Origin: Trujillonella endophytica
GTDB taxonomy: Bacteria; Actinomycetota; Actinomycetes; Mycobacteriales; Geodermatophilaceae
Reading direction: 5' to 3'
Length of the DNA: 64,000 nucleotides
NCBI RefSeq assembly: GCF_900110555.1
Contig: NZ_FOEE01000009.1
Coordinates: 124,001-188,000, forward strand
Part shown: positions 1 through 64,000 of the stretch, piece by piece
Layout of the letters: the number at the start of each line of letters is the position of its first letter
How positions within the stretch are numbered: the stretch's first letter is position 1
Notes under the pieces: generated by a model
What the model saw: the letters and a program-made list of their open reading frames with translations, nothing else
What the model was told of the DNA's origin: nothing
The model's database searches: none
Position numbers and translations under genes: made by a program

Positions 1-1526
1 TGGCCCCAGGGGTCGTCGCGCAGCGCGAGCTTCCCGTGCTTCCAGGACTTGATCACGTTGTAGAAGAACGGGATCACCGAGGCGCCGAGCACGAACGAGA
101 AGATCGTCGAGACGACGTTCAGCGTCGTGAAGCCGTCGATCTCCTGGTAGTTGACGTAGCGGCGCGGCATGCCCTCGCCGCCCAGCCAGTGCTGGACCAG
201 GAACGTGCCGTGGAAGCCGATGAAGGTCAGCCAGAACTGCAGCTTGCCCAGCCGCTCGTCCATCATCCGGCCGGCCATCTTCGGGAACCAGAAGTAGACG
301 CCGGCGTAGGCGGCGAACACGACCGTGCCGAAGACGACGTAGTGGAAGTGGGCCACGACGAAGTAGCTGTCGTTCAGGTGGAAGTCCAGCGGCGGGCTGG
401 CCAGCAGCACACCGGTCAGACCACCGAGGAGGAAGGTGATCACGAAGCCGAGCGAGAACAGCATCGGCGTCTCGAACGTCAGCTGGCCGCGCCACATGGT
501 GCCGATCCAGTTGAAGAACTTGATGCCGGTCGGCACGGCGATCAGGTAGGTCATGAACGCGAAGAACGGCAGCAGGACCGCGCCGGTGGCGTACATGTGG
601 TGCGCCCACACGGCGACCGAGAGGATCGCGATCAGCAGGGTCGCGCCGACCATGCCCTTGTAGCCGAACAGGGGCTTGCGGCTGAACACCGGGATGATCT
701 CGGTGACGATGCCGAAGAACGGCAGCGCGATGATGTAGACCTCGGGGTGGCCGAAGAACCAGAAGAGGTGCTGCCACAGCATCGGCCCGCCGTTCTCGGC
801 GGAGAAGATCAGCGAGCCGAGGTTGCGGTCGGCCAGCATGCCCATGATCGCGGCCGTCAGGATCGGGAACGCGAACAGGATCAGCAGGCTGGTGACCAGC
901 GTGTTCCAGGTGAAGATCGGCATCCGGAACATGGTCATGCCGGGCGCGCGCAGGCAGATGATCGTGGCGATGAAGTTGACGCCACCGAGGATCGTGCCCA
1001 GGCCGCTGACCGCGAGGCCGGCGAACCACAGCGTCGCGCCCGCACCCGGGGAGTGCACCGCGTCCGACAGCGGCGCGTAGGCGTACCAGCCGAAGTCGGC
1101 GGCCCCGCCGGGGGTGAGGAAGCCCGAGACCGCGATGGTCGAGCCGAAGAGGAACAGCCAGTACGACAGCGCGTTCAGCCGCGGGAACGCGACGTCCGGC
1201 GACCCGATCTGCAGCGGCATGATCAGGTTCGCGAACGCGAAGAACAGCGGCGTCGCGAACATCAGCAGCATGATCGTGCCGTGCATGGTGACCAGCTGGT
1301 TGTACTGCTCCGGCGAGAGGTACTGCAGACCCGGCTGCGCCAGCTCCCCGCGCATCAGCATGGCCATGAGGCCGCCGATCACGAAGAACACGAACGAGGT
1401 GACCAGGTACATCAAGCCGATGGTCTTGTGGTCGGTGGTCCGCAGCAGGTTCGAGAGCCGCGAGCCCTTCTCGACCTCGCGAGCCGGGCTGGGCCTGCTC
1501 ACGATCGGAGCCGGTGCGATCGTCAC
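1..1526 (-). CDS. ctaD: Cytochrome c oxidase subunit I (aa3 type), 3' end outside the window
   Basis: Catalytic subunit of the terminal haem-copper oxidase. It reduces O2 at the haem a3/CuB centre while pumping protons, in the cytoplasmic membrane. The minus-strand translation shows the HPEVY motif (CuB His with cross-linked Tyr), WAHHMY (two CuB histidines) and VAHFHYV (haem a/a3 ligands), and an early MHGTIM segment. The GTG start at 1526 follows AAGGTGG at SD distance. About 508 residues lie in the window, so the C-terminal tail runs off the left edge. CtaG, encoded 2.4 kb upstream on the same strand, belongs to the same oxidase. Subunit II and III genes are not in the window. Confidence 0.97.
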
Positions 1527-1593
1527 GCCGCCACCTTAGACGGTGCCTCCGGCCCACATCGCGCCGACGCCGGAGGCGACGGTCACGGTGCGG

Positions 1594-2469
1594 TCACACC
1601 CCACGGACCCAGCTGGTGACCTGCACGGCGACGGTCACCCGGACCGGCTCGGGCAGCCCCGCGACCGCGCCCACGAGGGCGTCGGGCGACAGGTGCCGGG
1701 CGTGCGGACCCATGCCCACGAGGGTGACGACGTCGGCGCGCGGCAGCTGCCGCACCTCCCGGTGGACGGTCGTCGCCGCGTGCGCCAGGTGCGGCTCCAG
1801 CGTCCCGGCGAGGCGGGCGTCCTTGTCGGGGTCGACCCGGAGCAGGCCCAGCGGAGCGACCAGCTCGACGAGGTGGTCCGGGGCCGGGGTCACGACCACC
1901 AGGCGCCCGCCGGGCGCGAGCACCCGCGCGGTCTCGGGTCCGTTGCGCGGCGCGAACACGCCGAGCACCCGGTCGACCGCAGCGTCGCGCACCGGCAGCC
2001 GCGCCCACGCGTCGGCCACGACCGCCAGCACCCTCGGCGAGACGCCGGCGGCCCGGCGGGCGGCGTAGCGGGAGGCATCGAGGACGACCCCGACGGCATC
2101 GGGCAGCCGCTCCAGGACGGCGGCCAGGTGATGGCCGGTGCCCCCGCCGAGGTCCAGCAGCGTCGCCGGCGGCTCCCCCGCCGGCCCCTCCCCCGCGAGG
2201 ACGGCGTCCCCCAGGGCCCGGCTGACCCCGGCGAACGCGCCGGACCCGAGGAACTCCACCCGGTCGGCCACCATCTGCGCCGAGTCGCCCGTCGGCGGCG
2301 TCCGCCCCGGTGGCAGGAGCGTGACGTGCCCCTGGCGGGCCCGGTCGAACGCGTGCCCGGCGTCGCACCGCAGGCCCGCGTCGCCGTCCACCGGCGCCAG
2401 CGGCGCGCCGCACCCGGGGCAGGCGAGCAGGGCGACGGCGGCGGCGGGCAGCGGCCGCCGTCCGCTCAC
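1594..2469 (-). CDS. 23S rRNA (guanine-N1) methyltransferase, RlmA/TlrB-like
   Basis: SAM-dependent methyltransferase of 291 residues with an N-terminal zinc finger (CPGC near residue 17, then a CDAGH pair) and a Rossmann core beginning LDLGGGTGHH. This arrangement is that of RlmA family enzymes, which methylate a guanine in 23S rRNA helix 35. Some paralogues (TlrB) give macrolide resistance; which one this is cannot be told from sequence. The GTG start at 2469 overlaps the stop of the phosphoesterase upstream (GTGA), so the two are translationally coupled. A longer in-frame extension lies over the phosphoesterase and is not used. Confidence 0.9.
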   Translation of the reverse strand: MSGRRPLPAAAVALLACPGCGAPLAPVDGDAGLRCDAGHAFDRARQGHVTLLPPGRTPPTGDSAQMVADRVEFLGSGAFAGVSRALGDAVLAGEGPAGEPPATLLDLGGGTGHHLAAVLERLPDAVGVVLDASRYAARRAAGVSPRVLAVVADAWARLPVRDAAVDRVLGVFAPRNGPETARVLAPGGRLVVVTPAPDHLVELVAPLGLLRVDPDKDARLAGTLEPHLAHAATTVHREVRQLPRADVVTLVGMGPHARHLSPDALVGAVAGLPEPVRVTVAVQVTSWVRGV

Positions 2470-2969
2470 CGCGGGACCGCGTGCAGCGTGACGTCGTGCA
2501 GCGCCCCGCCGGCCGCGACGGCGGTGAGGAAGGTGCCGTGCGGCTGCCGCCGGCGGTCGGTCGGCGACCCCGGGTTGAGCAGGCGCAGGCCGGTGGCGGC
2601 GGTGGTGTCCCAGGGGATGTGGCTGTGGCCGAAGACCAGCACGTCCTCGTCGGGGAACCGGGCCGCGCACCGGACCTCCCGCCCGTTCGCCTCGCCGGTC
2701 TCGTGGACGACGCCCAGCCGGACCCCCTCGACCTCGACGCGGGCGACCTCCGGCAGGCGCTCGCGCAGCACGCCCGTGTCGTTGTTGCCGTACACCGCGA
2801 CCAGCCGGCGGGAGCGGCGCTCGAGCTCGTCGAGCAGGCCGGCGTCGACCCAGTCCCCGGCGTGCACCACGACGTCCGCCGCCTCGACCGCCTCCCACAG
2901 CAGCGGCGGGAGGTCTCGCGCCCGCCGGGGGACGTGCGTGTCGGCGATCAGCACCAGCGAGGCGGGCAC
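2466..2969 (-). CDS. Metallophosphoesterase, YfcE/MJ0936-like
   Basis: Small calcineurin-like phosphodiesterase of 167 residues. The metal-binding motifs appear in order: IADTH at the N-terminus, HAGDW near 37, GNND near 62 and GHSH near 113, with a late NPGS. Family members hydrolyse phosphodiesters such as cAMP or artificial substrates in a two-metal site; the native substrate here is unknown. It starts 4 nt after the CtaG stop and overlaps the methyltransferase start, so ctaG, this gene and the methyltransferase probably form one transcript. Confidence 0.93.
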   Translation of the reverse strand: MPASLVLIADTHVPRRARDLPPLLWEAVEAADVVVHAGDWVDAGLLDELERRSRRLVAVYGNNDTGVLRERLPEVARVEVEGVRLGVVHETGEANGREVRCAARFPDEDVLVFGHSHIPWDTTAATGLRLLNPGSPTDRRRQPHGTFLTAVAAGGALHDVTLHAVPR

Positions 2970-2973
2970 GGCG

Positions 2974-3930
2974 TCAGCCGTCGGCGGCCAGGGCGCGGAG
3001 CCTGGCGTTGTAGGCCTCCAGCTCGGCGTCCCCGGAGCGGTCGGCGCTGCGGTCCAGGCGCCGGGCCCGCCGCTCGTCGGACCGCATCCAGGAGAACAGC
3101 ACGACGGCCAGCACGAGCGCCGTCGGCAGCTCGCCGAACGACCACGCGATCCCGCCGGCGATGCCCTGGTCCGCGAGCGGGTCGATGCCCCAGGCGGCCG
3201 GCGGCTGCGCGAAGCTGTCGACGACGAGGCCGGTCGCCATCATCACCGCGACGCCGAAGAAGGCGTGGAAGGGCACCGGGGCCAGCAGCTCGAGCATCCG
3301 GCCGGCGTGCCCGACCGAGCGGGGCCACGGGTCCTGGGCGAGGACCGGCCCGAAGAACAGCAGCCCGGTCACCACGAAGTGCGTGAGCATGAACTGGTGC
3401 CCGACGGGCGAGGACATCAGGTCGTCGAACAGCGGCGTGAAGTAGATGCCGTAGAGGCTCGCGATGAACAGCGGCACCGTGAACAGCGGCGAGGCGACCG
3501 CCTGCGCGAGCCGGCTGTGCAGCCCGTCGAGCAGCAGCGCCCGCGGCACCCCGGCGAGGCCGGTGCCCCGCGGCAGGGTGCGCAGGGCCAGCGTGACCGG
3601 CGACCCGACCAGCAGCAGCAGCGGCGTCAGCATCGACAGCACCATGTGCTGGGTCATGTGCACGCTGAACAGCACCATGCTGTAGCCGTTGAACCAGGTG
3701 CCCGTGACCGCGAACAGCGAGACCGCGCCGGCGACCCAGGCCGCGGTCCGCCACCACGGCCAGGCGACCCCGGTCCGGCGCAGCCGGACCACGCCGGCCA
3801 GGTAGACGACCAGCGCGAGCACGGCGAGCACCGGCAGGACCGACCAGGCCTCCAGGTGCGGCAGGAACAGCCGCCCCGGGCTCGGCGGCTCGCCCGGCAC
3901 CCACATGCCCGAGTGGTGCCCGTGGTCCAC
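2974..3930 (-). CDS. ctaG: Cytochrome c oxidase assembly protein, CtaG (caa3) family
   Basis: Polytopic membrane protein of 318 residues with about seven hydrophobic segments. It has the family signature of a histidine-rich helix (VHMTQHMVLSML) and later FFGPVLAQDPWP and FHAFFGVAVMM segments. Caa3-type CtaG is needed for copper insertion or assembly of the oxidase. The GTG start at 3930 (peptide VDHGHHSGMW) is preceded by GGAGG at 6 nt. The His-rich N-terminus (HGHH) could bind copper. It lies close to ctaD on the same strand, which supports the assignment. The open frame continues upstream but without a suitable start or SD. Confidence 0.93.
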   Translation of the reverse strand: MDHGHHSGMWVPGEPPSPGRLFLPHLEAWSVLPVLAVLALVVYLAGVVRLRRTGVAWPWWRTAAWVAGAVSLFAVTGTWFNGYSMVLFSVHMTQHMVLSMLTPLLLLVGSPVTLALRTLPRGTGLAGVPRALLLDGLHSRLAQAVASPLFTVPLFIASLYGIYFTPLFDDLMSSPVGHQFMLTHFVVTGLLFFGPVLAQDPWPRSVGHAGRMLELLAPVPFHAFFGVAVMMATGLVVDSFAQPPAAWGIDPLADQGIAGGIAWSFGELPTALVLAVVLFSWMRSDERRARRLDRSADRSGDAELEAYNARLRALAADG

Positions 3931-4004
3931 CTGTACCTCCGGTTCCGACGACGTCGGCGTCCATGGTCCCACCGCTCCCGGAGCAGAGCGGCCGTCCGGG
4001 TCGC

Positions 4005-4940
4005 TCAGTCGTGGACGGGGGCCTCGTGCGCGGCATGGGTGGCCGCCTCGAGCTGGAAGGTGCAGTGCTCGACGTCGAAGCAGTCGTCGAGGCAGGCGCA
4101 CAGGGCGTCGAGCACCCGGCCGCCGTGGCCGCCGTCGAGGGCCTCGTCGGTCACGACCACGTGCGCCGAGAGCACGGGCAGCCCGGAGGTGATGGTCCAG
4201 GCGTGCAGGTCGTGGACCCCGAGCACGCCGTCGACCTCGAGCATGTGCTGGCGCACCTCGTCGAGGTCCACGCCGCGCGGGGCGGCCTCCAGCAGCACGT
4301 CGAGCGCCTCGCGCAGCAGGGACCACGCGCGCGGCAGCACCAGGCACCCGATGAGCAGCGAGGCGACCGTGTCGGCCGGCGTCCAGCCGGTGACCGCGAT
4401 GACGCCGGCCGCGACGAGGACGGCGACGGAGCCCAGCGCGTCCGAGAGCACCTCGAGGTACGCGCCGCGGATGTTGAGCGACTCCCCCCGGCCGCGGTGC
4501 AGCAGCGCGAGGCCGATCAGGTTGACCACCAGCCCGGCCCCGGCGGCCAGCAACATCACGCCGGCGTGCACCTCGGGCGGGTTCTCGATCCGGCGGGCGG
4601 CCTCCACGAGGACGTAGCCGCCGACGCCGAGCAGCAGCATCCCGTTGGCGACGGCGGCGAGGATCTCCACCCGCTGCCAGCCGAAGGTCCGGCGCCCGCG
4701 CGGGGGCCGCTGGGCCAGCGACACCGCGCCCAGCGCCAGGCCGATGCCGAGGGCGTCAGTGGCCATGTGCCCCGCGTCGGCGAGCAGGGCCAGCGACCCG
4801 GACACCACGGCCCCGACCACCTCGGCCACCAGGACGACGACGGTGAGCCCCAGGACGGCGGCCAGCCTGCGCCGCTGGCCCGCGGCCGCAGTGCCGTGCG
4901 CATGACCGTGCCCGTGCCCGTGCGAGTGGCCGGCACCCAT
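4005..4940 (-). CDS. Cation diffusion facilitator, Zn/Co/Cd exporter (CzcD/ZitB-like)
   Basis: Proton-coupled heavy-metal exporter of 311 residues. It opens with a His-rich cytosolic tail (HSHGHGHGHAHG) followed by six transmembrane helices. The metal-site motif in TM2 is HMATD and in TM5 EVLSD, where some relatives have His in place of Glu. A cytoplasmic domain with DLHAWTI and Cys/His residues near the C-terminus closes the protein. The ATG at 4940 has a strong SD (GGAGGTGA). Zinc is the most likely substrate; cobalt or cadmium cannot be excluded. No metalloregulator gene is adjacent. Confidence 0.96.
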   Translation of the reverse strand: MGAGHSHGHGHGHAHGTAAAGQRRRLAAVLGLTVVVLVAEVVGAVVSGSLALLADAGHMATDALGIGLALGAVSLAQRPPRGRRTFGWQRVEILAAVANGMLLLGVGGYVLVEAARRIENPPEVHAGVMLLAAGAGLVVNLIGLALLHRGRGESLNIRGAYLEVLSDALGSVAVLVAAGVIAVTGWTPADTVASLLIGCLVLPRAWSLLREALDVLLEAAPRGVDLDEVRQHMLEVDGVLGVHDLHAWTITSGLPVLSAHVVVTDEALDGGHGGRVLDALCACLDDCFDVEHCTFQLEAATHAAHEAPVHD

Positions 4941-5006
4941 CAGCGGCTCACCTCCCCGACGCATCTCCGCTCCCGCGAGTGTGCCCCAGGCCGGCCTCCC
5001 CGCACG

Positions 5007-5050
5007 GACGACGCCCCCGTCCCCGGGCAGGCCGGGGCGGGGGCGTCGTC
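5007..5050 (-). terminator. Rho-independent-like hairpin after the M23 peptidase gene
   Basis: A perfect 13-bp inverted repeat (GACGACGCCCCCG at 5007-5019, complement at 5038-5050) extends inward through a G-U and three more G-C pairs. It lies 18 nt past the M23 stop and before the CDF gene on the same strand. There is no clear U-tract, as is common at this GC content. Confidence 0.8.
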
Positions 5051-5067
5051 GTGGTGGAGGGTGCGGC

Positions 5068-6321
5068 TCAGATCTGGACGCCGCGCTCCCGCAGCCAGGG
5101 GAGCGGGTCGACCTTCGGGCCGCCGAGCCCGCCCACGTGCACCTCGAAGTGCAGGTGCGGACCGGTGGACTGACCGCGGTTGCCCAGCAGCGCGATGGTG
5201 TCGCCGGCGCGGACGACCTGGCCGGCCTCGACCAGGATCCGGTCCATGTGGCCGTAGACGGTGACGTCGCCGTTGTCGTGCTGGATGTACACGGCCAGGC
5301 CGAAGCCGCTCGCCGGGCCGGCCTCGAGCACGACGCCGTCCATGGCCGCGTACTCGGGCGTGTGCATGGGGGCGGCCAGGTCGACGCCGGCGTGCAGCGT
5401 GCCCCAGCGGGCACCGAACCCGCTGGTGAGGCGGGCGCCCTGGACCGGGAGGACGGCGTCGGGGCGGGCCGCCTCGGCGATCGCCAGCGAGGTCAGCTGG
5501 TCGGCCTCGTTCTGCGCGGCCGCGGCGACGTACCGCTCCAGGTCCCGGCTCTGCCGGCTGGAGGCGAGCTCCGCGAGGTGGATCGCGTCGACCTGCACCG
5601 GTGCGGGCTCGCTGCCCTCGATGCCGAGGGCGCGGGCCACGCTGACGGACTCGTTCACCGGCTGCGCGGGGTCGGCGTGCGCCTGCGTCTCGCCGCCGGT
5701 GACGACGCCGAGCCCGGCGGCCGCGGCGAGCGCGGCGGCCACGTAGAGGGCGGGACGACGACGGGCCAGCGTGGCGCGGTGCCGACCGTGCCCGGCGGTG
5801 ACGACCGGCACCGAGCAGCGCTCCGGACCCTCCTCGGCGGTCGCGGTGTCCTCGGCCCGAGCGACCTCCTCGGCCTGAGCGACCTCCTCGACGGGGGCCA
5901 CCGCCTCGAGGCCGGCCCTGGCCGTCGCCTCGGCGGCGCCCGCGAGGTCGGCCAGGTCGTCGGCCCCCGCGAGGTGCGCGTCCGGGGTCGGCGCGGCGTC
6001 GTCCGGGCGTCCCCAGCGGGCGACGACGGAGCGGGCACCGACGGCAGACCGGGAGCCGGCCCGCACGGTGCCGCGCCGGACGCCGCGCGCCGCGGCGGCC
6101 GCACGGGAGGCCACGGAACGGGTGGAGGAACGGGACGCCCCGTCGTCCTCCCGTCGCTGCGCGTCCCCCGCGCGCTGCGTCGAGAGGATCGGGGAGACCT
6201 CCGCCCCGGCCGCGTCGGGGCGCCGAGCGGGCGCGTCCGGAAGGCCGTCGAGAGGCGTCCCGGCACCCGGAGCGGGCACCGTCGCCTCGTCGAGGACGGG
6301 GTCGTGGTGGAGCTGGGACAT
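5068..6321 (-). CDS. M23 (LytM-type) peptidoglycan endopeptidase, membrane-anchored, long form
   Basis: Cell-wall hydrolase of 417 residues. The first 185 are low complexity, Arg/Ala-rich and then acidic (VAPVEEVAQAEEVARAED), and likely cytoplasmic. A transmembrane segment spans about 189-209. The C-terminal LytM domain (about 290-417) has the zinc ligands H310 and D314 in HAGVDLAAP and the HLHFEVH motif at 389-395. ATG 6321 is preferred over an in-frame TTG at 6345. The LytM domain closely resembles that of the second M23 protein (49729-50511), including long near-identical DNA stretches. The two genes share an upstream block, so they are probably co-regulated duplicates. Confidence 0.92.
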   Translation of the reverse strand: MSQLHHDPVLDEATVPAPGAGTPLDGLPDAPARRPDAAGAEVSPILSTQRAGDAQRREDDGASRSSTRSVASRAAAAARGVRRGTVRAGSRSAVGARSVVARWGRPDDAAPTPDAHLAGADDLADLAGAAEATARAGLEAVAPVEEVAQAEEVARAEDTATAEEGPERCSVPVVTAGHGRHRATLARRRPALYVAAALAAAAGLGVVTGGETQAHADPAQPVNESVSVARALGIEGSEPAPVQVDAIHLAELASSRQSRDLERYVAAAAQNEADQLTSLAIAEAARPDAVLPVQGARLTSGFGARWGTLHAGVDLAAPMHTPEYAAMDGVVLEAGPASGFGLAVYIQHDNGDVTVYGHMDRILVEAGQVVRAGDTIALLGNRGQSTGPHLHFEVHVGGLGGPKVDPLPWLRERGVQI

Positions 6322-6381
6322 GCACCTGACTTCCGCAGGGGACAAGGACGTGTTGCGTGGTGGTCCGGGGAAGGAACGGGA

Positions 6382-6412
6382 GCCATGTAAACACGCCGTG
6401 ATCGGTTCGTGA
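6382..6412 (-). promoter_or_regulatory. Conserved 31-bp block upstream of M23 gene 1; MtrA-box-like direct repeat
   Basis: Read on the minus strand it contains TCACG-N6-TCACG, a direct repeat of 11-bp period, followed by GTGTTTACATGGC. It aligns without gaps at 24 of 31 positions to 50564-50594 upstream of the second M23 gene. Such repeats resemble the GTCACA-type MtrA sites of mycobacteria, and MtrA controls wall hydrolases in actinobacteria. The regulator's identity is inference. Confidence 0.5.
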
Positions 6413-6612
6413 TCTGCATGACGGGGTATCAGCGGTCAGTTCTGTGGTCTTGGCCACTGAGCTGCACGGATGTAATTCGACGTTGCGTAGAACTAACATG
6501 ACTCTCCGTGAGCGCCGCGCCGGTTGAGCGTTGAACCAGGCGCGACGAGCCTCACCACCGGGCAGAAGCCCCTGGTCGGACCTGCCGACGACGACTATGA
6601 GGAGTTCCCCGC

Positions 6613-7794
6613 ATGCGCGCAGTGACTTGGCACGGCCGAGCCGACGTCCGGGTGGACACCGTTCCCGACCCCACGATCCAGGAGTCCACCGACGTCGTCA
6701 TCGAGGTGACGTCCAGCGGCATCTGCGGCTCGGACCTCCACCTCATCGAGGTCATGGCGCCGTTCATGAGCGTCGGCGACGTCATGGGGCACGAGCCCAT
6801 GGGGATCGTGCGCGAGGTCGGCAAGGACGTGACCGCCGTCGCGCCCGGGGACCGGGTGGTCGTCCCCTTCAACATCTCCTGCGGCACCTGCTGGATGTGC
6901 GCCCAGGGTCTGCAGTCCCAGTGCGAGACCACGCAGAACCGTGACCAGGGCTTCGGCGCCTCCCTGTTCGGCTACACCAAGCTCTACGGCCAGGTGCCCG
7001 GCGGGCAGGCCGAGTACCTGCGCGTGCCGTTCGGCAACACGCTGCCGATCAAGGTCCCCGACGGCCTGCCCGACGACCGCTGGGTCTACCTCTCCGACGT
7101 GCTCCCCACCGCGTGGCAGGCCGTCCAGTACGCCGCGGTGCCCCCGGGCGGCACGCTGCTGGTCCTCGGGCTCGGCCCGATCGGCGACATGTGCACGCGC
7201 ATCGCCCACCACCTGGGGATCGAGAAGGTCTACGCGTCGGAGGTCGTGCCCGAGCGCATCGCCCGGGCGACCCGGCGCGGCACCGAGGTCATCCGCTCGA
7301 CCACGCAGGCCGAGGTCGTGCAGGCGATCCGGGACGCCACGGACGGTCGCGGCCCGGACGCCGTCATCGACGCGGTCGGCATGGAGGCGCACGGCTCCCC
7401 GCTGGCCAGCCTCGCCCAGAAGGCGACGGCGATCGTGCCGGACGCGATCATGGCGAAGGTCATGCAGGTGGCCGGCATCGACCGCCTGGCCGCGCTGAAC
7501 ACCGCCATCGAGGCGGTGCGCCGCGGCGGAACCATCTCGCTGTCGGGCGTCTACGGCGGCGCGACCGACCCGCTGCCGCTCATGCGCATGTTCGACAAGC
7601 AGATCCAGCTGCGCATGGGCCAGGCCAACGTGTGGCGCTGGGTGCCCGACATCCTGCCGATCCTCGCCGAGGGCGACCCGCTGGGCGTGGACGAGTTCGC
7701 CACCCACCACGTGCCCCTCGAGCAGGCGCCCGAGGCGTACGCGAACTTCCGGGAGAAGAAGGACGGCGCGGTCAAGGTGCTGCTCACCCCCTGA
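6613..7794 (+). CDS. Zinc-dependent alcohol dehydrogenase (MDR superfamily)
   Basis: NAD(P)-dependent medium-chain dehydrogenase of 393 residues. Catalytic zinc ligands C38 (GICGSD) and H60-E61 (GHEP) are present. So is the structural zinc lobe with four cysteines at 90, 93, 96 and 104. A GLGPIGD turn marks the nucleotide fold. Length and an insertion around 270-290 resemble the glutathione-independent formaldehyde-dehydrogenase-like branch, but the substrate cannot be read from sequence. GAGGAG precedes the ATG. It is transcribed divergently from the M23 gene across a 291-bp region and appears monocistronic. Confidence 0.95.
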   Translation: MRAVTWHGRADVRVDTVPDPTIQESTDVVIEVTSSGICGSDLHLIEVMAPFMSVGDVMGHEPMGIVREVGKDVTAVAPGDRVVVPFNISCGTCWMCAQGLQSQCETTQNRDQGFGASLFGYTKLYGQVPGGQAEYLRVPFGNTLPIKVPDGLPDDRWVYLSDVLPTAWQAVQYAAVPPGGTLLVLGLGPIGDMCTRIAHHLGIEKVYASEVVPERIARATRRGTEVIRSTTQAEVVQAIRDATDGRGPDAVIDAVGMEAHGSPLASLAQKATAIVPDAIMAKVMQVAGIDRLAALNTAIEAVRRGGTISLSGVYGGATDPLPLMRMFDKQIQLRMGQANVWRWVPDILPILAEGDPLGVDEFATHHVPLEQAPEAYANFREKKDGAVKVLLTP

Positions 7795-7831
7795 GCGAGC
7801 CGGACGTCCCCGGCCTGGGGGCACGCGCTCC

Positions 7832-8449
7832 TCAGGCGGGGACGACGGCGTAGCGGGCCACGAGGAGGTCGACCGCCGCGTCCAGCGTCGCCCGCGTCGC
7901 CGCGGTGTCCCGGTCGACCAGCCAGGTCGTCGTCGCCCCGTCGACCAGCGTCACCAGCACCCGGGCGGGCTCGGCGAGCGGTCCGCGCCACCGCGCGCCG
8001 GTGCGGGCCGCCGCGCGCTCGAGCAGGGCCGCCGCCGCGGCGGCGTAGGCGCGGTACTGCTCGCGGGCCACCGGGCGCAGGTCGGGCTCCCGCACGGCGT
8101 GCAGGGTCAGCTCCAGCATCAGCTGCTCGGCACCGGGGTCGGCCTCGAGGTGGCCGAGGTAGCCCCGCGCGGCGGCGCGCAGGCAGTCCGCCGGCCCGGC
8201 GGCGGGGTCGATCGCCGCGGCGTCCAGGGCGGCGGTGGCGGTGGCCAGCTCCCGGCCGACCACCCGGCGGACCAGCTCCGCCAGCAGCTCGTCGCGGGAC
8301 GCGAAGACGTAGTGGAAGCTCGCCAGCGACATGCCGGCCTCGGCGACCACCGCGCGCGTGGTGCCGGCGGCGAGCCCGTCGCGCCCCATCACCCGCAGCG
8401 CGGCCTCGACCAGCGCCTCCCGCCGGTCGCCGGCGGCCAGCCGCGGCAC
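7832..8449 (-). CDS. TetR-family transcriptional regulator
   Basis: A 205-residue regulator with an N-terminal TetR helix-turn-helix (AEAGMSLASFHYVFASRDEL, about 35-54) and an all-helical ligand-binding domain. The start is GTG at 8449, one nucleotide after the stop of the lactone oxidase, so it is the downstream gene of a two-gene operon. It is a likely repressor of that operon and of the divergent racemase-fold gene. The effector is unknown. Confidence 0.93.
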   Translation of the reverse strand: MPRLAAGDRREALVEAALRVMGRDGLAAGTTRAVVAEAGMSLASFHYVFASRDELLAELVRRVVGRELATATAALDAAAIDPAAGPADCLRAAARGYLGHLEADPGAEQLMLELTLHAVREPDLRPVAREQYRAYAAAAAALLERAAARTGARWRGPLAEPARVLVTLVDGATTTWLVDRDTAATRATLDAAVDLLVARYAVVPA

Positions 8450-8450
8450 C

Positions 8451-9758
8451 TCACGCCCGCCCGAGCACGCGGTCGAGGTGGGGGCCGGCGAGGACGCCGG
8501 CGGGATCCAGGCGGTCGCGCAGCTCGGTGAACGCGCCGAAGAGGGGGTAGCGCCCGGCCAGGTCCGCGGCCTCCAGGGAGTGCAGCTTCCCCCAGTGCGG
8601 CCGCCCGCCCACCGCGCCGGCGATGGCCTCGAACGCGGCGAAGTACTCCCCCGGGTCGCTGCGCGCCGGCACGTGGACGGCGACGTAGGCGGTGTCGCGG
8701 CCGTACGCCGTCGACAGCGGGACGTCGTCGGCGGCGGCCACCCGCACCTCGACCGGGAACGGCACCCGCCAGCCCGAGGCGTCCACGACCCGCCGCAGCT
8801 CGGCCAGCACGCCGGGAGCCGCGGCCCGCGGCACCGCGTACTCCATCTCCCGGAACCGGACCCGGCGCCGGGAGACGAAGACCCGGTGGCTGACGTCGGT
8901 GTACGTGCGGGAGCCCAGCGCGCCGGCGGCGAAGCGGGCGAGCGGCCCGACCAGCGCGGGCACCCGCCGGCCGGTGGCGACGACCGCCGCCAGCCCGGCG
9001 TTGGCGAGGACCTCGTCGTCCCAGAACGCGCGGGCGCGCGGCAGCGGCGCGACCTCCGACAGCGGCACCCGCGTGTTGCGCAGGGTGCGGCACCGGTCGG
9101 TGTGCGGGAACCAGTAGAACTCGACGTGGTCGGTCGAGGACATGTACCGGTCGAAGCTCTCGATCAGCTCCGGCAGCCGCGCCGTCCCCTCCTCGGCGCG
9201 CAGCGCGAAGGCGGGCACCGCCTGCAGGGTCACCGTGTCGAGCACGCCCAGCGCGCCGAGGGAGATCCGCGCGGCGGCGAGGACGTCCGCGTTCTCGTCC
9301 GGCGCGCAGCGGAGCACCTCGCCCCCGCCGGTGACCAGCGTGAGGCCGCGCACCTGGGTGGCCAGGCCACCGAACCCCGCGCCCGTGCCGTGGGTGCCCG
9401 TGGACAGCGCCCCCGCGACGGTCTGCCGGTCGATGTCGCCGAGGTTGGTCAGCGCCCAGCCGCGCGCGGCCAGCGCCGCGGTCAGCCGGTGCAGCGGCAT
9501 CCCGGCCTGGACTGTGACCAGCCCGGTGGGGCCGACGTCGACCAGCGCGGCGTGCCGGTCGAGGGACAGGGCGAGGTCCACCGGCCGGCCGACGGCGCTG
9601 AACGAGTGGCCGCTGCCCAGCGGCCGCACCTGCCGGCCGGCGGCGGCCGCGGTGGTCAGCGCGGCGGCGAGCGCCTCCGTGCCCGACGGGTGCAGCACGG
9701 TCACGCCGCCGGCCCGCTGGTTGCCCGCCCAGTTCCGCCACGTGCCGGTCCGCGCCAC
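8451..9758 (-). CDS. FAD-linked oxidase, D-arabinono-1,4-lactone/L-gulonolactone oxidase family
   Basis: VAO-type flavoprotein of 435 residues. The FAD-binding N-terminus carries RPLGSGHSFSAVG (His for covalent FAD is plausible) and the GALSTGTHGTG loop near 115-125. The C-terminal aldonolactone-oxidase domain ends with PHWGK and the YPLFGAF segment. It oxidises sugar lactones or polyols with O2; the real substrate may be an alditol. The GTG start at 9758 follows GAGGAGG. The gene lies back-to-back (77 bp) with the alanine-racemase-fold gene and shares a transcript with the TetR gene. Confidence 0.93.
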   Translation of the reverse strand: MARTGTWRNWAGNQRAGGVTVLHPSGTEALAAALTTAAAAGRQVRPLGSGHSFSAVGRPVDLALSLDRHAALVDVGPTGLVTVQAGMPLHRLTAALAARGWALTNLGDIDRQTVAGALSTGTHGTGAGFGGLATQVRGLTLVTGGGEVLRCAPDENADVLAAARISLGALGVLDTVTLQAVPAFALRAEEGTARLPELIESFDRYMSSTDHVEFYWFPHTDRCRTLRNTRVPLSEVAPLPRARAFWDDEVLANAGLAAVVATGRRVPALVGPLARFAAGALGSRTYTDVSHRVFVSRRRVRFREMEYAVPRAAAPGVLAELRRVVDASGWRVPFPVEVRVAAADDVPLSTAYGRDTAYVAVHVPARSDPGEYFAAFEAIAGAVGGRPHWGKLHSLEAADLAGRYPLFGAFTELRDRLDPAGVLAGPHLDRVLGRA

Positions 9759-9835
9759 GCCGCCTCCTCGCGATCCCGCGGCAGCGTACTGGGACGCTTG
9801 ACCCACTTCGCCGCGGCGCAGCATGCTCCCGTTCC

Positions 9836-11059
9836 GTGAGCCGTTCCGCCAGCAGTGCCGACGCCGCCCGGGCCCGGCTGGACGCGGCGACGGCCCACCT
9901 GGACCCCCCGCTGGCCGTGCTCGACCTCGACGCACTGGATGCCAACGCCGCCGACCTGGAGCGGCGCGCGGGCGGTCGGCCGATCCGGGTGGCGAGCAAG
10001 TCGGTGCGCAGCCGGCCGGTGCTGCGGCGGGTGCTCGCCCGCCCGGGCTTCGCCGGCGTCCTGGCCTACACGCTGCCCGAGGCGCTGTGGCTGGCCGGCG
10101 GGCCGGACCCGGTGTCCACCGACGTCGTCGTCGGCTATCCCACCGCGGACCGGGCGGCGCTGCGGGCCCTGGCCGCGGACCCGGTGCTCGCCGGCCGCGT
10201 GACGCTCATGGTCGACTCCCCCGCCCAGCTGGACCTGGTCGACGCCGTCGTCCCGGCGGCGACCCGGCCCGCGCTCCGGATCTGCCTGGACCTGGACGCG
10301 TCGCTGCGGGTGGCCGGCGGCCGGGTGCACGTCGGCGTCCGCCGGTCGCCGGTGCACACGCCCGGCCAGGCCGCGGGGCTGGCCCGCGCCGTGACCGGCC
10401 GGCCGGGGTTCCGGCTGGTCGGGCTCATGGCCTACGAGGCCCAGGTGGCCGGCGTTCCGGACGCGCCCCCGGGGCGGCCGCTGCGGGGGCTGGCGGTCCG
10501 CGGGATGCGGGCGCTGTCCGTGCGCGAGCTGGCCGGCCGGCGGGCCGCGGCGGTCGCCGCGGTGCGCGCCGAGGCGGACCTGGAGTTCGTCAACGGCGGG
10601 GGCACCGGCAGCCTGGAGACGACGTCCGCCGATCCCGCGGTGACGGAGGTGGCGGCGGGCTCGGGGCTGTACTCCCCGCTGCTCTTCGACGGGTACCGCG
10701 CCTTCCGGGGCCGGCCCGCCGCGCTGTTCGCCCTGCCGGTGACCCGCCGCCCGGCGCCGGGGACGGTGACCGTGGCGGGCGGGGGGTGGATCGCCTCGGG
10801 GCCGCCCGGCGCGGACCGGTCGCCGCGCCCGGTGTACCCGGCCGGGCTGCGGACGGTGGGCACCGAGGGCGCCGGCGAGGTGCAGACCCCGCTGCGCGGA
10901 CCGGCGGCCGACGGGCTGCGGATCGGCGACCGGGTGTGGTTCCGGCACGCCAAGGCCGGGGAGCTCGCCGAGCACGTCGACGTCCTGCACGCGCTGGCCG
11001 GCGACGAGCTGACCGGCGGGTTCGCCACCTACCGCGGCGAGGGCCGGTCGTTCGGCTGA
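9836..11059 (+). CDS. PLP enzyme, amino acid deaminase/aldolase-like, alanine-racemase N-terminal fold
   Basis: A 407-residue fold-type III PLP protein. The PLP lysine lies in RVASKSVRS (K54), with LMAYEAQVAG near 200 and FVNGGGTGS near 255 as barrel motifs. The C-terminal D-serine-dehydratase/D-threonine-aldolase-like domain ends with HAKAGELAEH, which carries a probable metal-binding His. Relatives act on D-amino acids. The GTG start at 9836 has no SD and may be leaderless. The divergent neighbour is the sugar-lactone oxidase; this pairing recurs in actinobacteria in my recollection, but a joint pathway is not established. Confidence 0.9.
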   Translation: MSRSASSADAARARLDAATAHLDPPLAVLDLDALDANAADLERRAGGRPIRVASKSVRSRPVLRRVLARPGFAGVLAYTLPEALWLAGGPDPVSTDVVVGYPTADRAALRALAADPVLAGRVTLMVDSPAQLDLVDAVVPAATRPALRICLDLDASLRVAGGRVHVGVRRSPVHTPGQAAGLARAVTGRPGFRLVGLMAYEAQVAGVPDAPPGRPLRGLAVRGMRALSVRELAGRRAAAVAAVRAEADLEFVNGGGTGSLETTSADPAVTEVAAGSGLYSPLLFDGYRAFRGRPAALFALPVTRRPAPGTVTVAGGGWIASGPPGADRSPRPVYPAGLRTVGTEGAGEVQTPLRGPAADGLRIGDRVWFRHAKAGELAEHVDVLHALAGDELTGGFATYRGEGRSFG

Positions 11060-11096
11060 TGCCTTCCTCGTGGCGGCCCGTGTCACGATGGACGGC

Positions 11097-11486
11097 GTGA
11101 CCCGCCCGACCCCGCAGCGCGATGCGATCCGATCGCTGTTCGAGGGCCTCGACGGCTTCCACAGCGCGCAGGACGTCTACGCCAAGCTGCGGTCCACCGG
11201 CGGCAAGGTCGGTCTCTCGACCGTCTACCGGGCGATCCAGTCCCTGGCCGACGACGGCGAGCTGGACTCGATCCGCACCGACAACGGCGAGGCGCTCTAC
11301 CGGCGCTGCAGCAGCCAGCACCACCACCACCTGGTGTGCCGCTCCTGCGGCCGCACGGTGGAGGTGGCCGGCCCCGCCGTCGAGCGCTGGGCCGACGAGG
11401 TCGCCGGCGAGCACGGGTTCGCCGACGTCAGCCACACGCTGGAGATCTTCGGCACCTGCGCCGACTGCCGCGCCGTCGCACGCTGA
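11097..11486 (+). CDS. zur: Zinc uptake regulator, Fur family
   Basis: Fur-family repressor of about 129 residues. A winged helix (RPTPQRDAIRSLF through STVYRAIQSL) is followed by the dimerisation/metal domain with HHHHLVCRSCG and a terminal CADC pair, which together give the structural CxxC...CxxC zinc site and the sensory histidines. The GTG at 11097 is chosen because CACGAT lies 7 nt before it, a leaderless-type promoter; ATG 11088 or GTG 11070 are alternatives. The facing gene encodes a His-rich zinc-binding lipoprotein with a Zur box, which argues for zinc rather than iron. Confidence 0.92.
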   Translation: MTRPTPQRDAIRSLFEGLDGFHSAQDVYAKLRSTGGKVGLSTVYRAIQSLADDGELDSIRTDNGEALYRRCSSQHHHHLVCRSCGRTVEVAGPAVERWADEVAGEHGFADVSHTLEIFGTCADCRAVAR

Positions 11487-11522
11487 CCCCGCGCGGCGCC
11501 GGCCGCGCCGGGCCAGGCGTCG

Positions 11523-12536
11523 TCAGCCGCGCCGGGCCAGGGCGTCGGACAGGGCGCGCAGCTGGGCGAGCTGCCAGTCGACGAACGAGCCGCCCCGCTC
11601 GGTCCCGGACTCCGTGACCTCCACGACCGGGATCCCGGCCTCCTCGGCGGTCGCCCGCAGCTGATCGGGGACGCCGCCGTCGGTCTGGGAGTTGTGCACG
11701 AGCACGTCGACCCCGCCGGACCGCAGCAGCGACTCGAACGCCGCCACGTCCCCGGGCGTCGGGTCGGTCTCGTTGCTCGCCGACTCGCGGTAGCCCTCGG
11801 GCGTGGCGTCGGTCAGGCCGATCGCCTCGGCCATGTACTCGAAGACGGACTCGGTGGCCGCGTAGGACCGTCCGCCGGCCGCGGCCCGCAGGCTCTCGAT
11901 CTCGGCCAGGTAGGGGGCCAGCTCCTCCCGCCAGGCGGCGGCCCGGTCGGCGAAGTGGCCGGCGGCCGCGGGCGAGAGCCCGCCGAGCTCGGTCGTCACG
12001 GCCTCGGCGGCCCGCTGCACGAGGTCCGGCGCGTACCAGACGTGCGGGTTCACCCCGCCGTGGCCGTGCCCCTCCGCCCCGGCGTGCTCCCCGCCCTGCT
12101 CCTCGGCGCGCTCGGCGCCAGCGTGGTCGTCCTCGTGCTCGTCGTCCTCGACCCCGACCACCTCGGCGAGGTCCAGCACGACGGGCGCCGGGTCGAGGTT
12201 GCCGGCGGCGTCGGCCGCCCACGAGTCGTAGCCGGCGCCGTTGAGGACGACGAGGTCGGCCTCCTCGAAGGCGGCGAGGTCGCCGGGAGTGGGCTCGAAC
12301 TCGTGCGGGTCCACGGCGGTCGAGCCGATCACCGTCGTCACCGACGCGCAGTCCCCGCCGAGCGCCTCGACGACGTCGCCCCACTGCCCGACGGACACGA
12401 CGACGTCGACGACCGCACCGGGGCAGGCGTCGGCGTCCCCCGCGCTGGTGGTGGGGCCGGCGCCGTCCGTTCCGCAGGCGGTGACGACCAGGCCCGCGGA
12501 GAGGACGACGAGGGCGGGACGGAGACGGCGGCGCAT
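11523..12536 (-). CDS. Zinc ABC transporter substrate-binding lipoprotein (ZnuA-like)
   Basis: Cluster A-I solute-binding lipoprotein of 337 residues with a lipobox (VVTACG, Cys near 21). Metal ligands are the His of DPHEFEPTP, a His in NPHVWYAP, and a Glu/Asp pair later in the protein. Between them is a long acidic His-rich loop (DDEHEDDH... GHGHGG) typical of zinc-capturing ZnuA. It delivers periplasmic-side zinc to a permease. No znuB or znuC lies next to it, so the cognate permease must be elsewhere. ATG 12536 lies 19 nt from the Zur box, placing expression under zinc repression. Confidence 0.93.
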   Translation of the reverse strand: MRRRLRPALVVLSAGLVVTACGTDGAGPTTSAGDADACPGAVVDVVVSVGQWGDVVEALGGDCASVTTVIGSTAVDPHEFEPTPGDLAAFEEADLVVLNGAGYDSWAADAAGNLDPAPVVLDLAEVVGVEDDEHEDDHAGAERAEEQGGEHAGAEGHGHGGVNPHVWYAPDLVQRAAEAVTTELGGLSPAAAGHFADRAAAWREELAPYLAEIESLRAAAGGRSYAATESVFEYMAEAIGLTDATPEGYRESASNETDPTPGDVAAFESLLRSGGVDVLVHNSQTDGGVPDQLRATAEEAGIPVVEVTESGTERGGSFVDWQLAQLRALSDALARRG

Positions 12537-12555
12537 CGGGAGCTCCAGTGCTTGA

Positions 12556-12570
12556 TGGGAATGATTCTCA
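12556..12570 (-). promoter_or_regulatory. Zur box upstream of the zinc-binding lipoprotein gene
   Basis: TGGGAATGATTCTCA matches the actinobacterial Zur operator TGAAAATGATTTTCA at 12 of 15 positions and is itself an imperfect palindrome. It lies between the promoter region and ATG 12536, so bound Zur would block transcription when zinc is sufficient. Confidence 0.75.
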
Positions 12571-12612
12571 CTCCCATCCTGCACCACGCCGCCCGGCGGC
12601 GCGCACGCCGCC

Positions 12613-14232
<1,620 letters not shown>

Positions 14233-14264
14233 CCGGCCAGTCTCCGGGCCGCGACAAGTCCGCG

Positions 14265-15248
14265 TCAGCCGGTCCGGAGCACGACCTTCCCCAGCGCGCG
14301 CCGCTGCTCCAGGTCGGCGTGGGCCCGGGCGGCCTCGGCGAGCGGATAGGCGCTGACCAGCGGCCGCCACCGGCCGGCCGCCACCCGGTCCAGGGAGCGC
14401 CGCGCCAGCCCGGGGATGCCACCGGGCAGGGCGTTCATCCGCGGCCCGAGGGACCAGCCGGCGGTGATCCCCAGGCGCACGACGTCGCCGGTGTCGAACC
14501 GGGTCGGCGCGCCGGAGGAGTAGCCCAGGAGGACCAGCCGCCCGCCGGGCCGGAGCAGCTCCAGCCCGCAGCGGCCGACCGCGCCCCCGACCCCGTCGTA
14601 GACCAGGGTGACGCCGCCGAGCGCGTCGCGGACGCGGGCGTCCCACCCGGCCTCGCCGTAGTCCACGACGAGGTCGGCCACCAGCTCGGCCAGCCGCGCC
14701 GTGCGCCGCCCGCCCCGGGCCGCGGCCACCACGGTGGCGCCGCGCTCGCGGGCCGCCTGCACCAGCAGCCAGCCCAGCCCGCCGGCGGCCGAGGGCACGA
14801 GGACGACGTCGTCCGGGGACGGCGGCTCGAGCTCGAGCACCCCCAGCGCCGTGCGCCCCGTACCGACGGCCGTCACCGCGTCCGACCAGCCCACCTGCTC
14901 CGGCAGGGCGAACAGCTGCCCGTCGACGGCGGTGACCGCCTGCTCGGCGTACCCGCCGGGGACCGGCCCGAGGTGGGCGACGACGCGCCGCCCGAACCAG
15001 GCCGGGTCGACGCCGTCCCCGAGCCCGTCGACCCGGCCGGCGACCTCGCGGCCGGGGATCGTCGGCAGTTCCGGCAGCGGGAGGGACACCGGCCCGGAGT
15101 CCCCGCGGCGCAGCGTCGTGTCGACGAGGTGGACCCCGGCGGCCGCCACGGCGATGCGTACCTGGCCCGGTCCGGGCGTCAGGTCCGGGAGCTCGTCGAG
15201 GACCAGGCGGCTCGGGTCGCCGAACTCGTGCAGTCGGATGGCTCGCAT
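14265..15248 (-). CDS. NADPH:quinone reductase-like zinc-less MDR oxidoreductase
   Basis: A 327-residue medium-chain reductase of the quinone-oxidoreductase group. It lacks the zinc cysteines of alcohol dehydrogenases. It has the AAGGLGWLLVQ nucleotide-binding turn near 150, GTGRTALG before it, and DGVGG near 225. It reduces quinones or enones with NADPH; the partner is unknown. It is located 32 bp upstream of the ABC-F gene on the same strand. Confidence 0.95.
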   Translation of the reverse strand: MRAIRLHEFGDPSRLVLDELPDLTPGPGQVRIAVAAAGVHLVDTTLRRGDSGPVSLPLPELPTIPGREVAGRVDGLGDGVDPAWFGRRVVAHLGPVPGGYAEQAVTAVDGQLFALPEQVGWSDAVTAVGTGRTALGVLELEPPSPDDVVLVPSAAGGLGWLLVQAARERGATVVAAARGGRRTARLAELVADLVVDYGEAGWDARVRDALGGVTLVYDGVGGAVGRCGLELLRPGGRLVLLGYSSGAPTRFDTGDVVRLGITAGWSLGPRMNALPGGIPGLARRSLDRVAAGRWRPLVSAYPLAEAARAHADLEQRRALGKVVLRTG

Positions 15249-15282
15249 GCACGGGAGGCAACCGCCTCACGCGCACTGGAGG

Positions 15283-15504
15283 TCAAGCGGAACGGTCCTC
15301 CGACTGCAGGCGGGCGCGGGCGAGCCGCTCCACCAGCTCGGGGAGGGCGGTCGCCGGGACACCGCTGAGGTCCCTCCGGCTGTTGCGGACCACCGTGCCG
15401 ATGACCTGGGGGCGCAACCGGGTCCGGAACTCCGCCGTCAGCCGCAGGACTGCCTGGTCGACCGCGGCGTCGTCGTCGGAGGCCCTGGCCAGCGCGTGCG
15501 TCAT
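15283..15504 (-). CDS. Small three-helix-bundle dimerisation-domain protein
   Basis: A 73-residue acidic/Arg-rich protein predicted to be three amphipathic helices (DDAAVDQAVLRLTAEF, RPQVIGTVV, LPELVERLARARLQ). The layout matches the small actinobacterial proteins annotated as three-helix bundle dimerisation domain (DUF3562-like). Function is unknown. ATG 15504 has GAGAGGA at 7 nt. It lies 34 bp upstream of the quinone reductase. Confidence 0.75.
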   Translation of the reverse strand: MTHALARASDDDAAVDQAVLRLTAEFRTRLRPQVIGTVVRNSRRDLSGVPATALPELVERLARARLQSEDRSA

Positions 15505-15614
15505 CCGTCGTCCTCTCCCCCACCGGATGCGCCGGGCCGATCCCCCCGACCGGCGCCCCGTCACGGTGCCCCCGCCGCCGCGGCCGGGCCAGGGACCAAG
15601 GGCCCCGGTGCAGG

Positions 15615-16046
15615 TCAGCCGGCGTAGTACGCGTTGTCGCCCGCGCGCGTCACCGCGAGGGCGTCGCGGACCAGTGCGCTCAGCTCCGCGGCGTCCACCC
15701 GGTCCAGGGAGGCGAACCGGATGCAGCTCTTCCCGCAGGAGACCCGGCCCAGCCGCTCCGCGCGGGCCTCGGCGATGTACTCGCCGTCGACGACGGCGCA
15801 CACGTACAGCGAGAGGTGGCGCTTCTGCGCGGCGAGGGCGACCACGGGCCAGGTGGTGGCGACCTTCGCCGAGCGGGGCTTGTAGGGCATCAGGCCGTAG
15901 CCGAGCATCTGCCCGCTGCCCGCGGCCACCAGCTCGCGGTCGATGCCGGGGACGGCGGCGGTGACCAGCGCGTCGACGGCGCGCAGCTCGGCCTCCCGGA
16001 CCCCCGCCGCGGCGAACCAGGCCTCGATCTCCCCGGACGTGGTCAT
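15615..16046 (-). CDS. DUF1801 family protein (YdhG/CyaY-like fold)
   Basis: A 143-residue protein with the DUF1801 pattern: GSGQMLGYGLMPYKPRSAK near 45-60, then ALAAQKRHLSLYVC and GRVSCGKSCIRFASLDRVD. Family members have a small alpha/beta fold of unknown biochemical role. It starts at ATG 16046, 14 nt downstream of a tiny membrane-protein gene on the same strand. Confidence 0.85.
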   Translation of the reverse strand: MTTSGEIEAWFAAAGVREAELRAVDALVTAAVPGIDRELVAAGSGQMLGYGLMPYKPRSAKVATTWPVVALAAQKRHLSLYVCAVVDGEYIAEARAERLGRVSCGKSCIRFASLDRVDAAELSALVRDALAVTRAGDNAYYAG

Positions 16047-16059
16047 CGGCGCCTGCCCC

Positions 16060-16185
16060 TCAGTCGAGGACGAGGGAGAGCGCGGTCGTGATCGCGGCGA
16101 GCACCATCACCGCGACGACCACGGCCGCCACGATCCGCCGGCGCCGCTCGGCGTCCCGCCCGCCGGCCCCGCCCATCCCCATCAC
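16060..16185 (-). CDS. 41-residue single-pass membrane protein
   Basis: A very short frame encoding VMGMGGAGGRDAERRRRI followed by a hydrophobic helix (VAAVVVAVMVLAAITTAL) and a short SLVLD tail. The positive-inside rule puts the N-terminus in the cytoplasm. Support comes from the good membrane-anchor layout and from TAGCGT 7 nt before GTG 16185, a leaderless-type promoter. ATG 16182 is an alternative start. No homologue is recognised. Confidence 0.55.
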   Translation of the reverse strand: MMGMGGAGGRDAERRRRIVAAVVVAVMVLAAITTALSLVLD

Positions 16186-16209
16186 GGGCCGAACGCTACC
16201 GCCGTCCGG

Positions 16210-16788
16210 TCAGGGAAGGCGGCGTCCGACGAGCACCGTGTCGAGCGCGGTGCCGGCCGGCGTCTCGCGGGGCACCTGCGCCAGCCGGTCGACCGCCAGC
16301 AGGGCCGCGACCGGGGCGAGGCGCTCGACGCTGTGCAGGATCGCCGTCTCCTGCGGGCCGCCCACCCCGTGCGCGACGTTGTCGACGTCGTGGCCGAGCA
16401 CGAGCAGGCGGCCGCCCGGGCGCAGCCAGCCGACCGCGCGCACCAGCAGGCCCTCCATGTCGCGCGGCGGCAGGTGCAGGTAGGCGACCAGCACGAGGTC
16501 GACGGGCTCGTCGGGGCCGGGCCAGGAGACGACGTCGGCGGTCACCCACTCCACCCGCTCGGCGCCGGGACGGTCCCGGCCGCGGGCCAGGCCGGTCGCC
16601 GAGAAGTCGACGGCGGTCACCCGCCAGCCGCGGCCGGCCAGCCACAGCGCGTGCCGGCCCTCGCCCGCCGCCAGGTCGACGGCGGTTCCCGGCGGGACGT
16701 CGGCGAGCAGCTCGGCGATCAGCGCGTTCGGTTCCCCCGACCACTGCTGGCGCTCGGCGTATCGGGCGTCCCAGGCGTGCGCGTCCAC
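16210..16788 (-). CDS. Class I SAM-dependent methyltransferase (tellurite-resistance-like group)
   Basis: A 192-residue Rossmann methyltransferase. Motif I is AVDLAAGEGRHALWLA near 37-52, motif II VTAVDFS, and motif IV VDLVLVAYLHL, followed by LRPGGRLLVLGHD. The opening WDARYAERQQWSGEPN is typical of small YcgJ/TehB-like enzymes. The substrate is unknown. It is divergent from the winged-helix gene across 54 bp. Confidence 0.92.
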   Translation of the reverse strand: MDAHAWDARYAERQQWSGEPNALIAELLADVPPGTAVDLAAGEGRHALWLAGRGWRVTAVDFSATGLARGRDRPGAERVEWVTADVVSWPGPDEPVDLVLVAYLHLPPRDMEGLLVRAVGWLRPGGRLLVLGHDVDNVAHGVGGPQETAILHSVERLAPVAALLAVDRLAQVPRETPAGTALDTVLVGRRLP

Positions 16789-16842
16789 GGGCCGATCCTG
16801 GCAGGACCGCCGATCGTCGTCGGTGCCTGGGACGCTGCCGGC

Positions 16843-17907
16843 ATGACGACGTCGCCCCGCGAGCTGGCCCGGTTGCGGCTGGTCGCCCAGCGGCTGGCGG
16901 GCGCGCCGGCGGCGAGCGCGGCCGAGGCGGTCCGCGGCCTGCTGTGCGCGCAGGGGCAGGACCTCCCGGGCGCGGTGACCTCGGTGGCCCTGCGGACGCG
17001 GGACCGGTCAGCGACCGGCGTGCGCGCGGCCTTCGACGCCGGGGAGGTCGTGCGCTCGTGGCCGATGCGCGGCACCCTGCACCTGCTGCCGGCCGAGGAG
17101 CTGCCGTGGCTGCTGGAGCTGTGCGGGCCCCGTGCGGTGGCCGGGGCGGCGAAGCGGCGCGCGGCGCTGGGCATCACCGACCGCGACGTCGACCGGGCCC
17201 GGGAGCAGGCGGTCGGCGCGCTGACGGGCGGCCGGCGGCTGGGCCGGGCGGCCCTGCTGGCGGCGATCGGCGAGGCCGTGGACGTGAGCGGCCAGCGGGG
17301 CTACCACCTGCTGTGGTTCCTGGCCCAGACGGGCACGCTCGTGCTCGGCCCCACCGAGGGCACCGACCAGGCGTTCGCGCTGCTCGACGAGTGGGTCCCC
17401 GCGCCGCGCCGGCTGTCCGGCGAGGAGGCCCTGGCCGAGCTCGCCCGGCGCTACCTGACCGGCCACGGCCCGGCCACCGACGCCGACCTCGCCCGCTGGG
17501 CGGGGCTGACGCTGCGGGACGTGCGGGCCGGCATCGCGGCGGTGCGGAGCGAGCTCGCCGCGGTCGAGGTCGACGGCCGGGAACTGCTCATGGCGCCGGA
17601 CCTGCCCGACCGGCTGGCCGCCTGCCGGTCCGAGGTCGAGGACGCCGTCCTGCTGCTGCCGGGCTTCGACGAGTACGTCCTCGGCTACGCCGACCGCACG
17701 TGCGCGGTGCCCGAGGAGTTCGCCGAGCGGATCGTCCCCGGCCGCAACGGGATGTTCCGCTCCACCGTCGTGCACGGCGGCCGGGTGCTCGGCGTGTGGC
17801 GGTGGGCCGGCAGCGGGAGCAGGCGGGTGCCCGCGCCCGAGCCGTTCACCACCTTTCCCGACCGCGTGGCCGCCGCGATCCCGGAGCTCGCCGCCGCCCT
17901 CCCCTGA
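16843..17907 (+). CDS. Winged-helix DNA-binding domain protein, AlkZ/YcaQ-like (HTH_42)
   Basis: A 354-residue protein of the winged-helix family that contains the interstrand-crosslink glycosylases AlkZ and YcaQ. It has the QGQDLPGAVTSVALR opening (the family's catalytic QxQ/QxD region), RSWPMRGTLHLL near 75-85, LLPGFDEYVLGY near 265 and the C-terminal GVWRW. A DNA-repair role is likely by family but not shown. It starts at ATG 16843 without an SD and with a GACGCT box 6 nt before it. Confidence 0.93.
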   Translation: MTTSPRELARLRLVAQRLAGAPAASAAEAVRGLLCAQGQDLPGAVTSVALRTRDRSATGVRAAFDAGEVVRSWPMRGTLHLLPAEELPWLLELCGPRAVAGAAKRRAALGITDRDVDRAREQAVGALTGGRRLGRAALLAAIGEAVDVSGQRGYHLLWFLAQTGTLVLGPTEGTDQAFALLDEWVPAPRRLSGEEALAELARRYLTGHGPATDADLARWAGLTLRDVRAGIAAVRSELAAVEVDGRELLMAPDLPDRLAACRSEVEDAVLLLPGFDEYVLGYADRTCAVPEEFAERIVPGRNGMFRSTVVHGGRVLGVWRWAGSGSRRVPAPEPFTTFPDRVAAAIPELAAALP

Positions 17908-17957
17908 CGTGCAGTCACGCCGCGGGGAGGGAAGGCTGGCGGCATGGAGACGACGGC

Positions 17958-18929
17958 ATGAAGTACGTCCGCCTGGGCAGCACCGGTCTCGAGGTCTCGC
18001 GGATCTGCCTGGGGATGATGAGCTTCGGCGATCCGCAGCGGGGCGCCCACCCGTGGAGCCTGCCGGAGGAGGAGAGCCGGCGGCTGATCGAGAAGGCGCT
18101 CGCCGCCGGGATCACGTTCCTCGACACCGCGAACGTCTACTCCGCCGGCTCCAGCGAGGAGATCACCGGCCGCGCGATCCGGAGCTTCACCACCCGGGAG
18201 GACGTCGTCCTCGCGACCAAGGTCCACGGCCGGATGCGCCCCGGCCCCAACGGCGCCGGGCTGTCGCGCCGGGCGATCCTCGGCGAGCTCGAGGCCTCGC
18301 TGCGGCGACTGGACACCGACTACGTCGACCTCTACCAGATCCACCGCTGGGACCCGCACACGCCGATCGAGGAGACGCTGGAGGCGCTGGACTTCGCCGT
18401 CCGGTCGGGGAAGGTGCGCTACCTGGGCGCGTCCTCGATGTGGGCGTGGCAGTTCAGCAAGGCGCTGTACACCGCCGGCGAGCACGGGTGGCACCGGTTC
18501 GTGTCGATGCAGGACCACTACAACCTGCTCAACCGCGAGGAGGAGCGGGAGATGCACCCGCTCTGCGCCGACCAGGGCATCGGGGTCATCCCGTGGAGCC
18601 CGCTGGCCCGCGGCCGGCTCACCCGCGACTGGGGCGAGGCCACGGCCCGGTCGGAGACCGACGAGTTCGGCAAGCGGCTCTACGACGAGGCGTCGGACCG
18701 GGCGATCGTGGAGCGCGTCGCCGAGGTCGCCGCGCAGCGCGGGGTGTCGCGGGCGCAGGTGGGGCTGGCCTGGGTGCTGAGCAGGCCGGTGGTCACCGCG
18801 CCGATCGTCGGCATCACCAGGGACGCGCACCTGGACGACGCCGTGGCCGCCGTCGACCTGCGGCTGACCGACGAGGAGATCGCCCGGCTGGAGGAGCCCT
18901 ACCGGCCGCACGAGGTCGCCGGCTTCTAG
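17958..18929 (+). CDS. Aldo/keto reductase
   Basis: A 323-residue TIM-barrel NADPH oxidoreductase. The catalytic tetrad is visible: FLDTANVY (Asp and Tyr), LATKVHG (Lys) and YQIHRW (His). The C-terminal VTAPIVGITRDAHLDDAV binds the cofactor. It belongs to the YajO/AKR11-12-like group; the substrate is unknown. GGAGA lies 8 nt before ATG 17958. Its stop overlaps the end of the convergent hypothetical gene by 4 bp. Confidence 0.96.
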   Translation: MKYVRLGSTGLEVSRICLGMMSFGDPQRGAHPWSLPEEESRRLIEKALAAGITFLDTANVYSAGSSEEITGRAIRSFTTREDVVLATKVHGRMRPGPNGAGLSRRAILGELEASLRRLDTDYVDLYQIHRWDPHTPIEETLEALDFAVRSGKVRYLGASSMWAWQFSKALYTAGEHGWHRFVSMQDHYNLLNREEEREMHPLCADQGIGVIPWSPLARGRLTRDWGEATARSETDEFGKRLYDEASDRAIVERVAEVAAQRGVSRAQVGLAWVLSRPVVTAPIVGITRDAHLDDAVAAVDLRLTDEEIARLEEPYRPHEVAGF

Positions 18930-19414
18930 CGGGAGAACAGCCGGGCGAGGAACCCCTTCCTCTCCGGCTCCCAGCCGGCGGAGGCGAGCAGGTCGAACAG
19001 CGGCTGCTTGATCCGCGACGTCTCGAACGAGTAGCTCCAGGTGTGCCCGGTCTCGCCGTGCGAGGTCGCGCGCAGCGCGGCACCGCCGCCCCACTGCTTG
19101 CCGACGGACCTCCCGCGGAACGCCTCCTTCTTCCCGGAGAAGCCGATCGTGCCGTCGCCGCGGAGCCCGCCGTGGGTCTCGCTCTCGGACTTCCGCTCCA
19201 CGACGGCGTACGTGCCCGACCCCTCGTCGAGGGTGACGGTGATCGCGTAGTCCTTGTCGATCGTCCCGCCCGCCACGAGGTTCGAGTAGCCGACGTCGGC
19301 GACGTCCCAGGTGCCGAGCACCCGGTTACCGTCGCAGGTGTAGCCGAACGGCTGGCCGGGCGGGTTCAGCTCGGCGGCGATGCGGGCGCAGGTCTCGGCG
19401 ACGGTGAGCGGCAC
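18926..19414 (-). CDS. Hypothetical protein
   Basis: A 162-residue soluble protein with no recognised family. The opening MPLTVAETCARIAAEL and mid-sequence strands (GTYAVVERKSE, DKDYAITVTLD) suggest a small alpha+beta domain. There is no signal peptide or membrane segment. The GTG start at 19414 follows GGAGGTGG at 9 nt. Its 3' end overlaps the aldo/keto reductase stop, so the two genes are convergent. Confidence 0.8.
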   Translation of the reverse strand: MPLTVAETCARIAAELNPPGQPFGYTCDGNRVLGTWDVADVGYSNLVAGGTIDKDYAITVTLDEGSGTYAVVERKSESETHGGLRGDGTIGFSGKKEAFRGRSVGKQWGGGAALRATSHGETGHTWSYSFETSRIKQPLFDLLASAGWEPERKGFLARLFSR

Positions 19415-19435
19415 GGGGATCCACCTCCGGGATGA

Positions 19436-19470
19436 GCGGGAGTCGGCCGCGCAGTGTGGCCGACTCCCGC
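19436..19470 (-). terminator. Hairpin after the deazaflavin oxidoreductase gene
   Basis: A perfect 13-bp inverted repeat, GCGGGAGTCGGCC at 19436-19448 and its complement at 19458-19470, with a 9-nt loop. It lies 26 nt past the stop of the gene ending at 19496. Confidence 0.75.
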
Positions 19471-19495
19471 CCGTCCCGCTACGGGTGCGGTCGCG

Positions 19496-19957
19496 TCAGG
19501 CGGGGTTCGCGGGAGCCGCGCGCTCGACGACGAACACGGGAATCTGCCGGTCGGTCTTCGTCTGGTAGTCGGCGTAGTCGGGGAACGCGGCGACCGACCG
19601 CTCCCACCACTGGGACCTCTCCTCGCCGGAGACCTCGCGGGCGACGCCGTCCCACGGCTCGGGCCCGTCCTGCACCGTCACCTGGTCCGGGTACGCGCGG
19701 AGGTTGGCCACCCACGCGGGGTCGTCCGGGGCGCCGCCCTGGGAGCCGACCATCGCGTAGGCGCCCTCGTGCTCCACGCGCATCAGCGGCTGCTTGCGGA
19801 CCTTGCCGCTCTTCGCGCCCCGCGTGCTGAAGACGACGACCGGCAGACCGCGGTCCAGCAGGGTGTTGCCCTCCCGGCCCCCGGTGCGCTCGTAGAGCTC
19901 CACCTGGTCGCGGACCCACTTCTGCGGACTCGGCTCGTACTCACCCTCCAGCGGCAT
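19496..19957 (-). CDS. Nitroreductase/deazaflavin (F420)-dependent oxidoreductase, DDN family
   Basis: A 153-residue split-beta-barrel protein of the DDN-type family. The motif LPVVVFSTRGAKSGKVRKQP (residues 39-58) is the F420/phosphate-binding signature and is followed by YAMVGSQGGAPDDPAW. Members use reduced F420 on varied substrates. It starts at ATG 19957, 9 nt after the ATP-grasp gene, so it may be the last gene of the lipoprotein/ATP-grasp operon. Confidence 0.9.
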   Translation of the reverse strand: MPLEGEYEPSPQKWVRDQVELYERTGGREGNTLLDRGLPVVVFSTRGAKSGKVRKQPLMRVEHEGAYAMVGSQGGAPDDPAWVANLRAYPDQVTVQDGPEPWDGVAREVSGEERSQWWERSVAAFPDYADYQTKTDRQIPVFVVERAAPANPA

Positions 19958-19966
19958 GCTCCGAAC

Positions 19967-21232
19967 CTAGGCCGGTCCGCCGCCCGCGGCTCGGTGGGGC
20001 GGCCCGCCGGCGGTGCAGTCGATCGTGTGCGGCACGAAGAAGCTCAGGTTGTCGGTGATGAGCCCCTCGCTCTCGCGGATGCCCAGCCCGGCCGGCTCGC
20101 CGTCGACCACCCAGGCGCCGAGCACGGGGTGGTGCGGCCCGTCGGCGCCGGGGAAGTCCGGCAGCGGCGCGAACTCCTGGACCACGAAGCCCTCGGTCCC
20201 GTAGCGCCCCGGCAGCTCGACGTCGACCGTGCCGTCGCGCACGATCGACACGTTCGCGCCCTCCCGCCCCCAGAGCGGCTTGCGCACGTAGGTCCGCCAC
20301 GCCGACGGCATCTCGTCGGCGAAGTAGGCCGGCAGCAGCAGCTGGGAGAGCACCGGGTCGCTGCCGAACATCTGCCACAGCACCGGCAGCAGCGCCTTGG
20401 TGCTCCACAGCATCTTGTAGGCCGGCTCCACCCACGTCGTCCCGCCGGGCCGGGCGGCGTCGGCGAGCACCGCCGGCCCGAACTCGTCCTCGATCAGCCA
20501 CTCCCAGGGGTAGAGCTTGAAGACGACGTCGAGGTGGCAACCCTGCGGGTCGTAGAACCGGCCGTCGCCGTCGTCGAGCACGATGTCCTCGACGATCAGC
20601 TCGACCGCCTCGTAGCCGGCCTGGACGACGGTGTCCATCAGGTAGGCGACGGTCATCCGGTCCTCGCCCGAGCGCTCCTCGCTGGTCCAGGCCAGGTGCA
20701 CGCGCGGCCGGACGCCGGTGCGCCGCTCCCATCGGACCAGGTTGCGCTGCCACGCGGTCACGAGCTTCTCGTGCAGGGCGTTCCACTGGTCGGTGCCCTG
20801 GCCGGTGAACAGGTGCCAGTTCCACTGGGTGACGGCGGACTCGACCAGCCCGGTCGGGGTGTCGGCGTTGAACTCCAGCAGCCGCGGCGGTCCGGTGCCG
20901 TCGTAGTGCAGGTCGAAGCGGGCGTAGACGCTGGGCGGCTCGACCTCCCACGTGCGGCGGATCTCCGGTCGGGCGATCGGCGGGATGCCCATCCGGTCGA
21001 ACAGGTCCCGCTCGAGGACGTGGTCGCCGGCCGCCTCGCACATGGAGAACAGCTGGGCGATCCAGCCCTCCAGGCGCTCCACCTCGGCCATCGTGAAGTC
21101 GTAGAACGGCCCCTCGCGCCAGTAGCTGCGGGCCTCGCCGCCGGGCAGGCCGGTCCGGTTGTAGACCAGCCCCTGGGCCTCGATCTCGGCCTCCCACCCC
21201 GGCCGGACGACCCCGCTCTGGAGGCGCCTCAA
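19967..21232 (-). CDS. Glutathionylspermidine synthase-like ATP-grasp protein (YgiC family)
   Basis: A 421-residue ATP-grasp ligase. It has the family's N-terminal RPGWEAEIEAQGLVYN, the LLEFNADTPTGLVE motif near 116-129 and the C-terminal ITDNLSFFVPHTI. The domain is the C-terminal synthetase half of E. coli Gsp; actinobacteria lack glutathione, so the true amide or peptide product is probably different. The TTG start at 21232 overlaps the stop of the upstream lipoprotein gene, indicating tight coupling. This mirrors the ygiB-ygiC gene pair of E. coli. Confidence 0.92.
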   Translation of the reverse strand: MRRLQSGVVRPGWEAEIEAQGLVYNRTGLPGGEARSYWREGPFYDFTMAEVERLEGWIAQLFSMCEAAGDHVLERDLFDRMGIPPIARPEIRRTWEVEPPSVYARFDLHYDGTGPPRLLEFNADTPTGLVESAVTQWNWHLFTGQGTDQWNALHEKLVTAWQRNLVRWERRTGVRPRVHLAWTSEERSGEDRMTVAYLMDTVVQAGYEAVELIVEDIVLDDGDGRFYDPQGCHLDVVFKLYPWEWLIEDEFGPAVLADAARPGGTTWVEPAYKMLWSTKALLPVLWQMFGSDPVLSQLLLPAYFADEMPSAWRTYVRKPLWGREGANVSIVRDGTVDVELPGRYGTEGFVVQEFAPLPDFPGADGPHHPVLGAWVVDGEPAGLGIRESEGLITDNLSFFVPHTIDCTAGGPPHRAAGGGPA

Positions 21233-21621
21233 CTGCCGGCGCCGGTGCCGGCGCGCCCGCCCGTCCCCGAGCCGATGCCACCGCTCACCCGGGTGCCGCC
21301 GGTGACCTTCCCGGAGGCCGGCAGGCCGGCGTTGCGGCGGGCGGTGGTGTCCCGCGGGTCGATCCGCGTGCCGCCGCCGGGCAGCGCGTAGCCGAGCGGG
21401 AGACCGCGGCCGAAGCCGCCCACGTAGAGGAAGAACAGCCCGCCGCCGGAGTAGCCGTCGTCGCAGTAGTCGTCGTCGACGATCTCGCCGTCGGCGTTCG
21501 TGCAGTAGGCGACCTGCTCCTCGTCGTCGTCCTCGAGACCGCAGCCGGCCAGGAAGCCGGTGGCCGCGGTCGCCAGCACCGTCGTCGTCAGGGCGCTCTT
21601 GACGCGGTTGGAGACCGCCAC
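21229..21621 (-). CDS. Small lipoprotein, YgiB/DUF1190-like position
   Basis: A 130-residue lipoprotein with a signal helix and lipobox (FLAGCG, Cys near 27). An acidic Cys-containing stretch (DDDEEQVAYC, DDDYCDDGYSGGG) follows. The tail is rich in Gly/Thr/Ser and probably extended (GGTRVSGGIGSGTGG). It resembles DUF1190 (YgiB) in size and in its link to the YgiC-like ligase, but the match is by layout and context rather than clear sequence identity. ATG 21621 begins 104 bp from the divergent HerA-like gene. Confidence 0.85.
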   Translation of the reverse strand: MAVSNRVKSALTTTVLATAATGFLAGCGLEDDDEEQVAYCTNADGEIVDDDYCDDGYSGGGLFFLYVGGFGRGLPLGYALPGGGTRIDPRDTTARRNAGLPASGKVTGGTRVSGGIGSGTGGRAGTGAGS

Positions 21622-21725
21622 TTCCCCTCCCCCGCTCGTCGAGGCCCCGACCCTAGATCCCGCCGCCGCGACCCCGCCGGGCGACGGGCCTGCGGGGTCG
21701 GGAGGCGGGCCGCTACCGTCGCCCG

Positions 21726-23318
21726 ATGGTCGAGCCCACCGGACCCGCCGACACCGCCGCCACCCGCATCGCCGCCGGCTATCCGGCCACGGGCCCGGCC
21801 CTGGAGCTCGGCGCCGTGGTCGTCGAGGGGCGACCGCACGCCGGCGCGCAGGTCCGCGTGCCGCTGTCGATGCTCAACCGGCACGGGTTGATCGCCGGCG
21901 CGACCGGCACCGGGAAGACCAAGACCCTGCAACTGATGGCCGAGCAGTTGTCGGCGGCCGGGGTGCCGGTGGTCGTGGCCGACCTCAAGGGCGACCTCGC
22001 CGGCCTCGCCCGCCCGGGGGCCGACGGCGAGCGGGTGCGGCAGCGGGCCACCGCGACCGGGGACGCGTGGAGCCCGACCGGATTCCCGGTGGAGTACCTG
22101 GCCCTCGGCGGGCTCGGCACCGGCGTACCGGTGCGCGCCACCGTCACCGACTTCGGCCCGGTGCTGCTGTCGCGGGTGCTGGACCTGAACGCCACGCAGG
22201 AGAGCTCGCTGGGGCTGGTCTTCCACCACGCCGACGCCGTCGGTCTGCCGCTGCTCGATCTGGCCGACCTGCGCGCCGTCCTCACCTGGCTCACCAGCAA
22301 GGAGGGCAAGGCCGACCTGGAGGGGCTGGGCGGGCTGTCGAAGGCGACGGCGGGCGTGATCCTCCGGGAGCTCGTGACGCTGGCGGACCTGGGCGGGGAC
22401 GTCTTCTTCGGCGAGCCCGCCTTCTCCCCCACCGATCTCATCCGCACCGCCGCCGACGGCCGCGGGGTGATCAGCGCCGTGGAGCTGCCCGCGATCCAGG
22501 ACCGGCCGGCGCTGTTCTCCACGTTCCTCATGTGGCTGCTCGCCGAGCTGTTCGAGGAGCTGCCCGAGGTCGGGGACCTCGAGCGGCCGGGGCTGGTCTT
22601 CTTCCTCGACGAGGCGCACCTGCTCTTCACCGGCGCGAGCAAGGCGTTCCTGGAGGCGGTCACCCAGACGGTCCGGCTGATCCGGTCGAAGGGGATCGGG
22701 GTCTTCTTCGTGACGCAGAACCCCACCGACGTCCCCCGCGCGGTGCTCGCCCAGCTGGGCAACCGGGTCCAGCACGCGCTGCGCACCTTCACCCCGGAGG
22801 ACGCCGACGCGCTGAAGAAGACCGTCAAGACGTTCCCGCGCAGCGAGGACTACGACATCGCGACCCTGCTGACCTCGCTCGGCACCGGCGAGGCCGCGGT
22901 GACGGTGCTCACCGAGCGCGGCTCCCCGACGCCCGTGGCCTGGACGATGGTGCGGGCCCCGCGCTCGCACATGGGCACCGTCGACGCCGCCGAACTCGCC
23001 GCGGCCGTGGCCGCCTCCCCCCTGCAGCCGCGCTACGGCGTCGCCGTCGACCGCGAGTCGGCCCGCGAGCTGCTCGCCGCCCGGCTGGCGCCTCCGCCCG
23101 CACCCGCACCGGCACCGGCACCGGCACCGGCACCGGCCGAGCCGCTGCCCAGTCCGTGGCCGGAGATGGAGCCGCCCGCGCCCGCGCGGCGCGAGCGGCG
23201 CTCGGGCGGCGACGACGTCCTCGGGTCTGCGCTGGGCTCCTTCGCCCGCTCCGTCGGGTCCGCGCTGGGCAGGGAGATCACCCGCGGGCTGTTCGGCACC
23301 CGGCGCCGTCGCCGCTGA
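21726..23318 (+). CDS. HerA-like P-loop ATPase (DUF853 helicase family)
   Basis: A 530-residue FtsK/HerA-clade ATPase. Walker A is GATGTGKTKTLQL near 58-70, with Walker B LVFFLDEAHLLF near 291-302 and a sensor VFFVTQNPTDVP near 328. A Pro-Ala linker (about 460-475, from a CCGGCA hexamer repeat at 23095-23140) leads to an Arg-rich C-terminus (TRRRRR). The family is annotated as a helicase; the DNA-related role in bacteria is unclear. TACCGT lies 6 nt before ATG 21726, so it is probably leaderless. Confidence 0.95.
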   Translation: MVEPTGPADTAATRIAAGYPATGPALELGAVVVEGRPHAGAQVRVPLSMLNRHGLIAGATGTGKTKTLQLMAEQLSAAGVPVVVADLKGDLAGLARPGADGERVRQRATATGDAWSPTGFPVEYLALGGLGTGVPVRATVTDFGPVLLSRVLDLNATQESSLGLVFHHADAVGLPLLDLADLRAVLTWLTSKEGKADLEGLGGLSKATAGVILRELVTLADLGGDVFFGEPAFSPTDLIRTAADGRGVISAVELPAIQDRPALFSTFLMWLLAELFEELPEVGDLERPGLVFFLDEAHLLFTGASKAFLEAVTQTVRLIRSKGIGVFFVTQNPTDVPRAVLAQLGNRVQHALRTFTPEDADALKKTVKTFPRSEDYDIATLLTSLGTGEAAVTVLTERGSPTPVAWTMVRAPRSHMGTVDAAELAAAVAASPLQPRYGVAVDRESARELLAARLAPPPAPAPAPAPAPAPAEPLPSPWPEMEPPAPARRERRSGGDDVLGSALGSFARSVGSALGREITRGLFGTRRRRR

Positions 23319-23382
23319 GCGGGCGGGGGCGGCGCCCCGGCGTTAGCGTGCCGGAGCAGCGCCAGTGCCCCCGGAGGCCCGC

Positions 23383-24231
23383 ATGACCGACAAGCAGCCG
23401 CCCGAGATCGCCCAGGCTGCGGCCGAGGCAGGGGCGAAGAAGGTCCACCGCACCTGGGACCGCGTCCTGGTCAGCGCCTTCCTGGCCGGCGCCTACATCT
23501 CCTTCGGGGCGCTCGTCGCCATCACGGTCTCCTCGGGGCTGGACCCGGAGACGTGGGGCACGCTGCCGACCCTCTTCATGGGGGCGGCGTTCACCCTCGG
23601 CCTGGTGCTCGTGCTGGTCGCGGGCTCGGACCTGGCGACCGGCAACATGATGCTGGTGCCGCTGGGGGCCATGCAGGGGCGGATCCGGGGCGCCGACGTC
23701 GTCCGGAATCTCACCCTGGTGCTGCTGGGCAACCTGCTGGGGGCCTTGTTCGTCGCCTTCTTCCTCGCCGTGCAGACCGGCGTCATCGGGCACGCCGGCG
23801 AGGCCGGCAGCCCCGGCCTGACCTTCGAGCGGCTGGCCGGGATCGCCTCGGCGAAGGCCACCGGAGAGTCCTACTGGCAGGTGTTCCTGCGCGGCGTCGG
23901 ATGCAACTGGCTGGTCTGCCTGGCGGTCTGGATGTCCCTGGCGACGACGACCGTCTCGGGCAAGATCCTGGCGATCTTCTTCCCGATCATGGCCTTCGTG
24001 GCCATGGGGTTCGACCACGTCGTGGCCAACATGTTCTTCCTGCCGGCCGCGATCTTCGCCGACGTCGACGGCCTGACCTGGGGCGACACCCTGCTGAACT
24101 GGCTGTTCGCCGGGCTGGGCAACCTCGTGGGAGCCGTGGTCTTCGTGGCCACCTCGTACTGGTACCTGTTCCTCAAGGACGAGCCCGCCCAGGCCCCCGC
24201 GCACGGCGGCGAGACGGCCGAGCGCGCGTGA
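23383..24231 (+). CDS. Formate/nitrite transporter family channel (FocA/NirC-like)
   Basis: A 282-residue membrane protein with six hydrophobic segments and the FNT motifs: GAYISFGALVAI near 34, the Leu-Asn-rich GSDLATGNMMLVPLGA region, GVGCNWLVCLAVWMS near 178 (central His/Asn gate region) and GFDHVVANMFFLP near 212. It conducts small monovalent anions such as formate, nitrite or hydrosulfide; which one is unknown. ATG 23383 has CCGGAGG at SD distance. TAGCGT at 23344-23349 could be its -10 box. Confidence 0.95.
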   Translation: MTDKQPPEIAQAAAEAGAKKVHRTWDRVLVSAFLAGAYISFGALVAITVSSGLDPETWGTLPTLFMGAAFTLGLVLVLVAGSDLATGNMMLVPLGAMQGRIRGADVVRNLTLVLLGNLLGALFVAFFLAVQTGVIGHAGEAGSPGLTFERLAGIASAKATGESYWQVFLRGVGCNWLVCLAVWMSLATTTVSGKILAIFFPIMAFVAMGFDHVVANMFFLPAAIFADVDGLTWGDTLLNWLFAGLGNLVGAVVFVATSYWYLFLKDEPAQAPAHGGETAERA

Positions 24232-24259
24232 GCTCCGGCCGCCCGGGAGGATGCAGGTC

Positions 24260-25177
24260 ATGAGGTACCGCGAGTCCGGCCGCCTGGACACCTCCGGAGT
24301 GCAGGACCGCCGCCGTGGCGGCGGAGGGCGGGGCCTCGCCGTGGGCGGCGGGGGGCTCGGCCTGGTCGGCGTCCTGGTGCTGGTGCTGGTCCAGTTCCTC
24401 GGCGGCGGCGGGGACGGCGGCGGCGCCGCGAGTGCCCTCGGCGGGCAGCTGGGCTCGCTCGGCGAGGGCCAGACCGCCGACAACAGCCAGCTCGAGCAGC
24501 AGTGCCGGACCGGCGCCGACGCCAACGACTCCGTCGACTGCGCGATCGTCGCCGACATCGAGTCCCTGCAGGACTACTGGGCCGGCGTCCTCGGCGACCG
24601 CTACGTGCCCACCGACACCGTCTTCTTCTCCGGGTCGGTGCAGACCAGCTGCGGCGGGGCCACGAGCGGGTCCGGGCCCTTCTACTGCCCGGCCGACCAG
24701 CTCGTGTACATCGACCTGACGTTCTTCGAGACGCTGCAGGAGCAGTTCGGGGCCGAGGGAGGGCTGTTCGTCAACGCCTACGTGCTCGCGCACGAGTACG
24801 GCCACCACGTGCAGAACCTGCTCGGCATCAACCGCCAGGTCACGCCCGGTGAGACCGGTCCGGACAGCGGCACCGTGCGGCTCGAGCTGCAGGCCGACTG
24901 CTTCGCCGGCACCTGGGCCAACCACGCCGAGACGGTGCCCGACGAGTCCGGCGAGCCGCTGATCGCCGAGATCACCGCCGACGACATCGACCGCGCGCTG
25001 GACGCCGCCGGGCGGATCGGCGACGACTTCATCCAGCGCGAGCTCGGCGGCGGCACCGTCGATCAGGACGCCTTCACCCACGGCTCGTCGGAGCAGCGGC
25101 AGCTGTGGTTCACCACCGGGTACGAGACCGGCGACGTGCAGGCCTGCGACACCTTCGCCACCGACGACCTGGGCTGA
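24260..25177 (+). CDS. Neutral zinc metallopeptidase, YpfJ family
   Basis: A 305-residue single-pass membrane protein. The N-terminal Arg/Gly-rich cytosolic part and a helix near 28-48 precede an extracellular domain. That domain has the HEYGHH zinc motif near 178-183 and a downstream LQADCFAGTW helix that supplies the third ligand (family Zn_peptidase PF04228). Four cysteines may form disulfides. Its target is unknown. ATG 24260 is chosen over 24251 because GGAGG lies 9 nt before it. It follows the channel gene by 28 bp and may be co-transcribed. Confidence 0.95.
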   Translation: MRYRESGRLDTSGVQDRRRGGGGRGLAVGGGGLGLVGVLVLVLVQFLGGGGDGGGAASALGGQLGSLGEGQTADNSQLEQQCRTGADANDSVDCAIVADIESLQDYWAGVLGDRYVPTDTVFFSGSVQTSCGGATSGSGPFYCPADQLVYIDLTFFETLQEQFGAEGGLFVNAYVLAHEYGHHVQNLLGINRQVTPGETGPDSGTVRLELQADCFAGTWANHAETVPDESGEPLIAEITADDIDRALDAAGRIGDDFIQRELGGGTVDQDAFTHGSSEQRQLWFTTGYETGDVQACDTFATDDLG

Positions 25178-25200
25178 GCGGTACCGCCGCAACGGCCGGG

Positions 25201-25230
25201 TACCGCGGTGCGGCGCTCGGTGCCGCGGTA
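25201..25230 (+). terminator. Inverted repeat after the metallopeptidase gene
   Basis: TACCGCGG at 25201-25208 and its complement at 25223-25230 flank a GC-rich loop, 24 nt past the stop. It could end the channel/peptidase transcript. The short stem keeps confidence low. Confidence 0.35.
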
Positions 25231-25292
25231 TGGCGCGGCACCGGCGACGACGCGGCGGCACCGGGCCCCTGCGAGGGAGCCAGGAGGCGGGC

Positions 25293-26111
25293 GTGAGGAT
25301 GTCGGCCATGACGGCGCACCCCACCACCGAGCACCTGACCCTCACCCACGACGGGCTCGGCCCGGGCGTCGCCGTCCTCACCATCGACCGGCCGGCCAAG
25401 CGCAACGCCCTGACCGCGGGCATGTGGCGGGACCTGCCGGCCGTGCTCGCCGGGCCCGCCGCCGACCCCGCGGTGCGGGTGCTGGTCGTGACCGGCGCGG
25501 GCAGCAGCTTCTGCGCCGGCGCCGACATCGCCGACCTGCTCGGCGGCCCGGACGCCGAGGATCCGATGGCCGCGCTGCGTCGCGACAACCTCGCCGCGCA
25601 GGCGGCGCTGCGCGAGTTCCCCAAGCCGACGATCGCGATGGTCCGCGGGCACTGCATCGGCGGCGGCGTGGAGCTGGCCACCTGCTGCGACCTCCGGTTC
25701 GCCGACGACACCGGCGTCTTCGGCGTGACCCCCGCCAAGGTCGGCATCGTCTACACCCCGGAGTCGACCAAGGCCCTGGTGGACCTGGTCGGCCCCGCGC
25801 TGACCCGCTATCTGCTGTTCAGCGGCGAGCTGGTGGACGCGGCGACGGCGCTGCGCACCGGCCTGGTCGACCGGCTGCTCCCGCCGGAGGAGCTGGAGCC
25901 GGAGGTGCGTCGCTTCGCGGGTGTGCTGACCGCGCGGTCGGCGCTGACCCAGCGGTCGACCAAGGAGGTCGTCGCCGCCGTGCTCGCCGGCGGCGACGGC
26001 CGGCCGGAGGCGGCCCGCTGGTACCGCGAGACGATCGCGGCCGGCGAGCTGGCCGAGGGCGTCGCCGCGTTCGGCGAGCGCCGCCCGCCCGCGTTCCCCT
26101 GGCGCGGCTGA
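25293..26111 (+). CDS. Enoyl-CoA hydratase/isomerase family protein
   Basis: A 272-residue crotonase-fold enzyme. The oxyanion-hole segments are VTGAGSSFCAGADIADL near 65-80 and HCIGGGVELATCCDLRFAD near 113-131. The residue where classical hydratases carry Glu reads TPAKVGIVYTPE, so hydratase, isomerase or thioesterase activity is open. GTG 25293 fits the SD (GGAGG, 5 nt); ATG 25299 and 25308 are alternatives. It is convergent with the siderophore-interacting gene. Confidence 0.94.
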   Translation: MRMSAMTAHPTTEHLTLTHDGLGPGVAVLTIDRPAKRNALTAGMWRDLPAVLAGPAADPAVRVLVVTGAGSSFCAGADIADLLGGPDAEDPMAALRRDNLAAQAALREFPKPTIAMVRGHCIGGGVELATCCDLRFADDTGVFGVTPAKVGIVYTPESTKALVDLVGPALTRYLLFSGELVDAATALRTGLVDRLLPPEELEPEVRRFAGVLTARSALTQRSTKEVVAAVLAGGDGRPEAARWYRETIAAGELAEGVAAFGERRPPAFPWRG

Positions 26112-26116
26112 GGGCC

Positions 26117-26959
26117 CTACACCGCCAGGCTCTGCTCCTCGGCCTCCACGGCGGCGTTCCACTCCGGCTTCTCGGCCTGCCAGCGGTCCTCGGTCCGGCC
26201 GATCCGCCAGTAGCCGGACACCGACAGCAGCTCCCGCGGCACGGCGAGGGTGCCGCGCAGCCACCGGCGCAGGTCCCGGACGGCGCCGGCCTCGCCGTGC
26301 ACGAACGCCTGCACCGAGCCCTCCGGCAGCGGTGCGGCGAGGACCGCGGCCACCAGCGCCGTCCCGGGAACGCCGTCGCCGCGGTGCACCCAGGTCAGCT
26401 CGGCGCCCTCGGGGAGGACCACCTCCTGCTCCTCGGCCGCGTCGGCGATCTCGACGAACGCGAACGCCCGCGCCCCGGCCGGCAGCCGCTCGAGCGAGGC
26501 GGCGATCGCCGGCAGCGTCGTCTCGTCGCCCACGAGGAGGTGCCAGTCCGCGTCCGTGCCCGGCGTGTAGGCCCCGCCGGGGCCGAGCAGCACGACCGGA
26601 TTGCCGGGCCGCGCGGCCGAGGCCCAGGGGCCGGCGAGCCCCTCGTCCCCGTGCGTGACGACGTCGAGGGTCAGCTCACCGGCCGCGGCGTCCCACCGCC
26701 GCACGCTGTAGGTGCGGGTGCAGGGCCAGAACTCCCGCGGCTGCTCGGCCCGGATGTCATCGGGGTCGAAGGGCGCGCGGTAGGGCGCACCGCGCGGCGG
26801 CAGCACCAGCTTCACGTAGGAGTCGGTGTGCTCGGGCGCGAAGCCGGCCAGTCCCTCGCCGCCGAGCACGACCCGCACCACGTGCGGGGTCACCCGGTCC
26901 GTGCGGACCACGGTCGCCTGGCGGGAGGCGCGCCGACGGCGCGGGGTGGGGTCGGCCAT
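26117..26959 (-). CDS. Siderophore-interacting protein (FAD-dependent ferric-siderophore reductase)
   Basis: A 280-residue flavin reductase of the ViuB/YqjH family. An N-terminal FAD-binding barrel has the RTYSVRRWD motif near 80-88 and DVVTHGDEGLAGPWA near 96-110. A C-terminal SIP domain follows, ending SGYWRIGRTEDRWQAEK. It releases iron from imported siderophores in the cytoplasm. An IdeR/DtxR-type box lies 18 bp upstream of ATG 26959, so it should be repressed by iron. No siderophore transport genes are adjacent. Confidence 0.95.
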   Translation of the reverse strand: MADPTPRRRRASRQATVVRTDRVTPHVVRVVLGGEGLAGFAPEHTDSYVKLVLPPRGAPYRAPFDPDDIRAEQPREFWPCTRTYSVRRWDAAAGELTLDVVTHGDEGLAGPWASAARPGNPVVLLGPGGAYTPGTDADWHLLVGDETTLPAIAASLERLPAGARAFAFVEIADAAEEQEVVLPEGAELTWVHRGDGVPGTALVAAVLAAPLPEGSVQAFVHGEAGAVRDLRRWLRGTLAVPRELLSVSGYWRIGRTEDRWQAEKPEWNAAVEAEEQSLAV

Positions 26960-26977
26960 GGGAGCACTCCAGTCAGC

Positions 26978-26996
26978 GTAGGAAAGGCTCACCTTA
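26978..26996 (-). promoter_or_regulatory. IdeR/DtxR iron box
   Basis: On the minus strand TAAGGTGAGCCTTTCCTAC matches the consensus TTAGGTTAGCCTAACCTAA at 14 of 19 positions. It sits just upstream of the siderophore-interacting gene, where a bound repressor would cover the promoter. Confidence 0.7.
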
Positions 26997-27020
26997 CCCA
27001 GTCGCCCGTGATCCTTTCCT

Positions 27021-27045
27021 GTTTCGGCTCCGACCAGCCGGGTAC
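27021..27045 (+). promoter_or_regulatory. SigB/SigF-type stress promoter
   Basis: GTTT at 27021-27024 and GGGTAC at 27040-27045 are separated by 15 nt, matching the SigB/SigF form GTTT-N14-16-GGGTA. It would give a leader of about 220 nt to the envelope operon at 27276. The rest of the 316-bp gap (26960-27275) holds the IdeR box and no gene that I can support. Confidence 0.5.
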
Positions 27046-27275
27046 CGGCTCGAACGCAGGCCGGTGGCCCACTCAGACACGGTGGGACGACTCGGCCGGC
27101 GCCCACCGCGGGGTCGCCGGCCCCGCCTTCCACATCACTCCCGAGGTCGCAGCACGCGACCGGTGGAGTCGTGTCCGCAAGGGCCCGCACGGACGCGACC
27201 CGGTCGCGCCCCGGATCTCGGGGCAACCCCGGGCAGCGCATGCCCCCGACCACGACACAGTCCCCAGGAGGACCG

Positions 27276-28136
27276 ATGACCCACTCCATCGACACCCCGT
27301 TCCCGCCGCCGCCGTCCACCACCACCGGGAGCGGCGCCCACGCCCCCGCCACCGGCGGGTCGCCGTCCACGGCGGACGTCGCCAAGGGCGAGGCCCGCAA
27401 CGTCGGCCAGACCGCGGCCCAGGGCGCCGGCCAGGTCGCCTCCACCGCTGCCGACCAGGCCCGCGAGGTCGCACAGGAGACCAAGGCCCAGGCGGCCGAC
27501 GTGCTCGCCCAGGGCCGTGACCAGCTGCGCCAGCAGACCCTCGCGCAGCAGCAGAAGGCCGGTCAGGGCCTCGCCGGCCTCGCCGAGGCGCTGCGCGGCA
27601 TGGCCGACGGCAACGCCCCCGCCCCCGGACCGGCGCGTGACCTGGTCCAGCAGGGCGCCGGCAAGGTCGAGGAGTTCGCGCACTTCCTGCAGAACCGCGA
27701 GCCCGCGGACCTGCTCGAGGAGGTCCGCTCCTTCGCCCGTCGCAAGCCCGGCACCTTCCTGCTCGGGGCGGCCCTCGCCGGCATCGTCGCCGGGAGGCTG
27801 ACCAGCGGCGTCAAGGCCGCGCACAGCGACTCCGGCACCGGTTCCCCGGGCACGTACCGCACGCCGACGAACTACGTCGACCCCGCGCCGGCCTACTCGA
27901 GCTACGGCCAGACCGACGTCTACGGCGAGCCGACCACCGGGTACGAGACCACGGCGACCCGCGGCACGGAGAACTACCCCGCCGAGAACTACGGGACCGA
28001 GACGTACGGCACGACGCCCGGCGCGCCGGTGCCGCCGCCGCCGTACGGCACGGTGCCCCCGGCCGGCAGCGTCGTCCCGCCGAGCGCGCCGTCCGGCTGG
28101 GACGACCCGTCCCGCCGTCCGGGTGGGGTGGCCTGA
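27276..28136 (+). CDS. Ala/Gln-rich membrane-associated protein with Tyr-rich tail
   Basis: A 286-residue protein with no named family. Residues about 35-95 are an Ala/Gln/Lys-rich helix (GQVASTAADQAREVAQETKA) like a membrane-binding amphipathic segment. A conserved block RKPGTFLLGAALAGIVAGRL near 152-171 is the single hydrophobic helix. The C-terminal third is Tyr/Pro/Gly/Thr-rich and disordered. AGGAGG precedes the ATG. It is the first gene of an operon with a holin-like and a DUF3618 protein; such sets are membrane or envelope stress proteins in actinobacteria. Function is inferred from context only. Confidence 0.88.
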   Translation: MTHSIDTPFPPPPSTTTGSGAHAPATGGSPSTADVAKGEARNVGQTAAQGAGQVASTAADQAREVAQETKAQAADVLAQGRDQLRQQTLAQQQKAGQGLAGLAEALRGMADGNAPAPGPARDLVQQGAGKVEEFAHFLQNREPADLLEEVRSFARRKPGTFLLGAALAGIVAGRLTSGVKAAHSDSGTGSPGTYRTPTNYVDPAPAYSSYGQTDVYGEPTTGYETTATRGTENYPAENYGTETYGTTPGAPVPPPPYGTVPPAGSVVPPSAPSGWDDPSRRPGGVA

Positions 28137-28139
28137 GCC

Positions 28140-28661
28140 ATGTCGACCCCCTACTCCGGCGCCACCCCGGTCGGCACCCCGCCGGGCTACGGCGATCCGC
28201 AGGCCAACTACGCCGTCGGCCCCGATCAGTACGGCGCGCACGCGGGAACCATGGGCACGCCGACCACCGACGAGGGGCGTCCCGACGTCGGGGGCACCTC
28301 GGTCGGCCAGCTCATGGGTGAGGTCGCCAAGGACCTCTCCACCCTGATGCGCCAGGAGCTCGAGCTCGCCAAGGTCGAGGTCAAGGCCGAGGCCACCAAG
28401 GCGGGCAAGGGCGCCGGGCTGATGGGCGCCGCGGGCTTCGCCGGCTACATGGTGCTGCTGTTCCTCTCCATCGCCCTGTGGTGGGCCCTGTACCACCTGG
28501 TGGGCCACAGCTGGTCGGCGCTGATCGTCGCCGTCCTCTGGGCCATCGTCGGAGCCGTCGCCTTCGTGATGGGCCGCAACCAGCTCAAGCGGGTCAACCC
28601 CAAGCCCGAGCGCACCGTGGACACCCTGTCGCAGGTGCCCGGCGCCCTGAAGCCCCACTGA
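28140..28661 (+). CDS. Actinobacterial holin-superfamily III (phage-holin-like, DUF1469) protein
   Basis: A 173-residue protein. A disordered Gly/Pro/Tyr N-terminus is followed by the family core SVGQLMGEVAKDLSTLMRQE (54-73) and LELAKVEVKAEATKAGKG. Two transmembrane helices follow (about 98-120 and 126-147). The family name comes from phage holins, but the bacterial copies are membrane proteins of unknown role, usually next to DUF3618 as here. It starts 3 nt after the previous stop. Confidence 0.92.
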   Translation: MSTPYSGATPVGTPPGYGDPQANYAVGPDQYGAHAGTMGTPTTDEGRPDVGGTSVGQLMGEVAKDLSTLMRQELELAKVEVKAEATKAGKGAGLMGAAGFAGYMVLLFLSIALWWALYHLVGHSWSALIVAVLWAIVGAVAFVMGRNQLKRVNPKPERTVDTLSQVPGALKPH

Positions 28662-28702
28662 CCAGCGGCTCCCCGCCCCCACACCCCCTGGAGACACCAG
28701 AG

Positions 28703-29377
28703 ATGACCACTCCCACCAGCAACGACCCGGACGTCATCCGGCGGCAGATCGAGGAGACGCGGCGCGAGCTCAGCTACGACGTCGACGCCCTCAACGAGAA
28801 GGTCAACCCCGCGCGGGTCATGGACCGGCGCGTCAGCGCGGCCAAGGGCCGCATCACGCAGGCCAAGGAGAAGGTGATGGGCACAGCGCACGACTCGACG
28901 TCGACCGCCCAGTACCACGCCCAGAGCGCCGTGGGCTCGGTGCAGGGCGCCGCCTCCAGCGCCGCGGACTCGGTGCAGGGCGCAGCGTCCAGCGCTGCGC
29001 ACGCCGTGCAGCAGGCTCCCGACACCATCGCGCGGCAGACCCAGGGCAACCCCCTGGCGGCCGGGCTGATCGCGTTCGGCGTCGGCTGGCTGGTGTCGAG
29101 CCTGATGCCCGCCACGCAGCGGGAGCAGGAGCTCGCGCAGCAGGCCGAGACCGCGTTCCGCGACAACAAGGACGCGCTGCTGGCCCCGGCCAAGCAGGTC
29201 GCGCAGGAGATCGGCGAGGAGCTCAAGCCGGTCGCCCAGCACGCCGTCGAGGAGGTCCGGGCCACCGCGACCGACGCCGCGCAGACGGTCAAGCAGGAGG
29301 GCCAGTCGGCCGCTCAGGACGTCCAGGGTCAGGCCCAGGCGTCCAAGCAGACGGTGCAGAGCCAGTCCACCAGCTGA
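28703..29377 (+). CDS. DUF3618 domain protein with Ala/Gln coiled tail
   Basis: A 224-residue protein. The DUF3618 core is IRRQIEETRRELSYDVDALN (12-31) plus KVNPARVMDRR. A duplicated SVQGAASSAA segment and one hydrophobic helix (NPLAAGLIAFGVGWLVSSL, about 115-133) follow. The C-terminal half is an amphipathic Ala/Glu/Gln helix region. It is the last gene of the three-gene operon. It is probably a peripheral or anchored membrane protein that helps stress tolerance; the role is not established for the family. Confidence 0.92.
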   Translation: MTTPTSNDPDVIRRQIEETRRELSYDVDALNEKVNPARVMDRRVSAAKGRITQAKEKVMGTAHDSTSTAQYHAQSAVGSVQGAASSAADSVQGAASSAAHAVQQAPDTIARQTQGNPLAAGLIAFGVGWLVSSLMPATQREQELAQQAETAFRDNKDALLAPAKQVAQEIGEELKPVAQHAVEEVRATATDAAQTVKQEGQSAAQDVQGQAQASKQTVQSQSTS

Positions 29378-29391
29378 GCAGGAACCGCACA

Positions 29392-29424
29392 GCGCGCCCC
29401 GCCGGGTCTCCCGGCGGGGCGCGC
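29392..29424 (+). terminator. Strong hairpin after the DUF3618 gene
   Basis: A 15-bp perfect inverted repeat, GCGCGCCCCGCCGGG at 29392-29406 with its complement at 29410-29424 and a 3-nt loop, 15 nt past the stop. Confidence 0.85.
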
Positions 29425-29441
29425 GCGCGTCCGGGGCCGCG

Positions 29442-29457
29442 TCACCTGGACGGGTGA
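29442..29457. promoter_or_regulatory. Dyad TCACC-N6-GGTGA upstream of the receiver/kinase pair
   Basis: TCACCTGGACGGGTGA is a palindromic 16-mer 81 bp before the receiver gene start. It matches TCACCTGACCGGGTGA at 35135-35150, upstream of the OmpR-type regulator, at 14 of 16 positions. It is a candidate shared operator. Confidence 0.4.
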
Positions 29458-29538
29458 GGGCCCGGACTCCGGGCTGCAGCACGCGCCCCGGGGCGCCGAC
29501 GTCGGGAGGAGAGACCTCCGACCGACGGGAGCACCACC

Positions 29539-29928
29539 GTGGAGCGAGCGGCACCGCGCGTCCTCGTCGCCGACGACGAGGACGACATCCGCGGCCTCGT
29601 GCGCCTGGCCGTGCGGCGCGCCGGGTGCACCGTGGTCGCCGAGGTGGCCGACGGTCTCGCGGCCCTGGACGCCGCCCGGACCGCCGTGCCCGATCTGGCG
29701 GTGCTCGACGTGTCGATGCCCGGCGCCACCGGCCTGGAGGTCTGCGCCGCGCTGCGGGCGGACGCTGACCTGTCGGGCATCCGGGTGCTGCTGCTGTCGG
29801 CCGGCGCGTCCGCCGACGACGTCGCCCGCGGGCTGGCCGCCGGTGCCGACAGCTACCTCGCCAAGCCCTTCTCGGTGGCCGGCCTCGTGACTCGGGTCCG
29901 CGAGCTCGCCGCCGGGGGCACCGCATGA
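29539..29928 (+). CDS. Stand-alone response regulator receiver
   Basis: A 129-residue CheY-like receiver without an output domain. The acidic pair D12-D13, phosphoacceptor D57 (LAVLDVSMPG) and K109 (YLAKPF) are all present, so it should be phosphorylated. It overlaps the start of the PAS kinase by 4 bp and is probably its partner. The output would be by protein contact, or by passing phosphate to another protein such as the regulator at 34384-35085. A hairpin in the leader (29498-29522) overlaps a GGAGG and could affect translation. Confidence 0.95.
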   Translation: MERAAPRVLVADDEDDIRGLVRLAVRRAGCTVVAEVADGLAALDAARTAVPDLAVLDVSMPGATGLEVCAALRADADLSGIRVLLLSAGASADDVARGLAAGADSYLAKPFSVAGLVTRVRELAAGGTA

Positions 29929-31199
29929 CCGCCGTCGACGCGTTCCCGCCGACCACCGACGCCCTGCCCCTCGACGACGCCGGGCTGCTGCGCGCGGAGG
30001 TGGCCCGGCTGACCGGCGAGCGCGACGCGCTGCGCGCGCAGATGGAGCGCCGGGACGTCGAGCTCGAGACCGCCACCCGCATGCTTGCCGCCCGCGCGCA
30101 GACGATGACCAGCGTCATTGACGCCGTCACCGAGCAGTCGATCATCGGCACCGACGTCGACGGCGTCGTCCGCGTCTGGAACCCCGGCGCCGAGAAGCTG
30201 CTGGGCCGGCCGCGCGCCGACGTCGTCCGGAAGCAGCGGATCACCGACTTCCACCTCGCCGAGGAGCTGGCCGCGGCCGGCGGCGGGCTGTCCGCGCTGG
30301 TGCAGGTGGCCCTGGCCGAGGGCCGTGACGTCCGGGACTGGACGTACGTGACGGCCACCGGCGAGGAGCGCACGGTGTCGGTCGCGGTCACCCCGCGCAG
30401 CGACGACTCCGGGGAGCACGCCGGCTGGAACTTCGTCGGCACCGACATGACCGAGGCCCGCGCCGCCGAGCGGCTCAAGGACCAGTTCGTCAGCCTGATC
30501 AGCCACGAGCTGCGGACGCCGCTGAGCGCGATCCTCGGCTACCTGGAGCTCGTCCTCGACGACCCCGACCAGCCCCTCACCGACGAGCAGCGGTCCTACC
30601 TGTCGATCGTGGAGCGCAACGCCCAGCGGCTGCTCCGGCTGGTCGGCGACCTGCTGTTCACCGCGCAGGTCGAGGCCGGCCGGTTCACCCTCCAGCCCGA
30701 GGACGTCGACCTCTCCGCCGTCCTCCGGGGCGCCGAGGAGACCGCCCGCGTGGCCGCGACCGCCGGGGGCGTGCGGGTGGACCTGGAGCTGCCCGCCGAG
30801 GCTCTGGTGGTCCGCGGGGACGCCGTCCGGCTCGGGCAGGCCTGCGACAACCTCGTCTCCAACGCCGTGAAGTTCACCCCGGCCGGCGGGCGGGTCACCC
30901 TGACCCTGCGGGCCGGCTGGCAGCACGCCGACGGCCGGTTCGGCGACCGGGAGCTGCCCGGGACGGCGCCCGTCGTCCGCATCGCGGTCCGCGACACCGG
31001 CTACGGCATCCCCGCCGCCGAGCTCGACCAGCTGTTCACCCGCTTCTTCCGTGCCTCCACCGCGCGGCGCAATGCCGTCAAGGGCGTGGGTCTCGGTCTG
31101 TCGATCACCAAGGCGATCACCACGGCGCACGGGGGCACACTCGACGTCGCCAGCGTCGAGGGCCGGGGCACCACCTTCACGCTGACGCTCCCCCGCTGA
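29925..31199 (+). CDS. PAS-domain sensor histidine kinase, soluble
   Basis: A 424-residue cytoplasmic kinase with no membrane segment. A coiled coil (about 20-62) leads into a PAS domain (about 63-178, IGTDVDGVVRVWNPGAEKLL). The dimerisation/phosphoacceptor H-box LISHELRTPLSAILGY has H194. The HATPase domain has N box DNLVSNAVKF, G1 DTGYGIP and G2 GVGLGLSI. The PAS domain suggests sensing of a small ligand, redox or light; the ligand is unknown. It is coupled to the receiver gene by an ATGA overlap and is followed at once by the 24-bp repeat array and the fibre genes. Confidence 0.96.
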   Translation: MTAVDAFPPTTDALPLDDAGLLRAEVARLTGERDALRAQMERRDVELETATRMLAARAQTMTSVIDAVTEQSIIGTDVDGVVRVWNPGAEKLLGRPRADVVRKQRITDFHLAEELAAAGGGLSALVQVALAEGRDVRDWTYVTATGEERTVSVAVTPRSDDSGEHAGWNFVGTDMTEARAAERLKDQFVSLISHELRTPLSAILGYLELVLDDPDQPLTDEQRSYLSIVERNAQRLLRLVGDLLFTAQVEAGRFTLQPEDVDLSAVLRGAEETARVAATAGGVRVDLELPAEALVVRGDAVRLGQACDNLVSNAVKFTPAGGRVTLTLRAGWQHADGRFGDRELPGTAPVVRIAVRDTGYGIPAAELDQLFTRFFRASTARRNAVKGVGLGLSITKAITTAHGGTLDVASVEGRGTTFTLTLPR

Positions 31200-31374
31200 C
31201 CCCGCGCAACTCCGCGCTTCTGCCCCGGCGCAATTCCGCGCTTCCGCGCCGGGGCAATTCCGCGCTTCCGCACCAGGGCAATTCCGCGCTTCCGCACCGG
31301 GGCAATTCCGCGCTTCCGCGCCGGGGCAATTCCGCGCTTCCGCGCCGGGGCAATTCCGCGCTTCCGCGCCGGGC
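31200..31374. repeat. 24-bp tandem repeat array, seven copies
   Basis: Seven head-to-tail copies with core CAATTCCGCGCTTCCGC begin at 31207, 31231, 31255, 31279, 31303, 31327 and 31351, exactly 24 bp apart. The flanking GCCGGGG varies slightly (gcc, acc). The first copy and the broken eighth copy are diverged. The array begins at the nucleotide after the kinase stop and ends 28 bp before the fibre-gene operator. There are no spacers, so it is a minisatellite and not CRISPR. Because the unit is a multiple of three, it opens spurious frames on both strands. Confidence 0.9.
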
Positions 31375-31402
31375 ACTGTCCCGCCGGGGGTACGGGCGGC
31401 AA

Positions 31403-31456
31403 TTGCGGAAGCCTTGCGGATCGCGGGCGGGTGGGCTGCGGTTGCCGGCCCAGAGT
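31403..31456 (+). promoter_or_regulatory. Fibre-gene promoter P1: 11-bp direct repeat plus -10-like box
   Basis: TTGCGG at 31403-31408 and 31414-31419 form a direct repeat of 11-bp period. CAGAGT at 31451-31456 begins 37 bp from the second hexamer. Bases 31424-31448 are identical over 25 bp to 33061-33085 in P2. This is typical spacing for an OmpR-type activator upstream of a promoter. It drives the TasA-like gene 53 bp downstream. Confidence 0.6.
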
Positions 31457-31509
31457 CGTTCCTGCCAGCCGGGACACCCCGCCCCCGGCCCAGCCCGCAG
31501 GAGACCGAC

Positions 31510-32121
31510 ATGACCACCACCGCCGCCACCACCCGCAAGATCGTCGGCTCCCTCGGCGTCCTCGGCGCAGCCGCCGCCGTCGCCGGCCTCGGCACCTTCG
31601 GCACGTTCACCGACTCCACCACCCCGGTCACCGCCAACGTCGCCTCCGGCACCGTCGACATCGACCTGACCAGCCCGGCGAACGCCATCACCGTCCCCGC
31701 CACGGGCCTGGTCCCCGGCGACTCCGCCTCCCGCGCCCTCACCCTGCGCAACCTCGGCACCGCGGACCTCTCCTCGGTCTCGCTCGCCGTCACCGCACCC
31801 ACCAGCAGCGTCCTGGACACCAACACCGCGCTCGGCCTGCAGCTCTCCATCGACGCCTGCACCGTGCCCTGGACCCAGGCCGGCACCGCGACCGCCCCCA
31901 CCTACACCTGCACCGGCGGCATCACCCGCTCCGTGCTCCCCGCCACCCCGGTCAAGGGCACCCACACGCTGAACAACCTGACCGGTCTCACCGCGGGCAA
32001 CACCGACCACCTCGTCTTCACGGTCACCCTGCCCGCCGGCGCCGACAACACGTTCCAGAACAAGACCACCGTCCTGAACCTCGTCTTCACCGGCGTCCAG
32101 CGCAACGCCACCACCCGCTGA
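31510..32121 (+). CDS. TasA/CalY-like fibre-forming secreted protein (SipW-type signal)
   Basis: A 203-residue exported protein. A short charged N-terminus and hydrophobic helix (about 10-29) run into GTFGTFTDS, the SipW-type cleavage region like that of Bacillus TasA. The mature part has the family hallmarks: ASGTVDIDL (45-53), LVPGDSASRALTLRN (67-81) and a beta-rich body to the C-terminus with one Cys pair in ACTVPW and YTCTGG. TasA/CalY proteins polymerise into matrix fibres. The partner signal peptidase is encoded 1 kb downstream. The ATG follows GGAGACCGAC. Actual fibre formation here is inference. Confidence 0.93.
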   Translation: MTTTAATTRKIVGSLGVLGAAAAVAGLGTFGTFTDSTTPVTANVASGTVDIDLTSPANAITVPATGLVPGDSASRALTLRNLGTADLSSVSLAVTAPTSSVLDTNTALGLQLSIDACTVPWTQAGTATAPTYTCTGGITRSVLPATPVKGTHTLNNLTGLTAGNTDHLVFTVTLPAGADNTFQNKTTVLNLVFTGVQRNATTR

Positions 32122-32171
32122 CCGCCACCCCGGCCATCACCGACCACCGACCACGACGACGGAGGGACCCG

Positions 32172-32351
32172 ATGACCCGCACCGCCTTCCCGGCGCACCG
32201 GCTCGCCGTCCCGGGGCTCGTGCTCGCCCTGGTCGTCACCGGCACCCTGCCGGTCTGGGCAGCTGCCGCCTCCGCCCGACCGGAGCCGACCCGCGTCTGC
32301 GCCGTCGACGCCTCCGCCCCCGCCGACCACGCGGAGCCGGGCCGATGCTGA
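32172..32351 (+). CDS. Small secreted protein between fibre and regulator genes
   Basis: A 59-residue product with a classical signal peptide (hydrophobic VPGLVLALVVTGTLPVWA, likely cleaved after AAASA or nearby). The mature part of about 25 residues holds two cysteines (RVCAVDAS... GRC). GGAGGGACCC precedes the ATG, and its stop overlaps the start of the next gene, so it is a real part of the operon. No family is recognised. It could be a minor fibre component, a signal peptide-type pheromone or a disulfide-linked cap. Confidence 0.7.
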   Translation: MTRTAFPAHRLAVPGLVLALVVTGTLPVWAAAASARPEPTRVCAVDASAPADHAEPGRC

Positions 32352-33001
32352 CCGCACTGGTCGTCGGGCCCGACGCCACCGACCGCGCTCGCACCGCCGC
32401 CCTGGTGTCGGCCGCCGGGTGGCAGGTCCGGGAGGCCACCGGCGTCCGCGAGGCCCTGGCCGTGGCCCGCTCCGCGGAGCTGGACCTGGTGGTGACCGAC
32501 CTCGGCATGCCCGACGGCGACGGGCCCGCGCTGCTGCGCCGGCTGCGCCTGAGCGGCTGCCGCGCGCACCTGGTGGGCACCGCGACCGAGCCCACCGCCG
32601 AGGTCCGCGAGGCCGGGAGCGCGGCGGGGGCGTTCGCCGTCCTCCCCGCCCCGGTCGACGCCGGCGTGCTGCTGCGCTTCCTGCTGGGCCGGGGCACGGC
32701 CGCGGCGGACGGCGGACCCGCCGACGACACGACCGAGGACATCGTGGACGGCGACCTCGACGGCCGGCTGCAGGAGCTCTACGTCAGCGCCCTCCCGGGT
32801 CGCCTGTCCGCCATCGACGCCGGGGCCCGCGCCGGGGACGCCCCCGCGCTCGCTTTCGCCTCCACCACCCTCGCCGGCACCAGCGCGCAGCTGGGACACC
32901 CCGAGGTGGCGCAGCTGTGCCGGGCCATCGCCGCGGACGCGCGCCGCGGTGTCCTCGCGCACGAGCTGGTCGACCGGCTGCTGGACCTCGCGACCGCCTG
33001 A
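32345..33001 (+). CDS. Degenerate receiver plus Hpt-like domain protein
   Basis: A 218-residue protein. The receiver (1-115) keeps the phosphoacceptor D52 (VVTDLGMPDGDG). It lacks the usual acidic pair after strand 1 (VVGPDATD) and has Ala102 in place of the conserved Lys (LPAPVD). The C-terminal helical domain (about 135-218) aligns with Hpt domains, LAGTSAQLGHPEVAQLCRAI matching the region after the phosphohistidine. The His is Thr174 and the following Lys is Ala177. It therefore probably works by binding rather than by phosphotransfer, perhaps holding a regulator of this locus. The ATG overlaps the previous stop. Confidence 0.88.
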   Translation: MLTALVVGPDATDRARTAALVSAAGWQVREATGVREALAVARSAELDLVVTDLGMPDGDGPALLRRLRLSGCRAHLVGTATEPTAEVREAGSAAGAFAVLPAPVDAGVLLRFLLGRGTAAADGGPADDTTEDIVDGDLDGRLQELYVSALPGRLSAIDAGARAGDAPALAFASTTLAGTSAQLGHPEVAQLCRAIAADARRGVLAHELVDRLLDLATA

Positions 33002-33039
33002 GCCGCGCACCGCCGTCTCCCCGGGCCCCGGCCGGCACG

Positions 33040-33093
33040 TTGCGGAGACCTTGCGGCGGCCGGGCGGGTGGGCTGCGGTTGCCGGACCAGTGT
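33040..33093 (+). promoter_or_regulatory. Fibre-locus promoter P2 (signal peptidase)
   Basis: TTGCGG at 33040-33045 and 33051-33056 (11-bp period), then CAGTGT at 33088-33093 beginning 37 bp from the second hexamer. It has the same geometry as P1 and shares a 25-bp identical stretch with it. It precedes the signal peptidase gene by 65 bp. Confidence 0.6.
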
Positions 33094-33158
33094 GGTTCCT
33101 GCCGGCGAGGAACCGGCGCCGCGCGCCACCGCCGACCACGAGATCCTCCGGAGACACC

Positions 33159-33800
33159 ATGACCGCCGTCCTCCCCGCCCGCGCACCGGGCGCCGTCCGC
33201 GAGCCGGCCCCGGTCGCGGAGGCCACGGGCACCGCTCGCCCCGCCCCGATCCGCGCCGCGGCCCGCCTCGCCGGCCGCTGGACGCTGCGCGCGCTCGTCG
33301 CCGCTGCGGTGCTGGCCTTCCTCGGCCTGGCCGTCGGCCCGCACGTCCTCGGCTACCGCACCATGACGATGCTGACCGGGAGCATGGCGCCCGCGATCGC
33401 CCCGGGCGACGTCATCGTGTCCACGCCTGTGGACGTGGACGACGTCGCGGTCGGGATGATCATCACCTACCGCATCCCGGTCGACGACCACCGCGTCGTC
33501 ACCCACCGCGTGGTCGAGGTGGAGCGGACCGCCGCCGACGGCACCCTGTCGGTCCGCACCCAGGGCGACGCCAACGCCGCTGCGGACCCCTGGACCGCTG
33601 TCCTCTCCGGCGACACGGCCTGGCAGGTGCAGGCCGTCGTCCCGAAGCTCGGGACCGTGATCACGGCCCTGCGCGACCCCGCCGTCTCCACGGCCCTCGT
33701 CTACGGCGCGCCGGCCCTGCTCGCCGCCTGGATGCTGCTGACCATCTGGCGGCCGGCCCGCGACGAGCAGCCCGCCGAGGCCCCCGCGCCTGACGCCTGA
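33159..33800 (+). CDS. Signal peptidase I, SipW/ER (Sec11) type
   Basis: A 213-residue membrane protease. An N-terminal helix (about 43-62) is followed by the catalytic Ser motif MLTGSMAPAIAPGD with S75. VTHRVVEV has His116 where bacterial-type enzymes carry Lys, and GDANAAAD supplies the acidic residues. A C-terminal helix (about 176-196) follows. The Ser-His chemistry is that of SipW, which processes TasA and TapA in Bacillus and is dedicated to such substrates. Both nearby secreted proteins carry SipW-type cleavage regions. GGAGACACC precedes ATG 33159. Confidence 0.93.
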   Translation: MTAVLPARAPGAVREPAPVAEATGTARPAPIRAAARLAGRWTLRALVAAAVLAFLGLAVGPHVLGYRTMTMLTGSMAPAIAPGDVIVSTPVDVDDVAVGMIITYRIPVDDHRVVTHRVVEVERTAADGTLSVRTQGDANAAADPWTAVLSGDTAWQVQAVVPKLGTVITALRDPAVSTALVYGAPALLAAWMLLTIWRPARDEQPAEAPAPDA

Positions 33801-33807
33801 CGCCCCC

Positions 33808-33861
33808 TTGTGCATCCCTTGCGGCAACCGCGCGGGGACCCCGCGCTCGGCGGACCAGAGT
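33808..33861 (+). promoter_or_regulatory. Fibre-locus promoter P3 (Fn3-like secreted protein)
   Basis: TTGTGC at 33808-33813 and TTGCGG at 33819-33824 (11-bp period), then CAGAGT at 33856-33861, again exactly 37 bp from the second hexamer. The sequence between differs from P1 and P2, so the conserved parts are those expected for protein binding. Confidence 0.55.
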
Positions 33862-33920
33862 TCGACCTGTTCCCGGCAGCCCCCGCCGGTGACCACCCGC
33901 ACCCGAGAGGAGTCCGAGCC

Positions 33921-34379
33921 ATGATCCGCACTCGACGCAGCGCGCTCCTGCTCGTCCTCGCCGTCGCCGTCCTGCTCGGGGCCGCCCTGCCCGCGCACGC
34001 CCGGTTCTCCGACACCGGCGCCGTCACCACGGCCCCGATGCGCACGGTCGACGTGCTGCCGCCGACCAACCTCAGCACCGCGGGCACCAAGTGCGTCCCG
34101 GTCCACAACTCCGCCGGCCAGCAGACGGGCACCCGCCTGGAGGCCAAGCTGAGCTGGACCGCCAGCCCCACGCCGGGCGTCGTCCGCTACGTGGTGAGCG
34201 CGCACGTCAACGGCACTCTCTACCCGTACCCGGTGGCCGTCATCGACGCGCCGAACACGGTCGCCCGCGACGACTACGACGCCTCGGTGCTCGCCAACGA
34301 CGTGAAGGTCAGCATCACCGCGGTGACCGGCTACGGCTGGACCGAGCAGTCGGTGCTGTCGGGCAGCATCCGCTGCTGA
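33921..34379 (+). CDS. Secreted protein with SipW-type signal and Fn3-like domain
   Basis: A 152-residue exported protein. An Arg-rich start and a hydrophobic helix (about 8-24) are followed by AHARFSDTGAVTTAPM, which resembles the post-cleavage region of TasA-like proteins. The mature part reads as one fibronectin-III-like sandwich (PPTNLSTAG, LSWTASPTPGVVRYVVSAHV). Two cysteines, one early and one as the last residue, may form a disulfide. It plays the part that TapA plays in Bacillus by position, but is not a homologue I recognise. Its SD is GAGAGGAG. It is convergent with the OmpR-type regulator, 4 bp apart. Confidence 0.88.
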   Translation: MIRTRRSALLLVLAVAVLLGAALPAHARFSDTGAVTTAPMRTVDVLPPTNLSTAGTKCVPVHNSAGQQTGTRLEAKLSWTASPTPGVVRYVVSAHVNGTLYPYPVAVIDAPNTVARDDYDASVLANDVKVSITAVTGYGWTEQSVLSGSIRC

Positions 34380-34383
34380 TCGA

Positions 34384-35085
34384 CTACGCGACGAGCCGGT
34401 AGCCCACGCCGCGCACGGTCTTGATCTCGGGCGAGCTGAGCCCGGCGGCCTGCAGCTTGCGGCGCAGGTTGGACATGTGCGCCTCGACCAGGCGGACGCT
34501 GCCCTCCCAGTCGGTCTGCCACACCTCGCGCAGCAGCGTCTCGCGCTGCAGCACCCGGCCCGGCCGCGAGGCCAGGGCCGCGAGCAGGTCGAACTCGGTG
34601 CGGGTCAGGTCGACGACGGCGCCGTCGACCCGGACCTCGCGGCTGTCCTCGTCGACCTCGAGCTCGGCCAGCCGGCGGACGGAGTCCTCGACGGGCGCGG
34701 CGTCGGAAGGGACCGCCACGCGGGGACGGCGCAGCATGACCTGCACGCGCGCCACGAGCTCGCGCGGCGAGAACGGCTTGGCCATGTACCCGTCGGCCCC
34801 GACCGCGAGACCGATCAGGAGGTCGACCTCCTCGGCGCGGGCGGTGAGCATCAGCACGTAGCACTCGGACTCGGCGCGGATCTGCCGGCACACCTCGGTG
34901 CCGTCGGCGTCCGGGAGCCCGAGGTCCAGGACGACGACGTCCGGAGCGGACCGCCGCACCTCCTCGAGCGCCTCGGCGCCGGTGCCCACCGCACGCACGT
35001 CCATCCCGGCGCGGGTGAGCACGGTGCAGACCAGCTCACGGATCTCGTCGGTGTCCTCGACGACCAGCACGGACTGCTCGGCCAC
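34384..35085 (-). CDS. OmpR/PhoB-type response regulator
   Basis: A 233-residue regulator. The receiver has acidic residues E10-D11, phosphoacceptor D54 (VVVLDLGLPD) and the Lys in YMAKPF. The C-terminal winged helix (about 140-233) has LTRTEFDLLAALASRPGRVL, SVRLVEAHMSNLRRKL and IKTVRGVGYRL. OmpR-type dimers bind direct repeats about 10-11 bp apart, which is the form of the repeats at P1-P3. It is therefore the best candidate activator of the fibre genes. No histidine kinase is adjacent; the PAS kinase at 29925 is the nearest. GTG 35085 has GGGAGGA. Confidence 0.96.
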   Translation of the reverse strand: MAEQSVLVVEDTDEIRELVCTVLTRAGMDVRAVGTGAEALEEVRRSAPDVVVLDLGLPDADGTEVCRQIRAESECYVLMLTARAEEVDLLIGLAVGADGYMAKPFSPRELVARVQVMLRRPRVAVPSDAAPVEDSVRRLAELEVDEDSREVRVDGAVVDLTRTEFDLLAALASRPGRVLQRETLLREVWQTDWEGSVRLVEAHMSNLRRKLQAAGLSSPEIKTVRGVGYRLVA

Positions 35086-35134
35086 GACCTGTTCCTCCCG
35101 TCCGTTCGGACGTCCTGCGGTGGCGCAGGAGGCG

Positions 35135-35150
35135 TCACCTGACCGGGTGA
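35135..35150. promoter_or_regulatory. Dyad TCACC-N6-GGTGA upstream of the OmpR-type regulator
   Basis: TCACCTGACCGGGTGA lies 49 bp before the regulator's start codon. It is nearly identical to the dyad at 29442-29457 and is possibly a shared operator for both signalling genes. Confidence 0.4.
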
Positions 35151-35191
35151 TCGGCCCGGCCGGGACGGCGCTTGACCCGGGGCGCCTCCGA

Positions 35192-35752
35192 TCACCCCGT
35201 GCGGGTGACCTCGGCCGCCGCCCGCAGCTCGACGGCCGCCGAGGGAAACGGGGCCGTCGCGCCGCGGTGCAGCCCGACCGCCCGCAGCCCCCGCGCGGAG
35301 GCGAGCCGGTCCACGGCGGCGGCGATGTCGTCCGCGGCACCCGGGCGCATCACCGAGAAGCCGACCAGCACCCGCCCGCCGGGCGCCAGGACGCGGGCGA
35401 CGGCGTCCCACTCCGGCGCCGGAGGCGTCCAGAAGGCCCGCACGTCGAAGGAGACCACCACGTCGACGGGCCGGAACCCGAGATCTGCCTCGAGCAGCCC
35501 CGCCGCCTGCACCGCGACCGCGCCGGCGTCGACCCGCGCGCGGTTCCGCCGGACGGCCGCGGCCGCCATGCTCGGGGACCGGTCGACGGCGAGGACCTCG
35601 CCCCCCGCAGCGGCGAGGAGATCCACCAGCACCCCGTGGCCGCAGCCGACCTCGAGCACGCGCTCCCCCGGCGCCGCGGCGACCACGCCGGCCATCCAGG
35701 TCAGCCGCGCCGAGGCCGTGGGGCCGGGCCGGGCGGCGCGCGAGGGTGCCAC
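35192..35752 (-). CDS. Class I SAM-dependent methyltransferase
   Basis: A 186-residue methyltransferase. Motif I is VLEVGCGHGVLVDLLA near 32-47, motif II VLAVDRSPSM, and motif IV VDVVVSFDVRAFW, followed by LAPGGRVLVGFS. The substrate is unknown. A TCACCC/GGGTGA inverted repeat covers its stop codon and may act as a terminator. Confidence 0.92.
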   Translation of the reverse strand: MAPSRAARPGPTASARLTWMAGVVAAAPGERVLEVGCGHGVLVDLLAAAGGEVLAVDRSPSMAAAAVRRNRARVDAGAVAVQAAGLLEADLGFRPVDVVVSFDVRAFWTPPAPEWDAVARVLAPGGRVLVGFSVMRPGAADDIAAAVDRLASARGLRAVGLHRGATAPFPSAAVELRAAAEVTRTG

Positions 35753-35897
35753 GCCGGCACCGTAGCCGTGGCACAGGTCACCCCGACGAGCGGGAAGGCC
35801 GGCCTCGGCTCAAGGAGGACCCCCCGTCCGTCGATCCCTTCATTGCCCGACGAGGGCGCCGCCGGGGTCCGATGCCCCGTTTTCCGAGAGGACCGTC

Positions 35898-36188
35898 ATG
35901 ATCGGCCTCACGTGCCGCACGGGTGAGACGTGCCGGATCGACCCCACCGCCATCCAGCGGGTCGAGTCCACGCCCGACACCGTGGTCTTCCTCGTCGACG
36001 GCTCCCACGTCGCGGTGACCGAGTCCGTCGCACAGGTCGCCCTCCGCGTCCGCGACGCCCGGGCCGGCGACATCGTGGCCTGCTACGAGCTCGACCGCGG
36101 CGGCGTCGTCGCCCCCCGGGCCCTGCAGGACATGCTGTCCGAGATCGCCGAGAGCCGCAGCTGCCCGGTGGCCGGCCAGCGCTACTGA
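35898..36188 (+). CDS. FlbD-like protein (flagellar/swarming family), stand-alone
   Basis: A 96-residue protein. Residues 1-52 follow the FlbD pattern: MIGLTCRTGETCRIDPTAIQ, then VESTPDTVVFLVDG and VTESVAQVALRV. The C-terminal 40 residues (ARAGDIVACYELDRGG...) are not part of classic FlbD. FlbD genes normally sit between flagellar hook and motor genes; none are here. Its role may be a small beta-sheet adaptor unrelated to flagella. GAGAGGACC precedes ATG 35898. Confidence 0.85.
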   Translation: MIGLTCRTGETCRIDPTAIQRVESTPDTVVFLVDGSHVAVTESVAQVALRVRDARAGDIVACYELDRGGVVAPRALQDMLSEIAESRSCPVAGQRY

Positions 36189-36210
36189 CCGCTCCCACCC
36201 GGTTTGACAC

Positions 36211-36230
36211 GTGACATCGACCGGTGTCAC
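36211..36230. promoter_or_regulatory. Palindromic operator candidate near the MerR gene
   Basis: GTGACAT-N6-GTGTCAC is an imperfect 20-bp dyad just before the small membrane-protein gene. The 10-mer TGTCACATGA (36225-36234) recurs at 37275-37284 in the MerR/operon intergenic region. Confidence 0.4.
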
Positions 36231-36238
36231 ATGAGGTC

Positions 36239-36424
36239 GTGGACCTGACCCCCGACGCCGTCCTCGCGACGGACGGGCTGAGCCTGATCGCGACGGCGGG
36301 GTTCTTCGTGCCGGCGGCCGTCCTGGTCGCCGTCGTGATCGGCGCGGTGGTGCGCGACCGGCGGCTCACGGCCCGGGAGAACGCGCGCCTGGACGGATCG
36401 CACGAGGCCATCGACCCCGACTGA
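36239..36424 (+). CDS. Small single-pass membrane protein
   Basis: A 61-residue protein with one helix (ATAGFFVPAAVLVAVVIGAVV, about 18-38) and a charged cytosolic tail RDRRLTARENARLDGSHE. GTG 36239 is chosen because an in-frame GTG at 36224 lies inside the palindrome. It ends 6 bp from the convergent MerR gene. Sharing of a sequence element with the MerR-regulated promoter suggests common control. No family is recognised. Confidence 0.7.
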   Translation: MDLTPDAVLATDGLSLIATAGFFVPAAVLVAVVIGAVVRDRRLTARENARLDGSHEAIDPD

Positions 36425-36430
36425 GCGGAC

Positions 36431-37222
36431 TCAGCCCTCGGCGGTCCCCGGCAGCACCTCGGTCAGCGCCGCCTGCACGCGGGCGGCCATCTCGGTGCGG
36501 AAGCTCGCCAGCAGCGCCTGCGCGGCCGCCGGCTGTAGCCGGAGCACCACCTCCCGGACGGCGTCCAGCTGCTCCCCCGGGCTGCCCGCCTGCTGGGCCG
36601 GCCCCTCGAGCAGCGAGCGCCAGCCGGTCTCGAGGAACATCGAGACGTAGACGTCGGCGATGGCCCGCACGTGCTCGACCACCCGGGCCTGCGCCGCGAT
36701 CAACGCGGTCGGCGGCACCCCGAGCTCCACGACCTGCAGCCCCGCGGTCAGCAGCGAGGGGTCCAGGACCCGCAGCCGGCCGTCGTCCAGCCGCTCGACG
36801 AGCCCGAGCGCCACGAGCTCGTCGATCAGTGCGGCGTCCGGGGCGACCCCCGCGCGGGCGGCGAGCTCCTCGGTGGTCGTCGTCTCGGGCTCGGGGGGCA
36901 GCCACGGCGCCAGCAGCGCCCGGTGCAGCGCCAGGGTGGCCGAGCTCGCCGATTCGGGGGCGTGCGCGAGCGTGCGCTCGATCATGGTGAGCGGGTAGCC
37001 CTCGGCGAGCATCTCCCGCACCAGCAGCAGCCGCGCCACGTGCTGGCGGCCGTAGTAGCCGGTGCGCCCCACCAGCCGCGGCGGCGGCAGCAGGCCGCGG
37101 GCCGCGTACGCGCGGACGTTGCGGACCGTCATCCCCACCCGCGCGGCGAGTTGGTCGACCGTGAGGTCCCGGTCCGACTCCTCCTCGGGCACGCCCGGCG
37201 CACTGACCGACAGCGCTCTCAC
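36431..37222 (-). CDS. MerR-family transcriptional regulator
   Basis: A 263-residue regulator. The winged helix reads LTVDQLAARVGMTVRNVRAY and is followed by GLLPPPRLVGRTGYYGRQHV, the MerR DNA-binding signature. A large C-terminal effector domain (about 150 residues) contains no obvious metal-binding Cys pair, so an organic effector or redox input is more likely. GTG 37222 is proposed; an upstream GTG at 37267 lies within the divergent promoter. A TACGGT box at about 37246 would be its -10. It is divergent from the cupredoxin operon and is its probable regulator. Confidence 0.92.
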   Translation of the reverse strand: MRALSVSAPGVPEEESDRDLTVDQLAARVGMTVRNVRAYAARGLLPPPRLVGRTGYYGRQHVARLLLVREMLAEGYPLTMIERTLAHAPESASSATLALHRALLAPWLPPEPETTTTEELAARAGVAPDAALIDELVALGLVERLDDGRLRVLDPSLLTAGLQVVELGVPPTALIAAQARVVEHVRAIADVYVSMFLETGWRSLLEGPAQQAGSPGEQLDAVREVVLRLQPAAAQALLASFRTEMAARVQAALTEVLPGTAEG

Positions 37223-37273
37223 CTCCCTCGCCTCGGGTCCACCGTAGCGCCGCACTCCATGTATCACTTGCCG

Positions 37274-37296
37274 ATGTCACATGACCGGTGTTCCAT
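37274..37296. promoter_or_regulatory. Operator candidate between merR and the cupredoxin operon
   Basis: ATGTCACA-N7-TGTTCCAT is an imperfect 23-bp dyad (6 of 8 arm positions). It contains the 10-mer TGTCACATGA also found at 36225. It ends 7 bp before the start of the operon's first gene, in the position expected for a MerR site. Confidence 0.35.
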
Positions 37297-37303
37297 TCTG
37301 GTC

Positions 37304-39148
37304 GTGTCGACGACGACGTCCAGCGTCCTGGCCGCTGACAGCCGGCCGGCCGGAGGTGCCGCCCTCGGGGAGGTGGCCCTGGCCACCGGCATCGGAGCCC
37401 TCCTCACCGTCGTGCTGCTGGGGCTGGTGTACCTGCACCGCACCCGGCGGACGACGCTGCTCACCCGCGTCGGCGGCCGTCTCGGGCGCGCCACCGGCGT
37501 TCCGGACTGGGTCGCGCTGCCCACGGTGCTCACGACGATCTCCCTGCTCGTCGCCCTGCTGGGCATGCTCTGGGACATCTCGCTGCACATCGGCGTGGGC
37601 CGCGACGAGGGGCCGCTGGCCAACCCGGCGCACTACCTGATCCTGTTCGGCCTCTTCGGCGTCTTCGCCGGCGGCGTGCTGGCCTGCGCGATGCCGTTGG
37701 ACGGCCCGCCCGGGCCCGCGGCCGTGCACTTCATCCGGGGCTGGGACGTGCCGGTCGGCGGCGTGCTGATCGGCGCCGCCGGCTTCTACGCCCTGCTCGG
37801 CTTCCCTCTGGACGACGTCTGGCACCGCCTGTTCGGCCAGGACGTCACGCTGTGGGGCCCGACCCACCTGATGCTCATCACCGGCGCCGGCCTGTCGATC
37901 GTCGGCCTGCTGGTCCTGGAGATGGAGGGCCACGGCGGCGCGTCCTCCGACGACGGGGACCGCAAGGTCGGCCGGATCGGCCGCTTCGTCCGGCAGGGCT
38001 CGGCCATGGGCGGCCTGCTGCTGGGCCTGTCGGTGTTCCAGGGCGAGTACGACTTCGACGTCCCGCAGTTCCGGCTGGTGCTCGAGCCGTTCATGATCGC
38101 CGGCGCCGCCGGGCTGGCGCTGGTCGCCGCACGCCTCTGGATGGGCCGGGGCGGAGCGCTCATGGCGGCGGCGTTCTTCCTCGTCGTCCGCGGCCTCATC
38201 GCGCTCGTGGTGGGCATCGGCTTCGACGAGATCACCCCGACGTTCCCGCTGTACCTGGGCTCCGCCGTCGCCGTGGAGCTGCTCGCCCTGGGCCTCACCC
38301 CGGCGCGGCGCCCGCTGCTGTTCGGCGCCGTCGCCGGCGTACTGGTCGGCACCGTCGGCACCGCCACCGAGTGGGGCTGGACGCACCTGGTCCAGACGCT
38401 GTCGTGGAACTCCGACGTGCTGGTCGAGGGCACGGTCATGGCGGTCGTCGCCGGCGTCGCCGGCGGCCTGCTCGGCACGCTGCTCGCCCTGGGCCTGCGC
38501 CGCCGCCTGCCCCGCGCCGCCGTCGCCCGCACCGTGCTGGTGGCCTGCCTCCTCGCGCTGGCCGCCGGGGTCACCAACGGGTTGGTCGCGACCGTGCCCG
38601 AGGACGTCGAGGCGACGTTCACCGTCACCGACGTGACCACCGACCCGCGGACGGCCGACATCACCGTGCGGCTGAGCCCGGCCGGTGCCGTCGACGACCC
38701 GGCGTGGGTGCAGATCACCGCCTGGCAGGGCGACGGGCTGGTGGTCGACGACCTGGAGCGGATCGGGCCGGGCGAGTACCGGACGACCGAGCCGGTGCCG
38801 CTGCACGGCAGCTGGAAGACCCTGCTGCGGGTGCACGACGGCCGCCGGCTCTACGCCGTCCCGATCTACCTGCCCGCCGACGAGGCCATCCCGGCCGACG
38901 GGATCCCCGCCGAGGATGGCGTGACCCGCGGCGCGATCCCCGAGATCGACGTCCTCCAGCGGGAGCTGAAGGAGTCCGGCGGGGGGCTGTGGGCGCCGGC
39001 CAACCTCGTGGTGCTGGCCTGCACCCTCGCGCTCATCGCCGGCATCTCCTGGGGCGTGGGCCGCTACTCCCGCCGCGGGAGCGCCGGCGAGCGGTTCCCC
39101 GACGCCCCGGTCGCGGGTCCGGTGCCCAGCGACGCGGGCGCCCGGTGA
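37304..39148 (+). CDS. Polytopic membrane protein with extracellular YtkA-like domain
   Basis: A 614-residue membrane protein with about 11-12 helices. The N-terminal part has paired segments such as DISLHIGVGRDEGPLANPAHY and WGPTHLMLITGAG, where conserved His residues near the membrane could bind metal or haem. Residues about 440-575 form an extracytoplasmic beta domain (GEYRTTEPVPLHGSWKTLLR) like YtkA/FixH/CopC-type modules, before a last helix. No function is assigned. It is followed by a cupredoxin lipoprotein (4-bp overlap), so an electron-transfer or copper-handling complex at the outer face of the membrane is the best guess. Confidence 0.9.
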   Translation: MSTTTSSVLAADSRPAGGAALGEVALATGIGALLTVVLLGLVYLHRTRRTTLLTRVGGRLGRATGVPDWVALPTVLTTISLLVALLGMLWDISLHIGVGRDEGPLANPAHYLILFGLFGVFAGGVLACAMPLDGPPGPAAVHFIRGWDVPVGGVLIGAAGFYALLGFPLDDVWHRLFGQDVTLWGPTHLMLITGAGLSIVGLLVLEMEGHGGASSDDGDRKVGRIGRFVRQGSAMGGLLLGLSVFQGEYDFDVPQFRLVLEPFMIAGAAGLALVAARLWMGRGGALMAAAFFLVVRGLIALVVGIGFDEITPTFPLYLGSAVAVELLALGLTPARRPLLFGAVAGVLVGTVGTATEWGWTHLVQTLSWNSDVLVEGTVMAVVAGVAGGLLGTLLALGLRRRLPRAAVARTVLVACLLALAAGVTNGLVATVPEDVEATFTVTDVTTDPRTADITVRLSPAGAVDDPAWVQITAWQGDGLVVDDLERIGPGEYRTTEPVPLHGSWKTLLRVHDGRRLYAVPIYLPADEAIPADGIPAEDGVTRGAIPEIDVLQRELKESGGGLWAPANLVVLACTLALIAGISWGVGRYSRRGSAGERFPDAPVAGPVPSDAGAR

Positions 39149-39594
39149 CCGGCCGGGCCCGGCTCCTGCGGCTGCCGGCGGTCCTGGGGATGGCCGCCGT
39201 GCTCGCCGCCGGCTGCGCCGGGACCGACCCGGACGACGGCGGATCGGCCGCCGGCGGCTCGACGGCGCCCTCCGCCGCCGCGGCGGCTGCGCCGGCCGAG
39301 CACGCGGGGCACGAGGACCCGGAGCGGGCCGCAGGCCGCGCGCTCGCCGTGGACGTCAGCGGTGGCCGGGTCACCGGCGACACCGGCCGCGTCCCGGTGG
39401 AGCTCGGCGAGCGGGTGACCCTGACGGTGACCGTCGACGCCGCCGACGAGCTCCACCTGCACGGCTACGACCTCACCGCGGAGCTGGTCCCGGGCGAGCC
39501 GGCGGTGGTCACCTTCCCCGCCGACATCCCCGGGGTGTTCGAGGCCGAGCTGCACGACGCCGGAACGGTGCTGCTGAGCCTGCAGGTCGGCTGA
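39145..39594 (+). CDS. Cupredoxin-like lipoprotein
   Basis: A 149-residue lipoprotein. The signal helix and lipobox LAAGCAG give Cys near 23, followed by an Ala/Ser/Gly linker with HAGHED. The C-terminal domain (about 70-149) has the EfeO/cupredoxin_1 pattern: ELHLHGYDLTAEL, VVTFPADIPGVFEAELHDAG and a final LLSLQVG. The His residues are suited to copper, but the usual cupredoxin Cys is not seen, so binding may be weak or structural. Translation is coupled to the membrane protein before it (GTGA). Confidence 0.88.
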   Translation: MTGRARLLRLPAVLGMAAVLAAGCAGTDPDDGGSAAGGSTAPSAAAAAAPAEHAGHEDPERAAGRALAVDVSGGRVTGDTGRVPVELGERVTLTVTVDAADELHLHGYDLTAELVPGEPAVVTFPADIPGVFEAELHDAGTVLLSLQVG

Positions 39595-39601
39595 CCGGTC
39601 G

Positions 39602-40936
39602 GTGGACCCCTCGATCGTCGACGGCCCCGCCGCCGACCTCCTGGCCCACGGCGTCGGCTCCCGCACCGACCTGCCGCTGCCCCTGGGGCTGGCGCTCTAC
39701 GGCGCGGGCGCCGCGATCCTGGTCGGCTTCGTCGTCCTCCTGCTGTTCTGGCGCACCCCGAAACTCGGGGACGGCCGCTCCGGGCGCCCGCTGCCGGAGC
39801 GGCTGCAGCGCGCCGCCGACTCCGCCGCCGTCCGGCGGGGGCTGCAGGCGGTCGCCCTCGCGATCGCCGTCCTGGTCGTCGTCGCGGCGCTGGCCGGGCC
39901 GGAGGAGACCTCCCGCAACCTGGCCCCGTGGGCGCTGTACGTGACCTTCTGGGTGGGGCTGGTGCCGGCGAGCCTGCTGCTCGGGCCGGTGTGGCGGGTG
40001 CTCAATCCGCTGCGGCTGGTCGCCCGGCTGCTGCGCCCGCTGGCCGGCGCGCCCCGGGGCGCCGGCCGGCTCCCCGCGCTCGGCCTCTGGCCGGCGGCCG
40101 TCGCGCTGCTGGCCTTCGTGTGGCTGGAGCTCGTGCCGGCCGGGCGCACGGATCCCGACGTCGTCGCCGGCTGGCTGATCGGGTACGCGGCCGTGCAGGT
40201 GGGGGCGGCGCTGTGGTTCGGCGAGGAATGGTTCGCCGCCGGCGACGGCTTCGAGGTCTACTCCACCCTGCTCGGCCGCCTGTCGGCGCTCGGCCGCCGG
40301 GACGACGGGCGGCTGGTGCTGCGGTCGCCGCTGGCCAACGCGCTGACGACGCCGGCCCTCCCCGGCCTCGCCGCAGTCGTGCTGGTGCTGCTCGGGTCGA
40401 CGGCGTTCGACGGGCTGACCCGGACCGCGTGGTGGCAGAGCGGGCCGGGGGCGGCGGACGACGTCGGATCGGGGACCTTCGGCCTGGCCGCCTCGATCGC
40501 CCTCGTCGGGCTGCTCTACCTGGCCGGCACGCGGCTGTCCGGCCGGCTCGGCGGGCTGCCCCTGGGCTCCCAGCCGCGCCGATTCGCCGCCACCGTGGTG
40601 CCCATCGCGCTCGGCTACACGGTGGCGCACTACTTCAGCCTGCTCGCCCTCGACGGGCAGACGACGTGGATCCTGGCCAGCAACCCGTTCGGGCTGGCCG
40701 GGGTCGACCTGTTCGGCACGTACGGCAACGCCGTCGACCTGCGCGCCGTCCCGCCCGACCTCATCGCCTACGTGCAGGTGGGCGCGGTGGTCACCGGGCA
40801 CGTGGTCGGGGTGCTGCTGGCCCACGAGCGGGCGCTGCGACTGGCCCCGCGGGCCCCGGCCTCGGACCAACTGCCGCTCGTGGTCGTGATGGTGCTGTTC
40901 ACCGTCGGCGGGTTGGGCCTGCTGTTCGGCTTCTGA
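39602..40936 (+). CDS. Polytopic membrane protein, third gene of the cupredoxin operon
   Basis: A 444-residue protein with about 10-11 hydrophobic helices. Conserved-looking parts are FVVLLLFWRTPKL near 45, LGPVWRVLNPLR near 128, WFGEEWFAAGDGFEVYSTLL near 203-222 and GYTVAHYFSLLALDGQTTW near 340. Some database relatives may carry the name fenitrothion hydrolase component; I recall this only loosely and would not transfer the function. It begins 7 bp after the lipoprotein gene and completes the operon. Confidence 0.88.
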   Translation: MDPSIVDGPAADLLAHGVGSRTDLPLPLGLALYGAGAAILVGFVVLLLFWRTPKLGDGRSGRPLPERLQRAADSAAVRRGLQAVALAIAVLVVVAALAGPEETSRNLAPWALYVTFWVGLVPASLLLGPVWRVLNPLRLVARLLRPLAGAPRGAGRLPALGLWPAAVALLAFVWLELVPAGRTDPDVVAGWLIGYAAVQVGAALWFGEEWFAAGDGFEVYSTLLGRLSALGRRDDGRLVLRSPLANALTTPALPGLAAVVLVLLGSTAFDGLTRTAWWQSGPGAADDVGSGTFGLAASIALVGLLYLAGTRLSGRLGGLPLGSQPRRFAATVVPIALGYTVAHYFSLLALDGQTTWILASNPFGLAGVDLFGTYGNAVDLRAVPPDLIAYVQVGAVVTGHVVGVLLAHERALRLAPRAPASDQLPLVVVMVLFTVGGLGLLFGF

Positions 40937-40964
40937 CCGGGTGCCTCTCCCGCTGTACCCCGGG

Positions 40965-40989
40965 CGCCCGTTCCGGACGGCGGAACGGG
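40965..40989. terminator. Bidirectional hairpin between convergent genes
   Basis: GCCCGTTCCG at 40965-40974 and its complement at 40980-40989 with a 5-nt loop, between the cupredoxin operon end (40936) and the convergent hypothetical gene (ends at 41007). Confidence 0.7.
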
Positions 40990-41006
40990 CCGCGGGGGTC
41001 CAGCGC

Positions 41007-41564
41007 TCAGATCCCGGTGCCGAGCTCTGCCTCGAGCGCCCGGCGGCGGGTGAGATCCTCGGCGCGCTGCCGGGCCAGGTCGACGAGGTCGGCCGACAGC
41101 CGGGCGGTCTCCTCCGCGGCCTCCTCGCGCAGCGCGGCAAGAAGGGCCTCGACGGCGTCCACGGCGCGGGACGCCCAGGCGCGCACCGTGCCGGCGTCGA
41201 CGTCGGGAGCGAAGTTCTCCGGCAGCCGCAGCACCGGACCGTGCCCGGCCCACCGGTGCCAGTCACCCACCGGCGGCTCGACCGCGGGCGGGCGGCCCGG
41301 CCGGCTGGCGAAGAACCGGCCGTCGCCGTCGAAGGGAACGTGCACGGTGACCGTCAGCCGGGCGGCGGTGCCGGTGCCGAACGTCGCCTCCGCCCGGCGC
41401 AGCCGAGGCAGGTCCGGCCGGGTGGCCCGCAGCAGGTCGTCGACGCAGCGGATCGGGTCTGCGAGCTCGGCGTCCAGCGACCACTGCAGGACCTGCGCGG
41501 TCAGCGCGGTCCGCCGGCGGGAGGTCTCGTCGGCGAACCGGCCCACGGTGAACAGGTGCGGCAT
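41007..41564 (-). CDS. Hypothetical protein with C-terminal coiled coil
   Basis: A 185-residue soluble protein of no known family. A Trp/Pro-rich middle (PVGDWHRWAGHGPVLRLPEN) is followed by a long charged helix (about 125-185, AAEETARLSADLVDLARQRA). There is no signal peptide. It begins with ATG 41564, 19 bp upstream of a terminator for the neighbouring aldehyde dehydrogenase. Confidence 0.8.
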   Translation of the reverse strand: MPHLFTVGRFADETSRRRTALTAQVLQWSLDAELADPIRCVDDLLRATRPDLPRLRRAEATFGTGTAARLTVTVHVPFDGDGRFFASRPGRPPAVEPPVGDWHRWAGHGPVLRLPENFAPDVDAGTVRAWASRAVDAVEALLAALREEAAEETARLSADLVDLARQRAEDLTRRRALEAELGTGI

Positions 41565-41583
41565 GCCGCCATCCTCCCGGAGC

Positions 41584-41617
41584 GCCGGCCCTCCCCCGTC
41601 CCGCGAGGAGGGCCGGC
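41584..41617 (-). terminator. Hairpin after the aldehyde dehydrogenase gene
   Basis: GCCGGCCCTCC at 41584-41594 and its complement at 41607-41617 (11 bp, 12-nt loop), 7 nt past the stop of the gene ending at 41625. Confidence 0.75.
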
Positions 41618-41624
41618 CTCGCAG

Positions 41625-43088
41625 TCAGCCCAGGGCGATGCGGATGTTCTTCACCTGGGTGAACTCGTGCAGGCCCTCGATCCCGCCGAGCCGGCCGTAC
41701 CCGCTCTGCTTGTAGCCGCCGTAGGGACCGCTGGGCTGGATGTCGCTGTAGGTGTTGACCCAGACCGAACCCGACTCGAGACGGCGGGCGACGCGGTGCG
41801 CACGCGCGAACTCCCTCGTGTGCGCGTAGGCGACCAGGCCGAAGTCCGAGTCGTTGGCGATGGCCACCGCCTCGTCCTCGGTGTCGAACGGCATCACCGA
41901 CACGACCGGGCCGAACGTCTCCACCTGGGCGAGCGGGCTGGCGTTCGGTACGTCGGCGAAGACGGTCGGCTCGATGTAGTAGCCCCCCGCCAGCGCGCCG
42001 CCGAGCCGGTTCCCGCCGGTGAGCAGGCGGCCGGTGCCGCTGGCCACCGCCCCGCCGATGGCCCCGAGGATCCGGTCGGTCGCCGCCTGGCTGATCACCG
42101 GGCCCATCACGGTCGACGGGTCCAGCGGGTCGCCCACCGGCACGTGGGCGACCGCCTGCACGAGCCGCTCCAGGAACTCCTCGTAGATCGGCCGCTCGAC
42201 GAGGATGCGGCTGCCGCACGCGCAGCTCTGGCCCGACTGGGTGATCGGCCCCATGAACGCGGCGATCATGACGGCGGCGTCGAGGTCGGCGTCGGCGAAG
42301 ACGACGTTGGCGGACTTCCCGCCCAGTTCCAGCGACAGCGGCTTGAGGGTGTCCGCGGCGGCGATCGCGATCTGCCGGGCGATGGCACCGCTGCCGGTGA
42401 AGTGGATCTTGCCGATCCCGCGGTGGCGGACCAGGGCCTCGCCGGCGGCCGGCCCGCCCGGGACCACGTTCACCAGCCCCGGCGGCAGGCCCACCTCACG
42501 GCACAGCTCCCCGAAGCGGATCGGCGCCATCGGTGCGAGCTCCGGCGGCTTGATGACCACCGCGTTGCCGGCGGCCAGCGCGGGGGCCACCGCCATCCCG
42601 ATGCCGACCAGGGGGCCGTTCCACGGCACGATCACGCCCACGACGCCGTAGGGCTCGCGGTCGATCATGTTGACGTCGGCGTTGTGGGTGGTGGGAGCGG
42701 TCTGGCCGGTGGCCTTGTCGATCCAGCCGGCGTAGTACTCGAGGAACGAGGCCAGGAGCCCCGCCGTCCCCGACGCCATCGAGACGGGCACGCCGTAGTC
42801 GTGGACGTTGAGCTCGCCCAGCTCGTCGGCCGCGGCCCGGACCGCGGTGGCGAGGGCGAGCAGCAGGTCGCGGCGCTGCCCGACGGGCATCGCCGCCCAC
42901 TCCCGCTGCGCGGCGGCGGCGCTGCGCACCGCGCGGTCGACCTCCTCCTCGCCGGCCATGGGAATGACGGCGTTGACCTTCCCGGTGCCGGGGAAGACGT
43001 GGTCGAAGGTGCCGCCCGAGGCATCGGTGATCGAGTCCTCGCCGATCAGGATCGACGTCGGGAAGCGGACGGGCGTGGTCGCGGTCAT
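41625..43088 (-). CDS. NAD(P)-dependent aldehyde dehydrogenase
   Basis: A 487-residue ALDH-fold enzyme. Catalytic residues are present: N157 (VPWNGP), K180 (VIKPPE), E254 (LELGGKSAN) and C289 (SGQSCACGSR). It oxidises an aldehyde to the acid in the cytoplasm. It sits 6 bp after a mycofactocin-type alcohol/ketone SDR and near a double carboxymuconolactone-decarboxylase protein, so it probably completes oxidation of an alcohol in the same catabolic pathway. The natural aldehyde is unknown. Confidence 0.97.
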   Translation of the reverse strand: MTATTPVRFPTSILIGEDSITDASGGTFDHVFPGTGKVNAVIPMAGEEEVDRAVRSAAAAQREWAAMPVGQRRDLLLALATAVRAAADELGELNVHDYGVPVSMASGTAGLLASFLEYYAGWIDKATGQTAPTTHNADVNMIDREPYGVVGVIVPWNGPLVGIGMAVAPALAAGNAVVIKPPELAPMAPIRFGELCREVGLPPGLVNVVPGGPAAGEALVRHRGIGKIHFTGSGAIARQIAIAAADTLKPLSLELGGKSANVVFADADLDAAVMIAAFMGPITQSGQSCACGSRILVERPIYEEFLERLVQAVAHVPVGDPLDPSTVMGPVISQAATDRILGAIGGAVASGTGRLLTGGNRLGGALAGGYYIEPTVFADVPNASPLAQVETFGPVVSVMPFDTEDEAVAIANDSDFGLVAYAHTREFARAHRVARRLESGSVWVNTYSDIQPSGPYGGYKQSGYGRLGGIEGLHEFTQVKNIRIALG

Positions 43089-43094
43089 CGCCGG

Positions 43095-43913
43095 TCAGCC
43101 GATCCGGTTCACGAAGCCGGCGTCCACGGGGAGGTTCGTGCCCGTGATGTACCGACCCTCGTCGGAGCACAGGAAGGCGACGGCGTTGCTGATGTCGGAC
43201 GGTTCGAGCATGTCCACGGGCAGCGCGTTGCGCATGTGCACGCCCTTGTCGACCTGCGTGGCGAGGAAGCCCTGCATGGCCTCGTTGGTCGCCATCAGGG
43301 TGTTCACGGCCGTCGGGTGGACGACGTTGACCCGGATGCTGTGCGGCGCGAGGTCGTTGGCCAGGCCCCGCATGATCCCGACGACGCCGTGCTTGGCCAC
43401 CCCGTAGGCCCCGCCGCCCATGCCGCGCAGCCCGGCCGTGGAGCCGGTGAGCACGATGGCGCCGCCCCGGCCCCCGGCGACCAGGTGCGGGATCGCCACC
43501 TGGGTGGTGTTCCAGACCCCGGTGAGGTTGACGGCGATCCCGTCGTCCCAGGCCTGCTGGTCCTCCTCCGGCGTGGTCAGCCGGAACAGGCCGGGGCTGA
43601 TGCCGGCGTTGGCGACGACGGAGTCCAGGCGGCCGAGCTCGGCGACGCCCTCGTCGACGGCGGCCTGCAGGGCCGACCGGTCCCGGACGTCGGCCACGCG
43701 GGCCACGATCCGCCGATCGAGTCCCTCGACGAGCGCGACCGTCTCCGCGAGGTCCTCGCGCGTGGACATCGGGTAGGCCACGGAGGCGAAGTCGGTGCAG
43801 GCGTCGACGCCGATGATGTCGGCGCCCTCCGCGGCCAGGCGCAGCGCGTGGCTGCGCCCCTGCCCGCGGCCGATGCCGGTGATGAAGGCGACGGTGCCCT
43901 CGAGACGTGCCAT
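43095..43913 (-). CDS. Mycofactocin-coupled SDR-family oxidoreductase
   Basis: A 272-residue short-chain dehydrogenase. The nucleotide motif is written GIGRGQGRSHALRLA (residues 14-28) and followed by GADIIGVDAC, the form seen in mycofactocin-dependent SDRs with a tightly held NAD. Catalytic residues are the Ser in TGSTAGLRG and the YGVAK pair. Members pass electrons to mycofactocin rather than exchanging NADH. The mycofactocin biosynthesis genes are not in the window. Confidence 0.95.
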   Translation of the reverse strand: MARLEGTVAFITGIGRGQGRSHALRLAAEGADIIGVDACTDFASVAYPMSTREDLAETVALVEGLDRRIVARVADVRDRSALQAAVDEGVAELGRLDSVVANAGISPGLFRLTTPEEDQQAWDDGIAVNLTGVWNTTQVAIPHLVAGGRGGAIVLTGSTAGLRGMGGGAYGVAKHGVVGIMRGLANDLAPHSIRVNVVHPTAVNTLMATNEAMQGFLATQVDKGVHMRNALPVDMLEPSDISNAVAFLCSDEGRYITGTNLPVDAGFVNRIG

Positions 43914-43948
43914 GGGGTCCTCCAGGGGTTGTGGGTGGGTGGGCGCGG

Positions 43949-44722
43949 TCAGCGGTCGGCGAGCATCTGGCCGAGCAGGTCGTCCTCGACGGCCCGGGCG
44001 AGCACGGCGCCCCTGTCGGCACCGGCGTAGGCGGTGAACTGCCGGACGACCTCGTCCATCTCCGGACGCGTCAGGTCACCGGAGTGCAGGGCCGAGCCGA
44101 CGTGGCTGAGGATCGGCATCGGGGCCTCGCCGACACCGACGCACGGCACCGTGATGAAGCGCCGGTCGCGGCGGGTCAGGCCGGGGCGCATCCAGAGGTG
44201 CCCGAAGACGAAGTTGAGGATCCCGGCCTGCTGGTAGGGGGTGTTGCGGGCCGGCGCCGGGACGAGGTTGACGTCGCGGAACTCCTGCTCGCCGCGCTGG
44301 AGCCGGGCCTCCCAGTCGTTGTCGCCGAGGGTCTCGTTGGCCAGCATCGGCCACTCGGGGACCTCGTCACCGCGCTCGGTGTGGATCCGCGCCCACTGCT
44401 CCCGCAGGACCATCTCCATGCGCGAGGCCTTGGGCCAGCCGCAGTAGACGGCGAAGTGGAGGATGAACTCGAGCATCTCCTCCAGCGAGACGTCCCCGCT
44501 GTTGAGCGCCGCGTAGACGTGCTCGTCCATGGCCTGCTGGTCGGTGTCGAAGCCGACGCAGACGAGCGTGACCCAGCGCCGCTCGCGCCGGCCCAGCCCC
44601 GGCGCGGACCAGAGCGCGCCGAAGAGCTCCTCCCGACGGGCCGCCTCGTCCGGGCCGGCCGCGGGCGGTGGGTCGACCGTCATGACCTCGCGGTACACGT
44701 CGTCGGTGGTGGCGGTGGTCAT
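43949..44722 (-). CDS. Double-domain carboxymuconolactone decarboxylase-family protein
   Basis: A 257-residue protein made of two AhpD/CMD-like helical repeats. Each repeat has the ...RERRWVTLVCVG / RRDRRFITVPCVG motif and an H-x-x-A-L-x-S/N-G-D stretch (VYAALNSGDVS; VGSALHSGDLT). The usual AhpD CxxC pair is absent, so peroxidase activity is unlikely. Family members are lactone decarboxylases or are of unknown function. ATG 44722 follows GGAGG. It is the first gene of the three-gene catabolic operon and is divergent from a TetR regulator. Confidence 0.93.
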   Translation of the reverse strand: MTTATTDDVYREVMTVDPPPAAGPDEAARREELFGALWSAPGLGRRERRWVTLVCVGFDTDQQAMDEHVYAALNSGDVSLEEMLEFILHFAVYCGWPKASRMEMVLREQWARIHTERGDEVPEWPMLANETLGDNDWEARLQRGEQEFRDVNLVPAPARNTPYQQAGILNFVFGHLWMRPGLTRRDRRFITVPCVGVGEAPMPILSHVGSALHSGDLTRPEMDEVVRQFTAYAGADRGAVLARAVEDDLLGQMLADR

Positions 44723-44812
44723 GCGGGGCCTCCGGTCATGTGACGTGAGCAACTCCACTGCAATCTAAGTCACGTGTCTTCGGAATGTCCAGCCGTGTGG
44801 AAGAATCCCGGC

Positions 44813-45484
44813 ATGTCCGCGGTGCCGATGTCGACGCAGGAGCAGCTCGTGCGGGTCGGGGAGCGGCTGTTCGCCCAGCACGGCCTCGACGGCGTCTCGC
44901 TCCGCCAGATCGGCGTCGCGGCCGGCAACGCCAACAACTCGGCGGTGCAGTACCACTTCGGGTCCAAGGACCAGCTCGTCCGGGCGATCTTCGAGTACCG
45001 GCTCCCCCGGCTGCACGCCCGGCGGGCGCTGCTCATCGAGCAGGCCCCACCCGGGGACCTACGGGCGTGGGTGGAGTGCCAGGCCCGGTCGGTGCTGGAG
45101 CAGGGCGAGCTCGACGACAGCCACTACGCCGGCTTCCTCACGGTGCTGCACCACTACGGCCGGTCCGACGTGTTCGAGCCCCTGCCCGAGCCGTTCGCCG
45201 GCAACTCGCGCGCCTACTTCGACCACCTGCGCTCGCTGCTGCCGCACCTGCCCGAGCCGCTGCGCGGCCACCGCGTCTCCCGGGCGATGAACCTCGTCGT
45301 CCACACGGCGGCGGACCGGGAGCGCAGGCGGGCGGCCGGCGCGCCGCTGCTCCCCTTCGCGATCGAGGTGGAGAGCGTGGTCGACGGCCTGGTCGGCTTC
45401 CTCGAGGCACCCGCCTCGGCCCGCAGCCTCGCCACGCTGGACGACGTCGCGCACGCCGAGCCGGCCTGGCCCCTCGGCGTCTGA
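44813..45484 (+). CDS. TetR-family transcriptional regulator of the adjacent catabolic operon
   Basis: A 223-residue regulator. The helix-turn-helix reads VSLRQIGVAAGNANNSAVQYHFGSKDQL in two parts around residues 30-57, followed by a helical ligand domain. It is divergent from the CMD/SDR/ALDH operon across 90 bp, so it is its likely repressor. ATG 44813 is preferred; AGAAT 6-7 nt before it looks like a leaderless promoter. Confidence 0.93.
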   Translation: MSAVPMSTQEQLVRVGERLFAQHGLDGVSLRQIGVAAGNANNSAVQYHFGSKDQLVRAIFEYRLPRLHARRALLIEQAPPGDLRAWVECQARSVLEQGELDDSHYAGFLTVLHHYGRSDVFEPLPEPFAGNSRAYFDHLRSLLPHLPEPLRGHRVSRAMNLVVHTAADRERRRAAGAPLLPFAIEVESVVDGLVGFLEAPASARSLATLDDVAHAEPAWPLGV

Positions 45485-45491
45485 CCCCGGA

Positions 45492-45680
45492 CTACTCGCG
45501 GACGACCCAGACCTCGGCCGGCCCGTCCGGCGTGTCCCGCAGCTGCACGGGCTGGAACCGCTCGTAGACGCCGTACCACTGCGGCCCCGAGTAGACGAGT
45601 ACGGAGGAGGAGAGCTCCTCGGCAGCGACGTCGTCCACCTCACCGTGACGCGGTCCACCCCAGTGGAAGATCAACGGCAT
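45492..45680 (-). CDS. Small hypothetical protein
   Basis: A 62-residue acidic protein rich in aromatic residues (MPLIFHWGGPRHGEVDDVAAE and PQWYGVYERFQP). It is predicted to be a small beta domain. TACGGT lies 6 nt before ATG 45680, a leaderless promoter form that supports expression. It is convergent with the TetR gene. No family is recognised. Confidence 0.7.
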   Translation of the reverse strand: MPLIFHWGGPRHGEVDDVAAEELSSSVLVYSGPQWYGVYERFQPVQLRDTPDGPAEVWVVRE

Positions 45681-45734
45681 GCGGGAACCGTAGTCCCTCC
45701 GGCCGGACCGGCCGCAGCGCGTCCCCGGGGCGGG

Positions 45735-46673
45735 TCAGTCCTCGTCGTCGGGGGCGAAGCCGGCGAGGGCCTCCACGGCCGGGACGGTGTAGTAGGCCCC
45801 GGAGAGCGGCGTGGTCCAGTGGGTGAGGCCGTCGCGGATCCCGTCGGTCGCGCCGGCCATCCGCCGCAGCATCTCGTGCATCCGCCACCGGTCCTGCGCG
45901 AACCCGACGAACGCCGTGCCGTGGTCGGTGACCCCGCCGTAGGCGACGTTGCGGCGGAAGATCCTCAGCTCCTCGCCGTCCACCTCGATGTTCGTCCGCG
46001 CGATGTGGGCGCTGGGTGGCTTCTCGTCGTCGGGGAACTCGACGTCGTCGGCCTTGGTCCTCCCCATCGCCCGCTCCTGGCCGTGGACGCCGAGGGTCTC
46101 CCAGGCCCGAGTCTCGTGCCGCCAGATCTGGAACAGCAGCACCGACGATCCCGCACCCGGGCCCGCGGGCACCGCGACGACGCCCGGCGCCTCCAGGAGC
46201 GAGGGGTTCTCGGTGCCGTCGACGAAGCCGGTGAGATCGCGGGAGTGCTGGTACAGCCACCCGGTCGTCTCGCCCACGACGTCTGCGACGTCGCGCAGGG
46301 CGTCGATCACCGCCCGGGCGTTGTCGAAGACGGCGGAGCGGTTGCCCCCGGCGACCCAGACCCACGCGTCGTGCTGGGTGGCCGGCATCGCGAAGCCGCC
46401 GGGGCCGGGGATCGGCTCGTCGAAGCCCGCGGCGTCGGCCGGGCCCTCACCCGGCGCGACCTGCTCCCAGAGCTCGGGCCGGAAGCCGACCACGAGGTTG
46501 ACCCCGCCGACGGTCGACAGCGGCTCGGTCAGGCCGGCCACCGCCCGCACGAGCTCCTCGGGCGCCACCCCGGGCACCAGGTCGAACTCCAGGTAGCAGT
46601 GCTCGGGCGTGCCGAGCGCGAAGATCCCGGTCTGCGGCGTCACGGGTGCACAGGGTGCCAGGTGCGAGGACAT
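45735..46673 (-). CDS. Dye-decolourising peroxidase (DyP type)
   Basis: A 312-residue haem peroxidase. The family motif GFVDGTENP (about 148-156) carries the catalytic Asp. The proximal haem His lies in the later RRNVAYGG...DHGTAFVGFAQD region, and an IWRHETRAW segment precedes it. There is no Tat signal, so it is cytosolic or encapsulin-loaded, though no encapsulin gene is near and the C-terminus (APDDED) does not look like a cargo peptide. It oxidises dyes and phenolics with H2O2; the physiological substrate is unknown. Confidence 0.96.
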   Translation of the reverse strand: MSSHLAPCAPVTPQTGIFALGTPEHCYLEFDLVPGVAPEELVRAVAGLTEPLSTVGGVNLVVGFRPELWEQVAPGEGPADAAGFDEPIPGPGGFAMPATQHDAWVWVAGGNRSAVFDNARAVIDALRDVADVVGETTGWLYQHSRDLTGFVDGTENPSLLEAPGVVAVPAGPGAGSSVLLFQIWRHETRAWETLGVHGQERAMGRTKADDVEFPDDEKPPSAHIARTNIEVDGEELRIFRRNVAYGGVTDHGTAFVGFAQDRWRMHEMLRRMAGATDGIRDGLTHWTTPLSGAYYTVPAVEALAGFAPDDED

Positions 46674-46741
46674 CCTCCGCTCCTTCCCGGCGGCGGATCG
46701 GGCGCGGAGGAGAGGACGGCGCGGTCGGCTACCGTGCGGAA

Positions 46742-47524
46742 GTGTCCGAACCGACCCTCCTGGACCTGTTGACCCTCGAGCAGACGGGTCCGGACCGGTT
46801 CCGGGCCGCGGCCGGTCCCACGGTCGAGATCCCGCACCTGTACGGCGGCCGGGTCGCCGCCCAGGCCCTGGTGGCGGCGGGTCGCACCGTGCCCACGGGC
46901 TGGCTGCCGCACTCCCTGCACGCGTACTTCCTGCGTGCGGGCCGCTCCGACGTGCCGACCGAGTTCCAGGTGATCAACGATCGCGACGGACGGTCCTACT
47001 CCGCCCGCCGGGTCGAGGCCCGCCAGGACGGCGAGCTCCTCTTCCAGATGCTGACCTCGCTGGGTTCCGACACCTCCAGCGGCCCCGACTGGCCACCTCC
47101 GGCCGCGCACGACCCGGCGGCGCCGACGGGTCTCGAGGTGTTCAACGCCCCGCACCTGCCGTCGATCGAGACCCGCGTCGCCGCCTTCCACGACCAGTGG
47201 GGCATGCCGACGCACCTGTGGCACCGGCTCACGATCCCGTTCCCCGACGACCCGTTGCTGCACCTGGCCGGCCTGACCTACGTCTCGGACTCCTACAACG
47301 GCTTCGGCAGCGGCCCGGGCCAGCCGGCCTCCGGCGTCGGAGCGAGCCTGGACCACGCCATGTGGTTCCGGCGACCGGTGCGGCTGGACCACTGGTTCTC
47401 CGTCGCCTTCGAGCCCACGTCGGTCGGCAGCGGCCGCGGCCTCTACCGGGGGACGATCCGGCAGGACGACACCGTCGTCGCCGACCTCGACCAGGAGATC
47501 GTCTACCGCCATCCCCGGATGTAG
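46742..47524 (+). CDS. tesB: Acyl-CoA thioesterase II (TesB family)
   Basis: A 260-residue double-hotdog thioesterase. It has the N-terminal EIPHLYGGRVAAQALVAAG motif, SLHAYFLRAGRSDVP near 60-74 and RDGRSYSARRVEARQ near 85. The catalytic triad region in the second hotdog has SLDHAMWFRRPVRLDHW. It hydrolyses acyl-CoAs of broad chain length. GTG 46742 has TACCGT 6 nt before it and no SD, so it is leaderless. Confidence 0.94.
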   Translation: MSEPTLLDLLTLEQTGPDRFRAAAGPTVEIPHLYGGRVAAQALVAAGRTVPTGWLPHSLHAYFLRAGRSDVPTEFQVINDRDGRSYSARRVEARQDGELLFQMLTSLGSDTSSGPDWPPPAAHDPAAPTGLEVFNAPHLPSIETRVAAFHDQWGMPTHLWHRLTIPFPDDPLLHLAGLTYVSDSYNGFGSGPGQPASGVGASLDHAMWFRRPVRLDHWFSVAFEPTSVGSGRGLYRGTIRQDDTVVADLDQEIVYRHPRM

Positions 47525-47536
47525 ACCGGGGCGGTC

Positions 47537-48361
47537 CTACTCCGAGAACTCGAACATGAGGCCGTGGTTGTCCGCCGCGGCGATGGCCAGGGCACCGGGC
47601 GCATCGCCCGGCTGCACCCGGACGCCACGCTCGGTCAGACAGGCCTCCGTCTGACGGAGGTCGCGGACGGAGAACACCGTCGATCGGATGCCGTCGCCGT
47701 AGCGGTCGAGGTGCTGCTGGATCACGCCGGGCCCGGTCGGGGTGATCAGCTCGACGACGATGTCGCCGATGAGGAGACCGACCGCCTCGGCGGACACAGC
47801 CGGCCGCGCGGCCTCGTAGTCCTGGCTGCCGTTGAGGAAACCGCCGAAGTACCCGAGCGCGGCGTCCAGATCGCGCACCGCGACGGTGCACCGCTTGAGT
47901 CCGGTGGTGCCGAGCGGGTGCTCGTCGCGCCAGTAGGAGAGCGGCCTGATCGGCTCGTCGTAGGGAACCGGCGACGGCACCGCGTGGAAGCTCTGGTCGT
48001 AGCACTCGAGGGAGACGCCGAAGCTGTCGCCGGCGTAGGTGTGGAAGGCCGGGCCCAGCTCCCGCACGATCCGCATCCCCCGGGCCCGCACCGCGACGCG
48101 GGCCTCCTCGACGTCGGGGACGACGAACTCCGCGCCGACGTAGTGCGCGCCGTACCGGGAGTGCAGCAGCAGCTGGTGCGGCACCCAGAACTGGAAGATC
48201 ACGCCGCCCAGCGTCATCAGGCACCCGTGCCAGTCCGGACCCGGCATGTCCAGCAGGAACTGCGCACCGAGGACGTCGCGGTAGTGCCCGATGGCCCCGT
48301 CGAAGTCCTCGACCATCGCGTTGATGTGGTTCATGTGCTCGGGTGCGATCGACGGCGGCAA
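47537..48361 (-). CDS. VOC-superfamily protein with two glyoxalase-like modules
   Basis: A 274-residue protein of two vicinal-oxygen-chelate modules. The first has HINAMVEDFDGAIGHYRDVLG with a metal-type His, and FGVSLECYD. The second has KRCTVAVRDLDAALGYFGGFL and the terminal NHGLMFEFSE. The metal ligands of the second module are not all evident. It may be a dioxygenase or isomerase; the substrate is unknown. The TTG at 48361 fits the SD (GGGAG); ATG 48334 is an alternative. Confidence 0.92.
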   Translation of the reverse strand: MPPSIAPEHMNHINAMVEDFDGAIGHYRDVLGAQFLLDMPGPDWHGCLMTLGGVIFQFWVPHQLLLHSRYGAHYVGAEFVVPDVEEARVAVRARGMRIVRELGPAFHTYAGDSFGVSLECYDQSFHAVPSPVPYDEPIRPLSYWRDEHPLGTTGLKRCTVAVRDLDAALGYFGGFLNGSQDYEAARPAVSAEAVGLLIGDIVVELITPTGPGVIQQHLDRYGDGIRSTVFSVRDLRQTEACLTERGVRVQPGDAPGALAIAAADNHGLMFEFSE

Positions 48362-48530
48362 CGGGTCTCCCGGGAACGTGCTCGAGGGCGGTCCCGCGAC
48401 ACTACGGCGTCCCCGGGCGTCCGCCACGTCGTGCCGGCCGCGGCCCGCGAGGCCGGTGACCGGTCGGGCACCCTCCTGGCCGCCTGCCGAGGGCGGGCAC
48501 CCGGCAACCACGGGGGCACCAAGAACGACT

Positions 48531-48561
48531 CAGGGCGTCCACCGAATCGGTGGACGCCCTG
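48531..48561 (-). terminator. Terminator after tRNA-Ala
   Basis: A 14-bp perfect inverted repeat (CAGGGCGTCCACCG at 48531-48544, complement at 48548-48561) with a 3-nt loop, just past the tRNA 3' end. On the minus strand it is followed by a short T-rich stretch. Confidence 0.85.
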
Positions 48562-48571
48562 GTCATCGGGG

Positions 48572-48644
48572 TGGAGCTGAGGGGACTCGAACCCCTGACC
48601 CCCACACTGCCAGTGTGGTGCGCTACCAGCTGCGCCACAGCCCC
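48572..48644 (-). tRNA. tRNA-Ala (anticodon GGC)
   Basis: A 73-nt cloverleaf on the minus strand. The acceptor GGGGCTG pairs with CAGCTCC plus discriminator A. The D arm is GCGCAGCTGGTAGCGC. The anticodon arm CCACA-CTGGCAG-TGTGG has GGC, and the T arm has GGTTCGAGTCC. It reads GCC and GCU alanine codons. The 3' CCA is not encoded. Confidence 0.98.
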
Positions 48645-48736
48645 GTTCCCGGCCCCGGTCGAGTGCCCCTGAGCCGTTGGCAACTGTACATCCCCCGCGA
48701 GCGGGCAACGGGGAGGGGGTCGGGCGCGGCGGGGGG

Positions 48737-49150
48737 TCAGGCCTGCATCAGCTGGGCGATCCGCAGGTGGTTGCCGAAGGGGTCGCGCAGGCCGAAGTCG
48801 ATCCCGTACGGCTGGTCGACCGGCTCCTCGGTGATCTCCACGCCCGCGGCCTTGAGGTCGGCGTGCGTGCGGTAGGCGTCGACGCAGGCGAGGAAGAGGT
48901 GGCCCCCGGCGACGCCCTTGCTGATCGCCTGCCGGACCTCGGCGGCGGTCTCCTCACTCATCGACGGCGGCCCGGGCTTCTCCAGCAGGACCTGGCGGTC
49001 CGGCTGGCCGGGCGGCACGACGGTCAGCCACCGCATGGGGCCGAACTGCATGTCGCTGTGGACCGCGAAGCCGAGATTGCCGACGTAGAAGTCGAGCGCG
49101 GCGTCCTGGTCGGGCACGTAGATCTGACTGATGGTGATCCCGGTCAACAT
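48737..49150 (-). CDS. Glyoxalase/bleomycin-resistance-like VOC protein
   Basis: A 137-residue single VOC module. It starts ITISQIYVPDQDAALDFYVG and has VDAYRTHADLKAAGVEI and the C-terminal DPFGNHLRIAQL. The metal site is incomplete, so binding rather than catalysis is possible. TAGCGT lies 7 nt before ATG 49150, indicating a leaderless mRNA. It lies 20 bp downstream of an AraC regulator on the same strand, a pairing often seen. Confidence 0.92.
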   Translation of the reverse strand: MLTGITISQIYVPDQDAALDFYVGNLGFAVHSDMQFGPMRWLTVVPPGQPDRQVLLEKPGPPSMSEETAAEVRQAISKGVAGGHLFLACVDAYRTHADLKAAGVEITEEPVDQPYGIDFGLRDPFGNHLRIAQLMQA

Positions 49151-49170
49151 GCGGACGACGCTAGGCACCC

Positions 49171-49584
49171 TCACGCCCGCGGCGCTTCTCCGAAACTGCT
49201 CGGTCGCAGCCAGGCCATCGCGAAGCACGACGGCGCCGCCGGCAGCGGTCCGCGGCGCCGGTGGGCGCTGGGCGACTCCCCCACCACCGCGCGAAACACG
49301 CGGCTGAACGTGCCGAGGCTGCTGAACCCGACGGCCATGCAGATGTCGGTCACGCTGCGGTCGGTCGAGCGCAGCAGGAACATCGCCCGCTCCACCCGCC
49401 GCCGCTGCAGGTACCGGTGCGGGGTCTCGCCGAAGGTGGCCCGGAAGGTGCGGATGAAGTGCGCCGGCGACACGTGCGCGATCCCCGCCAGGGTGGGGAC
49501 GTCGAGCGGTTCGGCGTAGGCGCGGTCCATCGCGTCCCGGGCGCGCAGTATCCGCCGGTTGGTGTCCTCGACGGCGCCGGTCAC
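49171..49584 (-). CDS. AraC-family transcriptional regulator, DNA-binding domain only
   Basis: A 137-residue protein consisting of the AraC double helix-turn-helix: VPTLAGIAHVSPAHFIRTFR (29-48) and VTDICMAVGFSSLGTFSRVF (78-97), with the terminal Pro-rich tail. There is no sensing domain, so activity may depend on its level or on a partner. It probably controls the VOC gene that follows. Confidence 0.93.
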   Translation of the reverse strand: MTGAVEDTNRRILRARDAMDRAYAEPLDVPTLAGIAHVSPAHFIRTFRATFGETPHRYLQRRRVERAMFLLRSTDRSVTDICMAVGFSSLGTFSRVFRAVVGESPSAHRRRGPLPAAPSCFAMAWLRPSSFGEAPRA

Positions 49585-49728
49585 GCCCGCATCCCAGCAG
49601 ATCCCGGCCGCGTCGCCCCGACCCGGGAGCGATGGCCCTCCCGCGGCCAGGCCCCCGCCCCGAACGGCGTCCTGCGGGCCATCGCCCCCGGGCCCGGAGG
49701 CTCGGAGGCCCGGAGCCGCGGTGCCGGG

Positions 49729-50511
49729 TCAGCCGACCCGGACGCCCCGCTCGGCCAGCCAGTCCACCGGGTCGACCCGCCGGCCGTCCATCCCGCCCTC
49801 GTGCACCTCGAAGTGCAGGTGCGGGCCCGTGGACTGACCGCGGTTGCCCAGCAGCGCGATGGTGTCGCCGGCGTCCACGTAGTCGCCGACCTCGACCAGG
49901 ATCTCGTCCATGTGGCCGTAGACGGTGACGTCGCCGTTCTCGTGGAGGATGTAGACGGCCAGGCCGAACCCGCTGGCCGAGCCCGCGCGCAGCACCACGC
50001 CGTCGGCAGCGGCCAACTCGGGCGTGCGCATCGGCGCGGCCAGGTCGATGCCGTAGTGGAAGGTGCCCCAGCGACCGCCGTACCCGCTGGTGAACCGGGC
50101 CCCGGCCACCGGCAGCACCGTCTTGGGGCGGGCGGCCTCGGCCGCGGCCGCCTCCGCTGCGGCCTCCGCCTCGGCGCGGGCCGCGCGGGTCGCGGCGACC
50201 TCCTGCAGGCGGGCGTGGGCCTCGGCCTCGGTGATGGAGGCCATGGGCATGACCTCCTGCGTCTCGTCCACGATCCCCAGCTCCTGCTGGGCGGCGAGCA
50301 CGCTGGTGGACTCGGCGGCGGCGTCCGGTGCGCCTCCCACCCCGAGCCACGCGGCGACCGCTCCACCGGCGACGAGCGCGCCGAGCAGCGCCCCGGGCCG
50401 GCGGTTGCCCCGCCCCGCCCGCCGGCCGGCGGGGGACGCCCGGTGCGAGCCGGCTCCCGGGCCGGCCGGGGCGCCGTGCGCCGAGGCGCCCGTGCGGGAG
50501 GGAGTGCGCAT
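49729..50511 (-). CDS. M23 (LytM-type) peptidoglycan endopeptidase, short form
   Basis: A 260-residue exported or anchored hydrolase. A basic N-terminus and transmembrane helix (about 40-65) are followed by an Ala/Glu coiled coil (ARAEAEAAAEAAAAEAARP, about 109-127). The LytM domain has HYGIDLAAP and HLHFEVH zinc motifs. Its domain is very similar to that of the 417-residue protein at 5068-6321, with DNA near-identical around the GNRGQSTGPHLHFEVH codons. This suggests recent duplication or gene conversion. ATG 50511 lies just after AGGCAGGTAC. Confidence 0.94.
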   Translation of the reverse strand: MRTPSRTGASAHGAPAGPGAGSHRASPAGRRAGRGNRRPGALLGALVAGGAVAAWLGVGGAPDAAAESTSVLAAQQELGIVDETQEVMPMASITEAEAHARLQEVAATRAARAEAEAAAEAAAAEAARPKTVLPVAGARFTSGYGGRWGTFHYGIDLAAPMRTPELAAADGVVLRAGSASGFGLAVYILHENGDVTVYGHMDEILVEVGDYVDAGDTIALLGNRGQSTGPHLHFEVHEGGMDGRRVDPVDWLAERGVRVG

Positions 50512-50563
50512 GTACCTGCCTGCTCCGGTGGGGGAAGCCCGGTGGGGCGGATCACTGGCGACC

Positions 50564-50594
50564 GCCATCCAAACACTGTGTGACCGATTCGTGA
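50564..50594 (-). promoter_or_regulatory. Conserved 31-bp block upstream of M23 gene 2
   Basis: The minus strand reads TCACGAATCGGTCACACAGT then GTTTGGATGGC, with the same TCACG/TCACA direct repeat of 11-bp period as at 6382-6412. The two blocks align without gaps at 24 of 31 bases. It lies 53 bp before the start codon. Confidence 0.5.
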
Positions 50595-50966
50595 CCCCCT
50601 GCGCGGCGTGTTCGTCGCGACACGCTGCGTGTGACACCCCGCACGTCCCACCCGTTGCAGTCCGGTCACGACGGCGTCCCCGCGGAACCGCCGCGACCAG
50701 CGGATCGTTTGACTGGTCGACGGGATGGGCATGGATGCCTTTCCCGGCGCCGTCGGTCCCCACCCCTGTCGACCGACATCCCTCCGGTGATCGAGGAGCT
50801 CCTCCTCATCCCCGAGTGGACAACAGCTCCGCCGTCAACCGATGATCGGCGTTTCCGCTGATCCGCCGCGCGCCGACCGGGCGCGCGGAACCCACCTGAG
50901 GGACCGCCCGCCCGGCGGACCCACTGGAGGTCACCGCCCCGACGAGAGTGAAGGAACGGATGCCGC
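50595..50966. other. Intergenic region between M23 gene 2 and the polyol operon
   Basis: No gene is supported here. A weak SigB-like pair, GTTT at 50707-50710 and GGGCAT at 50727-50732 (16-nt spacer), may serve the polyol operon with a leader of about 230 nt. AAGGAA before ATG 50967 is the SD. Short frames on both strands lack codon bias. Confidence 0.4.
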
Positions 50967-52511
50967 ATGACGACGCCGGAGCTCGCCCTCGGTTCGCCGG
51001 TCCCCGCCGGCGCCCCCCGCACGACCGCCCCGGCAGTCGCCCCCGTCCACCCGCTCTCCGAGAAGACCCTGGGGCTGCACGGTGAGCGACTCACCGTCCC
51101 CACCTACGACCGCGCCGGCCTCACGCCCGCCGTCGTCCACTTCAGCGTCGGCGGATTCCACCGCGCCCACCAGCTGACCTACTTCGACGACCTGGCCCAG
51201 CTCGACATCTCCGCCGGCTGGGGCGTGGTCGGCGTCGGGCTGCGGCACCGCTCGATGCAGGAGGCCCTCGCCCCCCAGGACCACCTGTACACGGTCGTCG
51301 AGCGCAGCCCGGACGGCGAGCGCGCCCGCGTCGTCGGGGTGCTGACCGACTACCTGTTCGCCCCCGACGCCCCCGGCGCGGTGCTCGACCGGCTCACCGA
51401 TCCGCGCACCCGCATGGTGACCATGACCATCACCGGCGCGGGCTACCACCTCGACCCGCACACCGGCGCCATGGACCTCTCCGGCCCGGACCTGCAGCGC
51501 GACCTGGCCGACCCCGCCCGCCCGTGCACCGCCTTCGGCTACATCGTCGAGGCCCTGGACCGGCGGCGGCGGGCCGGCACCCCGCCGTTCACCGTCGTCT
51601 CCTGCGACAACATGCACCGCAACGGCGACGCCACCCGCGCCGCGGTCGTCGGCCTCGCCCGGCAGCGGGACGAGGTGCTCGCCCGCTGGATCACCGACCG
51701 GGTGGGCTTCCCCAGCAGCATGGTCGACCGCATCACGCCGCAGACCACGGCCGACGAGCGGGCCGAGGTCGCCCGCCGCTACGGCGTCGACGACCGCTGG
51801 CCCGTCATCACCGAGCCGTTCTCGCAGTGGTTCATCGAGGACGACTTCTGCAACGGTCGCCCGCCGCTGGACGCCGTCGGCGTCCGGTTCGTGCCCGACG
51901 TCGCGCCCTACGAGCTGATGAAGACGCGGCTGCTCAACGCCGGCCACTCGGCGCTGGGCTACCTCGGCACCCTGGCCGGGCACGTCCGGATCGACGAGCT
52001 CATGGGCGAGCCGCTGTTCGCCGCCTACGCCGCCCGCTTCATGGACGACGAGGTGACCCCGCTGCTCCCCCAGCCCGCGGGCGTCGACCTCACCGACTAC
52101 AAGGCCGTCCTGCTGCAGCGCTTCGCCAACCCCGCGATCGCCGACCGGCTGGAGCGCCTGTGCCGGCGGGGCTCGACCAAGGTCGCCCACCACGTGCTGC
52201 CCTCGCTGCGCGAGTCGCTGGACCGGGGATCCCGGGCGCCGCTGCTCACGCTCGCCGTGGCCGGCTGGATCCGCTACCTGCAGCTGCACGAGCCGGCGGA
52301 GGACGAGCTCGGCCCCCGGCTCCAGGCCCTGGCCCGCGCCGGCGGCACCGATCCGCGGCCGGTGCTCGCGGTCCGGCCGGTGTTCGGGAACCTCGGCGAG
52401 CACCCGGCGTTCGTGGCCGACCTCGAGCGCGCCCTGCGCGACCTGACCGCCGACGGCGTTCGCGCCACCGTCGCCGCCGCCCTCACCCGCCCCGGCACGG
52501 TCGCCCGGTGA
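50967..52511 (+). CDS. Mannitol/polyol 2-dehydrogenase, long-chain (MtlD/UxuB) family
   Basis: A 514-residue NAD(P)-dependent dehydrogenase of the long-chain mannitol dehydrogenase family. The N-terminal Rossmann part has VHFSVGGFHRAHQLTYFDD near 57-75. The C-terminal catalytic domain has MKTRLLNAGHSALGYLG near 317-333 with the Lys/Asn/His of the polyol site. It interconverts a ketose and an alditol (mannitol, arabitol) or their phosphates; the exact pair is not readable. It is the first gene of a four-gene overlapping operon, where it probably supplies the alditol for a phosphodiester polymer. Confidence 0.95.
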   Translation: MTTPELALGSPVPAGAPRTTAPAVAPVHPLSEKTLGLHGERLTVPTYDRAGLTPAVVHFSVGGFHRAHQLTYFDDLAQLDISAGWGVVGVGLRHRSMQEALAPQDHLYTVVERSPDGERARVVGVLTDYLFAPDAPGAVLDRLTDPRTRMVTMTITGAGYHLDPHTGAMDLSGPDLQRDLADPARPCTAFGYIVEALDRRRRAGTPPFTVVSCDNMHRNGDATRAAVVGLARQRDEVLARWITDRVGFPSSMVDRITPQTTADERAEVARRYGVDDRWPVITEPFSQWFIEDDFCNGRPPLDAVGVRFVPDVAPYELMKTRLLNAGHSALGYLGTLAGHVRIDELMGEPLFAAYAARFMDDEVTPLLPQPAGVDLTDYKAVLLQRFANPAIADRLERLCRRGSTKVAHHVLPSLRESLDRGSRAPLLTLAVAGWIRYLQLHEPAEDELGPRLQALARAGGTDPRPVLAVRPVFGNLGEHPAFVADLERALRDLTADGVRATVAAALTRPGTVAR

Positions 52512-53326
52512 GCGCCGCCTCCCCGCCGGCCGCGGCCGGCCCCACCACCGCCCTGCCCGAGGAGGTCGTCGCCGGGCTGGAAGCCCTGCTGTGCGACGCC
52601 GACGGCAACCTGTTCCCCAGCGAGGAGCCGGCCTTCGTCGCCTCCGCCGAGGTCACCAACCGCTTCCTCGCCGACCTCGGCTCCGCCCGGCGGTTCACCG
52701 CCGAGGAGCTGCGGCTCGCCACGACCGGCATGAACTTCCGCACCACCTCGCGGCGGCTGGCCGACGAGGCCGGCCGGCCCGACGCCGACCTCGAGCCCTG
52801 GGTGGCCGAGGAGAAGCGCGCGGTCACCGCCCACCTGGGCGAGGTGCTGCGGCCGCACGCGGAGACCACCGCGGCGGTCACCCAGCTGGCGGCGTACCTC
52901 CGCCCGGCCGTGGTGAGCTCCAGCGCGCTGACCCGGCTCGACGCCTGCTTCCGGGCCACCGGGCTGGCCGACGTGCTGCCGGCGTCGGTGCGCTACAGCG
53001 CCGAGGACTCGCTGCCGGTGCCCACGAGCAAGCCCGACCCGGCCGTCTACCTGCACGCCTGCGCGCAGCTGGGCATCGCGCCGGCCACCGGCCTGGCCGT
53101 CGAGGACTCGGTCGCCGGAACCCTGTCGGCCGTCCGTGCGGGCTGCCCGACGGTCGGCAACCTGCTGTTCGTCCCCGCCGCCGAACGCGCGGAGCGGGAC
53201 GCCGCCCTGCGGGAGGCCGGCGCGCTCGCCGTCGTCGCCTCCTGGCGGGAGCTCGCCGACCTGCTGCTGCCGGTGCTCACCCGCCGCGGCGCCGACCCCA
53301 CGGGAGGGAACCGGTGGACCCGGTGA
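52508..53326 (+). CDS. HAD-superfamily phosphatase/phosphomutase-like
   Basis: A 272-residue HAD hydrolase of the beta-phosphoglucomutase-like group. Motif I is LLCDADGNLFPSE (nucleophile Asp), motif II VVSSSALT, motif III TSKPDPAVY with the Lys, and motif IV VEDSVAGTLS. It acts on a sugar or alditol phosphate. GTG 52508 overlaps the dehydrogenase stop (GTGA) and its own stop overlaps the next gene by 13 bp. With the dehydrogenase it could make or remove an alditol phosphate. Confidence 0.93.
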   Translation: MSAASPPAAAGPTTALPEEVVAGLEALLCDADGNLFPSEEPAFVASAEVTNRFLADLGSARRFTAEELRLATTGMNFRTTSRRLADEAGRPDADLEPWVAEEKRAVTAHLGEVLRPHAETTAAVTQLAAYLRPAVVSSSALTRLDACFRATGLADVLPASVRYSAEDSLPVPTSKPDPAVYLHACAQLGIAPATGLAVEDSVAGTLSAVRAGCPTVGNLLFVPAAERAERDAALREAGALAVVASWRELADLLLPVLTRRGADPTGGNRWTR

Positions 53327-54450
53327 ACATCGTCTACGTCGCCTTCCGGGGCCACTTCTCCGACAGCCCGCGGGCGCTCTACGAGGAGTTGCTGCGCCGA
53401 GGCGTCGACGCCACGCACACCTGGCTGTCCGCGCCGCACACCCGGGCGACCTTCCCCGCCGACGTCACGACGGTCGAGTTCGGCAGCCCGGAGTCGATCG
53501 CCGCGCTCGAGGGCGCCGACGTCGTCATCAGCAACGACCACATCCCGCTGGACTGGGACAAGCGCCCCGGGACGACGTACCTGCAGACCTGGCACGGCAC
53601 CCCGCTCAAGCGGATCCACAACGACGTCCTCTGGGCGCCGGAGGGGCGGCTGGCCTACCTCGAGCAGGACATCGCCCGCTGGGACCTGCTGCTGTCGCCC
53701 AACCCGGCGAGCACGCCGCGGTTCCGCGGGGCGTTCGGCTTCGACCGCCCGGTGCACGAGACCGGTTACCCCCGCAACGACCTGCTGAGCAGTCCCGACC
53801 GGGACCGGGTGCGCGCCCGGGTGCGCGCCGACCTCGGGCTGACCGACGACCAGACCGCCGTCCTCTACACCCCGACCTGGCGCGACGACCTGGTGTTCAA
53901 CAGGACCGGGCCCCGCGACTTCGAGTTCGCGATCGACCTGGAGGACTTCACCGCCCGACTGGGCACCGACCACGTGCTCCTGCTCCGGCTGCACAACATG
54001 GTGATGGACCGGCTGGAGATCACCGAGGGCTCGGCCGTCCGCGACGTGTGCGGATATCCCGACATCCGCGACCTCTACCTGGCCGCCGACGTGATGGTCA
54101 CCGACTACTCGTCGACGATGTTCGACTTCGCCGTCACCGGCAAGCCGCTGCTCTACCTGACCTACGACCTGGAGTACTTCTCCGACGAGCTCCGCGGCTT
54201 CTACTTCGACCTGGCCGAGGTCGCCCCGACGCCGCTGCTGCGGACCAGCGGGGAGCTGGTGGAGGCCCTCGCCGACCTGGACGCGGTCACGGCGCGCGGC
54301 GCCGAGCGCTACGCGCGCTTCCGCGAGACCTTCTGCTCCCTGGAGGACGGGCACGCCACCGAGCGCGTCCTCGACCTGCTCTTCCCGGCCGACACCGTGT
54401 CCGCCGCAACCACGAGAACCCGAGGAGGGGACGACAGTGCGCATCGCTGA
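53314..54450 (+). CDS. CDP-glycerol glycerophosphotransferase-like (TagB/TagF family)
   Basis: A 378-residue GT-B-fold polyol-phosphate transferase. It has the TagF hallmarks YLQTWHGTPLKRIHND near 88-103 and YTPTWRDD near 185. The C-terminal CDP-binding region is DLYLAADVMVTDYSSTMFDF near 250-269. It would transfer an alditol phosphate from a CDP-alditol to a growing chain at the inner membrane face. GTG 53314 follows GGGAGGG and overlaps the HAD gene by 13 bp. Confidence 0.93.
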   Translation: MDPVNIVYVAFRGHFSDSPRALYEELLRRGVDATHTWLSAPHTRATFPADVTTVEFGSPESIAALEGADVVISNDHIPLDWDKRPGTTYLQTWHGTPLKRIHNDVLWAPEGRLAYLEQDIARWDLLLSPNPASTPRFRGAFGFDRPVHETGYPRNDLLSSPDRDRVRARVRADLGLTDDQTAVLYTPTWRDDLVFNRTGPRDFEFAIDLEDFTARLGTDHVLLLRLHNMVMDRLEITEGSAVRDVCGYPDIRDLYLAADVMVTDYSSTMFDFAVTGKPLLYLTYDLEYFSDELRGFYFDLAEVAPTPLLRTSGELVEALADLDAVTARGAERYARFRETFCSLEDGHATERVLDLLFPADTVSAATTRTRGGDDSAHR

Positions 54451-55258
54451 CCGCGCTCTCGACGCCGGACCGGCCACCGGTCTGCTGGAGCTCGCCCACT
54501 CCGCCGCCACCCGGCAGCCCGTCGACGGACCGATCCAGGTCGTGATCCTGGCCGCCGGCATGGGCACCCGCCTGGGCCGCCCGCACCCCAAGCCGCTGAC
54601 GCCGCTGCACGACGGCCGCAGCATCCTGCAGCGCCAGCTGGACACCCTGCGGGAGGTCTTCGGGGAGGCGGTCGACATCACCGTCGTCGTCGGCTTCAAG
54701 GCCAAGCGGATCATGCAGGCCGCGCCCGACGTCCGCTTCGCCTACAACCCGGACTACGCCCGGACCAACACCTCGCAGAGCCTGCTCCGCGCCCTGCGCG
54801 CCACCCGCGACGGCGGGGTGCTCTGGCTCAACGGCGACGTGGTGTTCGACGCCGACGTGCTGCGGGCCGCGCTGCCGTCGGTGGCCGCCGACCAGAGCTT
54901 CGTCTGCGTCGACACCTCCACCGTCGCCGACGAGGAGGTCAAGTACACCCTCGACGCCGACGGCTGCATCGCAGAGCTGTCCAAGACGGTCGCCGGAGGC
55001 CTGGGCGAGGCCGTGGGCATCAACTACGTCTCCGCCGCCGACAAGCCGGTCCTGGTGGAGCACCTGGTCGCCTGCGCCGCGCAGGACTACTTCGAGCGCG
55101 GCATCGAGACCGCGATCGGCGCCGAGGGGCTGCGCTTCCGGCCGGTGGACATCAGCCGGTTCTCCGCCGTCGAGGTCGACTTCGAGGCCGACCTGGACCG
55201 GGCCAACGCGCTGTTCTCCGCGCGGGCGCGCCTGCACCCGGTGAGCGACATCGCGTAA
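54437..55258 (+). CDS. Nucleotidyltransferase (CTP:alditol-phosphate or phosphocholine cytidylyltransferase-like)
   Basis: A 273-residue NTP transferase. A 32-residue extension precedes the signature VVILAAGMGTRLGRPHPKPL (35-54). VLWLNGDVVFD near 128 is the metal-binding Asp region, and a C-terminal VEVDFEADLDRA follows. It resembles LicC-type and CDP-alditol enzymes. The overlap with the TagF-like gene suggests it makes the CDP-activated donor for that transferase. The substrate is inferred from context and not from a diagnostic motif. Confidence 0.92.
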   Translation: MRIADRALDAGPATGLLELAHSAATRQPVDGPIQVVILAAGMGTRLGRPHPKPLTPLHDGRSILQRQLDTLREVFGEAVDITVVVGFKAKRIMQAAPDVRFAYNPDYARTNTSQSLLRALRATRDGGVLWLNGDVVFDADVLRAALPSVAADQSFVCVDTSTVADEEVKYTLDADGCIAELSKTVAGGLGEAVGINYVSAADKPVLVEHLVACAAQDYFERGIETAIGAEGLRFRPVDISRFSAVEVDFEADLDRANALFSARARLHPVSDIA

Positions 55259-55317
55259 GCGGCGTCCTCCCCCGCCCCGCGGCGTCCCCCACCCCGAGGC
55301 GTCCTCCCCGCCGCCCG

Positions 55318-55353
55318 GCGTCCTCCCTCACCGCCCACGGTGCGGGAGGACGC
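55318..55353 (+). terminator. Hairpin after the polyol/teichoic-type operon
   Basis: GCGTCCTCCC at 55318-55327 and its complement at 55344-55353. It is preceded by a run of short GGCGTCCTCC repeats from 55261. A second palindrome (GGGATCAGGT and its complement, 55357-55377) overlaps the stop of the convergent gene. Confidence 0.75.
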
Positions 55354-55360
55354 TGCGGGA

Positions 55361-56431
55361 TCAGGTCACCTGATCCCGGAGGGGGCCGGCCGGGCGGGCG
55401 GCTGCCGGCTCCCGGAACCGGCGGACGGCGGCGATGCCCCCCGGGACCAGGCCCACGCCCAGCCCCAGCAGCAGCGCCACCGCGACGCGGGCCAGCAGGT
55501 CCGGGCCGGCGGCGAGCACGTGGGCGCTCCACATCACGTCGACGTCGGGCAGGCCCTGCACCAGCAGCAGCCAGCCGAGGACGAGCGCGAAGAGCCCGGC
55601 CATCGCCCCCCGGCCGCGGCGGGCCGCCCGCGCGCCGAGGACGGCGACCAGCACCGCGGCCAGCGCCGGCAGCAGCGCCGAGGCGATCGCGCCCCCGTGC
55701 GAGGAGATGCTCTCCGGCGGCTCGGGCGTGGTCAGCGCGTGGACCAGTGCCGCGGCGCCGCCCACGAGCAGCAGCCCGCCCAGCGGCCGGGCGTCGCGGG
55801 CCAGCAGGCCGGCGGCGAGCGCGACGGCGGCCACGGCGAGGTGCACCGGCCACACCACCCACGGCGAGGGCGGCGGCTCCCAGGTCAGCTCGCCGGCCAC
55901 CTCCACCGGCGCGCCCCCGACGGTCATCGGCACGACCCACGCCGAGATCAGGTGGGCGCTGTCCGGATCGGCCGCCACCTGCGGCGGCAGCTGCCCCTCG
56001 CTCATCCAGTGGGTGCGGTGGTCGTGCCAGACGTAGCGGGGCTCGGTGGAGACCTGGACCCACTCGGGCTCGGCGGCCACGTCCGCGGTGTCCGGCACGC
56101 CGGCCCGGCCGTAGCGGTCGAGGTTGAGGTACGTGGCGGGGCTGCGGCTGTTGCGCCAGACGCCGTCCGGGCCGATCCGCAGGTACGGCTCGTCGCTGTA
56201 GCCGGGCACCTCGACCTCGGTGCCGGAGGTGGTGACCACCTCGAGCTCGTCGCCGAACTGCAGCAGCCGCACGGTCACCCCGGGGACCTCGGGGGTGACC
56301 GACGTGATCCGGCCGTCGAAGTCGCTCCCGGCGACGTCGCCGCCGACGTGCGCAACCGCCGGGCCGGCCAGGGCGAGCACCGCGACGACGCCGGCCAGCA
56401 CGGCCAGCAGCCGCGCCGGGGTCCTGCGCAC
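55361..56431 (-). CDS. Copper-operon membrane protein with extracellular N-terminal domain
   Basis: A 356-residue protein. The cleavable signal (VLALAGPAVAHVGGDVAG) exposes an N-terminal His, as in CopC-like proteins. A beta-rich domain follows (about 30-190, with DHRTHWMSEGQLPPQ). About five transmembrane helices (about 200-345) make up the rest. No named family is recognised, but it starts 3 bp after the Sco gene in the copper operon and the mature N-terminal His is a copper-ligand habit. A role in copper binding or insertion is inferred. Confidence 0.85.
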   Translation of the reverse strand: MRRTPARLLAVLAGVVAVLALAGPAVAHVGGDVAGSDFDGRITSVTPEVPGVTVRLLQFGDELEVVTTSGTEVEVPGYSDEPYLRIGPDGVWRNSRSPATYLNLDRYGRAGVPDTADVAAEPEWVQVSTEPRYVWHDHRTHWMSEGQLPPQVAADPDSAHLISAWVVPMTVGGAPVEVAGELTWEPPPSPWVVWPVHLAVAAVALAAGLLARDARPLGGLLLVGGAAALVHALTTPEPPESISSHGGAIASALLPALAAVLVAVLGARAARRGRGAMAGLFALVLGWLLLVQGLPDVDVMWSAHVLAAGPDLLARVAVALLLGLGVGLVPGGIAAVRRFREPAAARPAGPLRDQVT

Positions 56432-56434
56432 GGG

Positions 56435-57103
56435 CTAGCTCCCCACGATCGCTTCGAGATCCCCGGCGATGTCACCCGCGGTGTTGCCGCCGTCGAACGC
56501 GACGTGGGCCTGGTCGTCCGAGCCGTACAGCAGCAGCAGCGTCGAGTGCAGCCGGCCCTGCTCCTCGGCCAGTGGCACGCCCGCCGACAGCTGCGCGCGG
56601 TCGATCGCGCCCTGGTCGCCGGTCAGCCCGACGAAGGAGATCGGCAAGTCCGCGGCGAAGCCGTCCAGGTAGTCGGCCAGCACCGCGGGCGTGTCGGCCG
56701 CCGGATCGGTCGTGACGAACACCATCTGCACCTGCTCGGCCAGCGCGGGGTCCACCCGGCGCAGGGCCAGGGCGACGTCGGCCATCGTGGCCGGGCAGAT
56801 GTCGGGGCAGGTGGTGTAGCCGAAGAACAGCAGCGTGGGCCGCCCCGCCGTCCGCTCGGCGAAGTCGTAGGCCGCCCCGGTCGTGTCGGTGAGGGTGAAC
56901 GACGGGCGCTGGTACGGATCGGGCAGGTCCACCCCGGCGTAGCGGTCGTCGGGGCCCTCCACGCTGGCGCCGCCGGAGTGGTCGTGGCCGCCGGCGGCGG
57001 ACGAGGAGGCCGCCGGGCCGTCCGCGTCCGCCGCCGAGCACCCGCCCAGGAGCAGGCCCGCCGCCAGCACCGCGGCGGGCAGCCGACGGGGAGAGGAGGT
57101 CAC
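56435..57103 (-). CDS. SCO1/SenC copper chaperone, lipoprotein
   Basis: A 222-residue lipoprotein (lipobox LLGGCS) with a His-rich linker GGHDHSGG. The thioredoxin-fold domain carries the copper motif FGYTTCPDICPATM (CxxxC near 104-108) and the third ligand His in EEQGRLHSTLLLL. It delivers copper to the CuA site of cytochrome oxidase or maintains its thiols. GTG 57103 overlaps the YcnI stop. Confidence 0.93.
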   Translation of the reverse strand: MTSSPRRLPAAVLAAGLLLGGCSAADADGPAASSSAAGGHDHSGGASVEGPDDRYAGVDLPDPYQRPSFTLTDTTGAAYDFAERTAGRPTLLFFGYTTCPDICPATMADVALALRRVDPALAEQVQMVFVTTDPAADTPAVLADYLDGFAADLPISFVGLTGDQGAIDRAQLSAGVPLAEEQGRLHSTLLLLYGSDDQAHVAFDGGNTAGDIAGDLEAIVGS

Positions 57104-57855
57104 GAGGACACGGTACGTCGGCCCGCCCGGTAGCCGAGGAGGACGCCGGCGAGCCCGGTGAGCAGTGCCAGGACCGCCAGGACGAGCGCGACCACACCCA
57201 CGCCGTCGGAGTCGGAGTCGCCGTCGTCGGCCGCGCCGTCGTCGTCCCCCGAGGCGGCCGGGGCGTCGTCGGCCGCGGTCAGCGACAGCACCGGGGCCGG
57301 GCGCTCGGGCTCCTCGCCGCCGGAGACCGTCGGCTCGATCCAGGCCGCCTCGGTGCCGTCGCTGTAGGTCTGCACCGCCGGGAAGGTCAGCTCGTCGGCG
57401 TCGGGGAACGGCCCGCCGGACAGCGCGAACTGCTGGAACTGCCCCGGCGCGATGCCACCCCCGGCCTCGGCACGGAACTCCACGACCGACACGTAGCGGG
57501 TGATCTCCTGGCCGTGGTTGTCCAGCGGCTCGCTGAGCTCGGTCTGCGTCAGCGTCGCCGTCCACCCCGGGACCGGCTGCACCCGCAGCGAGGCCAGGGC
57601 CGACTCCTCCGGGATCTGGATGCGCAGGGCCACGGTGCTGGCCGTGTCGCTCTCGTTGGGCACCCGGAAGGTCAGCAGGCCGTACCCGCCCGGCGCCGCG
57701 TCGGCGGACGCGACGGTGACGTGGGCGGACGCCGTTCCGGCGACGGCGATCGACGCCGCCAGGGCCGTGAGCACCGCCAGCAGGACGACGCCGAGGCGGG
57801 CGAGCGGGCGGGGCGGGGTGGCGCGACCGCTCGGGGCGGTGGCGGGCGAGGACAT
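57100..57855 (-). CDS. YcnI/DUF1775 copper-binding membrane-anchored protein
   Basis: A 251-residue exported protein. Signal cleavage after ASA exposes HVTVASADAAPGGYGLLTF, the N-terminal His of the YcnI copper site. Characteristic VPNESDTASTVALRIQIPE and a beta sandwich follow. An acidic linker (DDDGAADDGDSDSDG) and a C-terminal helix anchor it. YcnI proteins bind Cu(II) with a mono-His brace. It lies between CopC-CopD and Sco in one transcript. Confidence 0.93.
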   Translation of the reverse strand: MSSPATAPSGRATPPRPLARLGVVLLAVLTALAASIAVAGTASAHVTVASADAAPGGYGLLTFRVPNESDTASTVALRIQIPEESALASLRVQPVPGWTATLTQTELSEPLDNHGQEITRYVSVVEFRAEAGGGIAPGQFQQFALSGGPFPDADELTFPAVQTYSDGTEAAWIEPTVSGGEEPERPAPVLSLTAADDAPAASGDDDGAADDGDSDSDGVGVVALVLAVLALLTGLAGVLLGYRAGRRTVSS

Positions 57856-57884
57856 GGTTCTCCTGTCTCGGGTGGGAGGGGCGC

Positions 57885-59690
57885 TCAGCGGACCGGGAAC
57901 TCGGTGCTGGCGGTGATCGCGGTGAACTCGTCCAGGCGCACCGAGACGGCGAGCGTCCAGGTGCCGGCCGACGGGATGGCGGTGCCGTCACCGACGTAGT
58001 GGCCGGGTCCGGCCGGCTCCAGGTCGACGGCCAGCGGGCCGATCTCCTGGCCGGGCTCGGTGAGGGTGACCCGGATGTCCTCGGGCTGCACCAGCCGCCC
58101 GCCCTCGTCGAAGAGGTAGACGTGCAGGGTGTTGGCCCCGGGCGCCGCCGGGTCCAGCGAGATCTGCACGGAGCCGGCCTCGCCGGCGGCGGACTGCAGC
58201 GGCAGGGTGACGTCGACCGGCTCGGACACCGTCGCGCGGGCCGGCGGGGTGCCGACGAGCACCGCCGACAGGGCCAGGACGACGACGCCCAGCGCCAGCT
58301 CGACGAGGACGGAGCGGCGCAGCAGCCCGCGCTCGGCGGCCGCCCCCTCCGCCAGGTCCTCCTCGCGGGCCGCCGCGGCGGACACCACCTCGGGCGACGG
58401 CTCCGGCTCCCCGCCGGCCGGCGCGGCGAACGCGTGCGCGGTCACCCGGCGGCGCGGCGTCCGGCTGCGGCGGATGCCGAGCCGCTGCTGAACCCACACC
58501 CGCGAGACGCCCGCCGCCGCCAGGAGGAGCGCGACGACGGCCAGCTTGGCCAGCAGCAGCCGCCCGTAGCCGGTGGAGAAGAGCGCGTCGGGCGAGCCGA
58601 CCTCCCGCACCGCCTGCACGACGCCGGACACCACCAGGACGCCGACCGACGCGGCCGCCAGCCGGGAGTACCGCGGCAGCGCCGCGGCCAGCTCTGCGGC
58701 GGGCACCCCGTTCCGCAGCACGGCGCCCAGCAGCGCGGCGAGCCCGCCGAGCCACAGCGTCATGGCCGCCACGTGGGCGGTGGCGGCGAGCACGGCGATC
58801 GCCGGGTAGGGCCCGGCGACCGGGTGGCCGACGGCGGCTGTGGTGACCACCAGGCCGGCGGCGAGCAGGCCGGCGAGCACCAGCGCCGACGGCGCCGGGA
58901 CCGTTCCCCGGCGCAGCCAGGGCAGCAGCAGCAGCGCCAGGCCGGCGGTCAGGGCCAGCCGCACCAGCAGCATGACGCCGATCTCGGAGCCGGCGGTGGC
59001 CGACAGCAGCGCGCCGTCGGTCACCGAGCCCAGCCCGGTCGCGGCCGCGTAGGGCCCCTGCAGGGCGAAGGTGAGCGCGGCGCCGACGCCGAGGGCCGCC
59101 AGCCCCACGGCGGTGAGCCGGCGCAGCAGGGCCGAGGCCCAGCCGCCGGGCCAGCACAGCGCGACCAGTGCGGGCACGCCGACGGCCAGCGCCAGGCCGG
59201 CGAAGCCGGTCCACCGGGCGGCCGGCAGCGCGACGGCGACGGCCGGGTCCGTGTCGTCCGCGGCGCCGGCCACGGAGGCGTCGACGAGTTCGCCGTCGCC
59301 GACCACGAAGGAGAAGGACCCGGCGATCGGGTGCGAGTCGGCCGAGATCACCCGGTAGGTGACCAGGTAGCCGCCCTCGCCCAGGCCGTCGCGCAGCGCG
59401 ACGCTCACCGTGCGGTCGTCGACCTCGGCGGTGCCGGCGTCGACGCGGCCGCCGGAGGCGTCCAGGACGCGGAGGTAACCGGCGCCCACCGAGACGCCCT
59501 CGCTGAAGTCCAGCGACACGCGCTCGGGAACGGCCGACAGCCGGGCGCCCTCCCCCGGGTCGGTGCCGACCAGCTCGGCGTGCGCCGCGGCGGGGCCGGC
59601 CGTGACGACGCCGGCGAGCAGCCAGCCCGCCAGCAGGAGCAGGAGGACGGCGGCGGGGCGGCGGGGACGGGGGCGGGCGGACGCGGTCAC
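57885..59690 (-). CDS. CopC-CopD fusion, copper-binding domain plus copper transport membrane domain
   Basis: A 601-residue protein. The signal ends with AAAHAELVGTDPGEGARL, exposing the CopC N-terminal His; SADSHPIAGSFSF near 115 has the second His. A polytopic CopD domain (about 150-420) follows, then a cytoplasmic loop with PRRRVTAHAF, another helix and a C-terminal extracytoplasmic beta domain (about 510-601, YtkA-like). It is thought to move copper across the membrane. GTG 59690 overlaps the anti-sigma stop, placing it under the ECF system. Confidence 0.94.
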   Translation of the reverse strand: MTASARPRPRRPAAVLLLLLAGWLLAGVVTAGPAAAHAELVGTDPGEGARLSAVPERVSLDFSEGVSVGAGYLRVLDASGGRVDAGTAEVDDRTVSVALRDGLGEGGYLVTYRVISADSHPIAGSFSFVVGDGELVDASVAGAADDTDPAVAVALPAARWTGFAGLALAVGVPALVALCWPGGWASALLRRLTAVGLAALGVGAALTFALQGPYAAATGLGSVTDGALLSATAGSEIGVMLLVRLALTAGLALLLLPWLRRGTVPAPSALVLAGLLAAGLVVTTAAVGHPVAGPYPAIAVLAATAHVAAMTLWLGGLAALLGAVLRNGVPAAELAAALPRYSRLAAASVGVLVVSGVVQAVREVGSPDALFSTGYGRLLLAKLAVVALLLAAAGVSRVWVQQRLGIRRSRTPRRRVTAHAFAAPAGGEPEPSPEVVSAAAAREEDLAEGAAAERGLLRRSVLVELALGVVVLALSAVLVGTPPARATVSEPVDVTLPLQSAAGEAGSVQISLDPAAPGANTLHVYLFDEGGRLVQPEDIRVTLTEPGQEIGPLAVDLEPAGPGHYVGDGTAIPSAGTWTLAVSVRLDEFTAITASTEFPVR

Positions 59691-60328
59691 GCGGCCGCCC
59701 GCTCGGCGGCCAGCGCGGGCAGCGTGCGGCGGCGACTCCGCCACGCCACGGCCGCCACCAGGCCGACGCCGGCCAGCAGGAGGACGTGGGCCACCGCCCG
59801 GTCACCGTGGACGTGCCCCGCGGTGAGGTCGCGCGCGGTGAGGACCGTGAGCAGCACCCCGAAGGTGCCGAGGAAGGGCAGCGCGCCGGCGGCCAGCCGC
59901 GGCGCCGCCGCCACCGCGACGAAGGCCGCGCCGACCGCCAGGTTCCAGGCCCCGGTCTCGTGGGCCATGTGCACCGGCGCGCTCATCGCGGCCGCGCCCA
60001 TGACCAGCGCCGGCCAGGCGATCAGCGCCTGCGCGACGCCCACGGCGAGCAGGGCCAGCCGCAGCGCCGAGGTCGCCAGCCGCGCTCGGGCCGCGGCGGC
60101 GCCACCGGGCAGCCGCGGCGGCAGGGCGGTCAGCACCGCCGTGGTGAGGTCGGGCACGGGCGGGGCGGGCGCCAGCCGCGCCCGCCGGGTCACCGCGGAC
60201 GCCGCCGCGGCCCAGGACGCGCAGGCCGGGCAGCCGGCGAGGTGCGCGTCGAGCTCGACCGCCGGCACGCCGGGCGACTCGCCGTCGAGCCGGGCGGAGA
60301 CCGCCTCGCGGATTGCGGGACACTGCAT
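59687..60328 (-). CDS. Anti-sigma factor with zinc finger (zf-HC2)
   Basis: A 213-residue membrane anti-sigma factor. The N-terminal zf-HC2 domain has the HLAGCPACASW motif (HxxxCxxC) that binds the sigma factor. About four to five membrane helices with His-rich ends (VHMAHETGAWN, HVHGDRAVAHV) follow. Those histidines near the membrane may sense a metal such as copper. It is divergent from the ECF sigma gene rather than downstream of it and heads the copper operon. Confidence 0.9.
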   Translation of the reverse strand: MQCPAIREAVSARLDGESPGVPAVELDAHLAGCPACASWAAAASAVTRRARLAPAPPVPDLTTAVLTALPPRLPGGAAAARARLATSALRLALLAVGVAQALIAWPALVMGAAAMSAPVHMAHETGAWNLAVGAAFVAVAAAPRLAAGALPFLGTFGVLLTVLTARDLTAGHVHGDRAVAHVLLLAGVGLVAAVAWRSRRRTLPALAAERAAA

Positions 60329-60337
60329 GGTGTCGTA

Positions 60338-60363
60338 GTCGTCCCCCGAGCCCCTGCGGTTCC
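60338..60363 (-). promoter_or_regulatory. ECF-type promoter candidate for the anti-sigma/copper operon
   Basis: On the minus strand GGAACC (60363-60358) is separated by 16 nt from CGAC (60341-60338). This is the general GGAAC-N16-CGT form recognised by ECF sigma factors and would give autoregulation. The -10 part is imperfect. Confidence 0.3.
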
Positions 60364-60403
60364 CGGCCGGCTGTGTGACCTGGACGACGTCGGGAGCGGG
60401 GCG

Positions 60404-60958
60404 GTGGACGAGCTGGCGCGGTACGCGACCGCGGCCGTGGAGGGCGACGCCCTCGCCGCCGCGGCCCTGGTGCGCGCCACCCAGTCCGACGTGTGGCGGC
60501 TGTGCGCGGCCCTCGTCGACCGCGGCAGCGCCGACGACCTCACCCAGGAGACCTACCTCCGGGCCTTCGGCGCGATGCACCGCTTCGCGGGGCGCTCCAC
60601 GCTGCGCACCTGGCTGCTGGCGATCGCCCGCCGGGTGTGCGCCGACGCGCTCCGGTCCCGGCGGCGCCGTCGGCTGACCCTCGTCGGGGACGACGCCGTC
60701 CTGGAGGCACTGGACGACGCGGCGGACGGCCCGTCGGACCCCGTCGGCGAGAACGCGGCGGTGGGCGACCTGCTGGCCCGGCTGGGTCCGGAGCGGCGCG
60801 AGGCGTTCGTCCTCACCCAGCTGCTGGGACTCCCCTACGCGGAGGCGGCCGAGGTGGCCGGCTGCCCCGTCGGCACCATCCGCTCCCGCGTCGCCCGGGC
60901 GCGCAACGATCTCGTCACGGCCCTCGCTGCGGAGGAGGGCGACGCGGCGCGCGGATGA
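60404..60958 (+). CDS. ECF-family RNA polymerase sigma factor
   Basis: A 184-residue sigma factor. Region 2 (about 14-85) has SADDLTQETYLRAF and STLRTWLLAIARRVCADALR. Region 4 (about 125-175) has RREAFVLTQLLGLPYAEAAE and GCPVGTIRSRVARARNDL. It directs RNA polymerase to a small regulon, very likely the divergent copper operon. GTG 60404 is used with GGGAG at 7-8 nt. It has no downstream co-transcribed anti-sigma gene; the anti-sigma lies on the other strand, 75 bp away. Confidence 0.93.
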   Translation: MDELARYATAAVEGDALAAAALVRATQSDVWRLCAALVDRGSADDLTQETYLRAFGAMHRFAGRSTLRTWLLAIARRVCADALRSRRRRRLTLVGDDAVLEALDDAADGPSDPVGENAAVGDLLARLGPERREAFVLTQLLGLPYAEAAEVAGCPVGTIRSRVARARNDLVTALAAEEGDAARG

Positions 60959-61065
60959 CGGCGCGGTGAACGGCGCGCAAACGGGGCACCTATGCTGCCC
61001 GACGGCCGTGCGCCCGCTCCTGACGGATCGGACGTCCGGGGACCCACTGCCGACCGGAGCGACAC

Positions 61066-61683
61066 GTGCCCTTCAGTCTCACGCCCAAGGACTCGAGCTT
61101 CTTCCCCCTGTTCACCGCTTCCGCGGAGAACCTGGTGGCCGCGACCGACGTCCTGAGCGAGTTCATCAACGACCACGCCCGCCGCGACGAGCTGGCCGCG
61201 CAACTGCGCGAGCTGGAGCACGTCGGCGACCAGGCCACGCACGCGATCTTCCGGCAGCTCAACTCGAGCTTCGTGACGCCGTTCGACCGCGACGACATCT
61301 ACAACCTCGCCAGCTACCTCGACGACGTCATGGACGCCATCGAGGCCGCTGCCGACCTGGTGGTGCTGACCGGGCTGGGCACGCTGCCGGCCGAGATGCA
61401 CCAGCAGACCGCCCTGCTGCAGCGGGCCGCGCAGACGACCGCGGAGGCGATGCCGCGGCTGCGCACGATGAAGGGCCTGTCCGAGTACTGGATCGAGGTC
61501 AACCGGATCGAGAACGAGGCCGACAAGCTCTACCGCCGGCTGCTCTCGCGCCTCTACAGCGGCGAGTTCGACGCCCTGGAGATCCTGAAGCTCAAGGAGG
61601 TCGCCGACCAGCTCGAGGAGGCCGCCGACCACTTCGAGCACGTGGCCAACGTCGTCGAGACCATCACGGTCAAGGAGTCCTAG
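61066..61683 (+). CDS. Pit accessory protein, DUF47 (PhoU-like)
   Basis: A 205-residue all-helical PhoU-like protein. It has FFPLFTASAENLVAATDVL at the start, ELEHVGDQATHAIFRQL near 47-63 and IENEADKLYRRLLS near 147-160. The Glu/Asp-rich helices bind metal clusters in relatives. It regulates or stabilises the Pit transporter encoded 19 bp downstream. GTG 61066 has GGAG at 7 nt. A TATGCT box near 60993 may be its promoter. Confidence 0.95.
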   Translation: MPFSLTPKDSSFFPLFTASAENLVAATDVLSEFINDHARRDELAAQLRELEHVGDQATHAIFRQLNSSFVTPFDRDDIYNLASYLDDVMDAIEAAADLVVLTGLGTLPAEMHQQTALLQRAAQTTAEAMPRLRTMKGLSEYWIEVNRIENEADKLYRRLLSRLYSGEFDALEILKLKEVADQLEEAADHFEHVANVVETITVKES

Positions 61684-61702
61684 GCCCGATGGGTCCCTGC
61701 TG

Positions 61703-62719
61703 ATGGACGCCGCCTTCCTGGCCCTCGTCGTCATCGTCCTGGTCGCCCTGGCCTTCGACTACACCAACGGTTTCCACGACGCGGCGAACGCCATCGCGGT
61801 CGCCGTCTCCACCAAGGCCCTGACCCCGCGGGTGGCCCTGGCGCTGGCCGCGGTGATGAACCTCGTCGGCGCCCTGCTCTCCACCGAGGTGGCCAAGACG
61901 GTCGGGGCGGGGATCATCGACGCCCCGGAGGGCGACGACGGCCTGCGGATCGTGTTCGCCGCCCTCATCGGGGCGATCGTGTGGAACCTGATCACCTGGT
62001 ACTTCGGGCTGCCGTCCTCGTCGTCGCACGCGCTCATCGGCGGCCTGGTCGGCGCGGCGCTCGCCGCGGCGCACAGCGTGCAGTGGATGGGGATCCTCGA
62101 CAAGGTCGTCATCCCGATGGTCCTCGCGCCGCTGATCGGCTTCGGGCTGGGCTACCTGTTCATGCTGGCGATCCTCTGGACCTTCCGCGGCGCCCACGTC
62201 AGCCGCGCCAACCGGGGTTTCCGCTACGCGCAGATCGTCAGCTCGGCGACGATGGCGCTGGGGCACGGCCTGCAGGACGCGCAGAAGACCATGGGCGTGA
62301 TCACCCTGGCGCTCTACACCTCCGGCGAGCTCACCGCGAACTCCAGCGGCGACTTCGAGGTGCCGCTCTGGGTGGTCCTCGCCGCCGCGCTGGCGATCAG
62401 CGCCGGCACCTACGCGGGCGGCTTCCGCATCATGCGCACCCTGGGCCGGCGGATCATCCAGCTGACCCCGGCGGGCGGGTTCTCCGCGCAGACCGTCGCC
62501 TCCGGCGTGATGGTGACGACGGCGACGGTGTTCGCCGTGCCGGTGTCGACCACGCACATCACCACCACGTCGATCATGGGCGTGGGCGCCACCCGGCGGC
62601 TGTCGGCGGTCCGCTGGGGCGTCGCCCGCAGCATCATGGTGGCCTGGGTCGTCACGCTGCCGGCGGCCGGGGCGGTCGCCGCGCTGGTGTACTTCGCCAC
62701 CGACGCCGTCACCGGCTGA
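61703..62719 (+). CDS. pit: Low-affinity inorganic phosphate transporter, Pit family
   Basis: A 338-residue membrane protein with about ten helices. The duplicated PiT signatures are both present: FDYTNGFHDAANAIA near 16-30 in the first half and SATMALGHGLQDAQKTMG near 178-195 in the second, plus GLPSSSSHALIGGL and VSTTHITTTSIMGVG. It imports metal-phosphate with protons. It is co-transcribed with the DUF47 gene. Confidence 0.96.
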   Translation: MDAAFLALVVIVLVALAFDYTNGFHDAANAIAVAVSTKALTPRVALALAAVMNLVGALLSTEVAKTVGAGIIDAPEGDDGLRIVFAALIGAIVWNLITWYFGLPSSSSHALIGGLVGAALAAAHSVQWMGILDKVVIPMVLAPLIGFGLGYLFMLAILWTFRGAHVSRANRGFRYAQIVSSATMALGHGLQDAQKTMGVITLALYTSGELTANSSGDFEVPLWVVLAAALAISAGTYAGGFRIMRTLGRRIIQLTPAGGFSAQTVASGVMVTTATVFAVPVSTTHITTTSIMGVGATRRLSAVRWGVARSIMVAWVVTLPAAGAVAALVYFATDAVTG

Positions 62720-62726
62720 CCGGGCC

Positions 62727-64000
62727 GTGCCGGCAGGCGCGGGCCCGGCCCGGCCGGGGGACGCGGACCCCGGCGGCGGCGTCGCGCTGGGCACCCCCCG
62801 GGGGCGCCGCCTGATCGCCGCCACCGTGCTGGCGTCGGGGATGGCGCTGCTGGACGCCTCGGCGGTCAACGTCGCCCTCCCCGCCATCGGCGACGACCTG
62901 GACGCCTCCCTGTCCGGTCTGCAGTGGACCGTGACCGGCTACACCCTCGCCCTCGCCGCGCTGGTGCTGCTCGGCGGCTCGCTGGGCGACCGGTTCGGCC
63001 GGCGCCGCGTGTTCCTCGTCGGCGTCGCCTGGTTCGCGGTGGCGTCGCTGCTGTGCGGGCTGGCCCAGGACACCGGACAGCTCGTGGGCGCGCGGGTGGT
63101 GCAGGGCGTCGGCGCGGCCCTGCTGACCCCGGGCAGCCTCTCGCTGATCCAGGCCTCGGTGCGGCCCGCGGACCGGGCCCGCGCCATCGGGTTGTGGTCG
63201 GGCCTCGGCGGGATCGCCGGCCTGGCCGGCCCGTTCCTCGGCGGGGTGCTGGTCGACGCGGTCAGCTGGCGGCTGGTCTTCCTGCTCAACGTGCCGGTCG
63301 CGGTGGTCGTGCTCGTCGTCGCCTCGCGCCACGTGCCCGAGAGCCGGGCCGCTGCCCGGCCCGGCCGCTTCGACGTCGCCGGGGCAGCGATCGGCGCCCT
63401 CGCCCTGGGCGCGGTCACCCACGCGCTCATCCGGGCCGGGGATCCGGCCGCGGGCGTGGAGGTCGTCGTGTGGGGGACGGCGGGGCTGCTGGCCGGGGCG
63501 GGGTTCGTCGTCCGTGAGCGGCGGGCGACCGCGCCGCTGCTGCCCCTGCGGCTGTTCGCCGACCGGCAGTTCACGGGGGCGAACCTGACCACCCTCGCGG
63601 TCTACGGCGGCCTCGGCGGGGTGCTGCTGTTCCTGGTCCTGCAGCTGCAGACGGTGCTCGGCTACGACGCGACGGCGGCCGGGGCCGCGATGCTGCCCTC
63701 GATCGCGATGATCACCCTCCTGTCCTCGCGGGCCGGCGCCCTCGCGGCCCGCATCGGGCCCCGGCGGCCGATGACCGCCGGCCCCCTGATCGCGGCCGCC
63801 GGCACCGCCTGGCTCGCCACCGTCGACGGTCGCCAGCCCTACGCCCTCGACGTCCTGCCCGGGTCGCTGCTGCTGGGCCTGGGGATGGCGGCGACCGTCG
63901 CCCCCCTGACCGCGACGGTGCTGGCCGCGGCCCCCGACTCGCTGACCGGCGCCGCCAGCGGGGTGAACAACGCCGTGGCCCGCGCGGCGCAGCTGCTCGC
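62727..64000 (+). CDS. MFS drug/H+ antiporter, DHA2 (14-TM) family, 3' end outside the window
   Basis: An EmrB/QacA-like exporter, about 424 residues of which are in the window. It has motif D1 (LDASAVNVALPAIGDDL), motif A (LGGSLGDRFGRRRVFLVG), motif B (RVVQGVGAALLTPGSL) and motif C (GLGGIAGLAGPFLGG). About eleven of the expected fourteen helices are visible. Substrates are typically cationic or lipophilic drugs, but cannot be told. GTG 62727 begins 7 bp after the Pit stop; co-transcription is possible. Confidence 0.94.
   Translation, partial: MPAGAGPARPGDADPGGGVALGTPRGRRLIAATVLASGMALLDASAVNVALPAIGDDLDASLSGLQWTVTGYTLALAALVLLGGSLGDRFGRRRVFLVGVAWFAVASLLCGLAQDTGQLVGARVVQGVGAALLTPGSLSLIQASVRPADRARAIGLWSGLGGIAGLAGPFLGGVLVDAVSWRLVFLLNVPVAVVVLVVASRHVPESRAAARPGRFDVAGAAIGALALGAVTHALIRAGDPAAGVEVVVWGTAGLLAGAGFVVRERRATAPLLPLRLFADRQFTGANLTTLAVYGGLGGVLLFLVLQLQTVLGYDATAAGAAMLPSIAMITLLSSRAGALAARIGPRRPMTAGPLIAAAGTAWLATVDGRQPYALDVLPGSLLLGLGMAATVAPLTATVLAAAPDSLTGAASGVNNAVARAAQLL

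Follow-up and report, generated by a model that had tools for sequence, protein, structure and literature searches.

A probable TasA-type fibre locus with its own SipW-type peptidase and a half-site control array in Trujillonella endophytica and other Geodermatophilaceae

We describe a locus of Trujillonella endophytica that very probably builds a TasA-like cell-surface protein fibre. It is likely to be a dedicated operon for a donor-strand TasA-type fibre, with its own SipW processing and with activation by its own PhoB-like regulator. The locus occupies positions 29539-35085 of the window, the stretch of 64,000 nt analysed on contig NZ_FOEE01000009.1. It is family-wide, conserved over most of the Geodermatophilaceae, a family of rock varnish, building stone and desert crusts. 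Gene identities, their conserved co-location, and the array and its position are given directly by the computation. What is new is the control element, an array of half-sites. We found no description of the locus in actinobacteria in the open-access literature searched, which is not proof of absence.

Results

Gene content and conservation

The block encodes a TasA/CalY (M73) protein, a SipW-type peptidase, an Fn3-fold protein, a 59-aa secreted protein and four signalling genes, namely a receiver, a soluble PAS kinase, a degenerate receiver-Hpt and an OmpR/PhoB-type regulator. A sequence-only reading of this DNA had listed the same genes and strands, including the 59-residue secreted protein, and these match our re-examined gene calls. 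It had counted five signalling parts, where we count four genes. The features are as follows.

29539-29928 (+): stand-alone receiver RR1, phospho-acceptor Asp conserved (PF00072, 89.5 bits)
29925-31199 (+): soluble PAS-HisKA-HATPase sensor kinase, H-box SHELRTP (PF00512, PF02518, PAS_4)
31206-31373 (no strand): 24-bp tandem repeat, seven copies, between kinase and tasA
31403-31441 (+): array 1, upstream of the tasA-like gene (perfect match; conserved upstream of tasA genes)
31451-31456 (+): CAGAGT, -10-like element of array 1 (sequence; a block conserved in an alignment of 51 upstream regions)
31510-32121 (+): secreted member of the TasA/CalY (M73) family, proposed as fibre subunit (PF12389, profile and fold matches)
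32172-32351 (+): 59-aa secreted protein, overlapping the next gene (no Pfam or NCBIfam family)
32345-33001 (+): receiver-Hpt adaptor (PF00072, 39.5 bits; PF01627, 27.1 bits)
33040-33078 (+): array 2, upstream of sipW (perfect match; CAGTGT at 33088)
33159-33800 (+): SipW/ER-type signal peptidase I with Ser75, His116 and GDAN motif (TIGR02228, SEC11A match, conserved residues)
33808-33861 (+): array 3, degenerate, TTGTGC-N5-TTGCGG, preceding the Fn3 gene (CAGAGT at 48 bp from the array start)
33921-34379 (+): secreted single-domain Fn3-fold protein (Fn3 profile hits, Foldseek, model)
34384-35085 (-): OmpR/PhoB-type response regulator, proposed array binder (PF00072, 97.9 bits; PF00486, 91.6 bits)

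For the 59-aa protein, homologues were found within the same genus only. The 24-bp repeat was considered as a locus-specific element and rejected, since 37 near-copies genome-wide mark it as a dispersed intergenic repeat. Neither the block nor the candidate RNA loci matched any Rfam family.

We surveyed 115 Geodermatophilaceae genomes for the locus. sipW orthologues are present in 71, and all 71 also have tasA. The TasA-like and SipW-like genes are co-located in relatives as well: 72 of 76 sipW genes have a tasA no more than 5 kb away, and the remaining four are either fragmentary or placed at the edge of a contig. Because this linkage is retained in 8-9 of the family's genera, the grouping is not due to chance. 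When 40 loci were picked for tasA, sipW was found in 39, the kinase in 38, the Fn3 and OmpR genes in 37 each, the receiver-Hpt in 35 and the receiver in 33. Some relatives carry two tasA genes.

Signalling genes and control arrays

The genes for receiver RR1 and the PAS kinase overlap in the sequence ATGA, and the receiver adjoins the kinase in relatives too. The H-box His of the kinase is present in 47/47 sequences, and hydropathy predicted no transmembrane segment in this protein. The receiver-Hpt is degenerate, as had been proposed: by residue counts Asp52 is present, Ala stands at the receiver Lys position, and Thr174 replaces the Hpt His. The assignment of an OmpR-type regulator also held, with a receiver followed by a winged-helix domain (Trans_reg_C). 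Its gene is convergent with the preceding (+) genes, and its recognition helix, (L/V)RLVEAHMSNLRRKL, is shared by 46 of 47 ungapped sequences.

The array has the pattern TTGCGG-N5-TTGCGG-N6-GGCGG-N5-CTGCGG, four half-sites with an 11-bp period. Before both tasA and sipW, a -10-like hexamer lies at a fixed 48 bp from the array start. Perfect arrays are expected by chance at 0.01 per window. The whole genome (4.87 Mb) contains three, two at the locus and a third, at C13:4437, ahead of a structured RNA that appears to be non-coding. Arrays were present in 51 of the 53 tasA upstream regions examined, and the core repeat that is degenerate before our Fn3 gene is intact in two same-genus relatives (L101 and L104). 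Family-wide, 90 of 144 core sites sit 90-135 bp upstream of tasA genes, unlinked paralogues included; the reversed pattern, used as control, yielded a total of about 15.

Regulators of the OmpR/PhoB type are known to target direct repeats with an 11-bp spacing. The association of genes and sites, together with four outgroup loci, suggests that the OmpR-type regulator binds the arrays. Alternatively, the signalling genes could be unrelated neighbours, with a different regulator at the arrays. Kinase, receiver-Hpt and OmpR genes are indeed kept without tasA or sipW in seven loci (L138, L139, L142-L146), and certain core sites stand before genes without an evident connection, for example ABC-F ATPase genes in four genomes (L172, L173, L181, L192), where the site is probably a coincidence in conserved flank. 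However, the locus-free family genomes (genera g5-g8) also have no core site, and most tasA-less genomes with signalling genes keep one before the receiver-Hpt. The recognition helix and the half-site also co-vary: in loci of other families TTGCGG becomes TTGAGG, and the regulator there has a changed helix. Together with the repeat spacing, these points make the alternative unlikely. The seven loci do indicate that the regulator has other duties and that the signalling genes are not purely fibre-specific.

The sequence-only reading had called the locus self-contained. It is not wholly so, since the same control site also precedes the candidate small RNA and, in relatives, unlinked tasA paralogues.

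Peptidase and processing

The peptidase scored 67.0 bits against TIGR02228 (cut-off 51.85) and 56.9 bits against the NCBI SipW equivalog NF046067, under the cut-off of 190. It aligns with SEC11A, and Ser75 and His116 are conserved across orthologues, which confirms the Ser-His (rather than Ser-Lys) peptidase of SipW/ER type that had been recognised earlier. The TasA-like protein has the predicted cleavage site GTFG/TFTDS, after Gly31. The surrounding region keeps its aromatic P2 residue and a Phe in P2', both reported to impede LepB (PMC10269814). From this site pattern and from the co-occurrence of the two genes, the SipW-type peptidase would be the enzyme that cleaves the TasA-like protein. 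Neither the TasA-like nor the Fn3 protein matched any NCBIfam 'SipW-dependent exported protein' model.

The Fn3 protein had been read as a second protein with a SipW-type cleavage region and an Fn3-like body. The fold stands; its cleavage region has, besides Phe at P2', an AxA motif, which would suit the ordinary signal peptidase too, and is therefore less clearly SipW-only than that of TasA. It could thus be argued that both are ordinary surface proteins cut by the housekeeping peptidase and that SipW has other substrates. Besides its normal signal peptidase I (C33, 133 bits), the genome does encode another SipW-type peptidase, which lies close to a second M73 protein at C16. We consider this quite improbable in view of the TasA-like cleavage residues and of the family sample, where no sipW orthologue occurs without tasA.

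The TasA-like and Fn3-fold proteins

The TasA-like protein scored 39.1 bits against PF12389 (cut-off 22.5). Against the NCBI TasA equivalog NF046066 it scored only 20.1 bits, far under the 450 cut-off, so it is a member of the family and not Bacillus TasA itself. Its profile matched TasA (8aur/5of1, about 2.5e-6); archaeal AbpX was a weak match (E 0.17-0.38). The structural model is a jellyroll, with Z 10.6 and rmsd 2.5 over 126-130 residues to the TasA crystal structures 5of2/5of1_A; the next match had 7.8. Profile and fold therefore agree with the TasA/CalY-like identity first given to it. In the monomer model, pLDDT is below 50 for the first 13 residues of the mature chain; in TasA, the corresponding N-terminal region serves as the donor strand (PMC9674648). 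Residues conserved family-wide are the donor segment, a PGD loop and the C-terminal FQGK...LxLxFTGTQ strand. That the locus instead exports a camelysin-type protease, as the Pfam title of PF12389 ('camelysin metallo-endopeptidase') would have it, is very unlikely, given that in fold and in nearest solved structures the protein resembles TasA, a fibre subunit, and that the alignment contains these conserved elements and no conserved HExxH-like metal site.

The Fn3-fold protein had zero Pfam or NCBIfam family matches. Its profile matched fibronectin at 2.9e-7, and its Foldseek list was dominated by Fn3 domains (best E 1.7e-3; model pLDDT 87). In many relatives the N-terminus of this protein scored above shuffles against the TasA N-terminal profile, resembling the donor-strand region. 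For the host's own protein the match was weak, at 1.8 bits, with 1 of 50 shuffles as high. By analogy with Bacillus TapA, the Fn3-fold protein most likely starts, caps or anchors the fibre. Free secreted peptides, about 35 residues in length and resembling the donor strand alone, are encoded in some relatives as well.

Discussion

The mechanism outlined here, from signal cleavage and polymerisation to what the Fn3 protein does and which regulator acts at the array, is our inference. The receiver, the soluble PAS kinase and the degenerate receiver-Hpt adaptor would feed the OmpR/PhoB-type regulator. This regulator would bind the four-half-site array, in a pho-box-like position just upstream of the -10 element, and may switch on tasA, sipW-Fn3, the unlinked tasA paralogues of relatives and the structured RNA. 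The jellyroll protein would be exported by Sec, and its signal would be cut by the locus's own SipW-type peptidase. Cleavage would free an N-terminal strand for insertion into the next subunit (donor-strand exchange), giving an extracellular filament.

Like tapA-sipW-tasA, the matrix operon of Bacillus subtilis, the locus has a TasA-family subunit, a dedicated ER-type SipW and a small accessory protein, a beta-sandwich whose N-terminus is donor-like. Compared with B. subtilis, gene order differs, no TapA homologue is recognised (the accessory protein being without Pfam or NCBIfam match), and the accessory fold is Fn3 and not the V-set Ig of TapA. Control is by an in-locus two-component system and a direct-repeat array, in contrast to SinR. 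In Bacillus cereus, sipW-calY/tasA with CapP (PMC4292775, PMC13082335) combines two TasA-family subunits, one SipW and an accessory assembly protein. The relatives with two tasA genes resemble it in this respect, whereas no CapP homologue was identified here and the regulators differ. Archaeal bundling pili (AbpA/AbpX) are TasA-like donor-strand fibre relatives, but they are archaeal, and the similarity to AbpX is marginal.

A precedent in regulation is sipW-bsaABCRSD of Clostridium perfringens, a SipW fibre operon already known to have its own two-component system, BsaR/BsaS, whose in-operon regulator binds the sipW promoter (PMC7395162). Both systems have SipW, a secreted polymer-forming protein (predicted from the genes in our case) and an in-operon two-component system. 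C. perfringens belongs to another phylum, and the soluble PAS kinase, extra receiver, degenerate receiver-Hpt, Fn3 protein, convergent OmpR-type gene and a defined four-half-site array that recurs at other places in the genome are features of our locus. The earlier description of a distinct, possibly undescribed version of the system is thus fair, within limits set by this precedent, by the control site shared elsewhere and by the signalling genes found without tasA and sipW.

More tentatively, the locus may represent a distinct actinobacterial donor-strand fibre class. Here the Fn3-domain protein, joined in some relatives by the donor-strand-like peptides, would start or end TasA-type filaments, and one PhoB-like regulator would also drive the structured small RNA. 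The receiver-Hpt adaptor would have lost its phospho-histidine repeatedly and would therefore act by binding. This broader reading is possible rather than probable.

Geodermatophilus obscurus is known for strong extracellular amyloid (PMC3035280). The genome attributed to it gave no tasA or sipW match, and the species appears to lack both, so the locus is not supported as the source of this amyloid, which must have another origin.

Studies of TasA-type fibres have so far been almost confined to Bacillus and its relatives. The locus is a family-wide Geodermatophilaceae version with a defined genetic switch. With two promoters, one regulator, one peptidase and one subunit, it offers a handle on a possible protein matrix of these cells.

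Gene content and conservation of the locus

All genes named in the sequence-only reading were confirmed at their coordinates. The signalling parts, however, which were counted there as five, are four genes.

29539-35085: block with, in order, receiver, PAS kinase, tasA-like gene, 59-residue secreted protein, receiver-Hpt, sipW-type peptidase, Fn3-fold secreted protein and convergent OmpR-type regulator
31206-31373: 24-bp tandem repeat, seven copies

The 24-bp unit is a dispersed repeat, as 37 near-copies occur across the host genome.

Conservation was examined in 115 Geodermatophilaceae genomes. Homologues of the TasA-like protein, receiver-Hpt and Fn3 protein were present in 77, 76 and 57 genomes, respectively. 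sipW orthologues were found in 71 of the 115, all 71 of which also have tasA. As the sequence-only reading had expected of a dedicated system, the two genes are co-located in relatives: 72 of 76 sipW genes lie within 5 kb of a tasA, and the remaining four are at contig edges or are fragments. Among 40 loci picked for having tasA, sipW was present in 39, kinase in 38, Fn3 and OmpR in 37 each, receiver-Hpt in 35 and receiver in 33. The commonest order was receiver-kinase-tasA-sipW-Fn3-receiver-Hpt, followed by a convergent OmpR gene.

The secreted proteins and the peptidase

The TasA-like protein scores above threshold with the Pfam M73/camelysin profile (39.1 bits, cut-off 22.5) and below threshold with the NCBI TasA equivalog (20.1, cut-off 450). 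A profile built from 35 of its relatives matched TasA structures 8aur and 5of1 at E about 2.5e-6, and archaeal AbpX weakly. When the predicted structure (pLDDT 85, pTM 0.80) was compared with known structures, TasA crystal structures scored Z 10.6 and the next row was clearly lower at 7.8.

The cleavage site of B. subtilis TasA, TWA/AFND, aligns with a predicted TFG/TFTD in the window's protein. This block, with an aromatic P2 and Phe at P2', is nearly invariant across the alignment; such residues reportedly impede LepB, the housekeeping peptidase (PMC10269814). Mature residues 1-13 were modelled with low confidence in the monomer; in Bacillus TasA, it is the N-terminal end of the mature chain that serves as donor strand (PMC9674648).

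The sipW-type peptidase is above the TIGR02228 cut-off (67 vs 51.85 bits), resembles human SEC11A and retains Ser75 and His116. An ordinary signal peptidase I is also encoded in the host genome (contig C33). Host contig C16 (167000-182000) encodes another SipW-type peptidase (85.7 bits), with another M73-family protein about 4 kb away; no array of the type described below was found there.

The Fn3 protein had no match among Pfam and NCBI family profiles. Its own profile matched fibronectin repeats at 2.9e-7, and a structure search with its model (pLDDT 87) returned Fn3 domains. Its signal combines Phe at P2' with an AxA motif, so that either SipW or the ordinary peptidase may cut it. Many Fn3 relatives carry a TasA-like N-terminal segment (best 14.2 bits, a score reached by none of 50 shuffles). 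The Fn3 protein of the window itself shows a weak resemblance (1.8 bits, reached by 1 of 50).

A shared putative control array

Exact TTGCGG-N5-TTGCGG occurs twice in the 64-kb window, upstream of tasA and of sipW. Alignment of 51 tasA upstream regions gave CTTGCGGattcCTTGCGGa.cgC.GGCGGGtGgCCTGCGG, then 9 bp, then CAGAGT. The four half-sites have an 11-bp period and are closely followed by a -10-like element, as in the pho box of PhoB. All three window promoters have the -10-like hexamer (at 31451, 33088 and 33856) at exactly 48 bp from where the array begins. With up to three mismatches allowed, the four-half-site pattern had two matches in the window, both perfect, against 0.01 expected. In the host genome as a whole, three sites match perfectly and no site differs from the pattern at one or two positions.

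Across the family we counted 144 exact core sites, compared with about 15 for a reversed control. Ninety of them are 90-135 bp upstream of tasA-like genes, unlinked paralogues included. Genomes of genera g5-g8, which do not have the locus, contained no core site. In genus g3 (L163, L164, L170) the same site lies upstream of 64-65-residue secreted peptides resembling the TasA signal and donor-strand segment and nothing more.

Outside the Geodermatophilaceae, other families of the same order carry comparable TasA-SipW loci that include two-component genes (L227, L228, L234, L235). Their 11-bp direct repeats read TTGAGG or similar, not TTGCGG, and the recognition helix of the regulator is also changed. 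This gives moderate evidence that the arrays are bound by the OmpR-type protein.

Three relatives of the window's genus (L099, L101, L104) have two tasA-sipW units. The window locus may be a collapsed form of this duplication, since a promoter of the tasA type precedes its sipW, and the closest match of its tasA is the second copy of the nearest relative (72% vs 59%). An unlinked tasA paralogue on host contig C17 (160033-160382) is apparently frameshifted, as the match resumes in another frame; its core repeat is kept with one mismatch.

Targets beyond tasA and sipW

In seven loci (L138, L139, L142-L146), tasA and sipW are absent and kinase, receiver-Hpt and OmpR are present, so the switch has other targets. 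In five of them the core repeat lies upstream of receiver-Hpt.

Contig C13, 4437-4475, minus strand (region L191:2840-3190): third perfect array of the host genome

The sequence after this array is apparently non-coding and strongly folded (z -6.2). It contains recurring hairpins with CACGGGGGGAC loops, as well as a stem that resembles a terminator. It is conserved in several relatives, occurs also at L171 and L174-L179, and had no match in Rfam. This RNA-like sequence is probably another target of the switch and a candidate family of regulated sRNAs.

Extracellular amyloid is known in Geodermatophilus obscurus (PMC3035280). It is not explained by this locus, because the genome that is probably of this species (G049, locus L138) has the switch and no tasA or sipW match.

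Proposed mechanism and comparison with known systems

In the preferred reading, a signal would act through the soluble PAS kinase on receiver and adaptor and then on the PhoB-like regulator, which at the arrays would drive production of TasA subunit, SipW and Fn3 protein. Receiver-Hpt proteins of the window's genus, like most in genus g4 and many in other groups, no longer have the phospho-histidine, and the receiver Asp is mostly retained; this pattern makes a binding adaptor more likely than a phosphorelay step. SipW would cut the TasA signal, and the N-terminal strand thus freed would drive donor-strand assembly. Given the TasA-like segment of many of its relatives, the Fn3 protein would start or anchor the fibre, the role that TapA has in Bacillus (PMC10151520, PMC9674648).

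The nearest system in kind is sipW-bsaABCRSD of C. perfringens, where BsaR binds the sipW promoter (PMC7395162), and the nearest in parts is tapA-sipW-tasA of B. subtilis. The present locus stands apart by its phylum, its accessory protein, the additional signalling proteins and the cis-array, and we therefore rate it as a variant of an already known kind of system.
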